DNA of 45,109 nucleotides from an uncultured Oscillatoriales cyanobacterium (lineage in GTDB: Bacteria > Cyanobacteriota > Cyanobacteriia > Cyanobacteriales > Microcoleaceae): the NCBI GenBank assembly GCA_903893625.1, contig CAITND010000197.1:1-45109 (forward strand), written 5' to 3'. Below, in pieces: positions 1 to 45,109 of this stretch (within the stretch, counting starts at the first letter, position 1; each line of letters starts with the position of its first letter). The translations under genes were made by a program, and so were the position numbers. The notes under the pieces are model-generated. The model ran no database searches, had not been told where the DNA came from, and saw only the letters and a program-made list of their open reading frames with translations.

Positions 1-1053
1 ATTCAAGGATTGTTACCTCAACTAAAAAAGGAATATCTTTGGCTAACAGATGCTTACTCCCAGTGTTTACAAGTTGTCGCTCTCAATTTATATACAGCTT
101 ACAAGAACTTCTTTGAGAAACGGGCGAGATTACCTCGATTCAAGTCGAAGCATGGCAGGCAATCAATTAGTTATCCCCAAAACGTTAAATTTGAGGGAGA
201 TTATCTAAAACTACCCGGTAAAATCGGGTTGGTTTATTGTGTGCGTCACCGTCCATGTGAAGGCACAATCAAAACTGTTACTGTTTCCAAGAATCCTGAC
301 GGAAAGTATTATGCTTCTGTCTTAGTTGATGACGGCAAGGAAACACCTAACCCATCAACAAATGGAAAAGCAATTGGAATTGATTTAGGATTAACTCATT
401 TTGCTATTACCAGTGATGGGGATAAGTATAATAATCCCAAATACTTTGTTAAACATGAACACAACTTAAAACGGAAACAACAAAAACTGTCTCGAAAACA
501 GAAGGGGAGTCAGAGTAGACAAAAGGCTAGATTAAAAGTAGCTAAAGTCCACGCTAAAATCTCTCGTTGTCGAGAAGATTTTCTACACAAACTATCCCGC
601 AAGATAGTCAACGAAAACCAAGTGATTGCTGTAGAAGATCTAGGGGTTAAAAATCTGGTTAGAAACCACAAATTAGCTAAGTCAATTAGTGATTGTGGTT
701 GGGGAATGTTTTGTACAATGTTGAAGTATAAAGCCGAAAAAGAAGGGAAAACCTATCTTGAAGTTGATAGATTTTTCCCTTCTTCTAAAACTTGTAACGT
801 CTGTCTAAATCAAGTAGGTAGTTTACCCCTTGATATTAGAAGTTGGACTTGTGAACATTGTCAAACAACCCATGACCGAGATATTAACGCTTCAATTAAT
901 ATCAAAAATGAAGCCTTGCGGATATTGTCGTTAGGAACTAGCGACACTGCCAATCTGAGGGGATGTAAGTCGTCTGATGAAATTTCTGTTTCTTCAGATG
1001 CTATCCCCGTTGAAGTTGGAAGTCCACACTTACTCGTAGAGAAGTGTGGGTAG
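1..1053 (+). CDS. tnpB: TnpB, RNA-guided nuclease of an IS200/IS605-family element (5' end outside window)
   Basis: The reading frame is open from base 1, so the N-terminus lies outside the window; about 350 residues are visible of a family normally near 400. Counting from the TTG at 10, the three RuvC-type acidic residues are in place: D125 in GIDLGL, E209 in AVEDLGV and D291 in HDRDINAS. A four-cysteine zinc finger (C262, C265, C281, C284) sits between RuvC II and III. The nuclease therefore looks catalytically intact. TnpB proteins use a transposon-encoded omegaRNA to cut DNA next to a short TAM and help the element persist. The last 40 codons (LSLGTSD to EKCG) are low in conservation and coincide with strong RNA hairpins, as expected where the omegaRNA overlaps the gene end. 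No TnpA gene is visible. The family is certain; activity is inferred. Confidence 0.93.
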   Translation: MQGLLPQLKKEYLWLTDAYSQCLQVVALNLYTAYKNFFEKRARLPRFKSKHGRQSISYPQNVKFEGDYLKLPGKIGLVYCVRHRPCEGTIKTVTVSKNPDGKYYASVLVDDGKETPNPSTNGKAIGIDLGLTHFAITSDGDKYNNPKYFVKHEHNLKRKQQKLSRKQKGSQSRQKARLKVAKVHAKISRCREDFLHKLSRKIVNENQVIAVEDLGVKNLVRNHKLAKSISDCGWGMFCTMLKYKAEKEGKTYLEVDRFFPSSKTCNVCLNQVGSLPLDIRSWTCEHCQTTHDRDINASINIKNEALRILSLGTSDTANLRGCKSSDEISVSSDAIPVEVGSPHLLVEKCG

Positions 1054-1058
1054 TTCAC
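940..1058 (+). ncRNA. candidate omegaRNA scaffold / right end of the tnpB element
   Basis: The 3' end of tnpB can fold into nested hairpins. GGGGAT (959-964) pairs with ATCCCC (1003-1008) and encloses a 7-bp stem (971-977 with 994-1000, one G-U). A second hairpin at 1024-1049 has arms CCACACTT and AAGTGTGG, a bulged A, an inner CTC/GAG and loop GTA. It ends at the tnpB stop, followed by TAGTTCAC. In IS200/IS605 elements the subterminal right-end hairpin is also the 3' end of the omegaRNA, and the guide is the flanking DNA. By that model the guide would start near 1059. The exact transposon boundary is not proven. Confidence 0.5.
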
Positions 1059-1163
1059 TTCTCTTTATAAGTCGAGGGGTAAGTTGTCCTGTGGGGTATT
1101 CCGTTGTGGCAGAGTAACAAATAGTGTATATTTGAGTCTAAAGAATAAAGGAGTTTAACCTTT

Positions 1164-2297
1164 GTGGAAGAACGAGGATACTGGTTAGCGTGGACACAAA
1201 TTAATGGGGTAGGTTCAGTTTCTATTCAACGTCTACAACAGCATTTTCAAGGGTTAGAAATCGCTTGGAAAGCAACAGCAAATGAGTTAATAAAAGTTGA
1301 CGGCTTTGGCAAGCAAACCGTCGAAAAAATTATCCAACAGCGATCGCAATTTAACCCTGAAGAATTCCTAGAACAACATATTGCTAAAAACCCTTATTTT
1401 TGGACTCCTGCTGATGCCGAATATCCTCGATTATTATTAGAAATACCAACATTTCCGCCTGTTTTATATTATCGGGGAATTGTTGAAACCCAAGAAAATC
1501 AGGGTATTATCCCGATGGTTGCGATTGTTGGAACCCGCACTCCCACAGAATACGGGTGTCGCTGGACTCGTAAAATTAGTATGACTTTAGCACGTCGGGG
1601 GTTTACCATTGTTTCGGGAATGGCTACGGGAATTGATACCGAAGCTCATCGTAGTTGTTTAGAAGTCGGAGGACGAACCATTGCTGTATTAGGAACTGGG
1701 GTAGATATTGCCTATCCAAAGGAAAATCGCCAACTTTGTGAACGGGTAATGAATCAGGGATTATTAATTAGTGAATACCCTGCGGGAACCAAACCAAATC
1801 CGCGTCATTTTCCCCAACGAAATCGAATTATTGCAGGGTTAAGTCGGGCAACTTTTGTGATGGAAGCTCCTCAAAAATCGGGTGCTTTAATTACGGCTGA
1901 TATTGCAAATGAATTTTGTCGAGATGTGTATGTTTTACCCGGACGTTTAGATGATGAAAACTCCCTGGGCTGTTTGAAATTAATTAATGGGGGTGCGACT
2001 ATGATTCCCGTTGATTTAGAGGAATTATTAGAGCAATTAGGAGCAATGCCACCTTTAGATGAACCTCAACAATTATCTCTATTTGAAATTCCATCTAAAC
2101 CGAACAAATCTATACCGGATTTAGACCCGGAATTAAATCAAATTTTGCAATCAATGTCCTCGGAACCGACTGGTTTTGATCAAATTATTGTTAATCTGAA
2201 TTTAGAAGCCGGAAATCTATCCGCAGCGTTATTACAATTAGAATTATTAGAGTTAGTGGAACAATTACCAGGGATGCGGTATCGGAGAATTGATTAA
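1164..2297 (+). CDS. dprA: DNA-processing protein DprA (Smf)
   Basis: A 377-residue DprA, the cytoplasmic protein that binds incoming single-stranded DNA and loads RecA during natural transformation. Residues 1-75 form a helix-hairpin-helix-like region (GVGSVSIQRL, VDGFGKQT). The Rossmann-like DNA-binding core (about 118-290) carries AIVGTRTPTEYG, SGMATGIDTEAH (151-162), GTGVDIAYPKEN and FPQRNRIIAGLS. A winged-helix domain occupies about 325-377. Length and order are normal. Start is GTG at 1164 with AAAGGAG at 1147-1153. The next gene begins 4 bases after the stop, so the two are probably co-transcribed. Competence genes are common in cyanobacteria; nothing here suggests decay. Confidence 0.96.
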   Translation: MEERGYWLAWTQINGVGSVSIQRLQQHFQGLEIAWKATANELIKVDGFGKQTVEKIIQQRSQFNPEEFLEQHIAKNPYFWTPADAEYPRLLLEIPTFPPVLYYRGIVETQENQGIIPMVAIVGTRTPTEYGCRWTRKISMTLARRGFTIVSGMATGIDTEAHRSCLEVGGRTIAVLGTGVDIAYPKENRQLCERVMNQGLLISEYPAGTKPNPRHFPQRNRIIAGLSRATFVMEAPQKSGALITADIANEFCRDVYVLPGRLDDENSLGCLKLINGGATMIPVDLEELLEQLGAMPPLDEPQQLSLFEIPSKPNKSIPDLDPELNQILQSMSSEPTGFDQIIVNLNLEAGNLSAALLQLELLELVEQLPGMRYRRID

Positions 2298-2301
2298 AAA
2301 T

Positions 2302-3168
2302 ATGACTCAAACCTTCCCTAAATTCACAATTAAACCGGGATATCGCTCTCAATCACAAGATACTACACCAGAAGTTGATTTATTAGGATTCTGGTTATTA
2401 AAACAACGAACTCCAGAGGAACGATTGTTGATGGGTTCTTCTATGAATCAAAATGCTCGTCACTTTGCAATTAACTGTTTTCGTCAACGCTTTCCCCATT
2501 TATCTGATGCACAATTTGTGCGAAAATTAGCTGAAGCTTGGTTAGCAGAAGATTGTCCAGAAAATTATATTCCGACGGGAGATAAAATGAGTTGGATTCA
2601 AGATTCTATTGCTTTAGCTGAAATTCTCCACCCGATTTTTGAGTTATTAAATATTCCTTATTATATTACCGAAGGTGTAGCGGCGATTGCTTACGGAGAA
2701 GTCCGAACAACTCGTGATTTAGATATTGTGATTTTGATTCAACTTCAAGATTTAGGTCAATTTATTTTAGAGTTAGAACGTGCAGGGTTTTATGTTCCTG
2801 GTGTGGATGATGTAGTTTCAGGTCAAATGAAAACCTTACAAATTACCCATATCCCAACAATTTCTCGCGCTGACTTAATGATGGCAGAAGATTCGGAATT
2901 AGAGAAAATTCGCTTTCAACGACGACAACAATATCATATTCCTACGGGTACAAAAGTCAACCTCGCCTCGGCTGAAGATATTATTATTAGTAAACTGCAA
3001 TGGGGAAAACAAACCCAGTCTCAAAAGCAATGGCGAGATGTATTGGGTATATTGAAAGTACAAGGGGAATGTTTGGATTTCCCCTATCTCAAGCATTGGG
3101 CGGAATATTTAGACTTAGTTGAAGTGTTGAATCAATCCTTAATAGAAGCAGGAATTGAAGTGAAATAG
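2302..3168 (+). CDS. MNT-fold nucleotidyltransferase-like protein (AbiEii/DUF6036-type), unknown role
   Basis: A 288-residue protein. The central part has the minimal-nucleotidyltransferase signature: GVAAIAYGEVRTTRDLDIV (residues 125-143), with D139 and D141 as the likely metal-binding pair, and later SAEDIIISKLQW and a conserved WRDVLGIL region. This pattern is shared with AbiEii-type toxins and DUF6036 proteins, which may transfer nucleotides to RNA or protein. Residues 30-90 form a separate segment (TPEERLLMGSSMNQ... LAEAWLAED) that I recall from other cyanobacterial hypothetical proteins. ATG 2302 is preferred over the TTG at 2290 because the TTG lies inside the end of dprA. It probably shares a transcript with dprA and is followed by a terminator. 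No partner antitoxin of the usual AbiEi type is visible, so a toxin-antitoxin role is unsupported. Confidence 0.7.
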   Translation: MTQTFPKFTIKPGYRSQSQDTTPEVDLLGFWLLKQRTPEERLLMGSSMNQNARHFAINCFRQRFPHLSDAQFVRKLAEAWLAEDCPENYIPTGDKMSWIQDSIALAEILHPIFELLNIPYYITEGVAAIAYGEVRTTRDLDIVILIQLQDLGQFILELERAGFYVPGVDDVVSGQMKTLQITHIPTISRADLMMAEDSELEKIRFQRRQQYHIPTGTKVNLASAEDIIISKLQWGKQTQSQKQWRDVLGILKVQGECLDFPYLKHWAEYLDLVEVLNQSLIEAGIEVK

Positions 3169-3208
3169 AAACTGGACTTCTCACAACAGCCAGAAACCCA
3201 GTTTTTTT
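3169..3208 (+). terminator. rho-independent terminator after the dprA operon
   Basis: AAACTGG (3169-3175) pairs with CCAGTTT (3198-3204), and the run of seven T follows. It begins directly at the stop codon of the nucleotidyltransferase-like gene. Two other hairpins of the same flavour, ending in GGTTTTTT, lie at 12818 and 27175. Confidence 0.7.
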
Positions 3209-3280
3209 ATTTCAAGATTTAACAACAACTGGAACTCGAAGGCGGACAACAGGAATTATCGGAATTTGTGAGAGTAACAC

Positions 3281-3384
3281 GGATTAAGAGGATTTCACGG
3301 ATTTCACGGATTTTAATCAGTTATCAGTTAACTATTAACTATTAACTATTAACTGATAACTGATAACTGATAACTGATAACTGA
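3281..3384. repeat. short tandem repeats (9-mer and heptamer STRR)
   Basis: GGATTTCAC occurs twice in tandem and once partially (3290-3312). It is followed by a heptamer array built from TTAACTA and TGATAAC units (about 3318-3384). The array sits between the terminator and the convergent end of the GT9 gene. STRRs of this kind are typical of filamentous cyanobacteria and have no known fixed function. Confidence 0.85.
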
Positions 3385-3385
3385 A

Positions 3386-4348
3386 TTAACCTCCCCAGAT
3401 TTTTTTAATTACTTCATCCGCAGAGATATCAGACATTTTCCCTGTGGGAGATTTAAGACCAATAACCCGATCGCTTTTTGGTAATAATTTAGCGGGTTCC
3501 GTTGGGCCAAATAAAGCGATCGTATAGGTTCCCACCGCAACCGCTAAGTGCATCGGTGCACTATCGGTACAGAGCATTAAATTAGCCGAGGCGATCATCG
3601 CCGATAATTTGCCAATATCCTCTGGTCGGGTAACTTTAACAGTAGGACAAGATTGAACAATTTCCTGCACTAACAGCCCATCTTCTGGCCCTTGAACAAT
3701 CACAACGGGAAGGTTAGGTTGTCGTTGTTGAATATCTTGAATAATTTTTTGCCAACGAGCAACGGGGTAGATTTTGTCAATGCCTTTTTGTTGCGCTAAC
3801 TGGCTAGACCCCCCATGAATCAGAATATAACCACTATCCTTGACTCCTAAACGTTTTTGTTCCGCATCTCCCCAGTCAATATCTAGTTTAGGAACATTAA
3901 TCGATAATCCAGGGAAAGGAGTGATAATGTCTACCCCTTTGAGCAGGTCATAATACATTTCGGCGGCGTATTGTTCCGGTTTCAGGGGGACTGAGTTGCT
4001 AATAAACATCCCTTCACCGCCTCCGGCGTAGCCAACACGAGTGGGAATACCCGTTAACCACAATAACAACCCCACCGTCCAACTTTGACCGAGGGATAGC
4101 ACAACTTCATATTCTCGGTCACGGACAATACCGAGAAAATTTCCCCAGTCGGCTAAACTGTTGCGTCCCTTGAAATCATAAGTCAAAATTTCAGAAACGG
4201 ACTTACAAACTCGATAAGCTCCCTTAGCTCTAGGTTCTACCATAACAGAAATTTGGGCTTCAGGATACGCTTGCTTTAGGCCATCAAGGGTCGGAAAAAA
4301 CAGGATTTGATCGCCTATTCCACCTGGGACAAGGGCTAGTATTCTCAT
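3386..4348 (-). CDS. glycosyltransferase family 9 (heptosyltransferase-like)
   Basis: A 320-residue GT-B enzyme. The N-terminal domain opens with ILALVPGGIGDQILFFPTL, the GT9 hallmark (GGIGD at 9-13). The C-terminal donor-binding domain has ILIHGGSS, then CTDSAPMHLAVAVG and LFGPTEPAKLLP, which match the ADP-heptose/NDP-sugar-binding region. It should add a sugar to lipopolysaccharide or another envelope glycan on the cytoplasmic face. The cyanobacterial sugar donor is unknown, because classic heptose cores are not general in this phylum. It is divergent from ispD across 79 bases, so the two promoters must share that gap. Confidence 0.88.
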   Translation of the reverse strand: MRILALVPGGIGDQILFFPTLDGLKQAYPEAQISVMVEPRAKGAYRVCKSVSEILTYDFKGRNSLADWGNFLGIVRDREYEVVLSLGQSWTVGLLLWLTGIPTRVGYAGGGEGMFISNSVPLKPEQYAAEMYYDLLKGVDIITPFPGLSINVPKLDIDWGDAEQKRLGVKDSGYILIHGGSSQLAQQKGIDKIYPVARWQKIIQDIQQRQPNLPVVIVQGPEDGLLVQEIVQSCPTVKVTRPEDIGKLSAMIASANLMLCTDSAPMHLAVAVGTYTIALFGPTEPAKLLPKSDRVIGLKSPTGKMSDISADEVIKKIWGG

Positions 4349-4427
4349 TAGTAAAGAGTTAATCTACAAGGTCAGCTTAATTCTAATATGAAGACAGAAT
4401 TATCAATCTTACCTCTAAATTTTCTAA

Positions 4428-5114
4428 ATGCACTTATTAATTCCGGCGGCGGGTATGGGACGACGAATGGGGAGCGATCGCAACAAATTGCTCCTGACCT
4501 TATTGGATAAACCGTTATTGGCGTGGACACTGGAAGCGGCGGAGGCGGCGACCTGTATTGACTGGATCGGGATCATGGGTCAACCTGTGGATTTTCCTGA
4601 CTTCAAGGAGATTTTAGCTACTGTTAATTTAAGTAAACCCGTTGAGTTAATTCAAGGGGGAGGCACCCGTCAAGAGTCGGTTTATAATGGCTTACAAGCC
4701 TTACCAACGGATGCAGAACGGGTATTAATTCATGATGGAGCTCGATGTTTGGCTACGCCGGAGTTATTTGAACGTTGTGCGATCGCCTTACAGGACTGGG
4801 GGGGGTTAATTGCGGCAGTTCCCGTCAAAGATACGATTAAAGTAGTTGATGATAACAGATTAATTTTAGATACTCCTGATCGTCAACAGTTATGGGCGGC
4901 GCAAACTCCCCAAGGGTTTGATGTAAAATTATTAAAAGACTGTCATCAGCAAGGACGTCAACAGGGTTGGGAAGTCACCGATGATGCAGCCTTATTTGAA
5001 AAATCTGGGTTATCTGTTCATATTGTCATGGGAGAAGAAACTAATTTAAAAGTCACAACCCCTGTGGATTTAAGGGTAGCTGAATTTATTTTAAGATCAA
5101 GAATTAAAAATTAG
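4428..5114 (+). CDS. ispD: 2-C-methyl-D-erythritol 4-phosphate cytidylyltransferase
   Basis: A 228-residue IspD, which joins CTP and MEP to form CDP-ME, the third step of the plastid-type MEP isoprenoid route. The CTP-binding loop PAAGMGRRMG (6-15) with K20 is intact. IHDGARC (101-107), PVKDTIK (132-138), WAAQTPQGF (156-164) and TDDAALFE near the end match the family. Length is normal. The product supplies carotenoids, chlorophyll phytol and polyprenyl carriers. It stands alone, followed by a heptamer array. Confidence 0.96.
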   Translation: MHLLIPAAGMGRRMGSDRNKLLLTLLDKPLLAWTLEAAEAATCIDWIGIMGQPVDFPDFKEILATVNLSKPVELIQGGGTRQESVYNGLQALPTDAERVLIHDGARCLATPELFERCAIALQDWGGLIAAVPVKDTIKVVDDNRLILDTPDRQQLWAAQTPQGFDVKLLKDCHQQGRQQGWEVTDDAALFEKSGLSVHIVMGEETNLKVTTPVDLRVAEFILRSRIKN

Positions 5115-5149
5115 TTATAGGGTGCATAATTAACAACTTACACACTATT

Positions 5150-5211
5150 TTACCTATTACCTATTCTCTATTACCTATTACCTATTCCCTATTACCTATT
5201 ACCTATTCCCT
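5150..5211. repeat. heptamer tandem repeat (STRR), TATTACC/TATTCCC family
   Basis: About nine near-identical 7-base units alternating TATTACC and TATTCCC, ending 5 bases before the ATG at 5217. The same family recurs at 5755-5781, 18531-18586 and, degraded, at 27228-27244. Confidence 0.9.
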
Positions 5212-5216
5212 GCTAT

Positions 5217-5750
5217 ATGATAGAAACAACAACACCGGAAAAAGACTGGAAATCAACCTTAATTCATGAGTTCATTAACCTCGGAATTATTAATTTGTAT
5301 TTAGCCTTATCCTTTAGTATTTTAGTAACTTTGAATTCCCTAGCTTTAGTCAAATATGGAATTGATGGCTTTAACTATGGAGTTGCTATTGTTGGGGCGT
5401 TAATTTTGGGGAAAGTGATTCTTTTATCAGAAAAGCTCCCAATTGTAAAATACTATCAAGAACAACCGTTAATCATTTCGGTGGTTTATAAGTCTATTTT
5501 ATTTACAATTATTGTTTTATTTTTTAATGTTGCAGAACATTTAATCGTGGGTTTATTTCAACAGGAATCTCTCTATCAAATTTTAATAGAACTTCAAAAT
5601 CAAGTCTCTACAATAGATATGATCTATCAAATTTTATGTTTATTTATTATTTTTATTCCTTTCTTTATAGCACGAGAATTAGATGAAATATTAGGAAAGG
5701 GAAGCTTATTTAATTTATTTTTTAAAAGTAGAACTTTAAACCAGAATTAA
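5217..5750 (+). CDS. uncharacterised four-helix membrane protein
   Basis: A 177-residue protein I do not recognise by name. After a polar N-terminus (KDWKSTLIHEF) there are four clear hydrophobic segments at about residues 22-45, 55-75, 92-115 and 135-155. They are separated by short charged loops (SEKLPIVKYYQE, ARELDEILGKGS). There are no catalytic motifs. The pattern resembles small cyanobacterial inner-membrane hypothetical proteins. Its ATG directly abuts a heptamer repeat array, which must form the 5' leader, and another array of the same family follows the stop. No ribosome-binding site is evident. Confidence 0.7.
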   Translation: MIETTTPEKDWKSTLIHEFINLGIINLYLALSFSILVTLNSLALVKYGIDGFNYGVAIVGALILGKVILLSEKLPIVKYYQEQPLIISVVYKSILFTIIVLFFNVAEHLIVGLFQQESLYQILIELQNQVSTIDMIYQILCLFIIFIPFFIARELDEILGKGSLFNLFFKSRTLNQN

Positions 5751-5754
5751 AACA

Positions 5755-5781
5755 TTATTCCCTATTCCCTATTCCCTACTA
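5755..5781. repeat. heptamer STRR (TATTCCC)
   Basis: Three and a half tandem units of TATTCCC/TATTCCC-like sequence starting 5 bases after the membrane-protein stop, so this gene is framed by the same repeat family on both sides. Confidence 0.8.
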
Positions 5782-5823
5782 TAGCAATCATAATACCCCG
5801 TTAATTGAGGCGATCGCATTAAT

Positions 5824-5967
5824 TACTCACGCCAGAAGCATTTGTTATCTTCCCTTACTTCAACAATTGAACGTACCCAAGAAACTCATCCTTCTGGATA
5901 TTTAATTAAACCCTTTAAACCCCAAGATGTAATTAACGCAGTTGAACAAGCCTTGTTAACCGCATAA
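5824..5967 (+). pseudogene. remnant of a response-regulator receiver domain
   Basis: This 48-codon open stretch has no start codon and ends in TAA. Its last 25 codons read like the C-terminal end of a REC domain: HPSGYLIKPFKPQDVINAVE, with the conserved Lys-Pro (KPF) after a beta-strand and then the final helix. The phosphoacceptor half is absent and upstream codons do not resemble a receiver. I read it as a decayed fragment. The gap 5751-6282 otherwise holds a repeat array and one possible small ORF on the other strand. Confidence 0.6.
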
Positions 5968-5982
5968 ATCCAGAAAATAGCT

Positions 5983-6090
5983 CTACTTTTTCCAGGGAAG
6001 TTTGGTTCCCATTTCTGTTAAGGCAGAAAGAATTAAGTAGAGCGTTAGCACCGCAATTCCTAACAAAAATAATCCTAAATCTTGATTCAT
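5983..6090 (-). CDS. possible 35-residue single-pass membrane peptide
   Basis: ATG at 6090 reads leftward to TAG at 5983-5985. The peptide begins MNQDLGLFLLGIAVLTLYLI, then a short polar stretch (SALTEMGTK) and a basic end (LPWKK). One transmembrane helix with a positive tail is the shape of many small photosynthetic or respiratory complex subunits in cyanobacteria. I cannot match it to a known one (not PsbY, PsbM, PsbX, PetG or PsaM by recall). No strong Shine-Dalgarno precedes it. It could be a chance ORF. Confidence 0.42.
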   Translation of the reverse strand: MNQDLGLFLLGIAVLTLYLILSALTEMGTKLPWKK

Positions 6091-6282
6091 ATCGAGTCGG
6101 TTTATTACAACTAAAGAGAAAAATCTTAAACAGGACGGGTTTGAATAATTCTACCAGAACTAAGCTCGTTAAATTTCTTGGCCTAGAAACCTTGACTTGA
6201 TTCTCAATTTCCCCTAATATCAGTAATAATACATTTCACCATGTATTGAGAATTGGAATAAATAAAATCAATAAAAAAAGCC

Positions 6283-7758
6283 ATGTCTGAAGCCGATCTC
6301 CCCACTCCCGAATCGTTTGATCAGCCTCCTGAAGCGCCTTTATCCGAAACTTCGACTGCCTCGGAAGAGTCCGTTAGTCCTGCTGCAACCCCTAATCAGG
6401 AGTGGGAGACGGTGAACTTTCCCAACGCCATCCCCCTTGAGGAATTGTTGAGTGATTTTATCATCCAGTTAGAACAATCGGTAGAACTACAGTCTAACGG
6501 GGAGGAATCAGCAATTCCAGAGGCGATGTTTGTGGAAGGTTCTTATGAGAATGAAATGGCAACCGCTTCCTTAATGTCAGCCGAAGCAGAAACCGCAGAA
6601 AATCCGGTGCGAGTTGTTCAAATTTTACATGAATGTAACCGAGATTTAATTAATCGGGTGGCGGAATTAGAAGCCGAATTAGATGAAAATCGGCAAAATC
6701 GACAGGAGCAACAGACCCAATTATTGCAACACACCCAAGAATTAGGAGCAACTCAGGATCAAGTTAAACGACTATTTAAAAAGTTAGAAATTGCTAATCA
6801 TGTGATTCGACAACAACAGGTTTTAGTCGAAACCTTAACACAACAATGGGAATTTACCCAAACCCGACTCGCACAAATGGAAAGAGATTGTGCATTAACT
6901 CAACAACGCTATAATGAGCAGTTTCATGAGTTAGTTCAAGCTCAAAATAGTTGTCAGGAATTGCGATCACGGCTGCATCGTCAACAACGCCAAACCCTGC
7001 AATTTAAAGTAGCATTAGAACGGTGTTTAGAAAATCAACCCCAATTTGAAAGCGGGAAACAGACCTTAGAAACTCTACCCATCATGACCGAGGAACAATC
7101 TCTATTATCTTCTGCTTCTTTATTAACACCTAAAGCACCCCCGGTACAACCTTGGTCAGTCTCTTTTAATTTGAACAATAACCCGATAAATTCGATAGAT
7201 GAGGAGGTAAATTCATCCGCCGATCTCGTGGGTGTTTCTGATGAAATATCTTCGGAATTCGAGATTGTATTTCCCAAGGTTCAAGCCTTATCTGAAGCAT
7301 TGGAATCTTTATCTTCATCGGTGGTAGAATCAGAACCAACTAGGAATGAACCCTTTAAACCGCCTGTGGAATTAACCGCTTCAATCGATGACGTTGCCGT
7401 TGAAGAATGGCCAAAACCTCGATTTTTAGAAGGGGAATTAGAGCGAATTCGCATAGAATATGCCTCTTTTATTTCGGAAGATGCGGATTTATTTTTATTA
7501 CAACCGACACCAGAAGATACAAAAATTCAAGAAAAATCGGCAAAATCGCCGCGGGTTCAATCTTTGAATTCAGAGACAACAAAATCTCAATCTGCTAGTG
7601 CTGTAGCGGTTCGAGAATCCGATCAGGAGGAAAGTAATAGTCCTAATTGGCCAGCCCCATTAATTTATCCTCAACGACGTAAAAAATTAGAGTCTTTAGC
7701 ATCGATTAATTTACCCACTTTTCCGAAAGAAAATCCATTTTTAACAGAAGAATTTTAA
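6283..7758 (+). CDS. uncharacterised acidic coiled-coil protein
   Basis: A 491-residue protein in three parts. Residues 1-105 are acidic and disordered (many P, E, S, T). Residues about 108-250 form a long coiled coil rich in Q, E and R, starting with the well-ordered block VVQILHECNRDLINRVAELE. Residues 250-491 are again low-complexity and acidic, with a short basic PQRRKKLESLASINLP motif near the end. There is no signal peptide and no membrane segment, so it is probably cytoplasmic. The central block is of a type seen in conserved cyanobacterial hypothetical proteins of unknown role. A scaffold or cytoskeleton-like job is a guess only. Confidence 0.75.
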   Translation: MSEADLPTPESFDQPPEAPLSETSTASEESVSPAATPNQEWETVNFPNAIPLEELLSDFIIQLEQSVELQSNGEESAIPEAMFVEGSYENEMATASLMSAEAETAENPVRVVQILHECNRDLINRVAELEAELDENRQNRQEQQTQLLQHTQELGATQDQVKRLFKKLEIANHVIRQQQVLVETLTQQWEFTQTRLAQMERDCALTQQRYNEQFHELVQAQNSCQELRSRLHRQQRQTLQFKVALERCLENQPQFESGKQTLETLPIMTEEQSLLSSASLLTPKAPPVQPWSVSFNLNNNPINSIDEEVNSSADLVGVSDEISSEFEIVFPKVQALSEALESLSSSVVESEPTRNEPFKPPVELTASIDDVAVEEWPKPRFLEGELERIRIEYASFISEDADLFLLQPTPEDTKIQEKSAKSPRVQSLNSETTKSQSASAVAVRESDQEESNSPNWPAPLIYPQRRKKLESLASINLPTFPKENPFLTEEF

Positions 7759-7787
7759 GTTTGAGGTAATACTTTAATGCGGTTTGA

Positions 7788-7943
7788 TTAAGCAATTATG
7801 TTGATGCCTTTAACCAAGGGGAGATTTTATTTTCCGAAGATTGTGCAAGGCAAGATTTAGAGAATTCTTTAGAAATTCTGCCAACGGCTCAGGATACTGC
7901 TATAATTCGGCAGATACTGGATCAAAGGAGCCAGAATCTGTAA
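7788..7943 (+). pseudogene. possible coding remnant without a start codon
   Basis: A 51-codon open stretch after an in-frame TGA, ending in TAA. Its composition is protein-like (YVDAFNQGEILFSED, then NSLEILPTAQDTAIIRQIL). It has no ATG, GTG or TTG start and no family match I can recall. It may be the tail of a lost gene or chance. It occupies most of the 295-base gap before the DUF1400 gene. Confidence 0.25.
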
Positions 7944-8053
7944 CAGTTTGAGAAGTCCCTATCTAGGGGAACCTAAAAATTGGTCAGACAGACCTATAGC
8001 ATGGGACAACAAGATAACTGTGTTAATAAATTTTACTTGTGAGGAAGGAACAA

Positions 8054-8695
8054 ATGAACTTAACATCAAGACGTTGGTTTCAGAAAGTTCGTAACCCCTA
8101 TCAATTTTTCACTCAGGGTCTATCTAAATATATATCCCTTGCCTTAGCAATGGTATTGGGATTAACAATTACTTTGGGAATATTTGCTCAACCCGCACCT
8201 GCTATTGATGAGTTAAGATTGATGTATGGGCCAGCAAATATATCCTTAGCAATTGTAGATTTACAAACCTTTGCTGAAACTGGGGATCAGTCCAATCAAC
8301 TTCGTTCTTTGGTGACTTTAGCTAAACTAACTCCAGATCAGGTTCAACAATTCCGTCAAGCTCTCAATTACTCCGTCCAAATTCCGACTAATGTTGTCAA
8401 TGATCTGCTGGACTCCACTTATGGCAGATTAGTAGTAGGAGCTTTTAATCAATTTGTAGCTTCGGGAAGTACCGTTGATGTTGCAGTTGACAAGGTAATT
8501 GCTGCCTTACGCAATGTTACCCGTGATGGTGAACTCTCAATGTTAGAATTGCTTCTCAGCTACCAAGGAGTTAATGCAATTACGATTAATGTTCAAGATG
8601 TTATCAACCTCTACAATGATGTTTCTACTTTAGGGGAACAAGCGATCACTTTCTTGAAAGCTCAACCCGCAGTTCAACAGCGCCTTTGCCAATAA
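8054..8695 (+). CDS. stand-alone DUF1400-domain secreted protein
   Basis: A 213-residue protein with a long signal peptide: basic start (TSRRWFQKVRN), hydrophobic core LALAMVLGLTITLGIFA and an AQPAPA-type cleavage region near residue 52. The mature part begins IDELRLMYGPANISLAIVDL and continues with an alpha-helical region (LTPDQVQQFRQAL). This is DUF1400, which in most cyanobacterial proteins precedes an alpha/beta-hydrolase domain. Here the hydrolase is absent and the protein stops right after the domain, 26 bases before the convergent copper oxidase gene. ATG 8054 is chosen because AGGAAGG lies just upstream; a GTG at 8039 is possible. Function unknown. Confidence 0.75.
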   Translation: MNLTSRRWFQKVRNPYQFFTQGLSKYISLALAMVLGLTITLGIFAQPAPAIDELRLMYGPANISLAIVDLQTFAETGDQSNQLRSLVTLAKLTPDQVQQFRQALNYSVQIPTNVVNDLLDSTYGRLVVGAFNQFVASGSTVDVAVDKVIAALRNVTRDGELSMLELLLSYQGVNAITINVQDVINLYNDVSTLGEQAITFLKAQPAVQQRLCQ

Positions 8696-8721
8696 ATAAG
8701 TGGACAGAATTTGCCTTCGTG

Positions 8722-10209
8722 CTATTCCTGTATCTCCACCATTCCCATCATGCCTAAATCCTCGTGATCCAGAACATGACAGTGGTAGACCGTTTTACCG
8801 GGATAGTCTCGAAATGGAATCCGAATGCGGACGGTTTCGTTGGCTCGCACCCGCAGGGTATCTTCCCAGGCTCGATAGGGATCGGGTTGACCGTTGCGAC
8901 TCACGACTTGAAAGGGATTGGTGTGTAGGTGGAATGAATGTTCCATCCCGTCTGGGTCAACATTCACTAACTCCCAATCCTCAACTGTTCCCAGCTTGAC
9001 TGCTGCATCCACCCGATTCATGTCAAATACTTTGCCGTTAAACAGAAATGCCATTTGCATTCCCATTCCACTGCCCATGCCCATCGACATCGACATTTCA
9101 ATGCGACGAGTTGTAATGGGTTGTGGTAATGATTCAACAGGCAAGAGTTTCTGGGGCTGTGGCAAGGTCGTTGGGTTCGCACCTTGATAGGTCACAGTGG
9201 CGATGACTTGCGGAGCTTGAGTTGAATCTCTTGAGTTGCCGTGATACATCCCCCCCATCATTCCACCCCCCATCATCCCCATCCCACCGCGATCATAGGG
9301 TAGACTGAGTAACCGATATTGTCCTGGTGAACGGTTTCCTTGGACTAGAACCTCTGCTCGTTCTCCCGGAGAAAGCAGTAGCTCTGATAATTCCACAGGT
9401 TCTGCGATCGCGCCTCCATCAGTGGCAATCAGGAAAAAGGGATGGTTTTCCAGTTGTAATCGATAGAAGCGAGAGGTTGAAGCATTCACAATCCGCAGCC
9501 GCGACAGTCCGCCTGCTACCAGAGAGAAGCCGGGATTCACCTGCCCATTCACCGTTAGAATGTTTCCCTCTCGCCCCTGCATCAGATCTATATGTCCCGG
9601 AGTGGGAATTTGCCCATTGGCATCGAGGGCAAAGTCTTTGATAAAGAGAAACTCTTCTTTTGCTGCCTCGATTTCAGGAATTTTATCCAATTCACCTCGC
9701 ACCACGAAAATACCACCTAACCCACCAAACACCTGTTCCGCCACCAATTCATGTAAATGGGGGTGATAGTAAAAAGTCCCAGCCGGGTGATTTTGAGGCA
9801 ACGTAAATTCGTAAGTCAGCGTTTCGTTGGGAGGGACGCTGAGAAAGATATTATCTGCATTCTCCGTTGGGGGAATGTGCAAGCCATGATAGTGCAGGTT
9901 GGTTGGCTGAGAGAGTTTATTGGTGAAGCGAATTCGCACCCTATCTCCAGGCTTGGCTTCTAATCGGGGGCCGGGAATACTACCGTTATAAGTAATCAGG
10001 TGTGCCTGCTGTCTTCCCAGATTAATCAAGCTGGGGCGGGCTTCTAAGGCAACCTCTAATAATCCGTTGTTGCTAGTGGTGGACGCGATCGCTGTCCTTT
10101 GCCCGATGGGTAGTAGTAACGCAGGACTGGTTGTACAACGAGTCAATAAGACTGATCCAGCCACACCACCGCTTAACATCAAAAATTTTCGCCGATTGAT
10201 CAGATTCAT
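8722..10209 (-). CDS. multicopper oxidase, methionine-rich (CueO/laccase-like)
   Basis: A 495-residue exported three-cupredoxin oxidase. The start has NRRKFL followed by a hydrophobic stretch, a twin-arginine (Tat) type signal expected for enzymes folded with copper. All four copper motifs are present: HYHGLH (106-111), YHPHLH (148-153), HSFHLH (424-429) and HCHVLDHEDLGMM (476-488), the last with the type-1 Cys and Met. Two methionine-rich stretches (310-321 and 372-386) resemble those of cuprous oxidases that detoxify Cu(I). ATG 10209 has AGGGAAAG just upstream; a GTG at 10227 is the alternative. The gene is visibly richer in G and C than its neighbours, which suggests acquisition by transfer. 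A copper-defence role is inferred. Confidence 0.92.
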   Translation of the reverse strand: MNLINRRKFLMLSGGVAGSVLLTRCTTSPALLLPIGQRTAIASTTSNNGLLEVALEARPSLINLGRQQAHLITYNGSIPGPRLEAKPGDRVRIRFTNKLSQPTNLHYHGLHIPPTENADNIFLSVPPNETLTYEFTLPQNHPAGTFYYHPHLHELVAEQVFGGLGGIFVVRGELDKIPEIEAAKEEFLFIKDFALDANGQIPTPGHIDLMQGREGNILTVNGQVNPGFSLVAGGLSRLRIVNASTSRFYRLQLENHPFFLIATDGGAIAEPVELSELLLSPGERAEVLVQGNRSPGQYRLLSLPYDRGGMGMMGGGMMGGMYHGNSRDSTQAPQVIATVTYQGANPTTLPQPQKLLPVESLPQPITTRRIEMSMSMGMGSGMGMQMAFLFNGKVFDMNRVDAAVKLGTVEDWELVNVDPDGMEHSFHLHTNPFQVVSRNGQPDPYRAWEDTLRVRANETVRIRIPFRDYPGKTVYHCHVLDHEDLGMMGMVEIQE

Positions 10210-10323
10210 AACTTTCCCTGCAATCACTTAATAAAAGAGCGATCACAATTTTTACTAACGTTGTTTTGTCTTCATGCTAAGACGGAAAAATGAAACCAGG
10301 ATGAAATGTTACCATGACCCTGC

Positions 10324-10785
10324 TCAATTTTTAATTTGTTCCGCCAGTTGTTTTAAACGTCTTAATTGAGCTTCCATATCTGCTTTAGTAACATTAGCAG
10401 CAAAGAGATTAAACCCGAATTCAATCAAAGGATTAGGAATTTCAAATTCAAAGCGATTTAATAGATAAGTTCCTTGGGGTTCAGGTATACATTCCCAACG
10501 ATCGCATCCTTTAAAATACCCTTCAAATCCCCAAACAATTAACCCCGGTTCCCTTTCTAAAACCACTGTTTTTAATGTCGGTTGGAATAAGGGAAGTTTA
10601 ATCACAAATCGACAACGACCGCCCACATTGGTATCCCACACTTCAATGGGTTCACAGCGTAACATCGGGTTCAACCATTGGTGCATCAGTTGCAAATCCG
10701 TGAAACAGCGTTCTACAACCGTTGCACTGGCCCGAATTAAAATCGATTGTTCAAAAACTTGACGAGATGGCATCATAACCTTCAA
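10324..10785 (-). CDS. SRPBCC (START-like) family protein
   Basis: A 153-residue single-domain protein. It starts with FEQSILIRASATVVERCFTD, then LMHQWLNPML, the usual opening strand and helix of the polyketide-cyclase/SRPBCC fold. Repeated beta strands follow (GGRCRFVIKL, LIVWGFEGYF, GTYLLNRFEFE) and a long C-terminal helix (DMEAQLRRLKQLAEQI) that closes the ligand cavity. Members bind lipids, pigments or other hydrophobic ligands; the ligand here cannot be predicted. It is separated from the copper oxidase by about 100 bases and probably has its own promoter. Confidence 0.82.
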   Translation of the reverse strand: MKVMMPSRQVFEQSILIRASATVVERCFTDLQLMHQWLNPMLRCEPIEVWDTNVGGRCRFVIKLPLFQPTLKTVVLEREPGLIVWGFEGYFKGCDRWECIPEPQGTYLLNRFEFEIPNPLIEFGFNLFAANVTKADMEAQLRRLKQLAEQIKN

Positions 10786-10983
10786 GCTATAGGCAGATTT
10801 CTTTCATGTTAAACGTGACACTGCCCCGCTATTAACGAGGGAATTATCGAAAAACCCAAAACAACGGTCAGTTTTAGCGTTGTTTTCCACCATTTTAACC
10901 AGACTTGAGATGCACTCTCGTTAACACAGGAGAGCCGGAACTTTGATCAAACGGTTGATTTTCCCGTTAGACCCAGACCTCAA

Positions 10984-11015
10984 CTTTAGGGGTTAACTGT
11001 GTTTAAACCCTAAAG
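10984..11015. promoter_or_regulatory. strong inverted repeat in the leader of the MscS-like gene
   Basis: CTTTAGGG (10984-10991) pairs with CCCTAAAG (11008-11015). After one mismatch, TTAA pairs with TTAA, giving 12 pairs around the loop CTGTGT. It lies 68 bases before the ATG at 11083 and has no T run, so it is more like an operator or mRNA structure than a terminator. The rest of the gap 10786-11082 shows nothing else I can name. Confidence 0.45.
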
Positions 11016-11082
11016 AAAAGCTGGGAGAATTCCAACCTTGCCAACGTTTCGACATTGAGTAAGTCACTCTTTACGATCAATT

Positions 11083-12744
11083 ATGAATGCAACCTATCAT
11101 CCAATAGCAGTATGGGGAAAGGAATTATCTTCCTTATCCCATCTTTATTTAGCTCAGGATAACCCCCTAGCCGTCCCCCTTGACCTCAATAATCTCAAAT
11201 TAGGTCAAACATCCGTTGTGGATATTGCGCTGGCTTGTGTAATTTTACTCCTGGGCTACCTGGTCGCTTTATTTGCTCAATCTTTAGTTAAAAGCCTGTT
11301 TAAAAAGACAGACTTAGATAACCGCATCGCCAGTTGGGTTTCGGGTTCAACCGCACCCGAAGATAAACTTCCGGTGGAAGATTGGGCGGGAACCGTAATC
11401 TTCTGGATTATTTTTATCTTTGCGATTGTTGCCTTTTTGGATAAGCTTCAGCTTACCGCAGCATCGACACCCCTAACGGGTTTACTCAACCAAGTCACGA
11501 ACTATTTACCCCGAATGTTTGGGGCGACAATTTTAATTGTCGTGGCTTGGATTTTAGCGACCATTGCCAGAACTTTATTAATTCGAGTGTTCCGAGCCTT
11601 TCGTCTCGATGAACGCTTAAATCAACAAGTTAATGATGTCCCTTCAGAGCAATTTTCCCTGAGTGAAACCTTAGGAAATGCCCTGTATTGGTTCATCATT
11701 CTGTTATTTTTACCTGCCATTCTCAGCACGCTTCAATTGCAAGGATTATTAGAGCCAGTCCAACAAATGCTCTATCAAATCCTTTCAATTCTCCCGAATA
11801 TTGTCGCGGCCTTAGTAATAGCAGGTGCAGGTTGGCTTGTGGCTCAAGTGGTGAGTCGAATTGTGACTAATCTTTTGGCGGCAGTCGGAATTGATCAATT
11901 TGGCAGTCGTTTAGGCTTAAATCAACTCACAGGAAATCAAAGATTATCTTCCATTATTGGGTTGATTGTTTACATTTTGATTCTGATTCCGACGGCAATT
12001 TCTGCCTTGGAAACCCTGAAAGTTAAAGCCATCTCCGAGCCAGCCGTTTTAATGCTGACGGAGATTTTCAACGCATTACCCCAAATCTTTTTAGCAATAT
12101 TAGTTTTAATTGTTGCTTATTTGATTGGGCGTTTTGTGGCGAATTTAGTCACGAATATTCTCACCAGTATTGGGTTTAATCAGGTGTTTCGCTGGTTAGG
12201 ACTTCATGTTCCAACTGTCCCAACCGTTCAAGAACCTCTGGACACAGAAGCAACCATTTCCACAGAACCGATTATCACCCCGACTGTTCCCCCCTTACCC
12301 CAACGCACGCCTTCGGAAATTATCGGGATTATTGTGTTAGTGGGAATCATGTTGTTTGCCTCCGTCACTGCAACAGATATATTGGGGTTAACAGCTTTAA
12401 CTGTAATTCTCAATCAACTGATTGTGATGGCGGGTAAAGTGTTGATTGGGATTCTTGTGTTTGCTGTTGGGTTATATTTTGCTAATTTAGCCCATGATTT
12501 AATCGTCAGTTCTGGAACTCGTCAATCGAATTTCTTAGGACAAACGGCTCGAATTGCGATTATTATCTTTGTCGGTGCAATGGCTTTACAACAAATGGGA
12601 ATTGCCAGCGATATTGTCAATTTAGCCTTTGGTTTGTTGTTAGGCGCAATTGCTGTGGCGATCGCTATTGCTTTCGGTTTAGGTGGACGAGATGTTGCAG
12701 GGGAACAACTTCGCAATTTCCTATCCAAATTCCGAAATGAATAG
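11083..12744 (+). CDS. conserved-TM-helix (mechanosensitive-channel-like) membrane protein
   Basis: A 553-residue inner-membrane protein made of repeated units of the 'conserved TM helix' family. Each unit has a helix pair ending in an amphipathic segment: DIALACVILLLGYLVALFAQ near 46, then LPRMFGATILIVVAWILATI, LPNIVAALVIAGAGWLVAQV and LPQIFLAILVLIVAYLIGRF. They are spaced about 95 residues apart. Several units are followed by a short motif of the DxRLGL kind (FGSRLGL). The C-terminus GLLLGAIAVAIAIAFGLGGR is typical of this family. The beta domain of true MscS is missing, so conduction is unproven. A role in envelope tension or osmotic response is inferred from the family. Probably monocistronic; a terminator follows. 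Confidence 0.82.
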   Translation: MNATYHPIAVWGKELSSLSHLYLAQDNPLAVPLDLNNLKLGQTSVVDIALACVILLLGYLVALFAQSLVKSLFKKTDLDNRIASWVSGSTAPEDKLPVEDWAGTVIFWIIFIFAIVAFLDKLQLTAASTPLTGLLNQVTNYLPRMFGATILIVVAWILATIARTLLIRVFRAFRLDERLNQQVNDVPSEQFSLSETLGNALYWFIILLFLPAILSTLQLQGLLEPVQQMLYQILSILPNIVAALVIAGAGWLVAQVVSRIVTNLLAAVGIDQFGSRLGLNQLTGNQRLSSIIGLIVYILILIPTAISALETLKVKAISEPAVLMLTEIFNALPQIFLAILVLIVAYLIGRFVANLVTNILTSIGFNQVFRWLGLHVPTVPTVQEPLDTEATISTEPIITPTVPPLPQRTPSEIIGIIVLVGIMLFASVTATDILGLTALTVILNQLIVMAGKVLIGILVFAVGLYFANLAHDLIVSSGTRQSNFLGQTARIAIIIFVGAMALQQMGIASDIVNLAFGLLLGAIAVAIAIAFGLGGRDVAGEQLRNFLSKFRNE

Positions 12745-12817
12745 TCAGGTGTGGGACGGGTTTTTAACAGTGATCTGTGAGCAACAGAACTTCTGATCAA
12801 ATCCGTCCCTACAGATC

Positions 12818-12886
12818 AACCGGGTTTCTGAACCACCAAATCAAGATTTCATTCCCTAAAATAATAGCCAGAAACCCGGTTTTTTG
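12818..12886 (+). terminator. terminator-like long hairpin with T run
   Basis: AACCGGGTTTCTG (12818-12830) is exactly complementary to CAGAAACCCGGTT (12869-12881), and a run of T follows. The loop is 38 bases, long for a terminator. GAAACCCGGTTTTTT-type hairpins recur after genes in related cyanobacteria and in this window at 3169. Confidence 0.7.
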
Positions 12887-13005
12887 ATTCCTGTACCCTA
12901 AGTTTTGAACAACCCAATAAATTAATTTTGATCCCGAATTGTAGCTAACCCTGTTGTAGTTAATCAGTGCATTAGTACAAGAATGACACATAGGGAAGCA
13001 CTACC

Positions 13006-13290
13006 ATGTCTAATAAAGACAATATCACGGATCAAATTACCTGCAACAGTATTAAACTGCATGGCCCACTACAGGGGAAAAAGATAGAAGTTAAAGTGGA
13101 TGTTAAATCGGTTGAAGAGGATAAAAAACCTAAACCCGTGAAAAATTCCGATTGGGAAACACTAGGATTTTTATTTCTGATTCTCTTTTTCTTCATTGCG
13201 CTCATTGGAAATTCTGCCGGGTCAGGTTCATCTTCAATTCCCGGATTACAGCAAGATGCCTTTGTTGAGAATTCAGATGATCGATTTTAA
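13006..13290 (+). CDS. small single-pass membrane protein, unknown
   Basis: A 94-residue protein. Residues 1-48 are hydrophilic and lysine-rich (KIEVKVDVKSVEEDKKPKPV). One transmembrane helix follows (TLGFLFLILFFFIALIG, about 52-68), then a short Ser/Gly-rich and acidic tail. The start ATG at 13006 is preceded by AGGGAAG. I recognise no family. The stop overlaps the end of the convergent YdcF-type gene by 4 bases. Confidence 0.65.
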   Translation: MSNKDNITDQITCNSIKLHGPLQGKKIEVKVDVKSVEEDKKPKPVKNSDWETLGFLFLILFFFIALIGNSAGSGSSSIPGLQQDAFVENSDDRF

Positions 13291-14273
13291 ATACTCGGTG
13301 CTAACCAACCTCGGATAAAATAATAGAAGGTTAAGAAATATTCATCTAAAACTCTAGTCGTAAGTAATAAGGCTTCTGCGCTGGGGGCGAAATCTGCCCC
13401 GGTAATATGACGAATATTGTCTTTCTGATGAATAAAGGTATAAAAATTAGTTGGGGCGGGAATTACCTTAAACCCTACTCTGGAAAAAGTTAAACTCGCC
13501 CGACGCATTTCTAAGGCAGAAGTAACCAGAATAATCGTTCGACCTAAATGATGTCTCTGCATAATCCGATAAATTTCTACTGCATTATTATAAGTCGTTC
13601 CTCCATGAGATTCGATCAAAATTCGTTCTGGGGGAATTCCCATATAAATTAAGAGTTTTTTGACATCATTGGCTTCAATGATAGGATTGACTAACTCGTG
13701 GCGAGGCCCAGCACTAACAATAATAAACGGCCCTCGATCTTCTCGAAACAGTTGGGCTGTATAGGGAATGCGATCGCCTGTATTTGTTAATTGAATCTGT
13801 TTGCGATAGGATAATTTAGGTTCTGTGGTTCCCTGTCCTAATAATACAATTGCACCCGCCCGTTCTCCACAACATAAATCTGTTTGTACGGTTTTTAAGG
13901 CAACTTTTTCCACCTGTTGCGCCAGCCAATTCGCAAAGACAGGGGTACTTGCTACAATTAAAATTAATAAAGCCACTAAAATTAATGTCGGCCCCGGTTT
14001 GTCAATTTTACCATTTTTAATAAAGATGCAAGCAATTAATAAAAGTAAAATCGATAACCCCAGGGGTCTAAAAAGAATGGATAAAATTCCCAGTACCACT
14101 AACCCCACTTGACTATCAGGCGAAATTAAGGCAGTAATAATTAAAACTAAAATCAGGATGAATAATAACCGATTTATTAAGCTATTATCCTTACCCCCCA
14201 AAATTTGCCAGACTTTAAAGGCAATAGCAGCTATCAGTAACAGAAACAGAATTCGAGTTAGGATAATAAACAT
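13287..14273 (-). CDS. YdcF/SanA-type (DUF218) membrane protein
   Basis: A 328-residue protein. Residues 1-120 hold four or five transmembrane helices. The C-terminal DUF218 domain (about 138-320) has GAIVLLGQG, FIIVSAGP, EANDVKKLLIYMGIPPERIL, ESHGGTTYNNAVE and VTSALEMRRA, the usual order for YdcF/SanA. The family is linked to envelope integrity and vancomycin sensitivity in enterobacteria, without a proven reaction. It follows the polyphosphate kinase-like gene in the same direction across 74 bases that contain a GC-rich hairpin. Confidence 0.88.
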   Translation of the reverse strand: MFIILTRILFLLLIAAIAFKVWQILGGKDNSLINRLLFILILVLIITALISPDSQVGLVVLGILSILFRPLGLSILLLLIACIFIKNGKIDKPGPTLILVALLILIVASTPVFANWLAQQVEKVALKTVQTDLCCGERAGAIVLLGQGTTEPKLSYRKQIQLTNTGDRIPYTAQLFREDRGPFIIVSAGPRHELVNPIIEANDVKKLLIYMGIPPERILIESHGGTTYNNAVEIYRIMQRHHLGRTIILVTSALEMRRASLTFSRVGFKVIPAPTNFYTFIHQKDNIRHITGADFAPSAEALLLTTRVLDEYFLTFYYFIRGWLAPSI

Positions 14274-14296
14274 GGAGTTAGAGGAATTTTTCTCAT

Positions 14297-14322
14297 CCTC
14301 CCTCGTCGTTTGACGGGGGAGG
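14297..14322. terminator. GC-rich hairpin between pap and the YdcF-type gene
   Basis: CCTCCCTCGTC (14297-14307) pairs over its full length with GACGGGGGAGG (14312-14322), one G-U pair, around the loop GTTT. It lies just upstream of the ATG at 14273 of the leftward gene. There is no T run on either strand, so attenuation or processing is as likely as termination. Confidence 0.4.
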
Positions 14323-14347
14323 GGAGTATCAACAATTAGGTCAAAAA

Positions 14348-15940
14348 TTAGCGATGTTTTAAATGATGGCGAATCGCCTCAACAACGGTTTCAACGACTT
14401 TAACACGGGCATAATATTTATCATTAGCGGCTACTAATGTCCAAGGAGCACTGGGGGTATGGGTGCGTTGAATCATTTGATTAGATGCCACTTCATACAA
14501 CGGCCATTTTTCTCGGTTGCGCCAATCTTCTTCCGTGAGTTTATGTAATTTATAGGGGTTATCTTGCCGTTCCTGAAAGCGTTTCAACTGTTCTTCTTGA
14601 TCAATATGTAACCAAAATTTTACTAACACATAGCCAGCGCTGGTTAACTGTTCCTCAAATTCATTAATTTCTTGATAAGCTCGTCGCCATTCTAATTCGG
14701 TCGCAAACCCTTCAACTCGTTCGACTAAAACCCGACCATACCAACTGCGGTCAAATACTCCCAATTTACCCGCCGGAGGCAACCGTCGCCAAAACCGCCA
14801 TAAATAATGATGGGCTTTTTCTTCATCTGTAGGTGCAGCAAAGGTGTTTACTTCATAACTCCGGGGATCTAAAATATCCGTTAACCGCTTAATTGCTCCC
14901 CCCTTCCCCGCCGCATCCCAGCCTTCAAATAGAGCTAAAACAGGAATCTGTTGTTGATAGAGGGTTTGTTGCAGTTGACCTAAATTCGCTTGTTGATGAC
15001 GTAACTGTATTTTATAGTCATCGGGTGCGAAGGCAGCTTTGAGATTAACCGCAGCTAGGGGGTTCGGTTCTGTGGGTTGCAAATGCTCTTGAGGCGTTGT
15101 AAAGACGGGGGGTAACTGAATCTGCAAACAGTCTAAGGCTTCTTTAATCGATGCTACCATTGTTGATAATACCTTAACCCTGGCCCAGCGTTTACAATCT
15201 CCCTCCACCAATGTCCAGGGGGCTGAACCTGTCCCGGTATGAATCACCATTTCTTCAGCTAAGGTACAATAGGTATCATAATTTTTGGCCTGTTTCCAAT
15301 CTTCAGGACGCACCCGCCAAGCTTCTAACTCATCTTCTGAAGATTTTTTCAGCCGTTGTTTAAGTTCTTTTTTACTCAAATGTATCCAAAATTTTGCCAT
15401 CGCCACCCCATCGTCCACCAGTTGGCGTTCAAAGGCGTTAATTTGTCGCATCGCCATAGGGATTTCAGCTTCTGAAACTCGCCCAAACAAACGCTCTTCT
15501 AAAACATGGGTATACCAACTATGGTAAAAAATGCCAATACTGCCTTGGGGGGGTAATTTCTGCCAAAACCGTCGCAGAAAGGGATAGCGGGATTCTTCAT
15601 TCGTGGGGGGCCAAATTGGATGAACGGCAAACCCCCTCGGGTCCATATATCCCACCATTTTTTTGACCAGTCCGCCTTTTCCCGCCGCAGCCCACCCTTC
15701 TAAGACAATAATAATCGGTAATTTTTTATCTCGGCAGGTCTGTTGAAGCGATCGCAACTCCTTCATTAAGGCTTCTATCTGGGTTTTGTAGCTTTCTTTA
15801 TCCAGCGATAATGTCAGGTCAAGGGTATCTAGCATCGATTGTCGCTTCCTCATTAAGTCCTTGTTAGGTATTTTAATTCTTTCTACTGGAATACCTTGCA
15901 AACTTAAATAACTTTTTAACTTCTGTTTGTTCGGGATCAA
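14348..15940 (-). CDS. pap: polyphosphate:AMP phosphotransferase, two PPK2 domains
   Basis: A 530-residue fusion of two PPK2 units, the class II arrangement that uses polyphosphate to turn AMP into ADP. Domain 1 (about 50-275) has the P-loop EGWAAAGKGG (81-90) and FYHSWYTHV. Domain 2 (about 305-530) has EGWDAAGKGG (339-348) and FDRSWYGRV. The acidic residues that bind metal and nucleotide, D342 and D397 in domain 2, are replaced in domain 1 by A84 and H140. As in other double-domain enzymes, only the C-terminal half should be catalytic. It is cytoplasmic, linking energy stored in polyphosphate to adenylate balance. It is divergent from the PAP2 gene. Confidence 0.93.
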   Translation of the reverse strand: MIPNKQKLKSYLSLQGIPVERIKIPNKDLMRKRQSMLDTLDLTLSLDKESYKTQIEALMKELRSLQQTCRDKKLPIIIVLEGWAAAGKGGLVKKMVGYMDPRGFAVHPIWPPTNEESRYPFLRRFWQKLPPQGSIGIFYHSWYTHVLEERLFGRVSEAEIPMAMRQINAFERQLVDDGVAMAKFWIHLSKKELKQRLKKSSEDELEAWRVRPEDWKQAKNYDTYCTLAEEMVIHTGTGSAPWTLVEGDCKRWARVKVLSTMVASIKEALDCLQIQLPPVFTTPQEHLQPTEPNPLAAVNLKAAFAPDDYKIQLRHQQANLGQLQQTLYQQQIPVLALFEGWDAAGKGGAIKRLTDILDPRSYEVNTFAAPTDEEKAHHYLWRFWRRLPPAGKLGVFDRSWYGRVLVERVEGFATELEWRRAYQEINEFEEQLTSAGYVLVKFWLHIDQEEQLKRFQERQDNPYKLHKLTEEDWRNREKWPLYEVASNQMIQRTHTPSAPWTLVAANDKYYARVKVVETVVEAIRHHLKHR

Positions 15941-15960
15941 CCTGGATTCTCAACTTATTG

Positions 15961-15966
15961 TATAAT
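15961..15966 (+). promoter_or_regulatory. -10 element for the PAP2-GT39 operon
   Basis: A perfect TATAAT lies 41 bases before the ATG at 16007. No good -35 is seen at the usual distance. It sits in the 66-base gap between the divergent pap and PAP2 genes. Confidence 0.45.
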
Positions 15967-16006
15967 AAAAACTCCATCAATTGCGAATCTGTAAACGTCA
16001 AAGATA

Positions 16007-16678
16007 ATGCGTTTAACTTTAAATCATCACTTTATTTCGTTAAAAAAGGCAATTCCCAAACAGCAAATTTTGATTTGTCTAGGAATTTTGGTTCCGTTAA
16101 TTTTACTCTCAATTCGGGTATATCTTAAAGATGATTTATTATTAGATCAAATTTTAATTCAAGTTCCCCATCAAATTTTTCCCTCAAGTTGGGATGATTA
16201 TTTTCGCTTTTTCTATTTATTAACGGGGGTAAAAGGAACGGCGGTTATTATCGCCTTAACCTTGGGTTTTTTAGTTTGGAAACGCTACTGGATAGAAGCT
16301 AAAGTTTTAGCTTTTTCTACCTTGGGAATTTTGATTTTAGTTGATAGAATTCTCAAACCCATGATTGATCGCAGTCGTCCCTTAGATCGGCTCGTAAAAT
16401 CCGTAGGTAGAAGTTTTCCGAGTGGTCATGCGACGGGAAATATTTTGTTCTATTTTTTTATGGCTTATCTTCTCGCAGAACGTTATCCAAAATCCACTCC
16501 CTATATTTATGGATTCGCTACAATCTGGTTAATAATTATTGGGTTTAGTAGCGTTTATTTAAGATGTCATTGGCCGAGTGATATCCTAGCAGGTTATGGT
16601 TTAGGCTATATCTGTTTAACGATTAGCTTGGCGTGGTTAAAAATTTCTCGTGAACATCAGAAGGTTAAGGAACAGTGA
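16007..16678 (+). CDS. PAP2-superfamily membrane phosphatase
   Basis: A 223-residue integral membrane protein with about six helices and the three-part acid-phosphatase signature: KPMIDRSRP (117-125), FPSGHAT (137-143) and SVYLRCHWPSD (182-192). H141, H188 and D192, the nucleophile and charge-relay residues, are present. The arginine that normally follows the serine of motif 3 appears as S182. Such enzymes remove phosphate from lipid phosphates or polyprenyl diphosphate at the outer face of the membrane. The stop overlaps the next start by GTGA, so it is translationally coupled to a GT39 enzyme that probably uses a polyprenyl-phosphate sugar. Carrier recycling is therefore plausible. Confidence 0.88.
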   Translation: MRLTLNHHFISLKKAIPKQQILICLGILVPLILLSIRVYLKDDLLLDQILIQVPHQIFPSSWDDYFRFFYLLTGVKGTAVIIALTLGFLVWKRYWIEAKVLAFSTLGILILVDRILKPMIDRSRPLDRLVKSVGRSFPSGHATGNILFYFFMAYLLAERYPKSTPYIYGFATIWLIIIGFSSVYLRCHWPSDILAGYGLGYICLTISLAWLKISREHQKVKEQ

Positions 16679-16698
16679 ACAGTCAACAGCCAACAGTC
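16671..16698. repeat. heptamer repeat spanning a start codon
   Basis: Four tandem 7-mers, AACAGTG, AACAGTC, AACAGCC and AACAGTC, run across the PAP2 stop and the first codons of the GT39 gene. They encode the N-terminal NSQQPTVN of that protein. Confidence 0.75.
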
Positions 16699-18489
16699 AA
16701 CCCATCTATTAAAACTATCTGGAAATCTTGGGAAAATTATCCTAAAGTGACTTGGGGTATTTCTATTCTGGGATTATTATTACTCAGTGCGATCGCATTT
16801 TTAAGTCATTTAGGCGATATTGGTTTAATCGATAAAACTGAACCGATGTTTGTTGAAGCCGCCCGACAAATGCACCTGACAGGAGATTGGATTACTCCCT
16901 ATTGGAATGGGGTCACTCGCTTTGATAAACCCCCCTTAATTTATTGGTTAATAGTAATCGCTTTTCAAGCTGTAGGTGTGAATGAATGGGGGGCACGATT
17001 ACCTTCCGCAATCATGGCGATCGCTTCTACCTTTTTTGTATTCTATACCCTGCGTTATTTTGGTGTTCAGAGGGATAATAATGCGTCCCTAACGTCATCC
17101 GCAATCACCCGTCAAGCTTGGATAGGAGCATGGTGGGGAATGATGATGATGGCGTTAAATCCGGCTTGGATTGCTTGGGGACGCACGGGGGTTTCTGATA
17201 TGCTTTTAGCAAGTTGTTTAACAATTTCATTATTAGCATTTTTCTTGGGCTATGCTCAACCCCGAACTCGTCAACAAAAGGGGTGGTATTTTACCTTTTA
17301 TTGTTTTGCTGCTTTAGCGGTTTTAGCAAAAGGGCCGATTGGAATTGTCTTTCCTATTTTAATTATTGGTGCTTTTCTAATTTATACAAAACAATGGCAA
17401 AGTGTTCTCTGGGAAATGCAGTTATTACCGGGAATTTTTATATTTATAATCATAGCAATTCCTTGGTTTATTTTAGTCACTTTAGCTAATGGTCAAGCCT
17501 ATTTAGACACATTTTTTGGACATCATAATTTTGAACGGTTTACCAATGTGGTTAGTAATCATCCTGGCCCTTGGTTTTATTATTTTCCGGTAATTTTAGT
17601 CGCTTTATTACCTTGGTCGGTGTATTTACCTGTAGCAATTTATCAGGTTAAATTTTGGAAAATCCAAGCTTGGCGATCGCAAGATCGTTCTCAACATTTA
17701 GGTTTATTTGCTCTATTTTGGTTGGTGATTATTTTCGGATTTTTTAGTGTTTCTGCGACTAAATTGCCTAGTTATATATTACCCTGCATTCCCGCAGGTG
17801 TGATTTTAATTAGTATCTGGGGTAATCAAAAAAATCCGATTCAGTCAGATCAAAATAAAATTTCTCTACCATTTTTAATTACAGGTTTGGTGAATATTTT
17901 AATTTTATTAGCGTTAGCGATCGCTAGTTTTCTTAGCCCTAAATTAATCGGAGAAGATACTCCCAATTTTTCGCAATTATTACAAATTAGCCACTTACCA
18001 ACGGTATCAGGAATTATCTGGTTAATAGCAAGTGGAATCACCCTTTGTTGCCTTTTGCGACCCCAATGGCGACGGGGGGTATGGTTAGGAAATGCTCTAG
18101 GATTCTTCGCTTTTATGAGTTTAGTGGCTTTACCTGCGGGTCAATTATTAGATACTCAAAGACACTTACCTTTGCGACAATTATCAGCCCGAGTTCGGCA
18201 AGTTCAGCAACCCCATGAACCCCTATTAGTAATTGGGATATTTAAACCCAGTCTGGTGTTTTATACCCAACAACCGATACAGTTTATGACATATAATATT
18301 AAGCAAAGATTATTAGAATTATTTCCTGTAAATAGTTCAGTTGATACGGTTTTAATTATTACACAACCGAAAGAAATAGCAAAATTAGGTTTAAAATCAA
18401 CCGATTATCAATTATTAGAAAATCAAGGAGATTATCAATTAATTAGAATCCAGGTAAAAGTATTATTAAAATCATTAACTCTTCAGTAG
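16675..18489 (+). CDS. glycosyltransferase family 39 (ArnT/PMT-like) membrane protein
   Basis: A 604-residue GT-C enzyme with about 12 transmembrane helices. The first luminal/periplasmic loop holds IDKTEPMFVEAARQMHLTGD, then WNGVTRFDKPPLIYWL, the pattern of ArnT-type transferases (acidic motif, GDW, KPPL.YW). It should move a sugar from a polyprenyl-phosphate donor to a lipid or protein on the outer side of the inner membrane. The C-terminal 120 residues form a soluble domain. The annotated GTG start overlaps the PAP2 stop and lies in a heptamer repeat; the next in-frame ATG is inside the conserved loop, so this start or a nearby rare one must be used. Acceptor unknown. Confidence 0.88.
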   Translation: MNSQQPTVNPSIKTIWKSWENYPKVTWGISILGLLLLSAIAFLSHLGDIGLIDKTEPMFVEAARQMHLTGDWITPYWNGVTRFDKPPLIYWLIVIAFQAVGVNEWGARLPSAIMAIASTFFVFYTLRYFGVQRDNNASLTSSAITRQAWIGAWWGMMMMALNPAWIAWGRTGVSDMLLASCLTISLLAFFLGYAQPRTRQQKGWYFTFYCFAALAVLAKGPIGIVFPILIIGAFLIYTKQWQSVLWEMQLLPGIFIFIIIAIPWFILVTLANGQAYLDTFFGHHNFERFTNVVSNHPGPWFYYFPVILVALLPWSVYLPVAIYQVKFWKIQAWRSQDRSQHLGLFALFWLVIIFGFFSVSATKLPSYILPCIPAGVILISIWGNQKNPIQSDQNKISLPFLITGLVNILILLALAIASFLSPKLIGEDTPNFSQLLQISHLPTVSGIIWLIASGITLCCLLRPQWRRGVWLGNALGFFAFMSLVALPAGQLLDTQRHLPLRQLSARVRQVQQPHEPLLVIGIFKPSLVFYTQQPIQFMTYNIKQRLLELFPVNSSVDTVLIITQPKEIAKLGLKSTDYQLLENQGDYQLIRIQVKVLLKSLTLQ

Positions 18490-18507
18490 AAATTATACTA
18501 AATTCCC

Positions 18508-18586
18508 AATTCGTAATTCGTAATTCGTAATTCCCTATTACCTATTCCCTATTACCTATTCCCTATTGCCTATTGCCTATTCCCTG
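18508..18586. repeat. two adjacent heptamer STRRs
   Basis: AATTCGT repeats about three times (18508-18530), followed directly by about eight units of the TATTACC/TATTCCC/TATTGCC family (18531-18586). The second part is the same family as at 5150. Confidence 0.88.
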
Positions 18587-18609
18587 GGATTATCCAGGGG
18601 TTACAATCA

Positions 18610-18624
18610 TATAGTGTTACTATA
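18610..18624. promoter_or_regulatory. perfect 6-bp palindrome, possible operator
   Basis: TATAGT and ACTATA are separated by GTT. The AT-rich sequence around it could also hold promoter elements. It is about 390 bases upstream of the diguanylate cyclase, in an otherwise unexplained 509-base gap (18490-18998). Confidence 0.25.
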
Positions 18625-18695
18625 CTTATATAGGATAAAACATTTCTAACCATCCAGAGAGTTGAGAGGTAATCTGGCTGAAACGATTACCTGTA

Positions 18696-18803
18696 TCAAA
18701 AGAAATAAGGGAATTCATCAGGATCAAAGCACCAGTAACGTATCAAGCCTAGTTTGAACAAGGCTTGAAGTTCCGTAATAGCAATGTTTTCCTCATCTAT
18801 CAT
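18696..18803 (-). CDS. possible 35-residue ORF
   Basis: ATG at 18803 reads leftward to TGA. The peptide begins MIDEENIAITELQALFKLGL and ends with an aromatic, acidic tail (DPDEFPYFF). It looks protein-like but has no ribosome-binding site and no family I know. It may be a remnant. It is the only coding-like signal in the gap before the diguanylate cyclase. Confidence 0.22.
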   Translation of the reverse strand: MIDEENIAITELQALFKLGLIRYWCFDPDEFPYFF

Positions 18804-18998
18804 TTTGAGTAAACTAATAAATATACCTCCCATATTTTGCTGTGAATAGGGGGGATAAATCCTGATCTTAAAATCTTTTTTTTAGCAAAAGCTAATTCTC
18901 TCAGCTATAGATAGAGGAAAACACAAAAACATAGAGGTTAAAATTAATCGGCATATAAAAAATGGAATTGTCAATATGAATCAAAGACGAATTGGGTT

Positions 18999-21350
18999 TT
19001 GTTTCTAATCTTAATCAGGTGGATCATCCATCAAGTTAATCGTATGCAGTACCGCCGTTCTCAAACTGAAGAATCTAACCTCAAAGAATTACTTCGCAGT
19101 AGTCCGGCGGTAATTTTTAGTTGTCAACCCCAACCTAACTATAAAATTACGTTTATTAGTGACAATGTAAAGACACTCTTGGGGTATGATGTCGCTACAT
19201 TTTTGAGAGAAGAAGATATTTGGCATAACTATATTCCCGATGAAGATCATGATCAATGGCGGGATGCTTTTATTCAATTGTTAGCAACGGGAACCCATAT
19301 TCATGAAGCTCGATTTTTACACGCCCAGGGCAATTGGTGCTGGTTACGATTAGAAATGCGACTTGTCAAAGATGGGGAGGGAAATCCTTCAGAAATTGTA
19401 GGTTACTTCGTTGATATTACCGATCGCAAAGAAGCAGAAATGCAACTGTTAACGACACAGAATCGTTTAAAAACGGTGATTGAAACCGTTGGCAGTGGCA
19501 TTATGCTGAGTGATGAACAAGGGAATTTTTATATTTTTAATTCCCAAATCACAGAAATTACCGGATATACCTTAGAAGAAGCTCAATCTCCTATTGATTT
19601 TCTCAGTTTATTATACCCGAATCCTGAAGCTTATAAAAAGGCTCAAGATCGATTAAGAATGGTGGCTTTAACGGGTTCAATTTTTAATGTAGAAACAACA
19701 ATTCAAACTAAAAATGGGCAGTTAAAAACCTTGCTTTTATCTACAGTGATGATGCAAGATCAGCAAAAGCCTTTATTTTTATCGACTTTTCAAGATATTA
19801 CGCCCCTAAAACTAGCCGAACAAGCGTTATGTCAACTGATTGTTCAAGAGCATTTAGTTTGGGAAATTACCCATCAAATTCGTCAGTCTTTGAATTTAGC
19901 GGATATTCTCAATACAACCGTTACGGAAGTTCAACAGTTATTGGAATGTGATCAGGTTTTGATTTATCGGATTTTTCCCAATTTCCAAGGAAAGATTATT
20001 GCAGAAACGAACCTAGATGAATCTTTAAAACAACAACGATCCCAAGCTCCTTTAATTCCCTTAGAATGGTATGAAAATTTTAGTCGCGGTCGGATGCGAG
20101 TAATTAATGATATTAATCATGATTCCATTAATTCGGGAATGTTAAAAGTCTTAAAACATTGGGGAATTTATTCAGCTATTATGGTTCCTTTATTTGAACA
20201 AAATCAACTCTGGGGACTCTTAATTATTTATCAAAATCAAGGTTTACGTCATTGGTTACAATGGGAAGCAACGTTACTTCGGCAAATTTCAGAACAGGTT
20301 GGAATTGCCCTTCAACAAAGTCAACTCTATCAACAAACTCAATATCAAGCGCGTCGCGCCCAAACGTTAAATCACGTCATTCAAGTGATTCGTCAATCTT
20401 TAGATTTAGATACGATTTTTTCAACAGCCGTTGCTGAAATTGTCACCTTATTGCGTGTGGATCGAGCTTGTATTTTGCAACATTTTCCCGAAAAACAACA
20501 ATGGCAAGAGGTTGCTTCCTATAGTTACAGTGCCTCTGCTACGCCTCCAATTCTTCCCCCCATTCAGCAACTCAATTGTTTAGAAACGGATGATCTCAAT
20601 GTTCCTAACTCCCAAGAAATTCAACATTTAACCGGAATTTCAGGAACTTGGTTGCCAATTCCTCTGCGGGTGGGTTCTCAAGTTTGGGGCTGTTTAGGAT
20701 TACTTAAACATCAACATTTAAGGGGTTGGAAAGACTCGGAAATTGAGTTAACTTGTGCCATTGCGGATCAATTAGCGATCGCCATTCAACAATCTGAACT
20801 TTATCAAGAATTACAAATTGCTAACCAACAATTAAAACGCCTCGCCACTGTTGATGGTTTAACTCAAGTGGCAAACCGTCGCCGTTTTGATGAATATTTA
20901 GCACAGGAATGGCAACGTTTACAACGGGAACAGAATTATTTAGCTTTAATTTTGTGTGATATTGACTATTTCAAACAATACAATGATTCCTATGGACACC
21001 CCGCCGGAGATACTTGTTTAAAACAAGTTGCTCAAACCCTTGAGGATACTTTACAACGCCCTGCGGATTTAGTGGCTCGATATGGCGGAGAAGAATTTGC
21101 GATTATTTTACCTAATACAAATCGGGAGGGCGCGATTTATATTGCACAACAAATTCAATCGGCGATTTTGCAACTCCAATTACCTCATGCAAATTCAACG
21201 GTCAGTCAGTGGTTAAGCTTGAGTTTAGGGGTGACTTCTACGATCCCCTCTACTTTAACGTCTGTTTCTGACTTGATTGAGGCGGCGGATAAAGCTTTAT
21301 ATCAAGCCAAACAGCAAGGACGCGCCCGTTATTGTGTTCAGGAGATTTAG
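18999..21350 (+). CDS. PAS-PAS-GAF-GAF diguanylate cyclase
   Basis: A 783-residue signalling enzyme. Two PAS domains come first (about 28-145, ending VGYFVDITDRKEAE, and 155-280, ending FQDITPLKLAE). Two GAF domains follow (about 300-445 and 465-610), then the GGDEF domain (about 615-783). The active-site loop is RYGGEEF (GGEEF at 696-700), and the inhibitory I-site RPAD (687-690) lies exactly five residues before it. The enzyme should make cyclic di-GMP and be feedback-limited. Neither GAF domain shows an obvious bilin-binding cysteine, so redox, small-molecule or light sensing is open. The TTG start at 18999 is weak; ATG 19045 is a good alternative. An 11-codon upstream ORF starts at 18976. 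Confidence 0.93.
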   Translation: MFLILIRWIIHQVNRMQYRRSQTEESNLKELLRSSPAVIFSCQPQPNYKITFISDNVKTLLGYDVATFLREEDIWHNYIPDEDHDQWRDAFIQLLATGTHIHEARFLHAQGNWCWLRLEMRLVKDGEGNPSEIVGYFVDITDRKEAEMQLLTTQNRLKTVIETVGSGIMLSDEQGNFYIFNSQITEITGYTLEEAQSPIDFLSLLYPNPEAYKKAQDRLRMVALTGSIFNVETTIQTKNGQLKTLLLSTVMMQDQQKPLFLSTFQDITPLKLAEQALCQLIVQEHLVWEITHQIRQSLNLADILNTTVTEVQQLLECDQVLIYRIFPNFQGKIIAETNLDESLKQQRSQAPLIPLEWYENFSRGRMRVINDINHDSINSGMLKVLKHWGIYSAIMVPLFEQNQLWGLLIIYQNQGLRHWLQWEATLLRQISEQVGIALQQSQLYQQTQYQARRAQTLNHVIQVIRQSLDLDTIFSTAVAEIVTLLRVDRACILQHFPEKQQWQEVASYSYSASATPPILPPIQQLNCLETDDLNVPNSQEIQHLTGISGTWLPIPLRVGSQVWGCLGLLKHQHLRGWKDSEIELTCAIADQLAIAIQQSELYQELQIANQQLKRLATVDGLTQVANRRRFDEYLAQEWQRLQREQNYLALILCDIDYFKQYNDSYGHPAGDTCLKQVAQTLEDTLQRPADLVARYGGEEFAIILPNTNREGAIYIAQQIQSAILQLQLPHANSTVSQWLSLSLGVTSTIPSTLTSVSDLIEAADKALYQAKQQGRARYCVQEI

Positions 21351-21486
21351 GGGATTTTAGCGGTTTAGTATTGGTCGATCTTGTCTATTTCAGTTGATTT
21401 CGTGGGGATAAAATTTTCTATCCAAGGGGGCTATTGTTTTTGGAGCCATTATGATACTATACAATTGTGATGAAATTTTGGGGACT

Positions 21487-21530
21487 GAGCGCTCTGTTGA
21501 ACTGAAAGGGGGAGAGCGCTCTTTATTATT
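21487..21530 (+). terminator. terminator-like hairpin of two GAGCGCTC palindromes
   Basis: GAGCGCTCT (21487-21495) pairs with AGAGCGCTC (21513-21521) around a 17-base loop, followed by TTTATTATTT. Each arm contains the perfect 8-base palindrome GAGCGCTC. It lies between the convergent diguanylate cyclase and moaD genes and could serve both strands. Confidence 0.6.
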
Positions 21531-21556
21531 TGGAAAAAATCAATAATTAGGAAAAA

Positions 21557-21808
21557 TTAACCTCCACTAACGGGGGGAATTAAAACCACCTCATCTCCAT
21601 CCTGGATTTCAGTATCAGGAGTGACAAATTCTAAATTAATTCCAAATCGTGTTACGTTTCGCCAGTTTTCTAGTTCAGGATGCTCCTGAATACACTGATC
21701 TAAAATTGTAGACACGGGAGTTTGAGGAGGAACGTTTAAGATTAATTCTGAAACCCTATATGCTTCTTGAAACCCAGCAAAGAGTTTAACTGTTACCGTC
21801 ATTGACAT
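21557..21808 (-). CDS. moaD: MoaD/ThiS-family sulfur-carrier protein
   Basis: An 83-residue ubiquitin-fold protein. It starts TVTVKLFAGFQEAY and ends DGDEVVLIPPVSGG, the MoaD-type end in which the terminal Gly-Gly is adenylated by MoeB and then carries the thiocarboxylate. With MoaE it would supply sulfur for molybdopterin. No other molybdenum-cofactor gene is near, which is usual for cyanobacteria where these genes are scattered. Length is normal. It lies downstream of psbY, separated by a terminator, so it needs its own promoter. Confidence 0.9.
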   Translation of the reverse strand: MSMTVTVKLFAGFQEAYRVSELILNVPPQTPVSTILDQCIQEHPELENWRNVTRFGINLEFVTPDTEIQDGDEVVLIPPVSGG

Positions 21809-21855
21809 ATTAAGAATAGGGGTGTTGAGGTGTTGACTGTACAGAATTAAACAAT

Positions 21856-21888
21856 AAAAACCCTACCCCGTCTAATCACAGGATAGGG
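21856..21888 (-). terminator. terminator of psbY
   Basis: On the minus strand CCCTATCC pairs with GGGTAGGG (one G-U) around a loop of about 13 bases and runs into TTTTTATTG. It lies 25 bases after the psbY stop. Confidence 0.65.
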
Positions 21889-21912
21889 AAAAGCATCATT
21901 TAAGAGTTTTAT

Positions 21913-22035
21913 TTAACTTTTATTTAACAAACCTTGAACTTGTCTGATGGCGATCGCCCCAATATTATAGAAAGCCCAACCCGCCGCCGCGAGTAGAGGT
22001 AATAGAACAATGAGAATGCGAAAATCGAAATCCAT
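21913..22035 (-). CDS. psbY: photosystem II protein PsbY
   Basis: A 40-residue single-helix protein. The start is [20 protein letters not shown], then [20 protein letters not shown]. The pattern [23 protein letters not shown] is the signature of cyanobacterial PsbY, a peripheral low-molecular-weight subunit of photosystem II near cytochrome b559. A strong AGGAGGAG ribosome-binding site lies just upstream of ATG 22035, and a terminator follows. Length is normal. It is too short for usual ORF thresholds and easy to miss. Confidence 0.92.
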
Positions 22036-22511
22036 AGATTCTCCTCCTAAAGTTTTTTAAACATCTCTCATCTTTTTATTTTTATCCTATTTTCGTCCTT
22101 ACAGAGCAACAAACTTGACAACTAGGGGAATGTTGGCTCCATTAGACGCTCCTGTTCAGGGTTGAAGCCCTAATTTTCGAGTTGTTTTAGACTCTATCCT
22201 GACATTCTCGCCCCGGTGATGAACAGGGGACTGAGACTGCTTTGCCAGTGTCATTGAATATTTTATCAGATTACCGCAGGCGGTAGCATGAGAAACCGAT
22301 CTCAAAATATAAAGTTTTGTTACATTTCCTCAGTCATAATACCGAGAACCTGAACAGCTTGTCGTCTAAAAAAAAGCAAATCTTAAATTTTGGACGGTCT
22401 GAGCATTGACTGGGCACAATAGAAAAAAGGGAAATTTGGGAATTTTTAGCCCTTTTAAATTATAGCGATCAATGAATTTTTAAATTTTTATTCAGTCTAG
22501 GAGTTTAAACC
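22036..22511. other. 476-base gap with hairpins, no gene seen
   Basis: The gap lies between the divergent psbY and VWA genes. CCTGTTCA (22151-22158) is repeated in inverse as TGAACAGG (22220-22227). Small hairpins lie inside (AGGG/CCCT at 22158-22171) and beside it (CCCC 22211/GGGG 22226). ACCGC/GCGGT pairs near 22274. The purine-pyrimidine balance is unlike that of the AT-rich leaders elsewhere. It could hold an sRNA or a transposon relic. I see no coding frame. Confidence 0.35.
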
Positions 22512-24347
22512 ATGATTCAGATTAACTATTCTCTTTCTCATTCATTAATTGCCACAAATACGGCTGCTACAGTTGATTTAATTCTTAATTTTAATGGAGA
22601 AAAAACAACAAATGCTTCCGCTCGACGACCTTTAAATTTAAGTTTAGTAATTGATCGTTCAGGTTCAATGGCGGGTCAACCCCTCCGTTATGCTATTAAG
22701 GCGGCGCAAAAATTAGTAGAATCTTTGAATGATCAAGATCTGCTTTCGATTATTATTTATGATGATAATGCTGATTTAATTTTACCTCCTCAACCTGTCA
22801 CCGATCAAGCTGCAATTTGTTCAAAATTGGGTAAAGTTAAAGCTGGAGGTTGTACGAATTTAAGTGGCGGTTGGTTGTTAGGCTGTGAACAAGTTAAATC
22901 CCATCTCAATACCGAACATTTAAACCGGGTTTTATTATTAACAGATGGACAAGCTAATATGGGAATTACCGATGCTTCAGTCCTGACTAAAACGGCTCAA
23001 AAACAAGCGGAACAGGGAATTATTACCACAACATTAGGATTCGGAACCTATTTTAATGAAGATTTATTGATTGCGATGGCAGATGCGTCAGGAGGACATT
23101 TTTATTTTATTCAATCTCCCGATGAAGCAACGGATGTCTTTCGGATTGAATTAGAAAGCTTAACCTCGGTAGTCGCCCAAAATTTAACCGTAATATTACA
23201 ACCTGAATCCTCGGTTGAATTGCGAGAAATCTTAAATAATTATCGAACAAATGCTCTGGAAAATGGGTTAGAAATTTTTTTAGGGGATGTTTATGAAGTC
23301 GAAGCTAAACAGTTAGCCGTTCAATTGGTAATTCCTCCTCAAAACAATTTAGGTCAACTTCCCCTCCTCTCCCTCAATTATAAATACCAAACGATTATCA
23401 ATGACAGTATTGAGCAACTTTCGGGAGAATTACCGATTACAATCAATATTGGTTCAGAAGCAGAAGCTCAACAAATTCAACCGAATCAATCCGTTTTTGA
23501 ACAAACCAGTAAATTAAGAATTGCTCAAGTTAAAGAACAAGCGATCGCCTTAGCAGACAAAGGCGACTATCAAAAAGCGGCTGAAATCTTACGTTCTGCC
23601 ATTCAAAATATTCAACAAAAATTATTAACTGAAATCTTTGAAATAGCCGAAGAAATCGAACAATTAGAATATTATGCTCAACGGTTTGAAACCCATAATT
23701 TTGATTCCATCAGTCGCAAGGAAATGCGGGATCAATCCTATCAAACCCGAACCCGTAACCGAGAAGACTTGAATTTACGAGGGATTAATGCCGGAGATGC
23801 AGATAGCTTAGAAGCAGTTTCTAGTTTTGAACAAGGGGTATTAGTGGAATGTGTGCGAGAAGGAGGTAAATTAAGAGTTCGAGTCATTTCTGAAGGGTAT
23901 AATCCTGAGTTTAATGTACAGTTTCCTCGCCAGATTCGGGAAGAAGGAGTTACTTATATTGTCGAAGAAATTCAACTTTCAGCCAATGGGGATTTTTATC
24001 GCGCTTCTGGAACGATTAAACGGTTAGTGAAACCGGGAGAAGAACGCCAAGCCGGAACAAAGAAAGCACCCAAATCGACTAATTTACAAGCGGCGAAAGC
24101 ACCCAAATCCTTTGCTGATTTAGAAACCACTGATACTGTCGGAGATGGGGTAATTATTCAATGTGTTAAAGAAGGGAGCAAATTGCGGGCGCGGGTCGTT
24201 TCCGATGGTTACAACCCAAATTATAATATCCGGTTTCCCCGTGATATTCGGGCTGAAGGCGTTCTCTATGTGGTCGATGAGGTTCGGGAGTCTGCCGATG
24301 GCAAATCCTATGTGGCCTATGGCAAAATTCGCCGTCTCGTTCAATAG
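22512..24347 (+). CDS. von Willebrand factor A protein with duplicated C-terminal domain
   Basis: A 611-residue protein. The VWA domain (about 40-220) keeps the metal site: DRSGSMAG (D48, S50, S52), the threonine in GGCTNLSGGW and LLLTDGQAN. A helical region follows (about 330-400, with QALADKGDYQKAAEILRSAI-like repeats). The C-terminus holds two copies of a 65-residue domain at 442-506 and 546-610 that share about 38 identical residues by hand count. Each has a CVxEGxKLRxRVxSxGYNP core and ends IxRLV. The linker is Lys/Ala-rich (KKAPKS, KAPKS). There is no signal peptide, so it is probably cytoplasmic. It likely works as a metal-dependent protein-binding scaffold; the partner is unknown. ATG 22512 has AGGAG just upstream. 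Confidence 0.85.
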   Translation: MIQINYSLSHSLIATNTAATVDLILNFNGEKTTNASARRPLNLSLVIDRSGSMAGQPLRYAIKAAQKLVESLNDQDLLSIIIYDDNADLILPPQPVTDQAAICSKLGKVKAGGCTNLSGGWLLGCEQVKSHLNTEHLNRVLLLTDGQANMGITDASVLTKTAQKQAEQGIITTTLGFGTYFNEDLLIAMADASGGHFYFIQSPDEATDVFRIELESLTSVVAQNLTVILQPESSVELREILNNYRTNALENGLEIFLGDVYEVEAKQLAVQLVIPPQNNLGQLPLLSLNYKYQTIINDSIEQLSGELPITINIGSEAEAQQIQPNQSVFEQTSKLRIAQVKEQAIALADKGDYQKAAEILRSAIQNIQQKLLTEIFEIAEEIEQLEYYAQRFETHNFDSISRKEMRDQSYQTRTRNREDLNLRGINAGDADSLEAVSSFEQGVLVECVREGGKLRVRVISEGYNPEFNVQFPRQIREEGVTYIVEEIQLSANGDFYRASGTIKRLVKPGEERQAGTKKAPKSTNLQAAKAPKSFADLETTDTVGDGVIIQCVKEGSKLRARVVSDGYNPNYNIRFPRDIRAEGVLYVVDEVRESADGKSYVAYGKIRRLVQ

Positions 24348-25206
24348 AATTGGATGCTATCAGAAATGGTATTGGGTTGACAAAAACCCTTGGCCTAACC
24401 CAATTGAATCTGATGTCATATTTAGGATAATATCAGTTATGCCTTAAAAGCCAAAGACGGTTAAACTTGCCGTGAAAATCGGGTCACACAAGCGTCCTTG
24501 CCGACTCGGTTACTAAAAGGACAGCGCCTCTGTCTAGGACAAGCAGAAAGGTTTAACAAGAGGTAATTTAATCAAAGGCGAAAGAAAAAAGCAGTCCCAA
24601 ACGCTTTGGCAATAGGATAGAGGGTGTCATAGTTCACCCAGTCAGGGTAACACCTGCAAAGTAAAACCTGAGATATTTGTCTAGGGTTTTTCTAACTATT
24701 GCTAGAACTGCCATCAAGTTCTGAATCCATTGAGTCGCCTGGAAAAAATTCAGGTAGAATGGGGGCGGACTTGATAAAATTTATCGGAAAAATGGCTTTA
24801 AAACCCTGTCCTTCTAGGACGGCTTTATATTGGGTTGTCTATTGACATCCGATCATGCTACCATTTCCGATAACAGGAAAGGTAAATAACCTGTCTAAAA
24901 ACCTAGTTGCCTAAAGGCAAAACGCTGAACCTTGACAATTGAATCTATAGGGTTCTACTGCACAGTTTTAGTTTCCCCCAGCAGTGGGTAAAAGATTCGT
25001 GGGTACTAGACAACCAGTTTTTTGAAACAAATTTGTTTCAAGTTAAAAAAGAACTCGCATTCATGCGAATAGGGTAGGGCATATCCGAATTTACGCTTGG
25101 GGAGAATCCCACCTCTGGTTAAAGCGCTGCAAGGTACTTTGATTAAGTGGTTTCATTGAACCAAGAATCCCCACGCCTTCAGGCACAGGGAGTGTCAACA
25201 AACCTA
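24348..25206. other. 859-base gene-free, hairpin-rich region upstream of the porin
   Basis: No open frame here looks like protein. Several hairpins are evident. GACAG pairs with CTGTC around 24521-24536. GTCCTT/AAGGAC pair near 24490-24523. GGTGT...ACCC pairs with GGGT...ACACC at about 24626-24658. Later ones lie near the porin (GGGG/CCC about 25099-25110, GGTT/AACC at 25149-25162, GCC/GGC at 25175-25184). The region is less AT-rich than ordinary gaps here. It may be a long structured leader, an independent sRNA, the remains of an IS200/IS605 element, or more than one of these. Confidence 0.4.
25149..25199 (+). mobile_element. IS200/IS605-like right-end relic next to the porin gene
   Basis: GGTTTCATTGAACC (25149-25162) is followed by AAGAATCCCC, a hairpin with loop TTCA (GCC 25175-25177, GGC 25182-25184, outer CCC/GGG) and then GGGAGTGTCAA. 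From memory this is the layout of the right end of many cyanobacterial tnpB elements (GAATCCCC, GC hairpin, GGGGAGTGTCAA). No tnpB codons are visible upstream. It ends only 12 bases before the porin ribosome-binding site. Confidence 0.45.
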
Positions 25207-25211
25207 GACCC

Positions 25212-25222
25212 GTGTGAGGAGT
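25212..25222 (+). promoter_or_regulatory. porin ribosome-binding site complementary to the Yfr1 sRNA core
   Basis: GTGTGAGGAGT is the exact reverse complement of ACTCCTCACAC, the 11-base unpaired core conserved in the cyanobacterial sRNA Yfr1. It contains the Shine-Dalgarno GAGGAG and ends 7 bases before the GTG start at 25230. In Prochlorococcus, Yfr1 is known to block translation of outer-membrane porin mRNAs through this core. Regulation here is inferred from the match. Confidence 0.7.
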
Positions 25223-25229
25223 AAATAGA

Positions 25230-27143
25230 GTGTCGAAAATACTACTGAAAGCATGGCTACTCAGTCCCGCCGTATTAGGGGCTAGTCTAGTAGCTCCAAT
25301 AGCAGCGTTCGCTGAGTTACCCGTGACTGAGGCTCAACCGATTGCGATCGCAGCAGCACCCGAAGCATCTGCCTCGGCAGAAATCCCTCAGGAGCCTACC
25401 CAAACTGAGTTAAAAATCAGTGAGCAAGTCTCTGTGACTCCCTTGGACACATTGACCCTCACCCCACCGCAACAGTTAGCTCAGGTTCCCGTCAATCCCC
25501 ATGCAGGAGTTGGGCCAAGTAGAGGCATCGAAACTCCTGCTAATCCTGCTAATAGTGAAATTCCTTTGGCTGATCTCGACGCTGCACCTCAAGCCGATGC
25601 GGTCAGTAATGCCGAGGTGATGCAACAACTGAATGAATATGGACGTGAAGGTCGAGGCAACAAACGCCAAGCTCAAGTGACCTCCGTATCCCAATTATCT
25701 GACGTTGAACCGACAGCTTGGGCATTCCAAGCTCTACAATCCTTGGTAGAACGCTACGGGTGTATTGCCGGATATCCCGATGGCACCTTCAAAGGAAATC
25801 GCGCCTTAACTCGTTTTGAATTCGCGGCTGGGGTGAATGCCTGTTTAGAGCGGATCAATGAACTGATTGATGCCTCTACAAAAGATTTAGTCACCCGCGA
25901 AGACTTGGCGAAACTGCAACGGCTGATGGAAGAGTTTGCGGCTGAGTTAGCCAGCTTACGCGGACGGGTGGCGGTGTTGGAAGCGCGTACCGGAGAACTG
26001 GAAGCCAATCAATTCTCTACCACCACCAAACTGCGTGGAGAAGCGATATTTTGGTTGGGCGAGGGTGAGGGAAATCGGGCGACTAACAACGTAGTTGGCC
26101 GGTTTGCGGATAGTAGCGATGATCCGACCCAAGCCTATTTAGGCTACCGCGCTCGTTTAAACTTTGATACCAGTTTCACGGGTCAAGATTTACTGAGAAC
26201 TCGTTTACAAGCGCAATCAATGCCTGTGTTGAGTGATTATGATCTGTTCAACACTTTAATGGCTCGTACTGTTACAGATGATTACTCAGGTAACATTGTC
26301 TTAGATAACCTCACCTATCGTTTTCCCTTCTCTGAAGGAAAAGGTTTAGTTTGGATCGGGGCGAAAGGGTTAGCCTTGGATGATGTTCAAGACGTTCTGA
26401 CTCCGTTTAGTGATGAAGGCAGTGGTGCGGTGTCCCGTTTTGGACGGTTCAACCCGGCAACCTTTCAAGGCCCTAATGGTGCAGGGGTGGGTTTGGAATA
26501 TGCCTTTAATTGCAATTTTAAAGCCAATATTGGTTATTTAGCTGATGATGGTATCGCTTCTCAAGCCAGTCAGGGTAAAGGTATGTTCAATGGCAATTAC
26601 AGTGCCATGGCTCAATTAGTCTTTGCACCAACTGACAAACTGGTTTTTGCTTTGGATTATAACCACCGTTACTTTTCCAGCGATAACGTATACGTCACGG
26701 GCGGTACAGGCAGTTGGGGTGCTAACAAACCTTTCGGTCAAAACGCCACAACTACAGATAACTTGGGCGTACAAATGAACTGGAAAGTAGCCAGCCATTT
26801 CTCCATCGGCGGTTGGTTTGGTAGTAGCTGGGCTGATCAGAAGACTGGTGGTAACAGTAATGCCACCATTATCAACTGGGCTGCGGTGTTAGGATTCCCC
26901 GATATCCTGCGGGAAGGAGATACGGCAGGTTTAATTGTGGGGATGCCACCAAAAGTTGTTAGCCATGATATTAATGCCTTAGAAGATGAAGACACTTCAA
27001 TTCATATTGAAGGCTTCTATCGCTTCCCCTTCAGCGAGTACATTGCTGTGACACCGGGCTTCTACGTCGTGACCAATCCTGATCACAATAGCAACAACGA
27101 TACTATTTTTGTGGGTACACTGCGGACAACTTTCCGCTTCTAA
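25230..27143 (+). CDS. SLH-OprB outer-membrane porin (iron-uptake/SomA type)
   Basis: A 637-residue porin. A signal peptide ends near PIAAFA (residue 28). A proline- and alanine-rich spacer follows (30-145). Then comes one SLH domain (150-215: LSDVEPTAWAFQALQSLVER, GYPDGTFKGNRALTRFEFAA) that anchors to peptidoglycan. A coiled coil at about 220-255 is followed by the OprB-like beta barrel (258-637), which begins TKLRGEAIFWLG and ends with a terminal Phe (TLRTTFRF), as outer-membrane proteins do. It would let small solutes and inorganic ions cross the outer membrane. Start is GTG at 25230, supported by the strong GAGGAG. Its leader carries the Yfr1-complementary site, and a terminator follows. 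Confidence 0.94.
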   Translation: MSKILLKAWLLSPAVLGASLVAPIAAFAELPVTEAQPIAIAAAPEASASAEIPQEPTQTELKISEQVSVTPLDTLTLTPPQQLAQVPVNPHAGVGPSRGIETPANPANSEIPLADLDAAPQADAVSNAEVMQQLNEYGREGRGNKRQAQVTSVSQLSDVEPTAWAFQALQSLVERYGCIAGYPDGTFKGNRALTRFEFAAGVNACLERINELIDASTKDLVTREDLAKLQRLMEEFAAELASLRGRVAVLEARTGELEANQFSTTTKLRGEAIFWLGEGEGNRATNNVVGRFADSSDDPTQAYLGYRARLNFDTSFTGQDLLRTRLQAQSMPVLSDYDLFNTLMARTVTDDYSGNIVLDNLTYRFPFSEGKGLVWIGAKGLALDDVQDVLTPFSDEGSGAVSRFGRFNPATFQGPNGAGVGLEYAFNCNFKANIGYLADDGIASQASQGKGMFNGNYSAMAQLVFAPTDKLVFALDYNHRYFSSDNVYVTGGTGSWGANKPFGQNATTTDNLGVQMNWKVASHFSIGGWFGSSWADQKTGGNSNATIINWAAVLGFPDILREGDTAGLIVGMPPKVVSHDINALEDEDTSIHIEGFYRFPFSEYIAVTPGFYVVTNPDHNSNNDTIFVGTLRTTFRF

Positions 27144-27174
27144 TTCCCCTTTAATTTAAGAGATATTGAACAAC

Positions 27175-27203
27175 CCAGTTTCCCTGAGAAGCTGGTTTTT
27201 TTT
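27175..27203 (+). terminator. terminator of the porin gene
   Basis: CCAGTTTC (27175-27182) pairs with GAAGCTGG (27188-27195, one G-U) around loop CCTGA, followed by eight T. It lies 31 bases after the porin stop. Confidence 0.85.
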
Positions 27204-27241
27204 ATAGCAGCAAAAAACTAGATTTTTCTCCCTATTCCCTG

Positions 27242-28231
27242 CTATAAATGGTCTTGTTGTGTATAAATTTGTCCTTGATTCCAAAGCGATTGAATCCAAG
27301 TTCCTATAGCCTTGAATAAGCCCAATGTATAGAAGCAAAAACGAGTGATAATTTTGAGAGGGGAACCACTTTTATTGCAAGGAGGATGTCCTAAAACGTG
27401 ACAGTCAAATAATTTAGCAAAAAAGCGCAAACATTGACCGGGAGTTAGATTTTTTAACCCCATAAAAAAGTGATTATGATAAAAAGTAATCTGATATTGA
27501 ACAGAACGGGTACTCATATCATGACAACCTCCCGCTTCTTCTCCTAAATGGATTAAATAGGCTTCTGGGTCGTACCAAATCACATAACCCGTTGGTCTTA
27601 TTCTTAAACAAAAATCTGATTCTTCTCGCACGGCACTGCCTTTAAAGCGTTCATCAAAGGTTAAACCAAATTGCTCAAAAATTTCTCGACGGAAGGACAT
27701 ATTACACCCCCTGGCGGAAATCACTTGTTGGGGTTTAATCGTATGAACTAAATCCAGATGATACCAAGCAATACCGGGATCTTGAGCTTCAGGAGGTAAA
27801 TTTTCAATTGTTAATTTTCCGCCAGAATCACTTAATTTCATCCGATCAAAAACTCGTCCAGCAACAGCCCCGACCTTTTCGGGTGCAGAGGTTTCTCCTG
27901 GGATATAATTACGAGCATGGGCGAGTAAAAATCCTTCTGGGAGTTGAACATCATCATCAATAAACAAAAGAATATCCCCTTGAGAACGCCGTACCGCGTA
28001 ATTTCTAGCTCCGGGTAAACTCGCCCAATCTAAACGATACCATTGAATTTTTCCAGATTGGGTTAACTGTTCTAAATAGGTTTGGGTTTCCGGTTCATGG
28101 GTTGGAGTTTGATCCACGACTAAAACTTCAAAATTAGGATAGGTTTGTTGTAATATTTCAGTTAAGGTTTCGCGTAATACTTGTTCCCGGTTGTAGGTAG
28201 GAATAATTACAGAAATTAAAGGTAAATTCAT
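27242..28231 (-). CDS. glycosyltransferase family 2
   Basis: A 329-residue GT-A enzyme. It opens PLISVIIPTYNREQVLRETL, with LLFIDDDVQLPEGF as the DxD metal/nucleotide-sugar site. SARGCNMSFRREIF and REESDFCLRI provide the acceptor-side motif (ED/E.D.C.R). There is no C-terminal membrane span except a weak hydrophobic part near 285-300. It is the last gene of a leftward operon with an acyltransferase (12-base gap) and an HpsL-like polymerase, so it probably adds a sugar during assembly of an extracellular polysaccharide. Donor and acceptor are unknown. Confidence 0.9.
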   Translation of the reverse strand: MNLPLISVIIPTYNREQVLRETLTEILQQTYPNFEVLVVDQTPTHEPETQTYLEQLTQSGKIQWYRLDWASLPGARNYAVRRSQGDILLFIDDDVQLPEGFLLAHARNYIPGETSAPEKVGAVAGRVFDRMKLSDSGGKLTIENLPPEAQDPGIAWYHLDLVHTIKPQQVISARGCNMSFRREIFEQFGLTFDERFKGSAVREESDFCLRIRPTGYVIWYDPEAYLIHLGEEAGGCHDMSTRSVQYQITFYHNHFFMGLKNLTPGQCLRFFAKLFDCHVLGHPPCNKSGSPLKIITRFCFYTLGLFKAIGTWIQSLWNQGQIYTQQDHL

Positions 28232-28243
28232 GAGTTTATTTTC

Positions 28244-29377
28244 CTAAAATGAAGGTTTGAATTGTTTTTGAATTGTTTTCCTGAGAAATTCCTCTAAACG
28301 AATAAACCCCATTAGATAAATACTAAGTAAGATGGCAATCCCGATGATAGAAATTATAATTTTTAGATAGGGATTTAGACTTAGAGAGCGATTGAAAACC
28401 GGAAGAATAACAAAGAAAAGTGGCTGATGAATCAGATAAATCTGATAGGAATAAATTCCCATCCATGATAACAGGGTTAATCCATAAAATAAATATCCTT
28501 TGTATTCGTTTAACCATTCAAACAACCTGTAACATCCTAAAAATATTAAAGGAGTAAAGAGGATATCAAATCCTAGCATATAAACAATATCAACCTTCGT
28601 CAATCCTAGATAAAGGTAAAAAATTAGTCCTAGTCCAAACACAAGAACTGAAACGGTAAAATCTTGAGTTCTAAAACGATTTTGATTTCGATAGTAAATA
28701 ATTCCCCAATATAGTCCTATGCTATATTGAAAAAAGTAACTTAGAAAGATATTATTTCCCAAAAAGAAGCCAAACAATTTAGAGTGAATACTAAACAAAT
28801 AAAAACCGAAGATTTTGGTAATAACTCCAACAACAATTCCTAAGATTAAAATTGATTTTGGTTTACTTTTACAGCTTAAAAAAATTAAAGGTGTGAGCAG
28901 ATACAATTGTAAAATAACAGTAAAAAACCAAAATCCAGGGTTGATGGATTGCCATTGATAACCTGCTAACCCTAAACAACTAAGGATAAAGTTAAGGGGA
29001 GATTTAATCGAGTATTCATCTTTAAAAATAAAATAAAGCAATAAACTACAAACGACAGCTATAAAGTAAGTAGGATAAATTCTATCTAATCTTTTAAGCA
29101 GCCAAGATTTCCAGTTTGTGGTAATTTCAGGTAAATCATACTTTTGGGCAACAGCAGCGAGAATGTAGCTTGTGTTAAATCCTGCCATTACAAAAAAGAT
29201 ATCAACGGCTGCATATCCAATTTTTGCACCATTTCGGTCTAAGAGAGAAACGAGATGCAGTTTGTCGGGATAATTTTGAAAAAAGTGAAAAAAAAGAATA
29301 CCTAGAATTGCTAAACCTTTCGTTTGATCAATCCAGTCTAAACGCTGTTTTTGAGGGGAATTTACTGTACTAGACAT
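28244..29377 (-). CDS. acyltransferase family 3 (OafA/WecH-like) membrane protein
   Basis: A 377-residue protein with about ten transmembrane helices. The N-terminal LDWIDQTKGLAILGILFFHF holds the conserved Arg-free 'D..KG..I..V..FH' pattern of AT3 enzymes with the catalytic His. Further on VDIFFVMAGFNTSYIL matches the 'FF..SGF' motif. RLDRIYPTYF matches R.RI.P.Y. Such enzymes transfer acetyl or other acyl groups to sugars of surface polysaccharide. It is flanked at 12 and 16 bases by GT2 and HpsL-like genes, which fits decoration of their product. Confidence 0.9.
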   Translation of the reverse strand: MSSTVNSPQKQRLDWIDQTKGLAILGILFFHFFQNYPDKLHLVSLLDRNGAKIGYAAVDIFFVMAGFNTSYILAAVAQKYDLPEITTNWKSWLLKRLDRIYPTYFIAVVCSLLLYFIFKDEYSIKSPLNFILSCLGLAGYQWQSINPGFWFFTVILQLYLLTPLIFLSCKSKPKSILILGIVVGVITKIFGFYLFSIHSKLFGFFLGNNIFLSYFFQYSIGLYWGIIYYRNQNRFRTQDFTVSVLVFGLGLIFYLYLGLTKVDIVYMLGFDILFTPLIFLGCYRLFEWLNEYKGYLFYGLTLLSWMGIYSYQIYLIHQPLFFVILPVFNRSLSLNPYLKIIISIIGIAILLSIYLMGFIRLEEFLRKTIQKQFKPSF

Positions 29378-29393
29378 GAAAAAATATCCTCAT

Positions 29394-31010
29394 TTATATC
29401 TCTGCTTCCAGTTCACCTGCTTCTCTGAGTTTTTTTCGTTCTTCTCGATCAATTTCGGGTAATTTAAACAGTACACCCGCGAAATACCAATAATAAACCG
29501 TAACTGGATCAACATCCAGAGGGTAGTAATAAGTATTGTAACTAATGACTAACACAAATACCCAAAAGGATGCCCCAAAACTGCGTAAATTTTTATCTTT
29601 GATGGAACGATAGGATTTAAAACCAACAATGGTCATGGTAGTGACCAGATAGAGAAAACCCGCTACTCCAATTGGCCCAATTTCAAAAATCAGTTTAGGA
29701 TAGTAGGTTTCAATCAAAGCAGTTTTCCCAAAAATCCGAGCAGCATTTGTCGCACGTCCCAGTCCTTTGCCTAAAATCCCTTTTTGCCCGCCGCTACTGT
29801 TTCCAAACTGTTCTGAGATGAAATCTGTGGGGGGGGAAGCATTCCAACGACCGACAAAGCTATCGATTCGTTCTTGCAAAAATGCTGGGCTGGCTGCGGC
29901 GACAATTCCTAAGATTAAACCTAGTCCGGCGAGGATGGGAAGAAATCGTTTTAAATTGGCAACTTGTCCGGTTAAAACTAATAGAATAATCGTGACAACG
30001 GGAACTAATGCTAAGGCAATTCGTTGACCGGAAATAACGGCATTTACAAATACCAGTGCCATTCCTCCTAAACCAATCATTCGCCAGAGGGGAGAGGGAT
30101 CACTAAACGCACTAGCAAAGGTAAAAAAAGCATTAGCAATTAAAAACCAAGCCCATTGCCAAGGAGCAACAAAGGTTCCGGGTAAACGAATCATATTTTG
30201 AGAGGGACTAAAGACTAAAGATCCACCCACAAAACATTTAGCATCAAGAGTGGCTTTGAATAAATCATCCCCACTGAGATCATCGGTTCCTTTACAACGA
30301 CCACTAGCCAGCATTTGATATTGGATGACTCCTAAAACACAACAGATTATGGCTAAAATCAGGGTTAAACGAGTCAAAAATAAAAGCTCTTTTTTGCCTT
30401 TAATTTGATAATAAGAACAGGTGATTAAGGGTAAATATCCAATAAAGGATTTTAATCCCATTAATCCTAGTAAAATGGGTTTGTCTCCGCCTTCTGGTTT
30501 CAGTTGTTGTAATCCATTAACTAATAGTAGAGTTAAGCCACAGATGCCAAGAAGCACCATCAAAGGTTGCTTAATTGCTTTGGGAACAATCATTGGCATT
30601 CCTTTGCGTTTCCATTCCTGATATTTGGCAAATAAGGCTGGAAAATAAAAGCCATCTTTAGCGAGTTGAAATATTGGGCTTCCTCCGCCAATCCAGTAGG
30701 TGACTGTGCCACTAAAGGGCAGGTAAATTAAAAACCCCCATAATGCCATATCAGGGTAAAGATAGGATAGGCCTACAATTAAAATTCCGCCTCCCCCGGC
30801 GATCGCTAATTTGGGTTCAGCAACAACGAATAAAATCCCTCCAATAATAGCAGAAACAGCAATAATCCCAGAGGCTGAAGAAATGACTTTCTTAATCGCT
30901 TTTGCTCGTTGCTTTTTGCGAAGTTTAATTTCTGCTTTACTTAATGTAGGTTTCTTAGGTTTAGATTTTTTTTTAGTGGGTTTTCGCTTTTTTTTTGCTT
31001 TTGTAACCAT
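29394..31010 (-). CDS. hpsL: HpsL-like polysaccharide polymerase/ligase
   Basis: A 538-residue membrane protein. The first 45 residues are extremely basic (KKKRKPTKKKSKPKKP). About 11 helices follow. The loop FSGTVTYWIGGGSPIFQLAK and the region SGQRIALALVPVV resemble HpsL, which I recall from hormogonium polysaccharide loci in filamentous cyanobacteria, and more broadly Wzy/WaaL O-antigen polymerases. The long periplasmic loop (about 370-430: ERIDSFVGRW, GKGLGRATNAARIFG) is the expected catalytic loop. It heads the operon hpsL-acyltransferase-GT2. Role inferred: polymerising or ligating exopolysaccharide. A clear Wzx flippase is not in the window. Confidence 0.72.
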   Translation of the reverse strand: MVTKAKKKRKPTKKKSKPKKPTLSKAEIKLRKKQRAKAIKKVISSASGIIAVSAIIGGILFVVAEPKLAIAGGGGILIVGLSYLYPDMALWGFLIYLPFSGTVTYWIGGGSPIFQLAKDGFYFPALFAKYQEWKRKGMPMIVPKAIKQPLMVLLGICGLTLLLVNGLQQLKPEGGDKPILLGLMGLKSFIGYLPLITCSYYQIKGKKELLFLTRLTLILAIICCVLGVIQYQMLASGRCKGTDDLSGDDLFKATLDAKCFVGGSLVFSPSQNMIRLPGTFVAPWQWAWFLIANAFFTFASAFSDPSPLWRMIGLGGMALVFVNAVISGQRIALALVPVVTIILLVLTGQVANLKRFLPILAGLGLILGIVAAASPAFLQERIDSFVGRWNASPPTDFISEQFGNSSGGQKGILGKGLGRATNAARIFGKTALIETYYPKLIFEIGPIGVAGFLYLVTTMTIVGFKSYRSIKDKNLRSFGASFWVFVLVISYNTYYYPLDVDPVTVYYWYFAGVLFKLPEIDREERKKLREAGELEAEI

Positions 31011-31022
31011 GTCAATTAGGGA

Positions 31023-31046
31023 GAGCAGACAGGAGACAGGAGATAG
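31023..31046. repeat. short heptamer repeat (CAGGAGA)
   Basis: Two exact and two degraded units, in the leader of the HpsL-like gene, about 13 bases upstream of its ATG. Confidence 0.6.
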
Positions 31047-31130
31047 AAGTTATTTGTTAGGGGTTAAAAAAAGAATAAACGGCATGAATTTAGCCCCATT
31101 ATAAATCAAGTTTCAAGGGGTGGTCACGAA

Positions 31131-31176
31131 ATCGCTGGCCGATGGGGATACAATCGAACCCTTCCTGACCAGCGAT
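31131..31176. terminator. inverted repeat downstream of glmM
   Basis: ATCGCTGG (31131-31138) and CCAGCGAT (31169-31176) are 8-base inverse copies about 30 bases after the glmM stop. There is no clear T run in the direction of glmM, so termination is possible but weak. Confidence 0.35.
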
Positions 31177-31204
31177 GAAGGATTTATGAAAACAATATTA
31201 ACTG

Positions 31205-32680
31205 TTAAACGGCTAAATATTGCTGAACTACGAATACTAACTGATTTGCCCAATATTCGGCTAAATCAGCACCTTCAGCTTCTACCATTACCCTAATTAA
31301 AGGTTCTGTTCCCGACGCCCGGACTAAAATTCGCCCTTGATCTCCCATTGCTTGTTCTGCGGTTTCAATAGCTTTAATCACAGGTTCACAGTGTTTCCAA
31401 TTGCGCCTTTGGTGAACGTCTTCAACCCGGATATTTTTTAACAGTTGGGGATAGGTTTGGAAACTATTATTAACTAATTCTGCCAAAGACTGACCGGAAC
31501 GTTTAACTAATGTGGCCAAATGTAAGGCCGTCAGTAACCCATCCCCACTAATTCCATAATGGTGACAGAGAATATGTCCCGACTGTTCACCCCCTAACAT
31601 CGCCCCGGTACGTTTCATCTCGGCGTGAACGTGCTGGTCGCCTACGGGAGTCCGAATTAGTTGGCCCCCGAACTGTTGCCAAGCCCGTTCAAAACCCAGG
31701 TTAGCCATCACCGTTGAAATAATTAAATTGTCCGGGAGTTGTCCCGTTTTGCTGAGGGTTTGACCCCAAAAATATAGAATATAATCCCCATCCACCGTCC
31801 GACCTTGGCCATCAACAGCCAAAACCCGATCCGCATCGCCATCAAAGGCAAATCCAATATCAGCTTTGTGTTCTAAAACAGTCTGTTGTAGGGCGTGTAA
31901 ATGGGTAGAACCGCAATTGACATTAATTTGATCGCCATTGGGTTGATCATGGAGACAAATCACCTCTGCCCCCATTTCTGTAAAGACTTGGGCTGCTAAG
32001 GGAACTGCCGCCCCCCAGGCTAAATCTAAAACCACCCGCATTCGGTGTAAATTCGTGACCGGGAGTAACGGCCCATGTAGAGATTGGGCATAATTTCTAA
32101 TCAGTTCTGGCCGATAATAGTGTTGGCCACAGTCACTATAAACAATCGGAAAATCCGCCTTTCCTCTAATTCCCGCCTCTATTTGCTGCTGTAGGGCGGT
32201 GGATAGTTTTGTACCATCTTTTCCAAAAAACTTGATTCCGTTGTCTTCTGGGGGGTTATGGCTGGCGGAAATCATCACTCCACCAATAGCCTCAGAGGTT
32301 AGGGTTAAATAAGAGACTCCTGGCGTGGGACAAACCCCAATATGCCAGACTTCCAACCCCGCAGCAATTAATCCGGCGGAGAGGGCCATTGCTAACATAT
32401 TGCCAGAGGTGCGGGTATCTTGGCCTAAAATTACGGGGCCGGGATGTTGGGCTTGTTGTCGTAAAACTTGCCCCGCCCAGAAGCCCACTTGTAAAGCTAG
32501 AGGCGCACTTAGGAGTCCTCCAACCCGTCCCCGGATGCCATCGGTTCCAAACAGTGGGGTGGTGGGGAGTTCCCCGACTTGATCAGTAAAGCCAAAATGG
32601 GAGATAGTTCGAGGTTGGGCGGTGTTGGCTTCTTTTTGCAGCGAACTAAAGTTCTGAGTCCGAGCGGGTGTTGCGACCAT
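31205..32680 (-). CDS. glmM: phosphoglucosamine mutase
   Basis: A 491-residue GlmM, which converts glucosamine-6-phosphate to glucosamine-1-phosphate for UDP-GlcNAc, peptidoglycan and LPS. After a 40-residue N-terminal extension, [12 protein letters not shown] (43-54) is the GlmM-specific opening. The phosphoserine loop [16 protein letters not shown] has S140 as the catalytic residue. FDGDADRV gives the Mg2+ site, GGEQSGHI the sugar-binding loop and [12 protein letters not shown] the phosphate site. All are intact. The extension seems poorly conserved, and a shorter start cannot be excluded. It is transcribed leftward, away from the GT-C operon. Confidence 0.95.
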
Positions 32681-32868
32681 AAAAATTCACTCCTCTTAAT
32701 ATATTCACACACTCAATGTGGAGCATAGCACGTCAGGAACGGAGGTCAACTCTCTGCCTATGGATTGTGTTGAATCACGGGGGCTAAAATTCACTGATTT
32801 AATATTACCCGTTGAGACTCTATTTTGTTTGTTCAAAAAGTTTAAATGAATTTTGGGGAGTTAATGAC

Positions 32869-32897
32869 TTGACAGGATCACCTTAAAACCTGATACT
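32869..32897 (+). promoter_or_regulatory. sigma70-type promoter of the GT-C/FAD-GtrA operon
   Basis: TTGACA (32869-32874), a 17-base spacer and GATACT (32892-32897). A start near 32904 would give a leader of about 39 bases before ATG 32943. Confidence 0.6.
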
Positions 32898-32942
32898 GAA
32901 AAAACTTGCCCTAAATCCGTTCATCTGAACTTTAACACGGTA

Positions 32943-34616
32943 ATGAAGACAAAAACTTTCCCAAAAATATCTTTTTACTCGATAATTTTAATTGGAATTA
33001 TTGCCCTAACTGGATTCATTGCTTATTCTAGTATTCTCAATAGTTTTTTTCTCTCGGATGATTTTGTTTTAATTGCCTTAATGTCTAAATTAGGGCCGTT
33101 GGGGTTGTGGATGAATCAACAACACGGTCAATCGTTATTTTTTCGTCCTTTGTTGGGATTAATTAGTTTTTTAGATTATCAAATTTGGGGATTAAATGCT
33201 TTTGGCTACCATTTGACTAATTTTGGCTTTCATTTAGGAAATTCGTTTTTAGTGGGGAGAATTGCCTTTTTATTGAGTTTGAATTTAAGATTAGAATTAA
33301 AATTAAAACGATTTCTTCCTTATTTTGCCGGATTTATTTTTCTATTATTACCCTCCCATTCTGAGGCTGTTTCTTGGATTTCTGCCCGCACGGATGTCAT
33401 CGCCACATTTTTTGCCTTACTCTCCTTTTTAACCTATTTAACCTTTAAGCAATTTTATCAACCCTTGCAATTATGGATCTCTTTAGCTGCCTTTTTAGCT
33501 GCGTTATTGTGTAAAGAATCGATTGTTACTTTTCCAGGGTTAATTTTAGCCTATGAACTCTACCAATATTTACAAGAAAAACCCCGAACCTTCAATAAAC
33601 TCTTGACAATATTTTCACTTTATGGAGCAGTTTTAGGCTTTTATTTTATTTGTCGATATCTGAAACTAGGAACCTTAATCGGGGGGTATGGAGGAAGAAT
33701 TCATCTTCAGTTTAATCCGATCCAAATTTTATACAATTTAATAATTTATCCGACTCGTAGCTTTTTACCCCCTCAACTTAATTCTAATTTAATATTTTGG
33801 GTTGAAGCCTTTGTAGGATTAATTTTAATCTCTCTCTTAGCTCTAATTTTAAGTTATTATAAACATCAACTCAACTCTCAAATTCCTCAAACCCTAATCT
33901 TATTGATTGTAGGATTTTGGATTTGTGTTTTACCCGCAATTAATGTTTCTGTTTCTCCCTTTGATACCCAAGGAGAACGTTATTTATATTGGGCTTCTAG
34001 TTTCACCTCTATTTATATCGCCTTAGTGTTCACAATTTTAGTCAGTAATTTTCAACTCTGTTTAATCCTCTCCTCAATTATATTATTCAGTTTAGGATTA
34101 TCCTTGCACTCCGTTAACCAAAACTGGAAATTCGCCGGAGAACTCTCTCAAAGTTTATTAACCAGTCTACAAAAAACAACCATAGAATCCCCGATAATTA
34201 CCAGTGTTCCCGATAATTATCGAGGAGCTTATGTATATCGAACGGGATTAATCCAAGGACTCTATCTTTTTGATCCTGATAATCGCTTTAATATTCAATT
34301 TGAGAAAAAACAAACCGATAAACCTTTTGAAAAAGTCAGATTTTATACCGATAATATTTTATTGATTATGATGAATACGCTGTTAGAACCCACCGATGAA
34401 ATTATCGTTAATTCCCTAAAACCTAATCAATATCAATTAAAATTATCCAATCCCCAAACCCGATTTTTTCTCACTCCCAAAAATACAGTCGTCACTAAAG
34501 ATTATCACATCAGCAATGTACAACCCCAAACCTATACCCTAAATTTGAACAATCCTAGCCGTTCTCAGGATTTATTGTTGTATTCGTCGGGAAAGTTTGT
34601 TAAACTATCGAACTAA
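32943..34616 (+). CDS. GT-C membrane glycosyltransferase (PMT/TMTC-like)
   Basis: A 557-residue protein with about ten helices in the first 400 residues. After the first helix the loop NSFFLSDDFVLIALMSKLG carries the acidic pair (DD) expected at the active site of polyprenyl-phosphate-sugar-using GT-C enzymes. FRPLLGLISFLDYQIWGLNA, GYHLTNFGFHLGN, HSEAVSWISARTDV and LCKESIVTFP follow, which match bacterial relatives of TMTC-type O-mannosyltransferases. The last 150 residues are a soluble tail without TPR repeats. It is first in a three-gene operon with an FAD-GtrA fusion and another membrane protein. Substrate unknown. Confidence 0.78.
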   Translation: MKTKTFPKISFYSIILIGIIALTGFIAYSSILNSFFLSDDFVLIALMSKLGPLGLWMNQQHGQSLFFRPLLGLISFLDYQIWGLNAFGYHLTNFGFHLGNSFLVGRIAFLLSLNLRLELKLKRFLPYFAGFIFLLLPSHSEAVSWISARTDVIATFFALLSFLTYLTFKQFYQPLQLWISLAAFLAALLCKESIVTFPGLILAYELYQYLQEKPRTFNKLLTIFSLYGAVLGFYFICRYLKLGTLIGGYGGRIHLQFNPIQILYNLIIYPTRSFLPPQLNSNLIFWVEAFVGLILISLLALILSYYKHQLNSQIPQTLILLIVGFWICVLPAINVSVSPFDTQGERYLYWASSFTSIYIALVFTILVSNFQLCLILSSIILFSLGLSLHSVNQNWKFAGELSQSLLTSLQKTTIESPIITSVPDNYRGAYVYRTGLIQGLYLFDPDNRFNIQFEKKQTDKPFEKVRFYTDNILLIMMNTLLEPTDEIIVNSLKPNQYQLKLSNPQTRFFLTPKNTVVTKDYHISNVQPQTYTLNLNNPSRSQDLLLYSSGKFVKLSN

Positions 34617-34658
34617 TCTTGTATCATAGAGACAATTTATCAAACGATAATATTAGGT

Positions 34659-36539
34659 GTGATGGAACCAATTTATATTTTAGGTGCTGGCCCAGCCGGA
34701 CTCGCGGCGGCTTATACTTTAACCAAGCAAGGTCAGTCTGTTGTTGTTGTTGAACGAGATAGTCAAGTCGGAGGACTGGCTAAAAGTATAGAATATCAAG
34801 GCTTTATCTTAGATTATGGCCCCCATAGATTTTATACAAAAATTGCTCCGGTTTTGCAACTTTGGGATGAAGTTTTAGGGGATGAACAAGTTACAGTTAA
34901 TCGTTTAACTCGGATTTATTATGGGGGAAAATATTTTAGTTATCCCTTAAAAGCTAAACAAGTTTTATCGGCATTAGGATTAGTTGAAAGTTTAAGAATT
35001 GTCCTATCCTATTTAGCCGTCCGATTATTTCCTAAACCCGAAGCTAATAATTTTGCCGAATGGGTAGAAAATAAATTTGGAAAACGACTATCAGAAATAT
35101 TTTTTGAAGGTTACACCGAGAAATTATGGGGTATTCCTTGTACAGAAATTAGTCCCGACTGGGCCGCCCAACGCATTAAAGGGTTATCTTTATCAAAAGC
35201 GATTAAAAATGCTATTTTAGGCAATGATGGTAAAGTTAAAAACCTCATAGACCAATTTCAATTTCCCCGTTTAGGTTCGGGTCAACTCTATGAAAAAATC
35301 GCCGACTATTTACAACAACATCAACAACCGATTTTATTAAATACGGAAGTAATTCAAGTTCATCATCACAATTCTCAAGTTTCCCATATCACCCTGAGAA
35401 ACCGCATCACAAAAGCGGAAAACACCGTTGCTTGTGGGGGATTAATTTCTTCTATTCCTTTGACCCATTTTGTTCAACAATTGCAATCTTCTCCCCCGGA
35501 AAAAGTTATAGATGCTGCTAAATCTCTGAAATTTAGAAATACAATTTTAGTCTATTTAATGGTAGAAGGTGGTAATCTTTTCCCCGATAATTGGTTATAT
35601 ATTAATGACCCCAGAGTTGAAGTCGGACGAGTGACAAATTTCGCCAACTGGTCGCCAGAAATGTTAGCTAATACTGAACAAACTCCCCTATGTTGTGAAT
35701 ATTGGTGTAATTTTGGCGATGATTTATGGCAATGTCCAGAAGATGAATTGAGAATATTAGCTGAAAAAGACCTACGCAAAATTGGGTTATTAAAAAATCA
35801 AGCCGTTTCCGATGGGTTTATTGTTCGTTTACCTCGAACCTATCCTATCTATGCGGGAAATTATCAAGCTGCTTTATCGGAAATTCAAGGCTATTTACAA
35901 ACCTTCCAAAACTTGCAATTAGTGGGACGTTATGGCGCATTTAAGTATAATAACCAAGACCATAGTTTATTAATGGGAATTTTTGCGGCGGAGAACGTTC
36001 TAACTCCTGGGAAACATAACCTCTGGAATGTTAATAGTGATAGCGAATATGTGGAAGAAGCTAGTGCAGAAACCGCCACAACCGCCGCCACAAATACTCG
36101 TCTATCCCGACGTCGCCAAACCTTAAAAACCTTACGAGAATTTGGCGGTTATTTATTCACCGGGGGCGCGGCAACTATTGTCGATGTTCTGATTTTTTCT
36201 ATTCTCAACAAGTCTGGATTATGGTATGTTTTTGCATTAGGAATTAGTTATTTTATAGGATTAAGTACCAACTTTTGGCTCAGTCGTCGCTTTGTATTTG
36301 GGATTTATTGGAAAAACTGGTTTGTTCAATATGGAGTGTTTGCGACCGTTGCTTTAAATAGTTTATTAGCCAATTTAGGGTTATTACAACTGTTAATTAA
36401 TGAATTAGGATGGCATCCAACTATATCCCGTTTAGCCAGTGCTGCTTGTGTCGCCACGATTAGTTTTACCGGACATAAGTTGTATTCCTTCTCATCCCAA
36501 AATCAATCTAATAATCAAGTTTCCGAACTGCAATCTTAA
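34659..36539 (+). CDS. FAD-dependent oxidoreductase fused to a GtrA flippase-like domain
   Basis: A 626-residue two-domain protein. Residues 1-470 form an FAD enzyme of the amine-oxidase/UDP-galactopyranose-mutase-like group: ILGAGPAGLAAAYTL (7-21), the ERDSQVGGLAKS region for the flavin ribityl, LDYGPHRFY and a C-terminal NLWNVNSDSEYVEE. Residues about 495-615 form a GtrA domain with four helices (EFGGYLFTGGAATIVDVLIF, SYFIGLSTNFWLSRRFVF). GtrA proteins help move polyprenyl-phosphate glucose across the membrane. The two usually occur as separate genes, so the fusion couples a redox or isomerase step to a lipid-linked sugar. The next gene starts 6 bases later. The reaction is unknown. Confidence 0.85.
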   Translation: MMEPIYILGAGPAGLAAAYTLTKQGQSVVVVERDSQVGGLAKSIEYQGFILDYGPHRFYTKIAPVLQLWDEVLGDEQVTVNRLTRIYYGGKYFSYPLKAKQVLSALGLVESLRIVLSYLAVRLFPKPEANNFAEWVENKFGKRLSEIFFEGYTEKLWGIPCTEISPDWAAQRIKGLSLSKAIKNAILGNDGKVKNLIDQFQFPRLGSGQLYEKIADYLQQHQQPILLNTEVIQVHHHNSQVSHITLRNRITKAENTVACGGLISSIPLTHFVQQLQSSPPEKVIDAAKSLKFRNTILVYLMVEGGNLFPDNWLYINDPRVEVGRVTNFANWSPEMLANTEQTPLCCEYWCNFGDDLWQCPEDELRILAEKDLRKIGLLKNQAVSDGFIVRLPRTYPIYAGNYQAALSEIQGYLQTFQNLQLVGRYGAFKYNNQDHSLLMGIFAAENVLTPGKHNLWNVNSDSEYVEEASAETATTAATNTRLSRRRQTLKTLREFGGYLFTGGAATIVDVLIFSILNKSGLWYVFALGISYFIGLSTNFWLSRRFVFGIYWKNWFVQYGVFATVALNSLLANLGLLQLLINELGWHPTISRLASAACVATISFTGHKLYSFSSQNQSNNQVSELQS

Positions 36540-36545
36540 CTAACA

Positions 36546-38777
36546 ATGTCTGAACAAAAACAACAGGCTAAAGTGAATTTAACCACTATTTTTGTGATAA
36601 CTTTAGCCACTTGGTTGATTCTGATTCCTTTCGTTAATTCGATTAAAATTCCCTTTGGAAATAATCAAACTGGGGTGATTTCTTTAGCCAGTATTAATAA
36701 TATTAGTCCCTATACGGACTATCTCAAATATATTATTTTACTCCTCACGCCTCCCTTAATTGCGACTCTGGTTTTAAACCTGAATCAAAAACCCCTGGGA
36801 ATAATTTTAACGGTTATTAACCATCGTTATACTTGGATAGGAGTTAGTTCTATTCTATTACTAACTTGGTTAATAAATACTCCCTTCAGCCAATTTAGAA
36901 TTAATTCAACTTTAATTGATTCTTTCCATGAAGGGGAATTTTTAGGCTTTTTACCTAACTTTCTCCAACTTCCCAAACCCTTTATCAATACGGTTTTAAT
37001 TCATGGGTATGGTGTTGATGTGCTTCCCAGTTGGTTAGCAAAAAATCTCGCTACTCAAAATAATGGAATTGCTTTAACTCGGTTATTCGTCAACCTAGAA
37101 AATGTGATTACCTGTTTGGGTTATTTCTGGATAATTTGGGAATTAATTAATTTAGCAAAAATAAATAAAAATAGATTAAAAATATTCTTAATTTCTTGTA
37201 TTTTATTTTGTGTATTTGATGGAATTTTCTATAAATTTGATGGTCGTAGGGGAACCAGTTTTATTATTCAATTGGCGTTAACCTTACGGTTTTTCAGAAT
37301 AGCTGAAACTCAACCTAAGCAAGCCCAATGGTTATCGGTGTTAATTGGTGCGTCAATTCCCAGTAGTTTTTTCTATATTTATGACCGAGCGATTTATTTT
37401 ATCGCCGTTTATCTTTGTGCTTCTATTCTATCATTATTTATCAATAAAAAAACATCTATTCTATGGTTAAAAGGATCATTAATTGGGATTATTGTTACTT
37501 CTATTTTTAGTCTAATATTCCTGGGTTTTGACCAAATTAATGCCATTATCTCTCAAGTTTTATATTGGGGAAAATATGGACGATATATCTCTTTTATTCC
37601 CCTTCCTCCCCTAGAATTAACCTGGACTTCCCAAACCTTTTGGTTATCAATGTTTGTTCAAAGTGCGGTTTTAGTTTACCTAATTTTAGACTTAAAAAAT
37701 CATGGTTTAAAACTTTATCCATTTGTCCAAAACAATTATCTAATTATTTTATTACTGGTTTCCGCATCAATTTACATGAGAATTACCCTCGATAGAAGCG
37801 ATTTAGGACACTCCTATCAGGGCGCATTAATTACCACATTTTTAGGATTTTACCTAATTTATCTAGGATATAAACATCAAATAGAACCGCAGTTATCCCA
37901 ACTTAATATAACTCCCATTCAACAGAGTTTAACTGTTCTTATCTTAATTGTGATTATCTTAACAGAACCCGGTTTTAATATTGTTAAAGGTCTTAAAAAT
38001 CTGACTCAACTCCCTGAATCTTTATCAACTCCTAATCAAAAACTCTTAAAACCCGACTATTTAGAAGCATGGAATACCCTCAAACCCGAAATTGAGCAAC
38101 AATCTTGCTTTTTCACCTTAACTTCCGAGGGATTATGGTATTATTTATTTGATAAACCATCCTGTTCTAAATATAGTTATGTTCTCTATGCTAAACCTAC
38201 CGTTGCTCAACAGGAAGTGATTCAAGAACTTAATGAAACCAAACCCAATATTCTCTTATTAACTAATGAAATCTGGTATCAAAATCCTTGGGATGAGGTG
38301 TTAAAATCCGAATCCGCTTCTTTAATTTATCAGAACGTTTTAACTACCTATCGACCTTATAAAACCATTCAATCTCATTGGTTTTGGAAACGCAACAATC
38401 AACCCTTAAAATTCGCTCAAACTCAAACATTAAATGGTAATATAGAATCTATTCTCACCCAACCTATTCATCAACGGGATGATTTATCTATTAACGGATG
38501 GTCAATTCTTCCTAAACAATCAAAACCTGCGGATGCAGTTTATCTAAGTTTAGGGGAAAATAATCAATTAATTGCTGTCGGTCAAGTTAATATTGCTAGA
38601 CCCGATGTAGTTCAAGTTTTATCTAATCCTAAATATGAAAAATCAGGCTGGATGATTCGAGTTCCAACGGCAATTTTACCCCCAGGAAATAATCAAATGA
38701 AAGTCTGGAGTTATGACGCTAAAAATAATCAATTAATTCCAATTGGAAAAAGCTTTAATTTAGAAATTATCCCCTAA
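36546..38777 (+). CDS. large polytopic membrane protein, likely glycosyltransferase
   Basis: A 743-residue protein with about 12 helices up to residue 480, then a soluble part. The loop NSTLIDSFHEGEFLGFLPNF in the first large periplasmic segment has acidic residues where GT-C enzymes have them. The sequence is otherwise not recognised. The last 110 residues form a beta-rich domain (NGWSILPKQSKPADAVYLSL, ARPDVVQVL, SGWMIRVPTAILPPGNNQMK) that I recall at the ends of other bacterial membrane glycosyltransferase-like proteins. It closes the operon with GT-C and FAD-GtrA genes. A role in transferring or modifying a lipid-linked sugar is inferred from context only. Confidence 0.65.
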   Translation: MSEQKQQAKVNLTTIFVITLATWLILIPFVNSIKIPFGNNQTGVISLASINNISPYTDYLKYIILLLTPPLIATLVLNLNQKPLGIILTVINHRYTWIGVSSILLLTWLINTPFSQFRINSTLIDSFHEGEFLGFLPNFLQLPKPFINTVLIHGYGVDVLPSWLAKNLATQNNGIALTRLFVNLENVITCLGYFWIIWELINLAKINKNRLKIFLISCILFCVFDGIFYKFDGRRGTSFIIQLALTLRFFRIAETQPKQAQWLSVLIGASIPSSFFYIYDRAIYFIAVYLCASILSLFINKKTSILWLKGSLIGIIVTSIFSLIFLGFDQINAIISQVLYWGKYGRYISFIPLPPLELTWTSQTFWLSMFVQSAVLVYLILDLKNHGLKLYPFVQNNYLIILLLVSASIYMRITLDRSDLGHSYQGALITTFLGFYLIYLGYKHQIEPQLSQLNITPIQQSLTVLILIVIILTEPGFNIVKGLKNLTQLPESLSTPNQKLLKPDYLEAWNTLKPEIEQQSCFFTLTSEGLWYYLFDKPSCSKYSYVLYAKPTVAQQEVIQELNETKPNILLLTNEIWYQNPWDEVLKSESASLIYQNVLTTYRPYKTIQSHWFWKRNNQPLKFAQTQTLNGNIESILTQPIHQRDDLSINGWSILPKQSKPADAVYLSLGENNQLIAVGQVNIARPDVVQVLSNPKYEKSGWMIRVPTAILPPGNNQMKVWSYDAKNNQLIPIGKSFNLEIIP

Positions 38778-38781
38778 CCGC

Positions 38782-38829
38782 CGTTGTTGCGCTTCAGCAC
38801 ATTCTTCGTAGTAAGCCCTTCAGGGCTTA
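38782..38829. repeat. interspersed repeat, copy 1, with hairpin
   Basis: CGTTGTTGCGCTTCAGC begins at 38782 and runs to a hairpin with arms TAAGCCC (38812-38818) and GGGCTTA (38823-38829) and loop TTCA. The first part matches both arms of the repeat at 42313-42405. The hairpin may also end the GT-C operon transcript. Confidence 0.7.
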
Positions 38830-38866
38830 ATCCCCAGTAGTTTATAACCTCCTCATTAACCGCTTA

Positions 38867-39364
38867 TTATTCATCAATATTATTTTTAGATTCCTCACCG
38901 TTGAAATTCGATGGAAAATGGAGTTGAAGGTTAATATCAATTGAAATAGTATTTTCTTTATGTATATTAATACCTATTATTTTAACCAAAGCTTCTTGAG
39001 GTAATGAATTATTGAATAAGTTTTCTCCTGAAGATGATTTTTTATAACCTGCATCATTTAACCAGTTACAAATATTACGCCAATTTCCTACTTCTGAGGG
39101 AACCTCTAAAAGATTTTTTAAATAAGGATATAACGTTTTACAGAGGTAAACTTCCACACTTTTAGGACTTTGAAATAGTTTTTTAGCAATTTCCGCCGGA
39201 CTATAACCACACAATAGTCCCCTCAGATAAAGCTTTTCCGTTTCCGTTAACCCCTGTCGAGAACGAGGGGACAATAGCCGTTTTACTGCTTCTAGGTCTT
39301 GATACAGTTTTTGTAAATCCCACAAGTTACTAGCCTCAGTAAACATCTCATTTTTATTATTCAT
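38867..39364 (-). CDS. HTH-domain protein of the cyanobacterial signalling type
   Basis: A 165-residue protein. Residues 40-80 form a LuxR-like helix-turn-helix: LTETEKLYLRGLLCGYSPAE, then IAKKLFQSPKSVEVYLCKTL. The next helix and loop (LLEVPSEVGNWRNICNWLND) match the conserved N-terminal DNA-binding region that in cyanobacteria often precedes STAND NTPase, TPR or peptidase modules. Here no such module follows; the last 60 residues are polar and unrecognised. It could be a small regulator or a truncated signalling protein. It is divergent from the M23 gene across 288 bases in which I see nothing else. Confidence 0.72.
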   Translation of the reverse strand: MNNKNEMFTEASNLWDLQKLYQDLEAVKRLLSPRSRQGLTETEKLYLRGLLCGYSPAEIAKKLFQSPKSVEVYLCKTLYPYLKNLLEVPSEVGNWRNICNWLNDAGYKKSSSGENLFNNSLPQEALVKIIGINIHKENTISIDINLQLHFPSNFNGEESKNNIDE

Positions 39365-39685
39365 AGTAGATCTGGCTGATTTGACTAACGTAAGTATAGC
39401 CTAAAATACTAGCTTTGATTAGTTGTGTAATAGTTTAGACTGGTATATTCTAAGACTAACCCGCTAAAACATAGATTGTCGAGAAAACCTTAAAACTAAA
39501 AGCCAATTCCCTATGAACAGGCAGTTTTTAGCATGGAAAAGATATGAGTTGATCCAATCAGAACCTAAACTTTTGTAACCCATACTGAGGTTTAGCGTAA
39601 AATTCGCTACTAGCCATCAATAGCAGAAATAAAACATTTCAATTTTGAAAGTTTGATTAGTTTTTACTTAACCATAGAACCTATC

Positions 39686-41302
39686 ATGTTTGAAGTTAAT
39701 CCTAACCCTCAATTAGCCAACGCTATCACCTCTTTAGCGGAGACTAACACTTTCCTAGCAGAACAGGTGATGCCCAAAGTTTATCAGCAACTGCAACTAT
39801 TTGCTAGTAATCCCACTTTCCTCGAACAACTGAAGCTACCTTTTGGTGATAGTTTGGACATTCAAAAGGCACAAACCTTAGCCACAGAATGGCTTACAGG
39901 AAATTTTAGCGCCCTTGCACCGATTAAAATTGTCGCTTCAGCCGATATTAAAGGGTCTTCTGGGGCGTTTGCGGATGCCACAAATCAAATTTACCTGGCT
40001 GAAGATATTTTGACGGGTAGCAACGTTAATCAGGCTGTGAGCGTAGTCTTGGAAGAAATTGGACATTCTATTGATCCTCAACTTAATTCTAGCGATTCTC
40101 TTGGGGATGAAGGCGAAATTTTTGCCAATATTGTTCAAGGTAAAGGATTAAGTCCTGAACAAATTCAAACGTTAAAGACTGATGATGATGCGGCTCTTGT
40201 GACAATAGATGGACAACAGATTGCGATCGAGAAAGCTGATTTTGATATTAACAATCTTTGGTATGTTCAAGGTTATGATTGGAGTTCAGGAAAAATGAAT
40301 TATGTGACAGAATATGATTTTGGTTCTAACACTCGCACTGATGGAAAGAAAGGTTTTGTCGGAAACTGGGGAACTGGTGCTGTAAAAGATGGTCTTCCCA
40401 GTGACAAATTTCTATTAAGATTTTACACACAAGCAGATTTTCAGCAAGGTCAAACCTACAATTTTAATGTTAAATCAGATGACGGTTATGTCTTAGGTGC
40501 TCTTCCTGTTGGTGCTAGTAACGGTGACTGGGAACCTATTTCAGAGCCTAAAGATTGGAAATATGCCGAAGATGCTTACGGGGGAAAATCACTTCAATTT
40601 ACACCTGAAAAGAATGGTAAGTATTGGGTTTGGGCAGACTATTATGATAGAGCTAGTGGCGCTTACTTTGATATTTCTTGGGAAAAAGGAAGTCAGGCTC
40701 TTGGTTCTGTTGGTATTTCTTGGGAGAAAGATGGTAACACCAATCAAAATGGAACTAATTTCAAAATGCCTTTACCTGGAGGTCAAAACTGGTATGCTAA
40801 TCAAGGTTTAGATGGATCGTCTCATGTGTCTTCCCAACGGACTGCTATAGACATTGATGATAGCACAACTAATGGCCAAAAGTATAATGTTCCGGTTCTT
40901 GCATCTGCTAGTGGACAGGTAATATACAAAGGCTTCCAAGCCGGAGGTTTTGGAAATCATCTGGTTATAGACCATGATTACCCTTACGATGGCAGTGGGT
41001 ACTTAACAATATATGCTCATCTTAAAGATGCAGCTTTGCCTAACATTGGAGCATCAGTAAATCAAGGTGATCAGTTAGGAATTTTGGGTAATACTGGTAA
41101 TTCTTATGGTTCACACCTTCACTTTGAAATTATATACAACAATAGTAAACCTGCATCTCTTAATACAATAACTAATAGTGGTTACAGGGGAACACCAATA
41201 TCGACCCCTGAAATTAAAAATTTCCGTCTGGAGGGCTTGCCAATAACTGACTACGATTACCCTAATGCTTATAATTCTAGCAATCGTGCAGTTGCTTGGT
41301 AG
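39686..41302 (+). CDS. multidomain secreted M23 (LytM) metallopeptidase
   Basis: A 538-residue protein from ATG 39686 (a TTG at 39653 is less likely). The N-terminal region (30-180) resembles zinc-protease-like domains of cyanobacterial secreted proteins but reads VVLEEIGHSID, so the first His of a HExxH is Glu. The middle part (about 190-340) is PA14-like: LLRFYTQADFQQGQTYNFNV, SDDGYVLGALPVGAS. The C-terminal M23 domain (about 365-480) has QRTAIDID, VPVLASASGQVIYKG, FGNHLVIDH, LTIYAHLKDA, then GNTGNSYGSHLHFEI with the HxH zinc pair. There is no classical signal peptide; export by a type I route, shared with the RTX neighbour, is plausible. It should cut peptide bonds of peptidoglycan or proteins. 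Confidence 0.85.
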   Translation: MFEVNPNPQLANAITSLAETNTFLAEQVMPKVYQQLQLFASNPTFLEQLKLPFGDSLDIQKAQTLATEWLTGNFSALAPIKIVASADIKGSSGAFADATNQIYLAEDILTGSNVNQAVSVVLEEIGHSIDPQLNSSDSLGDEGEIFANIVQGKGLSPEQIQTLKTDDDAALVTIDGQQIAIEKADFDINNLWYVQGYDWSSGKMNYVTEYDFGSNTRTDGKKGFVGNWGTGAVKDGLPSDKFLLRFYTQADFQQGQTYNFNVKSDDGYVLGALPVGASNGDWEPISEPKDWKYAEDAYGGKSLQFTPEKNGKYWVWADYYDRASGAYFDISWEKGSQALGSVGISWEKDGNTNQNGTNFKMPLPGGQNWYANQGLDGSSHVSSQRTAIDIDDSTTNGQKYNVPVLASASGQVIYKGFQAGGFGNHLVIDHDYPYDGSGYLTIYAHLKDAALPNIGASVNQGDQLGILGNTGNSYGSHLHFEIIYNNSKPASLNTITNSGYRGTPISTPEIKNFRLEGLPITDYDYPNAYNSSNRAVAW

Positions 41303-41416
41303 ATTTAAAAAATTGCCAGTAAGATTGGTTATTTACATGGGACAAAATAAAAAAAGTCAATCGTCTAGTTTAATTGATTGGGTGATAAAAACATGAAGAA
41401 TACAGCAATCAATAAG

Positions 41417-41445
41417 TTGACAAAAACAGCTTAACCTAATATTTT
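41417..41445 (+). promoter_or_regulatory. promoter of the RTX gene
   Basis: TTGACA (41417-41422), exactly 17 bases, then TATTTT (41440-41445). A start near 41452 gives a leader of about 53 bases before ATG 41505. Confidence 0.55.
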
Positions 41446-41504
41446 AAACTGGACGCTCTCTTTCAAAAAAACAACAGGGTTATTATCCTCATCAGTGAAG
41501 CATT

Positions 41505-42245
41505 ATGGCACTACAACCAAGCACTCAAAACGGTATATCTTTTTTAATCGGAGATAATACCGCCGAATCAATTATTTTATCTTCTGGACAACTTAGTAAT
41601 TACCCAGGTGGTTTATTAGCCCTCGATGGTAATGATACCGTTATCGGTTCAGAAAATAGTGAATTTATTAATGGAAATACGGGTTTAGATTCCTTACTTG
41701 GAAATGGAGGAATTGATACCCTTAGAGGTGGAAAACAAGACGATATTCTCGATGGCGGAAGTGGGAATGATTTCTTGGCAGGAGATTTAGATCAAGATAT
41801 TGTTAGAGGAGGAGACGGTAATGATAGTTTGTATGGGGGAAAAAACAGTGATCAATTGTTTGGAGATGCCGGGGATGATATTCTTTCAGGAGACAAAGAT
41901 AACGATACATTAACAGGAGGAACGGGAAAAGATACCTTTGTTTTAGTTACAGGTGGCGGTTTAGACGTAATTACTGATTTTGAAAATAGCATTGATATTA
42001 TTAAACTGCCTGATGGTGTGAAATTTAATGATATTCTGTTACAATCTTTATCAGGAAATACCCTAGTTACCGTGAAAAGTACAGGAGAACAATTAGCCCA
42101 AATTAATAATATTTCTGTTGGTAATTTGACGGCTGCTAGTTTTGGGGAAACAACTGCAAATGTAATCCCTACTATTCCCAGTATCCCTGGTATCCCTGGT
42201 ATTCCTAGTATTCCTACTACTCCTGTTTCTAGCAACAGTTTATAA
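41505..42245 (+). CDS. RTX (hemolysin-type calcium-binding repeat) protein
   Basis: A 246-residue protein. Residues about 40-145 contain some ten nonapeptide repeats of the GGxGxDxLx kind (GGSGNDFLAG, GGDGNDSLYG, GGTGKDTFVLV), which bind Ca2+ and form a beta-roll after type I secretion. A domain typical of the end of RTX proteins follows (DVITDFENSIDIIKLPDG... FNDILLQ). The last 25 residues are an unusual proline array: IPSIPGIPGIPSIPTTP, from a short DNA repeat. No signal peptide. The C-terminal secretion signal would have to include this tail. It lies downstream of the M23 gene and has its own promoter. Function unknown. Confidence 0.88.
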   Translation: MALQPSTQNGISFLIGDNTAESIILSSGQLSNYPGGLLALDGNDTVIGSENSEFINGNTGLDSLLGNGGIDTLRGGKQDDILDGGSGNDFLAGDLDQDIVRGGDGNDSLYGGKNSDQLFGDAGDDILSGDKDNDTLTGGTGKDTFVLVTGGGLDVITDFENSIDIIKLPDGVKFNDILLQSLSGNTLVTVKSTGEQLAQINNISVGNLTAASFGETTANVIPTIPSIPGIPGIPSIPTTPVSSNSL

Positions 42246-42312
42246 TCTTTTTCCCTGGTTCTACCTGGGAACTGGAAACTGAGGCTCTGTCTCCGGTTAA
42301 TAGTAGGCGGAA

Positions 42313-42405
42313 ATCCCGTTGTTCCAACGTTGTTGCGCTTCAAGCGCATTCTTTTCTGATGCTATACTACAACGAATAAGATGCGCTGAAGCGCAACAAC
42401 GGGAT
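42313..42405. repeat. interspersed inverted repeat, MITE/REP-like, copy 2
   Basis: The right arm (42381-42405) reads ATGCGCTGAAGCGCAACAAC and continues GGGAT. The left arm (42313-42349) is its inverse but carries an extra 11 bases (CCAACGTTGTT at 42324-42334) and one extra A. ATCCCGTTGTT at 42313 pairs with AACAACGGGAT at 42395. The centre is about 31 bases. The arm sequence matches the element at 38782. It lies between two convergent genes. Confidence 0.75.
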
Positions 42406-42408
42406 AAT

Positions 42409-43482
42409 TTATAGATGATTTTGGATGATTTTTGCTGTTTCTTCTCCAGTTTTTTCCCAACTAAATTGTTTAACTTGTGCTAATCCTAATTGTCTTAAAT
42501 GCGATCGCATTTCTGTACTATTAGCTAGGGTTTCTATCGCTTCTGTAATTTCTTCTACTTGATAAGGATTAACATATAATGCCGCATTTCCTCCTACTTC
42601 GGGTAAAGAAGATAGGTTAGAGGTAATAACAGGAGTTCCGCAAGCCATCGCTTCTAAAACAGGGAAACCAAACCCCTCCCAAAGACTGGGAAAAACAACA
42701 GCAATGGCTTGATTAATTATTGTAGTTAATTCATCGGTCGGAACATAATTTAAAAACTTTACTTGTTTAGTTAATTCTAACTCTTGAACTTGCCTTTTAA
42801 GTTCGGGTGTATAGGTTTCATCCGTTGGGCCAGCTAACCATAATTCATATTCTGATGAATTTTTTAAACCAGAAAAAGCACTAATTAATCGAGATACATT
42901 TTTATAAATATCATGACGACCAATATAGAGAAAATAATTGCGGGTTGGTAAGTCTAAAAATTGAAATCGCTGCGGGTTATAAGCCAGGGGAATGGGTGTA
43001 ATTTTGTGTTCTGGAATATTAAAAAATTGGATTAAATCTTCAGCCGTTGCGATAGAATTACAGACAATATGTTCAGCTTGGGATAATACCAAGGGAATAT
43101 AATATTTAAAATAAGCTGTTAACCGAGAACCCCGTCTGGGAAACCTTAACGGAATAATATCATGGGCCATTACAATTGACCGACACCCCGAATATAAAGG
43201 GGCTTCTGGAACTGGAGAAAAAATCAGATTTCCTTTCAATTGCTGATAAATTTTAGGGAGTTTAAATTGTGTCCAAAGTAACCGTCTAAGATGTCCCTTT
43301 GTTCCTTGGTCGGGGGTCATATTATTAGGAACAGAATAGCAGGAATAATCGAGGTTTTCTTGAGAGGTTAATAAGGTAGGTTGCAGAGGTTTTAAAGCGG
43401 GTAAAATATGACTAGCATAAATAGATATTCCTGTAGGTTCAGGAATTAAAAATGATAAATTAATCAGCAGGGAATTAGACAT
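42409..43482 (-). CDS. glycosyltransferase family 4
   Basis: A 357-residue GT-B enzyme. The N-terminal acceptor domain has [19 protein letters not shown] and [11 protein letters not shown]. The C-terminal domain has [20 protein letters not shown] and [20 protein letters not shown], the latter being the conserved E-x7-E donor site of GT4, then [20 protein letters not shown]. It belongs to the mannosyltransferase-like branch. It is cytoplasmic or membrane-associated and builds polysaccharide or glycolipid. It stands alone, leftward, ending at the hairpin repeat. Confidence 0.92.
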
Positions 43483-43547
43483 TAATTGAGGTTAAAATTA
43501 ATTAGAAATTTACGCAAAAAAGTAAGATGTGATTGAGCTAGTTTCCC

Positions 43548-44375
43548 TCAAATTTCATCGGGGTTAATTCCAGCTTGTCGTAGGCGTTCTGCTAATCGTT
43601 CTGCCCGTTGACGTTCTTGTTCTAATTGTTGTTGAACTAACTCTTTTTCCTGGCGTTCTTGTTCTAATTGTTGTTGAGCTAACTCTTTTTCTTGACGTTC
43701 TTGTTCTGTGGGTGTCGGAATCCAATTCTCTTGAAGATCAGACCAACGTAACCAATTTCGAGTGATCCCTCGATATTCTCCTAACCACAGTCCGAGTCCA
43801 ATTTCAAGGTGAGGAAGCCAAATTTTAGGTTCCGTTAATTCTAAAGGTTGATAGTAACCTCCTTCTAACTGAAAAATTTGTAATTCATCGGTATAACGAT
43901 CAAAAAGAATATAATAAGGAATCCCCAAAATTTGCTCATAAACTTGCCATTTTGTGGGTTGTTGAGTGCGTCGTTCTCGTCTCCCTAAATCTTCATTTCG
44001 GGTTCCAGGCGATAGGAATTCAATCACAACATGAGGTCTAATTCCTTCTTGCCAATTGACGTAACTTAATCGTAATTCTCGATTATTATATAACCGTGAA
44101 ACTCCAAGAACAGCAAACCAATCTGGACGTTTATACCAGTTATAATGTTGGGGATCATAATAAAGATTCAGATCACTAGCGACAAAGATTTCATCAGCCG
44201 CATAATTGGGTGGACAAAACGTAGCACTCAACAATTCTGGCTGTAAAATATGATACTCATCAGGCACCCCTGGTTCCTCCGAATCTTCACTGGGCAAATC
44301 ATACATGGTTGGCAACGTCTCTTGGGGAGAACGAGGTGGCTCAACCTGTTCAATGGGAGACATAGGTAAACTCAT
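43548..44375 (-). CDS. Uma2-family (DUF820) PD-(D/E)xK protein
   Basis: A 275-residue protein. The Uma2 core (about 55-205) has RPDWFAVLGVSR, RPHVVIEFLSPGTRNEDLGR, QVYEQILGIPYYILFD and LGLWLGEYRG. The acidic residues of a restriction-endonuclease-like fold are present (D in RPDW, E in VVIEF). The family is greatly expanded in cyanobacteria and its biological role is unproven. The C-terminus is a coiled coil of 14-residue repeats QERQEKELAQQQLE (about 224-265), then RLRQAGINPDEI, a tail common to these proteins. Single gene. Confidence 0.9.
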   Translation of the reverse strand: MSLPMSPIEQVEPPRSPQETLPTMYDLPSEDSEEPGVPDEYHILQPELLSATFCPPNYAADEIFVASDLNLYYDPQHYNWYKRPDWFAVLGVSRLYNNRELRLSYVNWQEGIRPHVVIEFLSPGTRNEDLGRRERRTQQPTKWQVYEQILGIPYYILFDRYTDELQIFQLEGGYYQPLELTEPKIWLPHLEIGLGLWLGEYRGITRNWLRWSDLQENWIPTPTEQERQEKELAQQQLEQERQEKELVQQQLEQERQRAERLAERLRQAGINPDEI

Positions 44376-44430
44376 CCTGTTAGTAAGTTTTGAGCAATTA
44401 TTTTTATAAAGATATCTGAGAGATTGAAAA

Positions 44431-44482
44431 CTCAGTGGCTTTAGCCCTGAGATGAAAAGCGATTCAGGGGGTTTTAACCCCC
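44431..44482 (+). mobile_element. left-end hairpins of an IS200/IS605-type element
   Basis: CTCAG, bulged T, GGC, loop TTTA, GCC and CTGAG form a hairpin at 44431-44451. A second one, GGGGG/CCCCC around TTTTAA, follows at 44467-44482. They lie 60-115 bases before the second tnpB start, where single-strand transposase binding hairpins are expected. The outer boundary is not determined. Confidence 0.45.
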
Positions 44483-44545
44483 GTAAATATTTCCGATATT
44501 TATGTTAACATTTTAAAAGGTCGAAAAAGCAACAGAGGAATCCGA

Positions 44546-45046
44546 ATGATAGTTCTTGAATACAAAGTTAAAGGCAAATCCGCTCAATACAAAGCCGTTG
44601 ATCAAGCCATCCGTACCACCCAATTCATTCGTAATAAAGCGATTCGATATTGGATGGATGCCTCAAGAGAATTGAAAATTGATAAATTCGCCTTAAATAA
44701 GTATTCAACAATTCTCCGAAATCAATTCCCCTTTGTTGCCGACTTAAATTCAACAGCAGTACAATCCGCAGCAGAAAGAGGATGGTCTGCTATTAGTCGT
44801 TTTTACGACAACTGCAAAAAACAAATTTCTGGCAAAAAAGGATATCCCCGATTCCAAAAAGATTGTCGTTCTGTTGAGTACAAGCAATCAGGTTGGAAAT
44901 TACACCCAACCAAAAGACAGATTACTTTTACCGATAAAAACGGTGCCCCCCCAACCCCCCGTGCACGGCAGGGCGTTTTCATTTTCAAAAATGCGATCGC
45001 TATCTTCAAAAAAAATCATCAAATTTTCCGATCAAATTCCCTCTAA
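44546..45046 (+). pseudogene. broken tnpB (N-terminal third only)
   Basis: Residues 1-133 are a typical TnpB start: MIVLEYKVKG, RTTQFIRNKAIRYW, ADLNSTAVQSAAERGWSAIS, KKGYPRFQK, VEYKQSGWKLH, QITFTDKNG. At about 44945 homology stops and a C-rich stretch follows, adding 33 unrelated codons (PPTPRARQGVF...). The RuvC nuclease and zinc finger are gone, so the product cannot be a nuclease. It belongs to a different subfamily from the tnpB at the left edge. AGAGGA before ATG 44546 shows the original start is intact. The break may be a recombination or insertion junction. Confidence 0.85.
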
Positions 45047-45109
45047 TTTTTATCAGATAAGTTGGAAATATTAAGAATGAACAATTTTGATATTTATTAA
45101 TAACAAAAG

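Follow-up and report, generated by a model that had tools for sequence, protein, structure and literature searches.

A predicted Yfr1 pairing site over the ribosome-binding site of an SLH-OprB porin gene, and conservation of its motif in cyanobacterial porin leaders

Introduction

The window, by which we mean the whole 45,109-nt stretch of DNA analysed here, carries a porin gene with an 11-nt sequence, GTGTGAGGAGT, just upstream of its start codon. In agreement with the original prediction, all 11 bases of this sequence form the exact reverse complement of the core of the small RNA Yfr1, which has been printed as ACUCCUCACAC (PMC2190773). The locus raises the question of whether the porin mRNA is a base-pairing target of Yfr1, or whether the site has some other use or origin.

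Results

The porin gene (25230..27143, + strand) was identified as an open reading frame with a GTG start that encodes 637 amino acids. Pfam located an SLH domain at residues 157-199 (37.2 bits) and an OprB barrel at residues 223-637 (164.9 bits), and the presence of both identifies the product as an SLH-OprB porin. The predicted pairing site in the porin leader occupies 25212..25222 (+ strand) with an exact match, its conserved part, GTGTGAG(GA), being 25212-25220. As predicted, 7 nt separate its end from the GTG at 25230, and it overlaps the ribosome-binding site, also as predicted: GAGGAG (25216..25221, + strand), 8 nt before the start codon, lies within it and is, judged from the sequence, likely the Shine-Dalgarno sequence of the porin. 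The 11-mer is present as a single copy in the window, where the mean expectation is 0.02 and 2 of 100 shuffles contained a match. In the predicted fold of the porin leader, GTGT and AGT of the site are paired and only GAGG is open.

The source genome is that of a Planktothrix relative. The nearest named relatives of the porin, with 83-88% protein identity, are L010-L013 and L019; four of these are recorded as Planktothrix and one as Oscillatoriales. The block TAGACCCGTGTGAGGAG (25205..25221, + strand) is identical in the six aligned Planktothrix-type leaders, that is, in the window and in these five loci. Approximately the last 30 nt before the porin start align well with the same five genomes. 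Further upstream, positions 24700-25195 of the window align poorly with them, and a rearrangement upstream of the porin leader is possible.

The yfr1 gene, which the original prediction proposed to look for in the same genome, is present on contig C132, where the RF01116 covariance model matched with 60.1 bits (gathering cut-off 38). Its neighbours (on L002), read by eye, are guaB and a thioredoxin gene, giving the guaB-yfr1-trxA order that has been described in several cyanobacteria (PMC2190773). In the predicted fold of this RNA, ACUCCUCACAC is single-stranded between two stem-loops. The duplex between the window site and Yfr1 was calculated at -20.4 kcal/mol, or -15.5 kcal/mol after accessibility was taken into account. 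Among 236 ORFs of the own genome, the porin itself included, this placed the porin 6th by duplex energy and 3rd by accessibility-corrected total energy; the ranking within a single genome is support rather than proof, because the best of many start codons was taken for each ORF.

The genome-wide count of the 11-mer that had been proposed as a check proved little by itself, with five copies on both strands of the 5.8-Mb genome versus one for the backwards control, but it did set the porin copy apart as the only one that precedes a substantial ORF. The other copies lie in yfr1, in a Cyano-1 (RF01701) RNA, at an intergenic site on contig C264, and antisense within an ORF that looks by eye like an elongation factor Tu gene. 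Leaving out this last one, the four places are either the porin or RNAs, candidates included, that belong to the Yfr1 network. The Cyano-1 match with the identical GTGTGAGGAGT (G000:C148:33462-33539, - strand) scored 49.0 bits, over the cut-off of 41, and a second match (G000:C104:42506-42576, + strand) scored 36 bits, below it. Both bear GTGTGAGGAG near the 5' end. We take Cyano-1 to be a Yfr2-type RNA, which fits the shared motif.

The intergenic copy belongs to a candidate Yfr10-like sRNA (G000:C264:15714-15864, - strand; also L042 and L207-L214) between ORFs reading as aroB and an amidase. ACTCCTCACAC is read on the strand opposite the 11-mer, and downstream of it come a terminator-like hairpin and a T-run. 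All 10 same-genus genomes searched contain the candidate, and none of the 10 others searched does; in the eight of the ten same-genus copies that were aligned, CTCCTCACAC is kept throughout and the full 11-mer in six. In Yfr10 the Yfr1 core sits in the loop atop a stem (PMC6778093), an arrangement not seen in the predicted folds of the candidate, and no Rfam match favoured its assignment as a Yfr10-like sRNA. With a Cyano-1 RNA and the C264 candidate both in the genome, the three-part circuit of Yfr1, Yfr2 and Yfr10 known in Prochlorococcus may, by analogy, also operate here.

Twelve orthologous or paralogous porin leaders were compared with that of the window. Eight of them (five Planktothrix-type loci, Arthrospira, one Oscillatoriales assembly and Lyngbya) keep GTGTGAGGAG, and their final position is C or A; in three of the other four the match is reduced to GTGTGAG, and in L037 it is absent altogether. 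In those eight leaders, conservation of the 11-mer held for its first ten bases and failed for the final T, which none of them possesses. From these leaders and the wider comparison below, what is conserved is not the 11-mer as a whole but GGUGUGAG(GA), which is offset one base 5' relative to GTGTGAGGAGT and is complementary to UCCUCACACC of Yfr1. The window leader has C in place of the usual G before GTGTGAG. In the own genome, a porin paralogue on contig C55 has GGTGTGAGAATTGAG before its start, and no site was found in the leader of a third SLH-OprB relative on contig C62. The latter gene (G000:C62:49134-50262) was matched as two segments that lie in different frames and lack query residues 264-399, and it may be degenerate.

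For a wider comparison, 126 porin loci were collected, all 126 with usable leaders, and collapsing similar leaders left 90 nonredundant ones. Sixty of the leaders were hand-picked for spread among the matches listed, before the leaders were seen, and L009 and L206, which hold the second parts of genes already represented by L008 and L205, were omitted. GTGTGAG was the commonest 7-mer, occurring in 72 of the 90 nonredundant leaders (99 of 126 before collapsing) and missing from 18, and GGTGTGAG was the commonest 8-mer (61 of 90). A site nearly identical to the predicted one is thus widespread, shifted by one base. Controls in which GAG was kept and the four preceding bases were permuted occurred in 0, 1, 1, 1 and 2 of the 90 leaders. 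Background leaders, taken as 250 nt before ORFs of at least 150 aa (the porin regions had a mean length of about 196 nt in an initial round), contained GTGTGAG in 3 of 214 cases for other ORFs of the own genome and in 0 of 115 for ORFs flanking porins. The value of 3 in 214 is if anything too high, since 8 of the 20 background stretches lay on contigs selected for a motif or Rfam hit, and a ninth shared its contig with a porin paralogue.

A base profile was made from the 59 of 72 motif leaders with enough flanking sequence. The base before GTGTGAG is G in 53 of 59; this position lies outside any Shine-Dalgarno sequence and pairs with the C that follows the 11-nt core of Yfr1. After the motif come G and then A, each in 37 of 59, and conservation drops further out. 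Outside the order but within the class, 20 of 25 porin leaders contained the motif, and the five that did not have close variants of it, TTGTGAGGAG and GGTGTGAATA among them. This sample comprised 25 of 27 new loci (two were from the same order), one per genome and uncollapsed, some being near-identical.

Across 148 genomes, the pattern GGTGTGAGGAN{3,15}ATG gave 546 matches versus 120 for the backwards control. Eighteen of the matches listed represent yfr1 on the other strand, and subtracting one match per genome still leaves 398. In the own genome, GTGTGAGGA was found close before two ORFs, one judged by eye to encode a LytR-CpsA-Psr cell-wall protein (G000:C223:1507-1523) and the other a squalene/phytoene synthase (G000:C35:3591-3611), which are possible further targets of Yfr1.

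Because CUCCUC of Yfr1 resembles the 16S anti-Shine-Dalgarno, the site could be a strong ribosome-binding site and nothing else, with no regulation involved. The correct spacing of GAGGAG from the start codon fits this explanation, and so does the own-genome search for the 9-mer followed by a start codon (GTGTGAGGAN{4,13}RTG), which showed no excess over its control (5 vs 5). However, the invariant part of the porin leaders is GGTGTGAG, and GAGG, in 49 of the 90, is less well kept than GTGTGAG. The prefix GTGT stands before GAGG in 49 leaders, versus 41 for the other 255 prefixes combined. Furthermore, the single-stranded region of Yfr1 paired with the 90 leaders at a mean duplex energy of -17.7 kcal/mol, whereas shuffles gave -11.3 (sd 1.3) and none of 200 was as good; the 16S tail gave -8.1 versus -8.7 for its 50 shuffles. 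Because GTGT is more strongly conserved than GAGG, and because pairing of the 16S tail did not exceed that of its shuffles, a generic Shine-Dalgarno was rejected as the main explanation, and we regard a site with no use beyond ribosome binding as very unlikely.

Yfr1 was found in 146 of the 148 genomes of the order, 136 of them over the cut-off. In one genome, G095, which is 99% complete, the family model detected no recognisable Yfr1 (best 17.6 bits), and three of its four porin leaders (L202-L205) keep the motif GGTGTGAGG. Its same-genus neighbour G112 has Yfr1 at 55.1 bits. Of the seven CTCCTCACAC places in G095, three were matched by the Cyano-1 model, two of them above the gathering score and the third below; at the remaining places, neither Yfr1 nor Yfr10 was clearly recognised. 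The motif might accordingly be read mainly by a protein or by another core-bearing RNA of the Yfr10 type, with Yfr1 secondary. Besides G095, the candidate RNA on C264 would be in line with such a reader, as would Prochlorococcus, where Yfr10 has the Yfr1 core and shares some targets with it (PMC6778093). However, the candidate was confined to its genus among the genomes searched, while both the motif and Yfr1 occur across the order, and Yfr1 itself represses the Nostoc homologues in E. coli (PMC6974561). A mainly different reader is in our judgement very unlikely.

That the motif is a functionless product of chance or shared ancestry is extremely unlikely: although the porins share ancestry and a genome of this size could hold the perfect 11-mer by chance, the motif stays when similar leaders are collapsed while the surrounding bases lose conservation, and the base pattern fits Yfr1 and not shuffles.

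Discussion

The site is complementary to Yfr1, the genome has a yfr1 gene whose RNA is predicted to fold with its core unpaired, and the target motif is conserved; on these grounds we consider it highly probable that the site in the window is a base-pairing target of Yfr1, which would hide the ribosome-binding site and repress the porin. The 11-mer alone is weak evidence against chance, so it is the conservation that carries the case. Several results speak against this reading: the motif is missing from 18 of the 90 leaders and from 5 of the 25 in other orders, G095 retains it although no Yfr1 was recognised there, the 9-mer with a start codon shows no excess in the own genome, and the predicted leader fold leaves most of the site paired. 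Yfr1, encoded elsewhere between guaB-like and trxA-like genes, would offer its unpaired core for pairing to GUGUGAGGAGU of the porin leader. This duplex would cover the Shine-Dalgarno sequence, ribosomes would fail to start and less porin would be made; faster decay of the porin mRNA may follow. We infer the repression and its size, the occlusion of the ribosome and any decay by analogy with the validated cases in Nostoc and Prochlorococcus. Since nearly the same site precedes most of the related pore genes examined, one sRNA probably turns down the whole pore family.

A broader proposal is that GGUGUGAG(GA) is an ancient, class-wide leader element of SLH-OprB genes, through which a steadily expressed sRNA sets the total level of outer-membrane pores. 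Because Cyano-1/Yfr2-type RNAs share letters with the porin leaders, abundant porin mRNAs and Yfr2 would then compete for Yfr1, and porin transcription would feed back on the Yfr1 regulon. We put this forward tentatively, as a possibility that we would on balance not bet on. Taken by itself, the window porin would extend a published regulon in a routine way. The wider significance concerns Yfr1 itself, for it has been remarked that the perfect conservation of its core might reflect a conserved target element (PMC2190773). The porin-leader motif, as the top 7-mer and 8-mer of the 90 leaders and with its recurrence in other orders, is a natural candidate for the source of that constraint. Our literature search on Yfr1 and cyanobacterial porins, which covered mainly non-subscription journals and was largely made at the level of titles, listed none on a class-wide porin leader motif.

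Three known systems can be compared with the locus. In Prochlorococcus MED4, the porin-type mRNAs of PMM1119 and PMM1121 are bound by Yfr1 (cited in PMC6778093 and PMC6974561); the organism is a different one, and the likeness lies in the type of target. Yfr2 of Prochlorococcus is a binding partner of Yfr1 that inhibits the pairing of Yfr1 with a target (PMC6778093). The own-genome Cyano-1 RNA resembles the window site in carrying the identical 11-mer, but it is a non-coding partner of Yfr1 and not an mRNA leader.

The third system is that of Nostoc sp. PCC 7120, in which 11 targets were reported in 2020 to respond to Yfr1 in an E. coli reporter assay, 10 of them being repressed, among these the OprB-like Alr4550 and Alr0834; mutation of the Yfr1 core weakened the effect (PMC6974561). 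Both proteins are listed with SLH domains (PMC9705863). The two systems thus share the sRNA family and the SLH porin type (PMC6974561, PMC9705863), and for most of the Nostoc genes tested the site likewise lies just upstream of the start (PMC6974561). In contrast, the window comes from a different organism with no heterocyst context, and its match, a pairing predicted from sequence, spans all 11 bases of the core. The original prediction that Yfr1 control extends to SLH-OprB porins of filamentous cyanobacteria is therefore, through Alr4550 and Alr0834, already in print (PMC6974561, PMC9705863); what the present analysis adds is one more putative target gene and a candidate class-wide element of porin leaders.
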